The notes under the pieces were generated by a model. It ran no database searches and was not told where the DNA came from. It saw only the letters and a program-made list of their open reading frames with translations. A stretch of DNA of 23,761 nt, taken from a virus. The stretch is taken from positions 1 to 23,761 of IMG/VR virus record IMGVR_UViG_3300020445_000078. The stretch is one strand, 5' to 3'. This document shows, in pieces, positions 1 through 23,761 of this stretch. How positions within the stretch are numbered: the stretch's first letter is position 1; each line of letters starts with the position of its first letter. Position numbers and translations under genes: made by a program.

Positions 1-24
1 AAAAAGGGGGTGTTGAACCCCCTT
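1..24 (-). terminator. Rho-independent terminator of psbA
   Basis: On the minus strand a G5/C5 stem, extended by two A-T pairs, encloses a 7-nt loop and is followed at once by a run of T. It sits 21 nt past the psbA stop codon, as expected for an intrinsic terminator ending a monocistronic psbA transcript. Confidence 0.85.
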
Positions 25-45
25 ATTATAACAGATGATCAGCAA

Positions 46-1128
46 TTAACCAATAGAAGGTGCCAGTAGTGCAACCTCACTAGTCTCAGCAGATGCTAAG
101 TCAAGTGGGAAATTATGTGCATTACGCTCGTGCATTACCTCCATTCCCAGGTTCGCTCTGTTAAGAACGTCTGCCCAAGTAGGAACAATCTTACCATCAG
201 CAGATACAATCGACTGATTAAAGTTGAATCCATTCAGGTTGAATGCCATCGTGCATATACCCATAGAGGTAAGCCAGATACAAACAACTGGGAAGGTTGC
301 TAGGAAGAAGTGCAATGAACGAGAGTTGTTGAATGATGCATACTGGAAGATTAATCTACCAAAGTATCCATGAGCAGCAACAATGTTGTATGTTTCTTCT
401 TCTTGTCCGAACTTGTAACCATAGTTCTGTGACTCATTATCAGTAGTTTCTCTGATCAGAGAAGATGTAACGAGTGAACCATGCATGGCAGCAAACAATG
501 CTCCACCGAACATACCTGCAACACCTGCCATATGGAATGGGTGCATTAGGATGTTATGTTCTGCTTGGAACACGAACATGAAGTTGAATGTTCCAGATAT
601 ACCAAGTGGCATTCCGTCAGAGAATGAACCCTGTCCGAAAGGATACACAAGGAATACTGCGAAAGCAGCAGATACAGGTGCAGAATATGCTACACAGATC
701 CAAGGACGCATACCTAAACGGTATGAAAGTTCCCACTGTCTGCCCATGTAAGCAGAGATTCCAATAAGGAAGTGGAAAATAACCAACTGATAAGGACCAC
801 CATTATACAACCACTCATCAAGAGTAGCCGCTTCCCATATAGGGTAGAAGTGTAATCCAATAGCGTTGGATGAAGGAACAACAGCACCAGAGATGATGTT
901 ATTACCAAACATAAGTGAACCAGCAACTGGTTCTCTAATTCCGTCGATATCGACAGGAGGTGCAGCAATAAATGCTACGATAAAGCAGGTTGTAGCTGCT
1001 AATAAGCAAGGAATCATCAAGACACCAAACCAACCAACATAGATGCGGTTGTCAGTACTTGTAACCCACTCGCAGAACTCAGTCCATCCATTAAGGAGAC
1101 CTTGTTCCCTTTTTTGAAGAGTTGTCAT
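46..1128 (-). CDS. psbA: Photosystem II reaction-centre protein D1
   Basis: D1 is the PSII core subunit that carries the primary donor, pheophytin and QB ligands in the thylakoid membrane. The protein is 360 aa, full length for a cyanobacterial D1, and opens with the typical MTTLQKRE-type terminus. Recognisable blocks include [16 protein letters not shown] near residues 126-140, the [11 protein letters not shown] segment after the redox-active Tyr, [14 protein letters not shown] and the ALLAPSIG C-terminus. The residue equivalent to position 130 is Gln, as in D1:1 (low-light) isoforms. The DLA/SAE processing site for CtpA is kept. GC content is visibly higher than in the flanking phage genes, which fits host origin or strong codon conservation. 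Known cyanophage psbA genes replace photodamaged host D1 during infection. It has its own promoter, leader and terminator. Confidence 0.98.
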
Positions 1129-1152
1129 AATAGGACAATTTAAATAAGTAGG

Positions 1153-1267
1153 GCTTCAAAGGGTAGAAGCGATACGGATATTTCCACTAATCCCTTCACT
1201 AGTGGATATGAGAGATGTAACCCCCGTGATCTCGGTTTGAGGATATAAAATGTAGGCAAATGCCCAC
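1153..1267 (-). promoter_or_regulatory. Structured 5' leader of psbA
   Basis: From the predicted start near 1271 to the ATG at 1128 the leader is about 143 nt, far longer than any other leader here. It can form a 5'-terminal hairpin (1252-1267, stem GTGGGC/GCCTAC with one G-U pair), a weak GAGAT/ATCTC stem, a CCACTA/TAGTGG stem (1184-1205, extendable by ATAT pairs across a bulge) and a GCTTC/GAAGC stem-loop (1153-1170). No strong Shine-Dalgarno precedes the ATG. Structured psbA leaders controlling mRNA stability and light-dependent translation are known in cyanobacteria; function here is inferred. Confidence 0.55.
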
Positions 1268-1268
1268 C
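1244..1268 (-). terminator. Hairpin with T-rich tail behind the 952-aa gene
   Basis: The minus strand reads GTGGGC, a four-base loop, GCCTAC, then ATTTTAT. It lies about 40 nt after the stop of the upstream 952-aa gene and could terminate that transcript. It also lies just inside the predicted psbA transcript, so it would be the first structure of the psbA mRNA. The T tract is interrupted, so it may be leaky. Confidence 0.45.
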
Positions 1269-1272
1269 GATT

Positions 1273-1280
1273 TATTTATT
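1273..1280 (-). promoter_or_regulatory. T4-late-like box overlapping the psbA promoter
   Basis: The minus strand reads AATAAATA, matching the NATAAATA late-promoter pattern of T4-like phages. It overlaps the TATAAT of the sigma70-type promoter, so psbA could be read both early and late. The match is short in AT-rich DNA and could be chance. Confidence 0.35.
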
Positions 1281-1306
1281 ATATACTTTTGTTAAGCACT
1301 TGTCAA
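1278..1306 (-). promoter_or_regulatory. sigma70-type promoter of psbA
   Basis: Consensus TTGACA (1301-1306) and TATAAT (1278-1283) are separated by exactly 17 bp on the minus strand, starting one base past the stop codon of the upstream gene. The predicted start of transcription is near 1271. Confidence 0.85.
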
Positions 1307-1307
1307 G

Positions 1308-4166
1308 TTATTTTTTGCCCAATAAATTTTTAATTTTTCTTGCCTTCCTTTTTACATCCAATGATTTCTGAACATTAGCATCAATCTCAGGATTATCTGT
1401 TGGTGGCATTGCCTCTGCACTATCAGGATCTAATTTATCATACTTATATCTTTGTCCATACTTTGGATGCATGCTTGTATTTGGATCCAATTCTGGTGGT
1501 GCTTCATTTGGATAACCTTTTGCAGATGGTTTGTTTGGATAATCAATCTCTGTATTCAACCGTTTTGCAACTTTCTTATATAAAGGATCTTTAGGTGCAT
1601 CAAGTGTTTCCTGTTCTTGTATATTTCTAAATGGACTTACATAAGTAGAATCTAATTTACGCATTGCTTTTTCGTGTGCAATGATATTAAAATGTTCTTG
1701 TATTTTTCTATTATTTAAATTTTTCTTAGATAAGTTTTCACTAACAATCTTATCAAAATATTGATGTCCATGTCCTACCTTATCGTAGACAACATTTATT
1801 CTTTCTTGTGATTCATATCCACCCCAATACTTATCCTTTGTTCTCCAAGTTTGACCTGCAGCATTCTTTGCCCTAACCATTTCATCACTCTTCTTAGATG
1901 CAGTTACATTAGGAGTGTTCTGTGGTTTATATTTACCTTTAAAATTAGGTCTATACTTTTCTAACTTTTGAGTCTTTGGTAATTCTTTTATTTCTTTTAG
2001 TGGTTGTGTTATCTCACGAAGGATTCTTTTTTTAGATTCATAAAGTACTGTACTTTCTGATTGTGTCTGTTGCTTATCAAGTGCCCAAGGATCATCCTTT
2101 GTTGATAATGGATTATCAGGATCCAAATCCTTATTACTAAAATCAAGTTTAGATATTCCAGTAATCATTGGTACGAAATTATCATCAACCCATTTCTTTT
2201 GATCTTTAGATAATTCCTTACCACCTACTGCCAATAATAATATTGAAAGTAACTGTGGATTAACACCCAATAAAGTCAAGTATGTACCCATCTCTGCAAT
2301 ATAATCTTCTTTATTCTTAGGCAATCCCATTTCTATTAATGCCCGACTCATATCTTCCTTCGGTGGAAGTGCTGATTCATTTTGTTCAGATATATATTCT
2401 TCCCCAAATCTAGATCTACTTCCTTTCATTGGTCCTTTACTACTTAAATTCTTTTTAAGTGCATTAATTTTTGGACCATAGAAATTATTCATAGTATCAT
2501 ATCCACCACCAACATCATAAGTAAGTTGAGCTCCCATTGCAATCCAACCCACAGGACCAGGTATTGCTTGGAATCCACCTAAAAGAGCACCAGCATAATC
2601 AGGTGGTTGCTTAGAAAGTCTAGCAGTAACATCAGCAACAACTAAACCAGCATTTAAAAAAGGTACAAACTTACCAACTCTTCCTAAAACACCTGCATTC
2701 TTAACACCTTTTTTAGCTAATGTTTCTAATGCTTGTTTTGAAGCAGGATCAGCAACATCAAAAGTTTTTGTAAGATTTTTTAATGCAATAGTATCACTGG
2801 TTCTTACTAACTGCTCTACACCTTTTGTTGGATCAAATCCTCTACTAACATTAGATCCCAACCAATTCTTTATACCTCTTACACCACCAGTACGTGGTAT
2901 AGCAGTAACTGTTCCACCTTCACCAGCATATTTTAAAGCAGTATTAAGATCAGGTGTAAAATATTGTGATGCATAATTTTTACCAGCAAGTCTCTTTAAC
3001 AAAGGATTCCAATCAGCAATCTTTGGAATTTTCTTACCAAATAATTTTAAATTAGATGCTCCTGTAAATGATGGTAAATAATCTACTCCTTTTTCAAGTC
3101 CCTTAAAAATATAATCACCACTACCAAACATGGCTTTATCAGTAAATCCTCTTAAAGTATTAAGTGCTCCTTTAAGTGGAGTATTAGAATACTGTCCAGA
3201 AGCAATATCCCATAAATTCTTAGCACCCTTCTTTGCTTTATCCCAAAGTAATCCCCATATATCCAGATCTCCAGAATCTCCTCCTTCTGGATCTGCTTGT
3301 GGTGTTTCAGTTCCTACGTCTGGACTTCCACCAGATCCTGTTGTTGCTTTTCCTTTTTCGACATCACCAGGACCATTTCCTCCACCATTAGTACCTGGAG
3401 CATTTCCACCTTTCATACCACCTGGAGAACCTGGTGGTTGATTATCCAGACCTTGTTGAGGAACACCCCCACTATAGAAGTAAGGAAAGTCTTTAGTAAA
3501 ATTATTCGCAGCCTTTTTATCTTTAAACCATTCTGCCATGGCTAAAGTAAAACTAGGATTATTTTGAGTAAACTGACCAGATGTACCATTCCATTGTCTT
3601 GGAGTATAAGTAGATCCACCCTGTACAATTGGATCATTAGTCCAATGTCCTTCTATCGTTGCTAATAAAACAAATTGTCTTGTATCTTTTTGAATATATC
3701 CTATATTTGTATAATCATCAGTACCATGATTATAAACATAACCATCAACTAATGGTCCTAAAATAAAATGTCTACTGTTTGGGGGTAAAGCAGTCTTTAC
3801 AGTTCCAGTATCAGGATCAATAAAACCATCAGTATTTGTGGAAGATTCTAATATTGAATCATTACTCATATCGGGTACATATTTTGTATCCCAATCACTA
3901 TCATCAATCCAATATCCTTGTGGTCTTATATACTCTGATGCACCAGATGTGCCAGGAACTCCTGATGGCCAATTACCATCTACATCAGGAACAAATCTTT
4001 TTGCAGGGGAAGGTGGATCATAACGAAATCCCGCAGGGTTTTTTGAATAAACCCCACCAGTATTCATATTTGGTATCTCATTGAGCATCTGCGTCTTTTC
4101 ATCCAACTTTGTAGTCTTATGGTTAGATCTAAGATGTCTTAATGCTCGTTTAAAATTTTTTGCCAC
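1308..4166 (-). CDS. Putative virion structural protein (952 aa, function unknown)
   Basis: I do not recognise a named family. The N-terminal 230 residues are Trp/Tyr/Asp-rich and look like a beta-structured domain. Residues 230-300 are a Gly/Pro-rich low-complexity linker. Residues 400-425 contain a segment (YFTPD, ALKYAGEGGTV) resembling the core of ADP-ribosyltransferase-like folds. Residues 490-550 are rich in hydrophobic and Gly residues, with potential membrane-interacting helices. The C-terminal 400 residues are very charged and Lys/Glu-rich. The start is GTG, since no ATG lies nearby upstream in frame; GGAG sits 12 nt upstream. A CATAAATA late-type box sits 23 nt before the start. Size, linker architecture and late box suggest a virion-associated or ejected protein, which is inference. 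Confidence 0.7.
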   Translation of the reverse strand: MAKNFKRALRHLRSNHKTTKLDEKTQMLNEIPNMNTGGVYSKNPAGFRYDPPSPAKRFVPDVDGNWPSGVPGTSGASEYIRPQGYWIDDSDWDTKYVPDMSNDSILESSTNTDGFIDPDTGTVKTALPPNSRHFILGPLVDGYVYNHGTDDYTNIGYIQKDTRQFVLLATIEGHWTNDPIVQGGSTYTPRQWNGTSGQFTQNNPSFTLAMAEWFKDKKAANNFTKDFPYFYSGGVPQQGLDNQPPGSPGGMKGGNAPGTNGGGNGPGDVEKGKATTGSGGSPDVGTETPQADPEGGDSGDLDIWGLLWDKAKKGAKNLWDIASGQYSNTPLKGALNTLRGFTDKAMFGSGDYIFKGLEKGVDYLPSFTGASNLKLFGKKIPKIADWNPLLKRLAGKNYASQYFTPDLNTALKYAGEGGTVTAIPRTGGVRGIKNWLGSNVSRGFDPTKGVEQLVRTSDTIALKNLTKTFDVADPASKQALETLAKKGVKNAGVLGRVGKFVPFLNAGLVVADVTARLSKQPPDYAGALLGGFQAIPGPVGWIAMGAQLTYDVGGGYDTMNNFYGPKINALKKNLSSKGPMKGSRSRFGEEYISEQNESALPPKEDMSRALIEMGLPKNKEDYIAEMGTYLTLLGVNPQLLSILLLAVGGKELSKDQKKWVDDNFVPMITGISKLDFSNKDLDPDNPLSTKDDPWALDKQQTQSESTVLYESKKRILREITQPLKEIKELPKTQKLEKYRPNFKGKYKPQNTPNVTASKKSDEMVRAKNAAGQTWRTKDKYWGGYESQERINVVYDKVGHGHQYFDKIVSENLSKKNLNNRKIQEHFNIIAHEKAMRKLDSTYVSPFRNIQEQETLDAPKDPLYKKVAKRLNTEIDYPNKPSAKGYPNEAPPELDPNTSMHPKYGQRYKYDKLDPDSAEAMPPTDNPEIDANVQKSLDVKRKARKIKNLLGKK

Positions 4167-4172
4167 TCTTAA

Positions 4173-4724
4173 TTACTTCTCCGTCATTATATTTATGTAA
4201 TCCATTCCAACAGGATTTACATGAATATTTCCACCTAAAAAAGAAATATTAGCTACTCTAGCATGAGTTGTATTAGATGCAGTAGTTGTTACATCATGCC
4301 AAGTTGTTGGTTCTATCCAAATAAACCTATTTGGTTTTGCGTAAATACCGTTTCGATATTCTTCCTCAACTGCATAAGTAAATTTTATTTTCCCTTCCCA
4401 CGATTCATCCCAATCTGGATGAATATAAAATACATATCCTCCATGATCAAAATGAGGTCCATTAAAATTACCATATCCCTCATTTGCTGGACGGAATTGA
4501 TTATAACCAAATAATTTTATTGATTCTGCAAAATGTTCCTGATATAATCCTATCTCTTTTAGTCTTTCAAACACTAGAGTATATGCCTCTGTAAAAAGAT
4601 CATCTCTCAAATCCTTTATAACAGAAGTTGTGTAAGTAGAAGATGCTGCTACCTTTGCAGATAAAGCATCAAACTTACTTTGCTCCAGAAAATTATCAAT
4701 TAATATCGCTGATCTACAACCCAT
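4173..4724 (-). CDS. 2OG-Fe(II) dioxygenase, prolyl-hydroxylase-like
   Basis: This 183-aa protein has the core of a 2-oxoglutarate/Fe(II)-dependent oxygenase: the HxD pair at H91/D93 in GPHFDHGG, the distal metal-binding His at H143 in TWHDVTT, and Arg156 for 2OG in HARVANISFL. The N-terminal 80 residues form the usual helical support region with an SxxxNQFRP-like lead-in. Such small oxygenases are common in T4-like cyanophages; the substrate cannot be told from sequence, with protein hydroxylation a frequent activity of this type. It lies immediately before the putative virion gene and may modify that product. A GATAAATA late-type box sits 16 nt upstream. No clear Shine-Dalgarno is seen. Confidence 0.82.
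   Translation of the reverse strand: MGCRSAILIDNFLEQSKFDALSAKVAASSTYTTSVIKDLRDDLFTEAYTLVFERLKEIGLYQEHFAESIKLFGYNQFRPANEGYGNFNGPHFDHGGYVFYIHPDWDESWEGKIKFTYAVEEEYRNGIYAKPNRFIWIEPTTWHDVTTTASNTTHARVANISFLGGNIHVNPVGMDYINIMTEK
4190..4197 (-). promoter_or_regulatory. T4-late-like promoter box of the 952-aa gene
   Basis: CATAAATA on the minus strand lies 23 nt upstream of the GTG start, inside the last codons of the preceding oxygenase gene. It matches the NATAAATA late consensus of T4-like phages and has no -35 element, as expected for late promoters read with the sliding-clamp system. Confidence 0.5.
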
Positions 4725-4740
4725 CTTTGAAATTTTTAAA

Positions 4741-4748
4741 TATTTATC
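4741..4748 (-). promoter_or_regulatory. T4-late-like promoter box of the oxygenase gene
   Basis: GATAAATA on the minus strand ends 16 nt before the oxygenase ATG and overlaps the end of the 61-aa gene. Together with the box at 4190-4197 it suggests that the oxygenase and 952-aa gene are late genes. Confidence 0.45.
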
Positions 4749-4929
4749 TTCTTCCTTCTTCTATTTCCACCTCTCTTGTTCTATTTCTTATAATGATTTG
4801 ATCATTAACATAATCAGCAGAGAACTCTAATTTATCATGATTATCCCACATGAGTTCTTCATATAATGCATTTAAACGATCCATGTCTTCCCACAGATCG
4901 TTTACGTGTCTATTGTCATCCTCTATCAA
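4744..4929 (-). CDS. Small conserved-looking hypothetical protein (61 aa)
   Basis: An acidic 61-aa protein with no recognised domain. It has a predicted helical first half ([19 protein letters not shown]) and a short beta-like segment (QIIIRN) before a charged tail. The start is TTG, in a TTGA overlap with the ferredoxin stop codon. GAGGAG lies 9 nt upstream, which strongly supports this non-ATG start and coupled translation with ferredoxin. Function unknown. Confidence 0.75.
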
Positions 4930-5216
4930 AGTATATTCTCCTCTTGTTCTGTTAATAGAGTAACATCAGAAGTAGGATAAGCAACACAAGTCAAAACAAA
5001 TCCATCCTCCATCTGTTCATCATCCAAGAAAGATTGTTCTTCTTGGTCTACAGTACCTGATACCAATTTCATAGCACATGATGAACACGCACCAGCACGA
5101 CAAGATGAAGGATGATCTAACCCTGCCTCCTCTAATGCTTCTAATATAAATTGGTCATTTGCACACTCAAAACTTTCTGTTGAACCGTCTGGTGTCTGAA
5201 GCGTAATAGTTGCCAT
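4926..5216 (-). CDS. petF: Plant-type [2Fe-2S] ferredoxin
   Basis: Ferredoxin accepts electrons from photosystem I and passes them to FNR and bilin reductases. The 96-aa protein has the exact cluster spacing Cys39, Cys44, Cys47 and Cys77 ([10 protein letters not shown] and LTCVAYP) and the usual acidic surface. Length matches cyanobacterial PetF. It has its own promoter just upstream and a coupled 61-aa gene downstream. In cyanophages this protein is thought to feed reductant to phage-encoded reductases; that role is not shown here. Confidence 0.95.
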
Positions 5217-5237
5217 AGAAATTAATATCGCTTCTTT

Positions 5238-5266
5238 TATATAGCGGAATTTGTATCAAATGTCAA
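5238..5266 (-). promoter_or_regulatory. sigma70-type promoter of petF
   Basis: TTGACA (5261-5266), a 17-bp spacer and TATATA (5238-5243) on the minus strand. The predicted start leaves a leader of only about 15 nt before the ferredoxin ATG, without a Shine-Dalgarno. Confidence 0.75.
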
Positions 5267-5288
5267 TCGTTTATGTGCATTTACTACT

Positions 5289-5402
5289 CTAGTTATCCAC
5301 GATGGCACTCATCATAGTAACGGCAACTCCTACTACTATAACTGTACCTGAAAAGAACAGTAAGAACATCTGGAATGCGTCTTTCCACTGATATGGATTC
5401 AT
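5289..5402 (-). CDS. Small single-span membrane peptide (37 aa)
   Basis: A 37-aa reading frame beginning MNPYQWKDAF, followed by one hydrophobic helix (about residues 12-34) and ending in AIVDN. It has the size and shape of the small photosystem or cytochrome b6f subunits, but I cannot match it to a named Psb, Psa or Pet protein. It sits between other photosynthesis-related micro-genes and petF. No clear Shine-Dalgarno is visible. The hydrophobic block with polar caps argues that it is translated. Confidence 0.6.
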   Translation of the reverse strand: MNPYQWKDAFQMFLLFFSGTVIVVGVAVTMMSAIVDN

Positions 5403-5440
5403 TTTGTTGTAATTTGTCTACGACGGGTTTTCTTAATATT

Positions 5441-5554
5441 TTAGATTAGTCCTAATGTTCCTGCAGTTATTCCTACTGCAAGAAAAAATCCAAATTCCAA
5501 AAGACCATGTGCCTCTGATGGAATTTCTAAAAATTTTGAAGATAATTGAGTCAT
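5441..5554 (-). CDS. Small single-span membrane peptide (37 aa)
   Basis: A 37-aa frame opening MTQLSSKFLE, with an amphipathic lead (IPSEAHGLLE) and a C-terminal hydrophobic helix (FGFFLAVGITAGTLGLI). GAGGAG lies 11 nt before the ATG. Weakly reminiscent of PetM in helix composition, but not close enough to name. It lies in the hli/ferredoxin block, so a thylakoid location is the most likely inference. Confidence 0.62.
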   Translation of the reverse strand: MTQLSSKFLEIPSEAHGLLEFGFFLAVGITAGTLGLI

Positions 5555-5582
5555 TTAAGCTTGTGCTCCTCAGCTAGTAAAT

Positions 5583-5657
5583 TTATGAAAATACGAATGG
5601 TAATCCATTAATTGCTGTGTAACCTAATACACACCCAAATAAAATTTGATAGATCAT
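5583..5657 (-). CDS. Very small membrane peptide (24 aa)
   Basis: A 24-aa frame that is almost entirely one hydrophobic helix (ILFGCVLGYTAINGLPFVF). The ATG overlaps the TGA stop of the preceding 59-aa gene (ATGA), and AAGGAG sits just upstream at the right distance. Both features support translation. Function unknown. Confidence 0.6.
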   Translation of the reverse strand: MIYQILFGCVLGYTAINGLPFVFS

Positions 5658-5833
5658 GTTCCTGCTCCTTGATAAACTGGTGTCATAATTCCGCCTCCTT
5701 CATCATCATCGTCATCATCAGAAAATGTTCTGAGTAACAATTCAATCAAGACTAAAGCAGCCATGGGATAAAAAACCCAGAGGACTGCTACTAGTGGTGA
5801 AATTGTATCTGTTGCGGCTGCTAAGTCGCCCAT
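5654..5833 (-). CDS. Small membrane protein with acidic tail (59 aa)
   Basis: The protein has an N-terminal hydrophobic span (about residues 11-35, SPLVAVLWVFYPMAALVLIE), then six consecutive Asp residues and a Gly-rich end (EGGGIMTPVYQGAGT). It is translationally coupled to the 24-aa gene by an ATGA overlap. The topology, one helix followed by a strongly acidic tail, resembles small thylakoid subunits such as PsaI only in general shape. No family could be assigned. No obvious Shine-Dalgarno precedes the ATG. Confidence 0.65.
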   Translation of the reverse strand: MGDLAAATDTISPLVAVLWVFYPMAALVLIELLLRTFSDDDDDDEGGGIMTPVYQGAGT

Positions 5834-5872
5834 ATGTCTTGATTCTGTAATAAATTACGAGTAATTATTTAG

Positions 5873-5974
5873 TTATGTAAAGTATTTGAAGTGGGTATAT
5901 GCACCTACGACTGCCCAAAAAGCAACCATTGCAAACCTACCATTGGCTCTCTGCCAAATTGCTACGTTAGACAT
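5873..5974 (-). CDS. hli: High-light-inducible peptide, short (33 aa)
   Basis: Hli proteins are single-helix relatives of LHC proteins that bind chlorophyll and carotenoid and protect PSII. This 33-aa peptide is essentially just the helix (WQRANGRFAMVAFWAVVGAY). It keeps NGR-x-AM but has Gln where the family has the chlorophyll-binding Glu (ExxNGR). AGGAGT lies about 9 nt upstream of the ATG. It directly follows a second short Hli gene, the two starting and ending within two bases of each other. Confidence 0.85.
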   Translation of the reverse strand: MSNVAIWQRANGRFAMVAFWAVVGAYTHFKYFT

Positions 5975-5975
5975 C

Positions 5976-6083
5976 TTAAAATACTCCTGGAATAATTTGA
6001 CCTGTGAATGAGTAAGCACCTAGTGCTGCTACTATTCCGATCATGGCCATCCAGCCATTAAACTTTTCTGCTTCTGGGGTCAT
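5976..6083 (-). CDS. hli: High-light-inducible peptide, short (35 aa)
   Basis: A 35-aa Hli with the classic sequence AEKFNGWMAMIG and the C-terminal TGQIIPGVF. It retains the Glu and Asn of ExxNGR, but the Arg is replaced by Trp (NGW). AAAGGAG lies at good spacing before the ATG. Only one base separates its stop from the ATG of the 33-aa Hli. Expected to insert in the thylakoid near newly made PSII. Confidence 0.9.
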   Translation of the reverse strand: MTPEAEKFNGWMAMIGIVAALGAYSFTGQIIPGVF

Positions 6084-6113
6084 TGTTATTCTCCTTTTAT
6101 TGGATTGAGGGTT

Positions 6114-6137
6114 AAAAAGTGACTAGCATATGCTAGT
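6114..6137 (-). terminator. Palindromic stem-loop with T tail inside the hli operon
   Basis: A 16-bp perfect palindrome (ACTAGCATATGCTAGT, 6122-6137) is followed on the minus strand by CAC and five T residues. It lies between the 70-aa hli and the two short hli genes and may act as a partial terminator or a processing and stability element. A second small stem (GGTATC/GATGCC, 6153-6169) overlaps the end of the 70-aa hli. Confidence 0.5.
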
Positions 6138-6157
6138 GGTGTAAAAGACCTTGGCAT

Positions 6158-6370
6158 CTAAAAGATACCAGGCATAACTGCTCCGAATAGGATATAGTTA
6201 TGAACTGCTGCAAAGAAACCAATCATCGCTAGACGACCATTGAGTTGCTCTGCTTCTTTCCAGTAGTCGTGATTAGTATCAACTCTTATCTCTGGTTCAG
6301 CAGCAAAGATGTTTTGCTTACCATACTCAGTAGTTGTATACCTCTTCATACTGGGTGTTGAACTTGTCAT
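6158..6370 (-). CDS. hli: High-light-inducible protein (70 aa)
   Basis: The C-terminal half is a complete Hli helix with an intact chlorophyll-binding motif (EAEQLNGRLAMIGFF) and the PGIF ending. The first 40 residues are a hydrophilic, Thr/Ser-rich extension. I take the start at 6370 (MTSSTPSMKR). A longer frame beginning TTG at 6406 would start upstream of the predicted transcription start and overlap the promoter -10 region, so it is rejected. The leader of about 18 nt carries a CGTTT/AAACG inverted repeat and no Shine-Dalgarno. First gene of the photosynthesis block. Confidence 0.9.
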   Translation of the reverse strand: MTSSTPSMKRYTTTEYGKQNIFAAEPEIRVDTNHDYWKEAEQLNGRLAMIGFFAAVHNYILFGAVMPGIF

Positions 6371-6394
6371 TCGTTTGTAAAGAAACGTAACAAT

Positions 6395-6423
6395 ATTATA
6401 TAGCAAACATTAAATCTTGTAAA
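6395..6423 (-). promoter_or_regulatory. sigma70-type promoter of the hli block
   Basis: TTTACA (6418-6423) and TATAAT (6395-6400) with a 17-bp spacer on the minus strand, directly upstream of the 70-aa hli. Confidence 0.75.
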
Positions 6424-6434
6424 GTATCTTAACA

Positions 6435-6448
6435 TTCGGGATCCCGAA
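6435..6448. promoter_or_regulatory. 14-bp perfect palindrome upstream of the hli promoter
   Basis: TTCGGGATCCCGAA is a perfect, GC-rich palindrome in otherwise AT-rich DNA. It sits 11 bp upstream of the hli -35 hexamer and 20 bp past the glycan-operon terminator stem. It could be an operator or a backup hairpin; the sequence alone does not decide. Confidence 0.45.
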
Positions 6449-6453
6449 CAATG

Positions 6454-6475
6454 AAAAGGGTGCCTTATAGCACCC
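6454..6475 (-). terminator. Rho-independent terminator of the glycan operon
   Basis: The minus strand reads GGGTGC, a six-base loop, GCACCC, then TTTT, 17 nt past the stop codon of the last glycosyltransferase gene. Confidence 0.85.
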
Positions 6476-6491
6476 ATAATATCAACTTATA

Positions 6492-7277
6492 TTACTTACC
6501 TTCAAATCCTGGTGGGAGTGTTCCATAATAGGCATTGAACTCAAATAGAGCATCCCAATCTTGATCTGAAGCTTGGTTTCTCCAGAATTGCCATAATCCT
6601 GCATGACTACTTTTATGAAACACATCTACATGTATATCATGTATATCTGAACCCAATTCAATTCTGTATAGAAGCAAAGGTATTGCAAACGTAAGACCAG
6701 AATTGTATATTAAATCATCTGCAACTGCTCTAGGTTTAGATCCATTATCAAGTTTATACTTATCACCACGACAATGTAACCTTACAAGTTTCTCTGCATG
6801 ATGTCTTGTAATCAAATAACAAGCAGTAGAGAAATCGTTTACAAATCTTCTATGAAGTTGAACAGCAATTTGTGCAGGATTAATAATTGCCAACTGAACT
6901 ACATCATAACAGTATGGTATCTTTGCAGTAAACTCCTTCCACGTAAATGCCCAATGAGATATTGGTCCTAAATCACAATCATCTTCCATGATCAATGCAC
7001 ATGGAGCATCTGTTTCTAAAAATTCTTTGAGTGCCTTTAAATGAGATGTTGTACATCCAACCTCACCCGAATTCATATTATCTGGATATCTACCTTTAAG
7101 AATATCACTTAAATCATCTTCTCTGCCATCATATGCAGATACTCTCTTATAATTACTAATCTCCCAATACTTAAATTGATCTTCCATATATTGCCATCTA
7201 TCTGGTTTACCATCAAGATTAATACAGTATATTGGGGGTAGACCCTTTAACTTGTATAGTGCTTTGTTTTTATCCAT
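6492..7277 (-). CDS. GT25-type LPS glycosyltransferase
   Basis: Members of this family (LPS galactosyltransferase type and procollagen-type) transfer sugars from nucleotide donors in the cytoplasm. Motifs visible: YCINLDGKPDR (about 17-27), the GCTTSHLKAL block (74-83) and the acidic LIMEDD metal/donor motif (95-100). I choose the ATG at 7277 (261 aa); an in-frame TTG two codons earlier is also possible. The start overlaps the stop of the preceding glycosyltransferase gene by 8 nt. Last gene of the operon, followed by a strong terminator. Exact donor and acceptor unknown. Confidence 0.8.
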   Translation of the reverse strand: MDKNKALYKLKGLPPIYCINLDGKPDRWQYMEDQFKYWEISNYKRVSAYDGREDDLSDILKGRYPDNMNSGEVGCTTSHLKALKEFLETDAPCALIMEDDCDLGPISHWAFTWKEFTAKIPYCYDVVQLAIINPAQIAVQLHRRFVNDFSTACYLITRHHAEKLVRLHCRGDKYKLDNGSKPRAVADDLIYNSGLTFAIPLLLYRIELGSDIHDIHVDVFHKSSHAGLWQFWRNQASDQDWDALFEFNAYYGTLPPGFEGK

Positions 7278-7989
7278 GAGCAAGAATATTATTTAAGATT
7301 TCAATTTTTTGTTTGAATACATCAACTTTACCATCCCATATAGTTCCACCTCTAAAATGAAGAAACTTTTCATCCATAAAGGTTTCCATGTTTACTAGAG
7401 TTTCTCCTTTATATTCGCCCTCAAACTTACAGTTTATTGGATAAGGTTGAATATTATTTTCCATAAGGAAATTATGAGACTCTCCTCCAGTATCACACAT
7501 TTGTCCACCAAACCAACCAGGAAAGAATTTAACCTCAGAATTATATTTTTTTATCTCAGGCATATTTAATAGAGTAAAACCTGGCCAAAGATATTCAACA
7601 TCTTCCCTACTTTGCATAAATGAAGAAATCTCTTTACCCCTCATAAACTCTATTAGGTCTAACTTCTCCATTAAAAATATATCACTGTCTATGAGGAATA
7701 CGATATCATCTAAACAAGATGTATATACAATATTATCTAACGCAAATTGAATAGCATTTGCATGACCCATTGAAGGACCTGAGACTTGTTCATTTGTATT
7801 TCTATACCATGTTGCTACATCATCATGTTTAGAACATACCTCCATAAATTGTTCAGGCATAGCTTCATGTTTTGAATCATCAATACAAATAAGTTCAAAA
7901 TCACAAAGAAGATTTTCTTTGAACTTTTCTATCTGTATGTCCAAAAACTTTGGAAAGTTTACTACTGGGGAAACTATTTTTACTTTCAT
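7270..7989 (-). CDS. Putative GT-A-fold glycosyltransferase (GT2-like)
   Basis: A 239-aa protein with an N-terminal beta strand (KVKIVSPVVNF), an ELICIDDS segment as in GT2 enzymes, and a DxD motif (IDSD, 100-103) preceded by the hydrophobic strand DDIVFL. Later WPGFTLLNM and HFRGGTIWD segments suit an acceptor-binding half. The start overlaps the stop of the methyltransferase gene as ATGA. No transmembrane segment is seen, so it would be cytoplasmic. The specific sugar cannot be assigned. Confidence 0.65.
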   Translation of the reverse strand: MKVKIVSPVVNFPKFLDIQIEKFKENLLCDFELICIDDSKHEAMPEQFMEVCSKHDDVATWYRNTNEQVSGPSMGHANAIQFALDNIVYTSCLDDIVFLIDSDIFLMEKLDLIEFMRGKEISSFMQSREDVEYLWPGFTLLNMPEIKKYNSEVKFFPGWFGGQMCDTGGESHNFLMENNIQPYPINCKFEGEYKGETLVNMETFMDEKFLHFRGGTIWDGKVDVFKQKIEILNNILAHG

Positions 7990-8705
7990 TTCTTTTGAAG
8001 AACCACCTGATATTCATCCATAACTAAATCAAATCCATTGTCTAAAAGAAAAGGAATTGAATACTTTGCTTTACCATAATCAGATTCTTCATTATCAACA
8101 ATTTTAGGTGTTGTATTTCTTACATCATCAATAAGTATTACACCATTCTTACTCATTATATTACAACCTGCAATCAACTGTGCTTCTCTCAAATGCAATT
8201 CTGCTGTTGGTTCTATAGGATGCATATCTCCCGTATCCATATAAAGAAAGTCTATCTGACCATCTCCAGAAGATAGGAAATCTTCAGAAGACATTACATG
8301 ATATTCTATATTAGAAAGACCTTTTGATACTACCTTACTTCTTTCAATATGTAATGGATTCAAATCTACTGTTATAAGATCTATATCAGTTCCTTGAATC
8401 ATCTCACCAATAACACGAGTAAAACATCCCGCAGACCAATCCCATATAGCAGGAACATTTGGTTGCCAGTATACTGTATCATCTTCATTACAACCAGGAA
8501 ATTTACCATCAACAAAACTTCTTGTAGTACCTAACTCTACAATTGTTTTAAAGTTATATTTTTCTACCTGATCCCAACAATACTTCATTGTATCGTATCT
8601 AAACTTAGGCACTCTGCCATAGTACTGTTCAAACTGCTCTTTGGTAGTATAGTTCCAATGAGCATTATCCATATAGTTTTTGTAAGTCTCTAAGGCATTA
8701 GACAT
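7986..8705 (-). CDS. Class I SAM-dependent methyltransferase
   Basis: The 239-aa protein shows the Rossmann-type motifs of SAM methyltransferases. Motif I is VELGTTRS (56-63), an acidic end of strand 2 is TVDLN (112-116), and DFLYMDTGD and VILIDDV are later motifs. It lies inside the glycan operon, so methylation of a sugar or of the glycan terminus (chain capping) is a likely role but inferred. The start overlaps the upstream stop codon by 8 nt. Overall layout resembles the Methyltransf_24 type often found with polysaccharide genes. Confidence 0.75.
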   Translation of the reverse strand: MSNALETYKNYMDNAHWNYTTKEQFEQYYGRVPKFRYDTMKYCWDQVEKYNFKTIVELGTTRSFVDGKFPGCNEDDTVYWQPNVPAIWDWSAGCFTRVIGEMIQGTDIDLITVDLNPLHIERSKVVSKGLSNIEYHVMSSEDFLSSGDGQIDFLYMDTGDMHPIEPTAELHLREAQLIAGCNIMSKNGVILIDDVRNTTPKIVDNEESDYGKAKYSIPFLLDNGFDLVMDEYQVVLQKK

Positions 8706-9738
8706 TATAAATTTTCCTCCACTGATCTAAGGTCTTACTCTGGTGTTCTTTAGCACACTTGTTCATTATACCACGAATTTTCTTTTTGTGCTCCTTTACT
8801 ATTTTAAATGTTTCTGGAATCTCTTCAAAGTCATCAATATAAAGAGCAAACTGATCATAGTATTCATTGTACCATTCACAAACGTTCGTAGTATCTTTAA
8901 ATAATCCACTACCGAACCAGTAGTTATTACCTGTTGAATGATTTTTAGCTGATGAAAGATGAAGAAGAAACTCCTCTGATGGAAGAATAACAGGTAAACC
9001 TATATTCATTAATTCAAAAGTAGCAAATTTAGAATACTGTTCTGGTAAGATAAAATATGCTTCATATTTTTTAGCAAGTTCTACTAATCCTTTATAACCT
9101 CTATACTTACATGGATCTGCTGATAGACCATAATGTTCCATCATCTTTACAGAGTCTTGCCACAAAGTATCATTATGATACCTAGAAACTAATACATCTC
9201 CTCCTTTTAATTCATCCCCATAATCTCCACCAAAACCAATCATTCCTAAATCTTCATTTTCAGAAAGTGGTTTATCAATAGAAACTCCAATAGGACGAAT
9301 TACTTCCTCAGTAAATTTAACCTTGTATGCTTCTGCCCACATGGTTTCAAACTTTGTATATGGAATTATTTTTACATTATCTTTACCTACAGATTTATTC
9401 ATAAGAATATGATACGCAGTATCCTCCTGCATTTCATAATTAAATCTATTACATACCCATACAATTAGTTGCCCCTTAAACTCATCAATATTCTCTAAGA
9501 ATATTCTTGATAGGGGTGCAGTATCAGATGTAATAATAAAATCAAATGAATTAAAATAATCTTTATGTTCTTTCCAAGTAGAATCTGCTATCTCTTTTGT
9601 AATACGATAAACATCTCTCTTTATAATATCATTCCATATAGAAAGTTTGTTTGTTAAATCCAATCCAAGTTGATCACAAACATATTGGTGGTCTTTAAGA
9701 CAACCATAATGATGTGATAGATGTAATACTTTTGTCAT
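8698..9738 (-). CDS. Putative GT-B-type glycosyltransferase
   Basis: The 346-aa protein begins with a GT-B-like first strand (TKVLHLSHHYG). It has a C-terminal half with YFILPEQYSKFATFELMNIG, which resembles the donor-site E-x7-E region of GT-B enzymes where a Glu-rich segment is followed by a Gly-Leu-Pro turn (GLPVILP). ATGA overlap with the preceding epimerase gene. No close family name could be given; it is called a glycosyltransferase because of fold-like motifs and operon context. Confidence 0.5.
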   Translation of the reverse strand: MTKVLHLSHHYGCLKDHQYVCDQLGLDLTNKLSIWNDIIKRDVYRITKEIADSTWKEHKDYFNSFDFIITSDTAPLSRIFLENIDEFKGQLIVWVCNRFNYEMQEDTAYHILMNKSVGKDNVKIIPYTKFETMWAEAYKVKFTEEVIRPIGVSIDKPLSENEDLGMIGFGGDYGDELKGGDVLVSRYHNDTLWQDSVKMMEHYGLSADPCKYRGYKGLVELAKKYEAYFILPEQYSKFATFELMNIGLPVILPSEEFLLHLSSAKNHSTGNNYWFGSGLFKDTTNVCEWYNEYYDQFALYIDDFEEIPETFKIVKEHKKKIRGIMNKCAKEHQSKTLDQWRKIYNV

Positions 9739-10676
9739 TGTTTAGCGATCCATGCCTCCAATCCTATTCTAGGTTGCCAACCTAGATTTTTAAGTTTACT
9801 ATTATCAGAAAGACTTCTCCTTGCCTCTCCTTCTCTAGAAGGAATTGTAGTTGTACCAGAAGGACTATCTACAAGTCTTGCAATTTGATTAACTGAATAC
9901 TCTATACCTGACCCCACATTAAACACACCAACTACATCTCTATCAGCAACAAACATATTTGCATATGCTACATCAGCAACATGAATAAAATCTCTTGTCT
10001 GTTCTCCATCTCCAATAATAGTTAAAGGTTTCTCTTCAAATTTTTGTTTTTGAAATATTCCTATTACAGGAGCATACTGTCCTTTATGTGCTTGTCTAGG
10101 ACCATATACATTAAAATATCTGAGAGATACTGTCTGCATTCCATACAGATCATTATACATCTTCATCAAGTTCTCCCCTGCAAGTTTAGATACTGAATAT
10201 GGATTCAAAGGATCTGGTCTATCAGTTTCAAAACATGGTTCAGTTGTACTTCCATATATTGCTGCTGTAGAAGAAAACACTACTTTTCTAATGTCTAATT
10301 CTCTTGCTACTTCTAATACATTTAGTGTACCAATAACATTATTTTTATAAGATGGTATTGGATTCTCTATTGAATACTGAATAGAAATATCTGCTGCCAT
10401 ATGGTAAATGCAATCTGCATTTGTGCAAGCATTTTTTAAAAATGTAAAATCAGTAATATCTCCTTTTACATTAATTGCATTTGGATTCCAATAAACTTCA
10501 TCATGAGTATTTGCGGATTCATTATCTATAACTACAACCAAATCTCCTCTATCTAGTAATCTATCTACAAGATTAGATCCTATAAATCCTGCACCACCTG
10601 TTACAACACTTACTCTCTGTTTTGGTGGTGCTACTGGTTTTGGTTCTATTTTAGTTCTTCTTAATTTTTTAATCAT
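9735..10676 (-). CDS. NAD-dependent UDP-sugar 4-epimerase (GalE/WbpP-like)
   Basis: An extended short-chain dehydrogenase/reductase of 313 aa. It has the dinucleotide motif TGGAGFIG (26-33), catalytic Ser/Thr near 135-137 and YxxxK at Tyr160/Lys164 (NPYSVSK). LRYFNVYGPRQ, IGDGEQTRDFIHV and a FNVGSG segment are typical of UDP-glucose or UDP-GlcNAc 4-epimerases. The first 20 residues are a basic, Pro-rich extension not needed for the fold. It would supply UDP-Gal or UDP-GalNAc, the usual donors for GT6 and GT25 enzymes in the same operon. ATGA overlaps link it to both neighbours. It could also be a dehydratase of the same superfamily. Confidence 0.8.
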   Translation of the reverse strand: MIKKLRRTKIEPKPVAPPKQRVSVVTGGAGFIGSNLVDRLLDRGDLVVVIDNESANTHDEVYWNPNAINVKGDITDFTFLKNACTNADCIYHMAADISIQYSIENPIPSYKNNVIGTLNVLEVARELDIRKVVFSSTAAIYGSTTEPCFETDRPDPLNPYSVSKLAGENLMKMYNDLYGMQTVSLRYFNVYGPRQAHKGQYAPVIGIFQKQKFEEKPLTIIGDGEQTRDFIHVADVAYANMFVADRDVVGVFNVGSGIEYSVNQIARLVDSPSGTTTIPSREGEARRSLSDNSKLKNLGWQPRIGLEAWIAKQ

Positions 10677-11593
10677 AACTTGAGTAGATCATTTAGTCTA
10701 TTAACATATGTATGTTTATCTCGAACGAAGTTCATTGCTTCACGCATCTTCTTCTCTGTACAAGATTTATAATCTTCTACAACTCTATCATAAAGGGTAT
10801 CTAGGTTATTGTCAAATGTAACATGATCTCCAAACAAATCTTTTATTGCTGGCATATTACTACCGCACCATTTTCCATAACTAATACTTTTGAATAATCG
10901 ACAAGGATAATATTTACCCATATCAAAAAAAGGTTTCTCTCTAATATCAAAAGATATATAAGAGTCTCTAACCATTGCAATATTCTGATTTATATCAGGA
11001 GGATTCCCATCATATAAAGAATATCTACCACTATACCCACCAACATTTACGAAGTTCTTTCCTTTTGATTTTATAATATTAGAAAACCTTCTTATATTTT
11101 CTCCTTGCATTGATCCCACAAAGAATATATTTTCCTTTTCTTCATCGTAAGGATCTACTGGACACTTATCAATTTCTGAAGGTAGTAAATCTGTTGCCCA
11201 CTTAGTTATAATAGTTCTAGTAGGATGCTCATAAAAACTTCCTCCTATATTTTCTACACTTGGCCAAACGTAATTTTCTCCATAGTGCCAATGCTTTGAA
11301 TCATGTACAAAATTATAAACTTTATATCCCGCATACTTCTGTCTTTTTTCATACTTAAATGGTTCATCAGAATTATGAATAAAATATTTACAGTCTTTTC
11401 TTAAAGGTATATTTTTACAAACCTGATGTTCTGTTATAAAAATAGCATTTGAAAAATCTACATCCATTACATTATCAGTATCGTCATACCAATATACTTC
11501 GTGTCCTAGGTAATCTGCTGCTCTCCAATATCCATAATGAATATAGGAATGTGTATGAGAATGTAATTTATGTCCCCAAATAACTATTTTCAT
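10673..11593 (-). CDS. Putative glycosyltransferase (GT-B-like)
   Basis: A 306-aa protein starting with KIVIWGHKLHSHTHSYIHYG, followed by alternating strands and helices. A C-terminal part with FFVGSM and a RLFKSISYGKWCGSN segment resembles the donor-binding half of GT-B transferases that carry a late Gly-rich turn. No exact family assigned. ATGA overlaps join it to both flanking genes. Context (GT25 before, UDP-sugar epimerase after) supports a role in glycan assembly. Confidence 0.5.
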   Translation of the reverse strand: MKIVIWGHKLHSHTHSYIHYGYWRAADYLGHEVYWYDDTDNVMDVDFSNAIFITEHQVCKNIPLRKDCKYFIHNSDEPFKYEKRQKYAGYKVYNFVHDSKHWHYGENYVWPSVENIGGSFYEHPTRTIITKWATDLLPSEIDKCPVDPYDEEKENIFFVGSMQGENIRRFSNIIKSKGKNFVNVGGYSGRYSLYDGNPPDINQNIAMVRDSYISFDIREKPFFDMGKYYPCRLFKSISYGKWCGSNMPAIKDLFGDHVTFDNNLDTLYDRVVEDYKSCTEKKMREAMNFVRDKHTYVNRLNDLLKL

Positions 11594-12234
11594 TCTTTAA
11601 CTTCTAGAGGTAGCCAAAACCTTTCATCATATGACATCATTCTAACACTAGGGTATGATGATAATGCTTGATCAGTTCCATTAGAACTTGTTTGATAAAA
11701 CATTGGATTATCAAACGCATACACATCATAATACCTCTGAACATCGGCAAAACCAATATCATGATGATCTGAAATCAAATACCCATGATATGCAATTCTC
11801 TTACATAAATCAATATAATCTGAATTGATATACAATATAGCATGTGCACCCACCATATTGTATATTTTAACTAAATTATCATAATTATCAACATCTTCCC
11901 GTTGCACACAAGGACCAGAATGTCCATTCATACGTCCCCAAGAAGATACTCCAAGGTATACAGCATCTGCATCATCTGGTATATCAACTTCATCAATAAA
12001 GTTAAGAGGTAGACAATCATCTTCTAATAATATAAAAGGAGGATCAACTTCCTCTAAAGCAAGTGCATGCGAATATGCACATCCCCTTTTACCTATAGGA
12101 TCTTTAAAACCAGACACTCTGATAATATTTTTAAATCCTAATTGTTTTAAATTTTCTTCAAGAGTTTCCTTTCTCTTTGGTTGATCATCAAGGTTAATAT
12201 AGACTACTGGAAGATCAGTAAGTTTCAATTTCAT
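11590..12234 (-). CDS. GT25-type LPS glycosyltransferase
   Basis: The 214-aa protein has the GT25 signatures VVYINLDDQPKR near residues 10-21, GCAYSHALALEE near 51-62 and FILLEDDC just after. It is shorter than the usual 250-270 aa but keeps the catalytic core. It overlaps the GT6 gene by ATGA and the following gene by ATGA. Likely adds a hexose, typically galactose, to a lipid-linked or LPS acceptor; the substrate is inferred from the family. Confidence 0.8.
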   Translation of the reverse strand: MKLKLTDLPVVYINLDDQPKRKETLEENLKQLGFKNIIRVSGFKDPIGKRGCAYSHALALEEVDPPFILLEDDCLPLNFIDEVDIPDDADAVYLGVSSWGRMNGHSGPCVQREDVDNYDNLVKIYNMVGAHAILYINSDYIDLCKRIAYHGYLISDHHDIGFADVQRYYDVYAFDNPMFYQTSSNGTDQALSSYPSVRMMSYDERFWLPLEVKE

Positions 12235-12926
12235 GTTCTAAGTTCAGAATGATTTTTCTTTAAAGCAATAATTTTTGGTTTGAAGGGATAATCTGGATTC
12301 TGCATTTGTTCTTCTGCAAAACAATAAGAAGGTGTCAACCTTAATGTAGGAGGATTATCAATCATATAACGATTCATATGCGATTCATCATGCCATAAAG
12401 CGATAACATCGTTTTCAAGATCTTTAGTAACACGGTCAGCAATAACCTCAGACATCTTTAAGAATTCTTTTGTACTACCTCCATTGAATCCACCTGCATA
12501 ATAATAATCTCCCTCTTCACCAGGTTTTACACATGCTAAACAATTTGGATTACGATCATATGTTCTTTGTTCTTTAGGAGAAAATGTTTGATACGGATGC
12601 ATTGTTCCTACCAAATCACTTAATACTTCATCTCCTACATCTTGAACTATTCCCATATCAATATCAAAGTAATAACAATAATCAAATTGTGAAATATATT
12701 CTTTTTCTTTTACAAAATAATTATATCTTTTTAAAGTAGGCATTGGCCAGTCTTCATGTTCTATCTTAGACACTTTAACATTACTAGATGCATCTACATC
12801 ATGATCTGTAAATAAAAGACATTCCATATCATGTCCTTCTAGAAAGTTATCAGCAATATTGTCATACAACCTTTCTACAAATTGTATGTATTTGTTTGTT
12901 GCTATGGTTAGTATTAAAATTTTCAT
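12231..12926 (-). CDS. GT6 glycosyltransferase (histo-blood-group ABO type)
   Basis: GT6 enzymes transfer Gal or GalNAc in alpha-1,3 linkage to galactose, in ABO synthesis onto Fuc-alpha-1,2-Gal. Visible signatures are the DxD metal motif DID at 88-90 (CYYFDID), YYAGGFNGG at 142-150 and WHDESHMNRYM at 178-188, which holds the conserved catalytic-region Glu. Metazoan enzymes have DxD, whereas most cellular bacterial homologues have NxN, so this phage version is of the metal-dependent type. I use ATG 12926 (231 aa), one base after the upstream stop, rather than a TTG four codons earlier. There is no membrane anchor, unlike vertebrate enzymes. A GT6 member in cyanophage P-SSM2 has been noted in reviews of this family. 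Confidence 0.88.
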   Translation of the reverse strand: MKILILTIATNKYIQFVERLYDNIADNFLEGHDMECLLFTDHDVDASSNVKVSKIEHEDWPMPTLKRYNYFVKEKEYISQFDYCYYFDIDMGIVQDVGDEVLSDLVGTMHPYQTFSPKEQRTYDRNPNCLACVKPGEEGDYYYAGGFNGGSTKEFLKMSEVIADRVTKDLENDVIALWHDESHMNRYMIDNPPTLRLTPSYCFAEEQMQNPDYPFKPKIIALKKNHSELRT

Positions 12927-12927
12927 C

Positions 12928-13659
12928 TTAAATCTCAATGTAATTTACATTATCAAAGATAAAGAATCCTTTATCTTTATGTTCTTTAACTGTCCCGTGA
13001 AGGAAACAATTTAATTCTACGTTAGACTGCTCTTTATATTTAACAGCAGCTGCCATAGAGTTTCCTCCAGAATAAAGACAAAAGTAACTCTTTGCACTAT
13101 TAATTATATTAGCATACTCAAAAATATTTTCAACTACCAGTTGATTATTCTCAAAAGGAAAACCTCCAGATAAAGAAAGTGAATTTACATTTTTGAACGA
13201 TACGAACAAAGCATCATCTGGAACTGTCTCTCCTACAAGAGAAAATAATTTATCTCCATCATAAAATTCATTAACATTATTTTTTAATAATGTGTGTGCA
13301 GATAAATCAACAATAGTTTTATCTTTATACTCATTTAAAATTTTAGCATCATAATATATCTCAGGATATCTTCCAGATCCTACAAATCCGTGACGTATCT
13401 CTGCAGCAGATACAATATTATCAGTTCTCCCTTTTTGAATATCTGGAGCACACGCACCAACGTTTGCTACATTACTAACTATACCCTTTACATAAGGATT
13501 ATTTGCCCAACAAAATTCATATATCTCAGGATTCCTATAAGAGTTATGTTGAGATATAAAAAATTCTACACCCTTTTCAGAGAATAGTTTTGGTAGAGTT
13601 GTGAATTGAAGATTATCTCCTAAACCACCCCAAGGTTGTCCAAAGTATACTTTCATCAT
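12928..13659 (-). CDS. GT9-like (heptosyltransferase-type) protein
   Basis: The 243-aa protein starts with GGLGDNLQFTTLP (11-23), closely matching the first loop of GT9 ADP-heptose:LPS heptosyltransferases. It ends with a FCLYSGGNSMAAAV segment like the donor-site turn of that fold. It is about 100 residues shorter than usual heptosyltransferases, so the central part is reduced. Its position directly after the sugar-phosphate block (kinase, phosphatase, nucleotidyltransferase) makes it the best candidate to use the activated sugar made there. Start and stop overlap or abut neighbours. Confidence 0.6.
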   Translation of the reverse strand: MMKVYFGQPWGGLGDNLQFTTLPKLFSEKGVEFFISQHNSYRNPEIYEFCWANNPYVKGIVSNVANVGACAPDIQKGRTDNIVSAAEIRHGFVGSGRYPEIYYDAKILNEYKDKTIVDLSAHTLLKNNVNEFYDGDKLFSLVGETVPDDALFVSFKNVNSLSLSGGFPFENNQLVVENIFEYANIINSAKSYFCLYSGGNSMAAAVKYKEQSNVELNCFLHGTVKEHKDKGFFIFDNVNYIEI

Positions 13660-13991
13660 TAGTCTTTGAAAAAATCTCCATCTGAAATTGCTTTATCATC
13701 AATATAATGATCAGCAAAAGGTTTACCTAACATAAGTCTATGAAATTTACATCCCCAATCTAATAATTGATAGTGGGTTTCTTCATAACAGAAAGCATAG
13801 GATAGAACTTGATCATCATCAGTTCTACCCATACCTCTTGCTGTGAAATAAATTATCTTATGTCCTGCATCATATAGATCATTAATTCTATTTATTCTAT
13901 TCTGATAGGGTTTTGCTTTAGAATAGTCACCATAAGTTTGAGTACAAATGGTGTTATCTACATCTACCACATAAGTTTTTATTTTATCCAT
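13659..13991 (-). CDS. HAD-superfamily phosphatase (small)
   Basis: A compact 110-aa HAD protein. Motif I is VVDVDNTIC with the nucleophile Asp10 and acid/base Asp12, motif II is the Thr of YFTARG, and the motif IV-like Asp pair is HYIDDKA. It lacks a large cap, as in the phosphatases of LPS and capsule clusters (GmhB is a larger relative with a similar job). In this cluster it could remove the terminal phosphate from a sugar bisphosphate between the kinase and nucleotidyltransferase steps. The ATG lies within the end of the TalC-like gene. Confidence 0.78.
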   Translation of the reverse strand: MDKIKTYVVDVDNTICTQTYGDYSKAKPYQNRINRINDLYDAGHKIIYFTARGMGRTDDDQVLSYAFCYEETHYQLLDWGCKFHRLMLGKPFADHYIDDKAISDGDFFKD

Positions 13992-14650
13992 GCAGCAAAA
14001 TCATTCATAAAACCATCATAAGATTCATCTGTTTTGGGATGATGAATCATCTCAGTTATAACAGGTAATCCTGTGGTAACAATATCAGCACCATAATCCC
14101 ACGCATCGCATACATCTTGTTGTGTACGAATACTACCTGCAATGATTTGTGTATCTAAACCATTCTCTCTAATATACTGTTTGGTTCTTCTAAGTGCTCT
14201 TTTAACATCTCCACCATGCTGGTTTAATCTACAGTAAAATAGTGAAACATACTTAGCACCTGCTGAAGCACAGTGTATTAATTGTTGTTCACTATAACAA
14301 ATAGTAGCATTAATTTTAACTCCTGCTTGACTACAAGTTTTAATTGCTCTTAGACCATCAGCACTAACAGGAATCTTTACATATAATTCTGGACAATAAC
14401 TGACAAATTTATCATATATCTCAGAAGCTTGTTTTACCATAGGTTCATAACCTTCAGCAAAAACTTCTACACTCAAAGATAAACCCTCAGACCCACAATA
14501 CCTAGCAAGTTTTTCAATAAGACTATCAAAACTTCCCGTAGGTTCCTTAGCAATAATTGATGGGTTTGTAGTTACACCTTGTATAACACCCATATCATTC
14601 GCCTTTATAATCTCATCAAGATTGGCAGTATCAGCAAAAAGGTAATTCAT
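13979..14650 (-). CDS. TalC/Fsa-type transaldolase or fructose-6-phosphate aldolase
   Basis: The 223-aa protein belongs to the short transaldolase family. It has the Schiff-base lysine in ELYVKIPVS (Lys92), GVTTNPSII near residues 25-33 and the TGLP turn near the C-terminus. These enzymes transfer or cleave dihydroxyacetone units among sugar phosphates and need no cofactor. A phage TalC is a known cyanophage auxiliary gene for the pentose phosphate pathway. Here, however, it is embedded between a cupin and a HAD phosphatase in the glycan operon with overlapping ends (TAATG), so a dedicated biosynthetic role is plausible. Confidence 0.88.
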   Translation of the reverse strand: MNYLFADTANLDEIIKANDMGVIQGVTTNPSIIAKEPTGSFDSLIEKLARYCGSEGLSLSVEVFAEGYEPMVKQASEIYDKFVSYCPELYVKIPVSADGLRAIKTCSQAGVKINATICYSEQQLIHCASAGAKYVSLFYCRLNQHGGDVKRALRRTKQYIRENGLDTQIIAGSIRTQQDVCDAWDYGADIVTTGLPVITEMIHHPKTDESYDGFMNDFAAWIK

Positions 14651-15072
14651 TAATCCTCTATAAAAGTGTATTTTTTACCGTCTTCAACGATGTTTGAATC
14701 GGTATCATCGTCCTTATTTGACCATTCTATCACAACAGTATCCTCTATTGCAATACGCATGTGCATTAATCCAGGTGGTATGTGGAATACATCACCTTTC
14801 TCAAGAATAATTGACTTATTCTTAGCACGTCCAATCCTCATTCCTACTTTAAGTTTGCCAGATTGAATATAATAATATTCATCCTTCTTTACATGATACT
14901 CCATGCTGCTCTGAGTGCCAGCTTTCATGAAGACTTCTTTCAATGTAAAGTCATCTGTTGCAAATACACTTGTAATGTATCCCCAATACTTATTCAATCT
15001 TTCTCCAGACTTTAAAACAGGAGGTAACTCCTGTCTTCCATAATTATTGTCCGTAGTATTTGTTGATTCCAT
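14650..15072 (-). CDS. Cupin-fold protein, mannose-6-phosphate isomerase-like
   Basis: One cupin domain. Motif 1 is the GTQSSMEYHVKKDEYYYIQSG region, with metal-ligand-type His and Glu, and motif 2 is GDVFHIPPGLMH. It resembles the C-terminal part of type II phosphomannose isomerases and sugar-phosphate epimerases. I take ATG 15072 (140 aa), which overlaps the araD stop by 29 nt. An upstream ATG at 15126 would add 18 non-conserved residues and overlap by 83 nt. Could be an isomerase or epimerase, or a non-enzymatic cupin; moderate certainty on the fold, low on reaction. Confidence 0.7.
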   Translation of the reverse strand: MESTNTTDNNYGRQELPPVLKSGERLNKYWGYITSVFATDDFTLKEVFMKAGTQSSMEYHVKKDEYYYIQSGKLKVGMRIGRAKNKSIILEKGDVFHIPPGLMHMRIAIEDTVVIEWSNKDDDTDSNIVEDGKKYTFIED

Positions 15073-15742
15073 TTTTTCTTTCAAAATGTTTGGTATAGAG
15101 TTCTTCAGTGAACTCATTAAATTCATCTGTTATACTACGATTTATATTAGCAGTATAGTATGCCATTTCAGCAATCTCTTCCAATACTATAGCACACTCT
15201 AAAGTTCTGTCAGGTGAATCTGAGAAAACCATAACACCATGTCTAGGAAGAAGGATTGCAGGGATATTAAGTGGATTAATTTTATTTTCTTGAAAATAAT
15301 CAACTACAGATTGTCCCAAACCTTTTTCATATTCTTCCAAATCATTAATCTTTAATTCTCTTGCTAGAGGGATATCCGATAAGAAATAATCAGCATGTGT
15401 AGTTCCTAAAATTGGGATAGGTTGCATTGCCTGTGCCCAAGAAGTAGCAAACTTTGAATGACTATGAATTATAGATTTTATTTCTGGAAATGCTTTATAT
15501 ATTTCTAAATGAATAGCAGTATCTACAGATGGTTTCTTTCCTGATATTTGTTTTCCTGTATAAAGTTCTATGATGCATATTTCACTATAAGATAGTTTTG
15601 AGAAATCAACACCAGAAGGTTTTATAGCAATATACTTTCCATCTTCAGAAAGGACACTAGCATTACCCCATGTAAGTTTGACTAAATTATTATCTTTAAT
15701 ACTTTTATTAAGTAGTAAACAATCTTCAATCTCTTTATACAT
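15044..15742 (-). CDS. araD: L-ribulose-5-phosphate 4-epimerase-like class II aldolase
   Basis: A class II aldolase/adducin-fold metalloenzyme (232 aa). Metal ligands are His93 and His95 (IIHSHS) and His168 (LLPRHGV). THADYF near 115-120 and the C-terminal KHFERKNGINKYYGQ match AraD, including the C-terminal Tyr pair that takes part in retro-aldol epimerisation. AraD interconverts L-ribulose-5-P and D-xylulose-5-P, the latter being a Calvin/pentose-phosphate intermediate abundant in the host. The closely related fuculose-phosphate aldolase is the main alternative, but the C-terminus favours AraD. Its ATG overlaps the kinase stop. Confidence 0.82.
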   Translation of the reverse strand: MYKEIEDCLLLNKSIKDNNLVKLTWGNASVLSEDGKYIAIKPSGVDFSKLSYSEICIIELYTGKQISGKKPSVDTAIHLEIYKAFPEIKSIIHSHSKFATSWAQAMQPIPILGTTHADYFLSDIPLARELKINDLEEYEKGLGQSVVDYFQENKINPLNIPAILLPRHGVMVFSDSPDRTLECAIVLEEIAEMAYYTANINRSITDEFNEFTEELYTKHFERKNGINKYYGQ

Positions 15743-16508
15743 AACTCAAACTTTCTACAAAATTAGAAGCTTCCATGTTTGCAAACTCTGGATCTCCAGA
15801 TGCTAAGAACGCAGCATAAAATGCATCTCCTGCACCCATAGTACTTACAGCATCTTCAACTTTATATCCTTCATAATCTATACCCTTAAAAGAACACCCT
15901 TTGTCTCCTTTAGTAACACATATATTACTATCTCTACCAACTGATCGAGATTCTTTTTCATTACATACGATATAATCTACCTTATTATATAAGAAGTAAT
16001 TTGATTGACGACTTGATATTTGAGATGATGCATATGTTTCAATACCTTTATGCTTTACGCAAGTATTAATAAAAGGTTCAGTTATTAATCCACATCTATA
16101 ATCTGAAAAAGCAACTATATCATAATCAGATAAATTAACATCAATTAAAGGATGAAGGTTTTCATCATTTACACTATTAACTTGAAGATATTTGTATGTA
16201 GAATCCCCACGAGATACCCAATACCTACTCTTAGTATTATTTTTACCTTGATAGAAATTAAGAATCTTTGCTCCAGTAGAACTAATAGAATTAACATGTT
16301 CTTCTGATACAGAAGTTAAAAAGGTAACATTTAAATCATAATCTGCTAAACGTCTTGCAACATTAGCTGCACCACCATAGTTAAATCTGTTTGTATCATA
16401 AACAGTTTTTAATGTAGGAGTCTCTAGAGATAGACCTGATGCAATAAGAAATATATCCTCATCAATTATGGTATCTCCAACTATTAGAAATTTTATATCT
16501 TCTCGCAT
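15735..16508 (-). CDS. PfkB-family sugar kinase, HldE kinase-domain-like
   Basis: A ribokinase-fold kinase of 257 aa. GGAANVARRLA lies at 45-55, as in the D-glycero-beta-D-manno-heptose-7-phosphate kinase domain of HldE/RfaE. The anion-hole/catalytic-base motif MGAGDAF lies at 224-230, ending in Asp228. It is about 50 residues shorter than the HldE kinase domain. The matching nucleotidyltransferase half of HldE sits in the preceding gene, fused to an isomerase, so the classical bifunctional enzyme is split and reshuffled here. Likely phosphorylates C1 of a sugar-5- or 7-phosphate (inference). The ATG overlaps the previous gene by 16 nt. Confidence 0.82.
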   Translation of the reverse strand: MREDIKFLIVGDTIIDEDIFLIASGLSLETPTLKTVYDTNRFNYGGAANVARRLADYDLNVTFLTSVSEEHVNSISSTGAKILNFYQGKNNTKSRYWVSRGDSTYKYLQVNSVNDENLHPLIDVNLSDYDIVAFSDYRCGLITEPFINTCVKHKGIETYASSQISSRQSNYFLYNKVDYIVCNEKESRSVGRDSNICVTKGDKGCSFKGIDYEGYKVEDAVSTMGAGDAFYAAFLASGDPEFANMEASNFVESLSYV

Positions 16509-17353
16509 GACCCCATATTCCTAATTTTTTCCATAGTATTAGTTGTCGAATAATCCCCTATTAGTGGATAAACTTTAACCTGTATTGTATCTGGTATTTC
16601 ATCCCTTTCTCTTAATTCATCAGCAGTCCACTCTGATCCTTTAACAAGAACATCAGGACACAATGTTTTATATAAAGTTTTAAGTTCTTCAGAAGAATTA
16701 AAAGTAACTACAGAATCAACGTACATATTAGTCTCTAAAACTTTTCTACGATCTTCTTCATTATTAATTGGTCTATCTTCTCCTTTTAGTAGTCTAACTC
16801 TTTCATCAGAATCAATAGCAACTATAAGTTTATCTCCTTGATTCTTAGAAAATTTTAAAAGTTCAATATGTCCTTTATGCAATATATCAAAAACACCATT
16901 AGTAAGAACTATACCACTATGATCATCTATCTTCTCTACTCTCTTAACATGTCTTCCTTCTCCCCATGCTTCATCTAACCACATCTTACTCATCTCTCTC
17001 ATTTCTACCTGAGAAGATAACCAAGATCCTAAACAAAGAACATTTGAATCATTATGTTCTCTTGATTTAACAGCAGTAAGTTCATTATGTGCAAGAACAG
17101 CACGAACTCCAGAGAAACGATTAGCAACAATACTCATCCCAACTCCAGTACCACATATAAGAATACCTCTGTCTGCTTCTTTATTGCCAACTATCGTTGA
17201 TAACTGAGCAGCATAATCAACATAGTCCACACTAACTTCTGGAGTATAGGGACCAATATCAATAACTCTGTAACCTTCTCCTTTCAGATAGGTTTTCAAT
17301 TGCTGTTTGTCTTCTACGCCATTATGGTCAGAAGAAATAATAATTGTTTTCAT
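16493..17353 (-). CDS. Fusion of RpiB/LacAB isomerase and HldE-type nucleotidyltransferase
   Basis: Residues 1-140 form a complete RpiB/LacAB sugar-phosphate isomerase: SSDHNG (7-12), GILICGTGVGMSIVANR (63-79) with the catalytic Cys67, and SREHNDSNVL (98-107). Residues 148-286 form a cytidylyl/adenylyltransferase domain: TNGVFDILHKGHIELL (151-166) with the HxGH signature (H159, H162), DSDERVRLLKG, and a terminal STTN motif as in RfaE domain II. RpiB interconverts aldose and ketose phosphates; RfaE-II-type domains make NDP-sugars from sugar-1-phosphates. The start is ATG in ATGA overlap with the GT11 gene. The domain pairing brings the first and last steps of an NDP-sugar pathway into one chain. 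Each domain is well supported; substrate unknown. Confidence 0.88.
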   Translation of the reverse strand: MKTIIISSDHNGVEDKQQLKTYLKGEGYRVIDIGPYTPEVSVDYVDYAAQLSTIVGNKEADRGILICGTGVGMSIVANRFSGVRAVLAHNELTAVKSREHNDSNVLCLGSWLSSQVEMREMSKMWLDEAWGEGRHVKRVEKIDDHSGIVLTNGVFDILHKGHIELLKFSKNQGDKLIVAIDSDERVRLLKGEDRPINNEEDRRKVLETNMYVDSVVTFNSSEELKTLYKTLCPDVLVKGSEWTADELRERDEIPDTIQVKVYPLIGDYSTTNTMEKIRNMGSCEKI

Positions 17354-18153
17354 AAGAATGTAAAATCACCAAAAGGAACATCTTGAATACTTTTGTTACC
17401 GCATTCAGCAGCGAACCAATTTTTAGGTGCAATAATTTTTTGACTCTTTGCTAACCATGCACCCCACCATGAAAATGATGAGTTAGCAATAATATGATAC
17501 GTGCATAAAGACATCAGACACAAATCAAACTCTGTTGTGTTTTCATCAGAGATCATAAACCTATCATCAGAAAATAATTCTTGCTGATGGCACCATGATG
17601 GATCATCTGAAAAAACAATTACTGGAATCTTTGCATCAAATTTACTTAGTGCATTTCTATAATACTCTATAGATTGAGTTGGATGATTAGGATTAACAGT
17701 ATAATCTCCCCTTCTAATATGAAGAGATATTGATTCATTATCTCCTATAATACTATTATACAACTCTTTACAAGTTTCCGTGATACTTGTTGAGAAACTG
17801 AAATCTTTTCTTATATCATCTTCTATATGCTTGAAATATTTTTCTGACTGGAAGTATCCAACTAGGTCAACATTATCAGGACAATTAACAAATAGTTCTT
17901 CATCAAAATGATGCATTCTTTCCCATAAAGTTTGATTCTTTTGAAATCCTATATTATTGTTCTCTATATTTTGAAAGACGTCATATATGGTAACATCTGA
18001 TTGTGATACCAATTCATCCTGCGTCCCAAATGCATCTTTAGGTGGTATAGAAAAAGAGTAACCTCTATTAGTAGCTATACCTTTAAGAGAAGCATATTGA
18101 AACATTTGGTTGGCAAGTCTGCCTAAATTACCAAGACGATTAATTGATAACAT
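17350..18153 (-). CDS. GT11 family alpha-1,2-fucosyltransferase-like
   Basis: The 267-aa protein carries the GT11 signatures GNLGRLANQMFQY (8-20), the GDP-fucose-binding SLHIRRGDY (143-151) with the paired Arg147/Arg148, and NSSFSWWGAWLA (224-235). Family members transfer fucose from GDP-L-fucose to galactose in alpha-1,2 linkage. The GDP-fucose enzymes gmd and fcl lie just upstream in the same operon, a strong functional match. I use ATG 18153, two bases after the preceding stop; a TTG at 18159 is an alternative start. Cytoplasmic, with no anchor. Confidence 0.9.
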   Translation of the reverse strand: MLSINRLGNLGRLANQMFQYASLKGIATNRGYSFSIPPKDAFGTQDELVSQSDVTIYDVFQNIENNNIGFQKNQTLWERMHHFDEELFVNCPDNVDLVGYFQSEKYFKHIEDDIRKDFSFSTSITETCKELYNSIIGDNESISLHIRRGDYTVNPNHPTQSIEYYRNALSKFDAKIPVIVFSDDPSWCHQQELFSDDRFMISDENTTEFDLCLMSLCTYHIIANSSFSWWGAWLAKSQKIIAPKNWFAAECGNKSIQDVPFGDFTFL

Positions 18154-18155
18154 AA

Positions 18156-18749
18156 TCAACCATAATTAAAGGAAAGAGATATTCTAGGTTCAGTATTTTG
18201 ACCAGAAGGAACACAATGTAAAATACTAGATGGGAAAATTAACATGATTCTATCATAAGGTTTAAAATTACAAGCATCACTATTATATCGAGTTTGAATT
18301 TGATGTGGGATACATAAATTCCATGCAGGATGTCTAAATTTTATATCTGAAGATCCTGGTGGTACTTTAGCATAATATACTCCACTAAAAGAGTGTGGAA
18401 CATGATTATGATACTCTTGGTAGTTATTTCCTTCATAAAGATTCCACCACCATTCTTTATTCATATGATCCATACTCACATCAGCCTTTATAGTCCTAAT
18501 GTATTGTCCCATATGATAATGAGCACGTTTAAGTATAAGATCAAATTCCCTATCCTTTAATGGTAATCCAAAAGAATTTTTAGGACTTCCTGTTCCAGAG
18601 TGCCAAAGATCTTTTCCCCTACCAACTTCTCTATCTTGTATTGAGACAATATGATTAACTAATTCATCGTTCTCTTCTTTTGTTAGGACATCAGTTACAA
18701 CATATAAAGGTGTAGGAAATAGATCTACTATATTATTTTCATCCATCAT
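18156..18749 (-). CDS. 2OG-Fe(II) oxygenase (2OG-FeII_Oxy_5-like)
   Basis: A 197-aa oxygenase with the FPTPLY opening, WWNLYEGNNYQEYHNHVPHSFSG region (H114, H116), distal His178 in FPSSILHCV and Arg189 in RISLSFN. These match the small phage/bacterial 2OG-FeII_Oxy_5 family. The start is ATG 18749 in an ATGA overlap with the fcl stop; a second ATG directly follows, and an ATG five codons earlier is also possible. Its place between fcl and the fucosyltransferase suggests action on a sugar, glycan or an operon protein, but family substrates are mostly unknown. Confidence 0.82.
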   Translation of the reverse strand: MMDENNIVDLFPTPLYVVTDVLTKEENDELVNHIVSIQDREVGRGKDLWHSGTGSPKNSFGLPLKDREFDLILKRAHYHMGQYIRTIKADVSMDHMNKEWWWNLYEGNNYQEYHNHVPHSFSGVYYAKVPPGSSDIKFRHPAWNLCIPHQIQTRYNSDACNFKPYDRIMLIFPSSILHCVPSGQNTEPRISLSFNYG

Positions 18750-19693
18750 TGGGAGCAGTACCATTCGTATGTAGATCTAATCCCATCTTCCAAACTAATT
18801 TTTGGTTCCCATCCTAATGATTTAACCTTATCAACATTAAGAACTTTACGTGGTGTACCATTTGGTTTTGATGTATCCCAATTAAAACCACCAGTAAATC
18901 CTACAACATCTGCAATAGTTGTGGCAAGTTCTTTAAGAGTGACATCCTCACCTGTACCAATATTAATTGGTTCTGAATCATCATACTTCTGCATACAAGT
19001 ATAAACAGCCTCTGCTAAATCATCAACATGTAAGAACTCTCTCATGGGAGATCCATCACCCCATAGATCTATAGGATGCATATAAGTACCACCAATATCA
19101 TTACTTACATTATTCTTACCTTCATGACATTTACGTATCATTGCAGGTAGAACATGAGAATTTTCTAAATCAAAATTATCATTAGTACCATATAGATTAG
19201 TTGGCATTAATGATATAGCATTAAATCCATACTGTTGTCTATATGCCTGACACATTTTAATACCAGCAATCTTAGCAACTGCATATGAATCATTGCTTCC
19301 TTCTAACTTACCAGTAAGCAATGACTCTTCTGTAATGGGTTGTTCTGCAAACTTAGGATAGATGCAAGAAGAACCTAACATTATAACCTTCTTAACTCCA
19401 TAACGATATGCAGCATCTATAAGATTAGTCTGAATCATCAGATTATCATAAATGAACTCAGCAGGATACTTACTATTAGCCCCTATACCACCTACCTTAG
19501 CAGCAGCAATAATTACATACTCTGGTTTTGACTGTTCAAAATAAGCATCAACCTGTACTTTATTTCTTAGATCACAATTCTTTCTTCTAACCCAATAGAG
19601 GTTATTATAATTCTTTGCTTCTAAATTTCTTTTAATTGCTGATCCTACAAGACCATTATGACCTGCAATGAATACTTTACTATTACTGTCCAT
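18746..19693 (-). CDS. fcl: GDP-L-fucose synthase
   Basis: Fcl (WcaG) epimerises and reduces GDP-4-keto-6-deoxy-mannose to GDP-L-fucose with NADPH. The 315-aa protein has [10 protein letters not shown] (11-20), the catalytic Ser109-Cys110 pair in GSSCIYP, YxxxK at Tyr137/Lys141 and [13 protein letters not shown] choose ATG 19693, which overlaps the gmd stop by 11 nt; a longer start at 19711 adds six unconserved residues. It follows gmd directly, as in many bacterial fucose loci. Confidence 0.95.
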
Positions 19694-20690
19694 AGATGCA
19701 CATGTCCTCAACTAATTGTTTAAATGATGTTGTTGGTTCCCAACCCAGTTTTTCTTTTGCCTTTGTAGGATCTCCTAACAACGATTCAACTTCTGCAGGT
19801 CTAAAATACCTTTTATCAACTTTAATAACAGGTCTCTTCGTATTCCAATCATAACCAACCTCATCTAATCCTTCTCCTCTCCACTCTAACTTTATACCAA
19901 ATATTGGTGCTGCTTCCTCTACAAATTCACGAACTGAATGTTGTTCTCCAGTTGCGATTACATAATCATCAGGTTCATCTTGTTGAAGCATAAGATACAT
20001 TGCTTCAACAAAATCTTTAGCATGACCCCAATCTCTTTTAGCATTAAGATTGCCAAGATAAAGACAATCTTGAAGTCCAACAGATATTCTTGAAAGACCT
20101 TGTGTTATCTTACGAGTAACAAAAGTTTCTCCTCTACGTGGAGATTCATGATTGAATAGAATGCCAGAACTGCAGTGCATGTTATATGCTTCACGATAGT
20201 TCTTTATAATCCAGTATCCATATAATTTAGCAACTCCATATGGAGATCTTGGATAAAAAGGTGTTGTCTCTGTTTGTGGATTTGCTTGTACTAAACCATA
20301 GAGTTCTGATGTAGATGCTTGATATATTCTTGTATTTTTCTCCATACCAAGAATACGAACTGCTTCTAATACACGAAGAGTTCCAAGACCATCAACCTGT
20401 CCTGTATATTCTGGCAATTCAAAAGAAACTTTTACATGACTCTGAGCACCAAGATTATATATTTCATCTGGTTGAACTTTCTGAATAACACTAATAACAT
20501 TAGTAGCATCAGTTAAATCTCCATAATGAAGATGTATATCTTCATAAATCTTATCTATTCTATGGGTATTAATTAAAGAAGAACGACGGACTATACCATG
20601 AACTTCATATCCTAATTCTAAAAGAAGTTCAGCAAGATACGATCCATCTTGTCCTGTAATACCTGTTATTAATGCAACCTTAGTCATCAT
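19683..20690 (-). CDS. gmd: GDP-mannose 4,6-dehydratase
   Basis: Gmd converts GDP-D-mannose to GDP-4-keto-6-deoxy-D-mannose, the first step to GDP-L-fucose. The 335-aa protein has [14 protein letters not shown] (8-21), the RRSS NADP-phosphate-binding motif (35-38), the active-site STSE (126-129) and Tyr151/Lys155 of SPYGVAK, plus [14 protein letters not shown]. Length is close to bacterial Gmd. Start ATG 20690 (or 20687, the next codon). Second gene of the operon, a few bases after the 69-aa gene. Confidence 0.96.
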
Positions 20691-20697
20691 ACTCTAA

Positions 20698-20907
20698 TCA
20701 TAATTTTAAGTCTTCTATAATACATTCTATAACAGCATTATAGTCTGCATCGGGGTCTTCCCCATTTAAATCAATATATTGTAAATTCTCGTAATATCTT
20801 TTTACTTTCTTATATAGTTTAGGGTTTTTTACGTCTAAGAATATTTCTTTATTTGCCGCAGCACGAAGAATGCTTATATCTTTTTTAAATTTAGTTGTGA
20901 GAGTCAT
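20698..20907 (-). CDS. Small hypothetical protein (69 aa), first gene of the glycan operon
   Basis: A 69-aa protein with a basic first half (KFKKDISILR, KLYKKVKRYY) and an acidic end (NGEDPDADYN, CIIEDLKL). No domain recognised. It begins about 24 nt after the operon promoter -10 box and ends 8 nt before gmd. Being the first gene, it could be regulatory or a small partner protein, which is inference only. Confidence 0.7.
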   Translation of the reverse strand: MTLTTKFKKDISILRAAANKEIFLDVKNPKLYKKVKRYYENLQYIDLNGEDPDADYNAVIECIIEDLKL

Positions 20908-20931
20908 TGCTCTATAACGGTTTACGATCTA

Positions 20932-20960
20932 ATTATAAGGTAAGATCTAAAAATTGTCAA
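20932..20960 (-). promoter_or_regulatory. sigma70-type promoter of the glycan operon
   Basis: Consensus TTGACA (20955-20960), a 17-bp spacer and TATAAT (20932-20937) on the minus strand. TTGACA overlaps the stop codon of the upstream oxygenase gene. It is the only strong promoter I see before the 20-gene run ending at 6492. Confidence 0.85.
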
Positions 20961-21661
20961 TAGTAACTTACCGATGATTTATTAACGGGATTTAAATACA
21001 GGTTCCCAGAAACAGTTATTCTATAATCATCGCTTGTATAAAAAGGATATACGCAATGATGTGCTATAGAGGGGAACATTATAATAACTTGTTCCCAGTC
21101 TTTATCTGCCTCTATAACATGAGGTACAAATTCACCTAAACCATTACCAGTATAGAAAGCAAAGCAACCAGGAAATCTTTGAGTTTGATTTTGAGTTCTT
21201 GGAGAATCAAATTCTTCTTTTAAGTCGTAAGGAATTTTGACAAATATATTAAAACTATACAAACCACTATGATTATGAACTGGATTGAATTCATATTTTT
21301 TCATAAAGTTTACCCAACAATTTCTAAGTCTAAGATCAAAGGACATACCATTATCTAAAGACATAGTTTGGTTTCCCATAGATTGCATATAATTAAAATG
21401 CTTTTCATATGTACTCGCTAAACTACGTAAATAAGTTTCAAGTGTATACATATTGACTTGGTTTTGAAACCCCATCGAATATTGTTCTTCTATATTTCCA
21501 ACTAACTTTGTATTATGATGAATCTTTTTCCCTGCAGCAATATCTATTTCATCTAAAATAATCTTATATACATCATCAGGTATCTTATCATCAATGTATC
21601 CAAGATTACTAATGAACTCATGAATTTTATATTTGTTTTTCAAAGAAAACACCTCCATCAT
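20957..21661 (-). CDS. Probable 2OG-Fe(II) oxygenase
   Basis: The 234-aa protein has the metal-ligand segment FNPVHNHSGLYSFNIFV (His129, His131), distal His201/His202 in FPSIAHHCVYPF and Arg214 in DYRITVSGNLYLN. The layout is that of the 2OG-FeII_Oxy_5 family seen also at 18156. The ATG at 21661 overlaps the previous gene by 35 nt. A GGAGG sequence followed eight bases later by an in-frame TTG at 21643 is an attractive alternative start that would drop six residues. It is read from a promoter further upstream and ends inside the glycan-operon promoter. Confidence 0.75.
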   Translation of the reverse strand: MMEVFSLKNKYKIHEFISNLGYIDDKIPDDVYKIILDEIDIAAGKKIHHNTKLVGNIEEQYSMGFQNQVNMYTLETYLRSLASTYEKHFNYMQSMGNQTMSLDNGMSFDLRLRNCWVNFMKKYEFNPVHNHSGLYSFNIFVKIPYDLKEEFDSPRTQNQTQRFPGCFAFYTGNGLGEFVPHVIEADKDWEQVIIMFPSIAHHCVYPFYTSDDYRITVSGNLYLNPVNKSSVSYY

Positions 21662-21920
21662 TACCGTACATTGTTACCTTCCACCCATCTCCTCTCTTTC
21701 TATAAACCTCTTTAGAAGTCTCAGCACCATCTTTAGTTGCTACCAACCAAGTTCTTTCATACCAATCATTTTCCACATTAAAATGAAATCCTTTATCAAT
21801 TAATTTAAAAGCAAGAGCATCTAATGGATCACCATCTTTATCTTTTTTTGTAACAGGTTCTATATCTATACGTGCTGGTTCATTAAACCCACGAAATAAA
21901 TTCTTTAACCATTCTATCAT
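21627..21920 (-). CDS. Hypothetical protein (97 aa)
   Basis: A 97-aa basic protein with no recognised domain. It is rich in Lys, Asp and aromatic residues, with likely beta strands (WYERTWLVAT, DGWKVTMYG). It is coupled to the 51-aa gene by an ATGA overlap and to the oxygenase gene by overlap. Function unknown. Confidence 0.68.
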   Translation of the reverse strand: MIEWLKNLFRGFNEPARIDIEPVTKKDKDGDPLDALAFKLIDKGFHFNVENDWYERTWLVATKDGAETSKEVYRKRGDGWKVTMYGNDGGVFFEKQI

Positions 21921-22072
21921 AATAGTATAGCACCTATCACAAAGCCTTTAGCAAATGATAAACATAACATTTGATAGTCAGTAAGGTTGAATTTATCTTG
22001 AAACTTCTTTGCTAGGTTCCTATCCCACTCAACTACCTTATCAAATCCGTCTTTTAAATTTAAATTCCACAT
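21917..22072 (-). CDS. Small protein with C-terminal hydrophobic segment (51 aa)
   Basis: A 51-aa frame starting MWNLNLKDGF, with a charged helix (VVEWDRNLAKKFQ) and a hydrophobic C-terminus (LCLSFAKGFVIGAILL) that may insert in a membrane. Its TGA overlaps the ATG of the next gene (ATGA), which supports real translation. Not recognised. Confidence 0.6.
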   Translation of the reverse strand: MWNLNLKDGFDKVVEWDRNLAKKFQDKFNLTDYQMLCLSFAKGFVIGAILL

Positions 22073-22076
22073 AGTT

Positions 22077-22163
22077 CTATGGGTTTACGTTGGGGTTAAA
22101 ATGTCTTAACATAAAATACAATGTTATAGCAACTATAATGCATAACGAAAGAAATGTAATCAC
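22077..22163 (-). CDS. Possible 28-aa membrane peptide
   Basis: A GTG-initiated frame encodes one hydrophobic helix (ITFLSLCIIVAITLYFML) with a short polar tail. It begins two bases after the 135-aa gene stop and ends four bases before the 51-aa gene start, filling the gap exactly. No clear Shine-Dalgarno is seen, so this is tentative. Confidence 0.35.
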   Translation of the reverse strand: MITFLSLCIIVAITLYFMLRHFNPNVNP

Positions 22164-22165
22164 TT

Positions 22166-22573
22166 TTATAATTTGGGTAATTTACTTAGACCTGCTCTAA
22201 CTAAATCATTTTCAACAATAATTTTTGTTTTTTGTGCAATGTCCTCTAGTATATTAACATCAATATCCATAAAAGGTGGGATAATACCTAAAATTCTTAA
22301 CAATCCATCAACAAACAATGCTAAACAAGTGAACCCAAGAATCATACTAATGATAGTCGCATCACGATTATGCTTACGCATGGATTCCTCATCTATCCTT
22401 CTTGCCTCATCAACTGCTTCTTTAATCAATCTATCAACTTCTTTTTTGGTATAGAAACTTGATATCCCTAACCATGAGAGATTATTTAAATCAGATTTTT
22501 GAGATTTATTTTCCAATGAAACATCCGATAGAGGGAAACTATCTACAATTTGTTTTATATTAGACTTAGACAT
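22166..22573 (-). CDS. Hypothetical membrane protein (135 aa)
   Basis: The N-terminal 75 residues are hydrophilic with a charged helix (KKEVDRLIKEAVDEARRIDEE) that may coil. They are followed by a hydrophobic span (about 72-95, ATIISMILGFTCLALFVDGL) and a C-terminal tail that could be amphipathic. One predicted membrane segment. No family recognised. The ATG lies only six bases after the promoter -10 box, so the mRNA may be leaderless. Confidence 0.7.
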   Translation of the reverse strand: MSKSNIKQIVDSFPLSDVSLENKSQKSDLNNLSWLGISSFYTKKEVDRLIKEAVDEARRIDEESMRKHNRDATIISMILGFTCLALFVDGLLRILGIIPPFMDIDVNILEDIAQKTKIIVENDLVRAGLSKLPKL

Positions 22574-22579
22574 GCACCT

Positions 22580-22608
22580 ATTGTAATATGGTTAGTATAT
22601 TGTGTCAA
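22580..22608 (-). promoter_or_regulatory. Minus-strand promoter of the divergent pair
   Basis: TTGACA (22603-22608), a 17-bp spacer and TACAAT (22580-22585) on the minus strand. Transcription would begin at or next to the ATG of the 135-aa gene. Confidence 0.7.
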
Positions 22609-22629
22609 TAGTATTTAACATGCTATAAT
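22600..22629 (+). promoter_or_regulatory. Plus-strand promoter of the divergent pair
   Basis: TATAAT (22624-22629) on the plus strand with a weak TTGTGT (22600-22605) at 18-bp spacing, about 48 nt before the 201-aa gene. Its -35 region overlaps the -35 of the minus-strand promoter. Confidence 0.5.
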
Positions 22630-22676
22630 TATTAAAGAAGGTTTTTAGTGTTAGTTGTTACCTCATTTAGCAAATT

Positions 22677-23282
22677 ATGTTAGTAAAAGATAAAAAAAGA
22701 ATAGAATTTGAAAGATTATTAAGGAAACTTGGTTATAGAGATAGAAGTCCTATTCTTCCACAAGATGAAAAAAGAATCAAAGAGCAACAATATATATGCT
22801 CTACTGGTGCAATTATGATCTCTACATTCATTATATTATATAAAACAAAAAAGAGTTACCTGTGGTTGGAATTTTTAGATAGTTATGAAGAAGATAATTT
22901 AGAAGATATCATTTCAAAACTAGCAGAAAAAATAAAATATAAAGAGAAAGCAAGAGTCGCAGAAGTTGGATATGAAGCAAAGTATACTCAACAACCAAAT
23001 CAATTCACTTTAAAAGAAAGAAAGAAAATACTTCTTGATTTTATGAAGATGACATACACTCATCTTGCAGAAGGTATGGTAAAACTATCTCCAAAACCAG
23101 GCGATGTTCTTGTAGCAAAACCACATGGTCCAAAGATAAATGAAGGATTTACAGAATCATCTTTAGTTATTGGCCAAAGACAACGAGCAATGGTTGCCAA
23201 GAGACTTGGTTTTGGTAATATACAAGATGATGATTTTCAATATGCTCGCTATGATGATAACTGCATACTACGTCCTATTTAA
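22677..23282 (+). CDS. Hypothetical protein (201 aa), the only plus-strand gene
   Basis: The N-terminal part is highly charged (KDKKRIEFERLLRKLGYRDR), followed by a hydrophobic strand or short span (ICSTGAIMISTFIILYK) and a Lys/Glu-rich middle. The C-terminal half (residues 130-201) includes LSPKPGDVLVAKPHGPK and QRQRAMVAKRLGFG, which look like an ordered domain, but I cannot assign a family. The ATG at 22677 has no Shine-Dalgarno. Its 3' end overlaps the convergent 88-aa gene by 8 bp. Confidence 0.7.
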   Translation: MLVKDKKRIEFERLLRKLGYRDRSPILPQDEKRIKEQQYICSTGAIMISTFIILYKTKKSYLWLEFLDSYEEDNLEDIISKLAEKIKYKEKARVAEVGYEAKYTQQPNQFTLKERKKILLDFMKMTYTHLAEGMVKLSPKPGDVLVAKPHGPKINEGFTESSLVIGQRQRAMVAKRLGFGNIQDDDFQYARYDDNCILRPI

Positions 23283-23541
23283 AAGACCTATCTTCAAAAT
23301 CTAATTTACGGACTTTACGTTTATTTCTCTTTTCTTGCCATTCTAATTCAGATGGAGTAAGACCAATATTTAGATCAACAGGGTTGTAAGTGTTTAACAT
23401 TACAACCTTTTCCATATCATTCGCAGAAATAACATCACCCTTAATTGTGGTCATATTAGAACAACCACAACACACGGATTTTCCAGCAGCACTCTCTAAT
23501 TCCTTCCCACAGGAACGGCACCTTACTCTAATTTTGTCCAT
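23275..23541 (-). CDS. Zinc-ribbon-like small protein (88 aa)
   Basis: The first 30 residues carry CRSCGKEL and VCCGCSN, two CxxC-type knuckles expected to bind one Zn in a rubredoxin or zinc-ribbon fold. The rest is hydrophilic and ends with a basic stretch (KRNKRKVRK). Such proteins often bind nucleic acid or act as adaptors, but no specific role can be given. It lies directly downstream of pstS on the same strand with a 40-nt gap. Confidence 0.72.
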   Translation of the reverse strand: MDKIRVRCRSCGKELESAAGKSVCCGCSNMTTIKGDVISANDMEKVVMLNTYNPVDLNIGLTPSELEWQEKRNKRKVRKLDFEDRSFK

Positions 23542-23581
23542 TTCAAATCTTATGTCTTACACAAAGTCTTTTCTTTATATA

Positions 23582-23761
23582 TTATTTTCCAATCCTCTCA
23601 ACTGCTTGACGAGACTTTTTAAGGATGTCACCTCTCAATGGAACATAACCTAAAACAGATGCCTTCTCTTGATACTCATCACTGAGTAACTTTCTAAAGG
23701 TTTCCTTTACTGCTTCAGTCTTACGACCATTACCAGTTTCATAAGCAAGTACCCACGTAAG
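23582..23761 (-). CDS. pstS: Phosphate ABC transporter substrate-binding protein, C-terminal part
   Basis: The last 59 codons of a gene that enters from the right edge. The end reads TWVLAYETG, then FRKLLSDEYQEKASVLGYVPL and KSRQAVERIGK, which is the conserved C-terminal lobe of cyanobacterial PstS. PstS is the periplasmic phosphate-binding protein; cyanophage copies are known to be induced in phosphate-starved hosts. The start, signal peptide and any Pho box lie outside the window. Confidence 0.85.
   Translation of the reverse strand, partial: LTWVLAYETGNGRKTEAVKETFRKLLSDEYQEKASVLGYVPLRGDILKKSRQAVERIGK

Follow-up and report, generated by a model that had tools for sequence, protein, structure and literature searches.

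The 33-residue high light inducible (Hli) peptide of the marine cyanophage analysed here belongs, as judged from sequence comparison, to a widespread and conserved phage Hli subfamily that lacks the motif Glu and is almost always coupled to an upstream Glu-bearing Hli. Among the photosynthesis genes that marine cyanophages carry, the hli genes are very common, and the members of the family are usually regarded as interchangeable. That one conserved subfamily lacks a chlorophyll-ligand residue and is almost always translated immediately behind another Hli suggests a division of labour in phage Hli arrays. This subfamily also provides a natural experiment on which half of the Glu-Arg pair is needed in an Hlip dimer.

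The window, a virus record of 23,761 bases from IMG/VR, encodes its hli array on the minus strand. The array is headed by an ATG-started 70-aa Hli, AEQLNGRLAMIGFF (6158..6370), which has the intact motif AEQLNGRLAM. It is followed by a 35-aa Hli of the NGW subfamily, MTPEAEKFNGWMAMIGIVAALGAYSFTGQIIPGVF (5976..6083), in which Glu is retained and Trp stands where Arg is expected (EKFNGWMAM), and by a 33-aa Hli, MSNVAIWQRANGRFAMVAFWAVVGAYTHFKYFT (5873..5974), in which Gln stands where Glu is expected and Arg is retained (IWQRANGRFAM, with a KYFT tail). The stop codon of the 35-mer (5976-5978) and the ATG of the 33-mer (5972-5974) are separated by one nucleotide, and a Shine-Dalgarno-like AGGAG is located 7-9 nt 5' of each ORF. 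On these points the earlier note, which described complementary losses of the two charged residues in coding regions one base apart and an intact Hli upstream, is confirmed. Downstream of the 33-mer is a gene for a 59-aa small membrane peptide of unknown function (5654..5833, minus strand; phrog_7843, 4.8e-27), which has 183 relatives among viral contigs and served as the downstream synteny anchor.

All three Hlis match phrog_178, the profile of the high light inducible protein: the 70-mer with 2.2e-21, the 35-mer with 3.6e-18 and the 33-mer with 2.9e-4; the P-SSM2 counterpart of the 33-mer matches it with 6e-15. The 70-mer has an additional, marginal match to Pfam PF00504 (E 1.8e-4, score 22.5 with a cut-off of 22.3). 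By profile similarity, the 70-mer and the 35-mer are clear Hlis, and the 33-mer is a weak yet real one. Neither short peptide has the complete ExxNxR chlorophyll-binding motif, Trp replacing Arg in the 35-mer (EKFNGW) and Gln replacing Glu in the 33-mer; in terms of sequence the 35-mer is an NGW-subfamily Hli homologue without the strict motif. A reading of the two short genes as chance ORFs was ruled out by the phrog_178 matches and by purifying selection in the 33-mer family.

Members of the Glu-less subfamily were collected from IMG/VR contigs by DNA-pattern and gene-neighbourhood searches and were counted by a relaxed motif together with profile scores. The resulting set contains 181 distinct loci that encode 146 different peptides, where many contigs are fragments and the counts are those of distinct sequences among the matches listed, not of independent events. 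In this set, defined as Glu-less with Arg, the motif Arg (position 6) is kept in 181/181 distinct loci, and the Glu site holds 11 different residues (Q 79, L 26, W 19, N 17, S 10, I 8, V 7, A 6, F 5, T 3, M 1), with 0 Glu and 0 Asp. The scan with the DNA pattern IWxRANGRFAM left the Glu position open, and no Glu-bearing member was found among the loci read. The motif Asn position is occupied by Asn in 154 loci and by Gln in 27, and the Ala after the motif is changed to Thr or Ser in 32/181; variants among the orthologues include RANGRFTM, RANGRATM and AQGR. Purifying selection on the subfamily is evident from the dN/dS values of approximately 0.19 in the KYF-tailed branch and 0.29 in the PG-tailed branch (105 and 57 sequences, respectively).

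The 33-aa ORF could in principle be a decaying, functionless duplicate, as it is very short, has lost a motif residue and is absent in 6 of 96 syntenic arrays. However, this reading is already disfavoured by the purifying selection, the start/stop coupling is conserved, and the same arrangement is shared by myovirus arrays and by podovirus arrays linked to psbA, that of NATL1A-7 among them; we therefore consider decay very improbable.

Within the genomes searched, the Glu-less subfamily appears to be restricted to phages. The basis of this assignment is a single protein query, which found no Glu-less relative in 266 Prochlorococcus genomes at E <= 1e-4, with intact host Hlis reached only at about 1e-3, and a single DNA pattern, RANGRF, which had three matches in 400 host-family genomes, all of them intact ERANGRF.

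The start of the Glu-less gene lies at -1 to +1 nt from the stop of the upstream Hli in 165/170 loci (97%), and in five loci the distance is about 200 nt. Tight coupling is also observed for about one third of other Hli neighbour pairs (120/339 within -4 to +1 nt). The upstream Hli retains Glu at each of the 171 readable loci, so that the Glu-less member was always found next to a Glu-bearing Hli; such a neighbour is expected anyway because nearly all other Hlis carry Glu. The Arg position of the same upstream Hlis is more variable, being Trp in 126 loci, Arg in 27 and Gln in 18. At 24 of the 27 loci with an Arg-bearing partner, there is no Arg-less Hli within 1.5 kb. On the tree of Glu-less peptides, which is weak as the peptides are short, the Arg status of the partner changed at least 10 times. 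A covariation between the Glu-site residue and a partner Trp (54/99 vs 3/43, p = 2e-8) was considered and rejected, as phylogenetically independent pairs gave no support.

Hlips must dimerise via ExxNxR for chlorophyll binding (PMC8617258), and natural Hlip heterodimers, e.g. HliC-HliD, exist (PMC12142464). It is close to an even call, and slightly short of one, that the 33-mer is a phage-restricted Glu-less Hli that acts through its Arg as a heterodimer partner of the upstream Glu-bearing Hli. From the observed sequence conservation, coupling and Glu-bearing partner, we infer dimerisation, pigment binding and a role along the following lines. The motif Glu would have been permanently lost from the subfamily with the motif Arg kept, and the 33-mer would be made in step with the directly upstream Hli via their abutting or overlapping stop and start codons. 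A Glu-less homodimer would be without both Glu-Arg bridges, and pairing with a Glu-bearing Hli would restore one of them, the invariant Arg of the 33-mer bridging to the Glu of the upstream Hli. The second, symmetry-related contact could be dispensable; here it would be formed by Trp and Gln, and in relatives by Arg, Trp or Gln and any of the 11 non-acidic residues. The partner's own Arg would then face nothing acidic, which would explain the presence of Arg, Trp or Gln at that position.

We speculate that, compared with a symmetrical dimer, the asymmetric pair might bind a smaller or different set of pigments and could protect the photosynthetic membrane during infection. The fuller proposal, that a cyanophage-dedicated Glu-less subunit, not detected in the searched host genomes, pairs with any Glu-bearing Hli encoded directly upstream to give an asymmetric heterodimer that binds pigment, is possible, if somewhat doubtful. 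If it is true, phages possess an Hli complex whose chlorophyll site is altered.

Alternatively, the Glu-less peptide could be a conserved paralogue that is no longer functional in an Hli dimer and docks on a different membrane partner, for example ChlG, a subunit of photosystem II or a protein of the host, its adjacency to another Hli being the result of tandem duplication. Hlips are known to bind ChlG, Ycf39 and CP47 modules (PMC12142464), hli arrays grow and shrink, and the substitutions of the motif Asn and of the following Ala suggest relaxed pigment ligation. Nevertheless, the invariant Arg and the near-constant coupling to a Glu-bearing Hli would better suit a paired role, and docking outside an Hli dimer seems rather unlikely to us.

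Relatives of the 35-mer were found by tblastn in 520 phage records, and the ExFNGWxAM pattern matches at least 120 stretches of viral contigs, with a subfamily dN/dS of 0.10. A search of viral contigs for the Arg version of this peptide context (EAExFNGR) found none; together with the number of NGW stretches, this indicates that Trp at the Arg position is a fixed feature of the NGW subfamily and did not arise by recent loss in this phage. The FNGW pattern is also present in 230/266 Prochlorococcus genomes. Of the viral NGW loci that the pattern scan yielded and that extend far enough downstream, at least 23/96 are followed by a Glu-less Hli; the value is a minimum, as loci with the same sequence as one already counted were removed. 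None of the 110 host FNGW genes with room downstream is followed by a Glu-less Hli.

The earlier note suggested that the 35-mer and the 33-mer could be obligate partners in a heterodimer that retains a single salt bridge; in this model, their losses evolved as a complementary pair. The two losses are indeed adjacent and coupled in the window, and in a different Hli subfamily podovirus-type arrays combine an NGQ peptide and QRANGR. The syntenic arrays, stretches with the 70-aa Hli at one end and the 59-aa gene at the other, number 96; both types occur in 82 of them, the Arg-less type alone in six and the Glu-less type alone in eight, and no array lacks both. Co-occurrence of the two losses is thus usual in syntenic relatives, but they are not interdependent: there is no association beyond base rates in these arrays (Fisher p = 1), and each loss is common alone. 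Arg loss without Glu loss is observed in the six arrays, in the podovirus genomes P-SSP7 and P-SSP3, with a single Hli each, of NGW type, in the 230 Prochlorococcus genomes, and at 51 NGQ loci that have room for a Glu-less neighbour and lack it. Glu loss without Arg loss is observed in the eight arrays, at the 27/171 loci with an Arg-bearing partner, and in the complete genome of NATL1A-7, which encodes exactly two Hlis (ELQNGR and QRANGR) and no Arg-less one. As a family rule, the obligate pair is already contradicted by these orthologues with one member alone, which the note itself had named as counter-evidence and which occur in both directions, and we regard the model as improbable. A single-salt-bridge dimer is possible in this phage, although it would not be obligate for the family.

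The hli array of the window shares its gene order with the hli arrays of P-SSM2 and P-SSM7 (hli03, hli04 and hli05). The 35-mer resembles hli03, and the syntenic counterpart of the 33-mer is hli04, a Glu-less member (IFLRANGRAAM) that overlaps the stop of the NGW-type hli03 by one base. In contrast to the 33-mer, hli04 has Leu at the Glu site and not Gln, and a PGI-type tail in place of KYFT. The two phages also differ from the window by a further Arg-less Hli, hli05, which is next in the array. This gene represents a second Arg-less subfamily, of Ile type; in both phages it reads EKWNGI and overlaps the Glu-less hli04 (3221-3364 in both loci).

In NATL1A-7 and its relatives, the podovirus hli pair is located beside psbA, and the Glu-less IWQRANGRFAM gene abuts the upstream Hli as in the window. 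The upstream partner keeps Arg in NATL1A-7 (ELQNGR) and has Gln in related contigs (ERTNGQ), in contrast to Trp in the window. The multicopy NGW Hlis of Prochlorococcus share the MTPEAE-FNGW peptide type with the 35-mer, but differ in that no Glu-less relative was found in the 266 genomes. The subunits of Synechocystis Hlip heterodimers carry the full motif, unlike those of the window, each of which is without one of the two charged residues. HliC-HliD, and HliA/B with HliC, of Synechocystis are likewise single-helix LHC-like proteins and form heterodimers that bind chlorophyll and carotenoid (PMC12142464).

The gene content of the window includes psbA, ferredoxin, transaldolase and a sugar gene cluster, a cyanomyovirus-like set. 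The Hli array is followed by more very short membrane-peptide ORFs (5289-5833, minus strand) of 59 aa (phrog_7843), 24 aa, 37 aa (phrog_17067) and 37 aa, none of them with a known function. After these comes the ferredoxin gene (4926-5216), directly downstream of which is a 61-aa ORF that matches DUF7191 (4744-4929, minus strand; PF23821, 1.3e-24). In the sugar-modification cluster, a single ORF (16493-17353, minus strand) fuses a ribose/galactose isomerase domain (LacAB_rpiB) and a cytidylyltransferase-like domain, and is accompanied by a GDP-mannose dehydratase and an epimerase.
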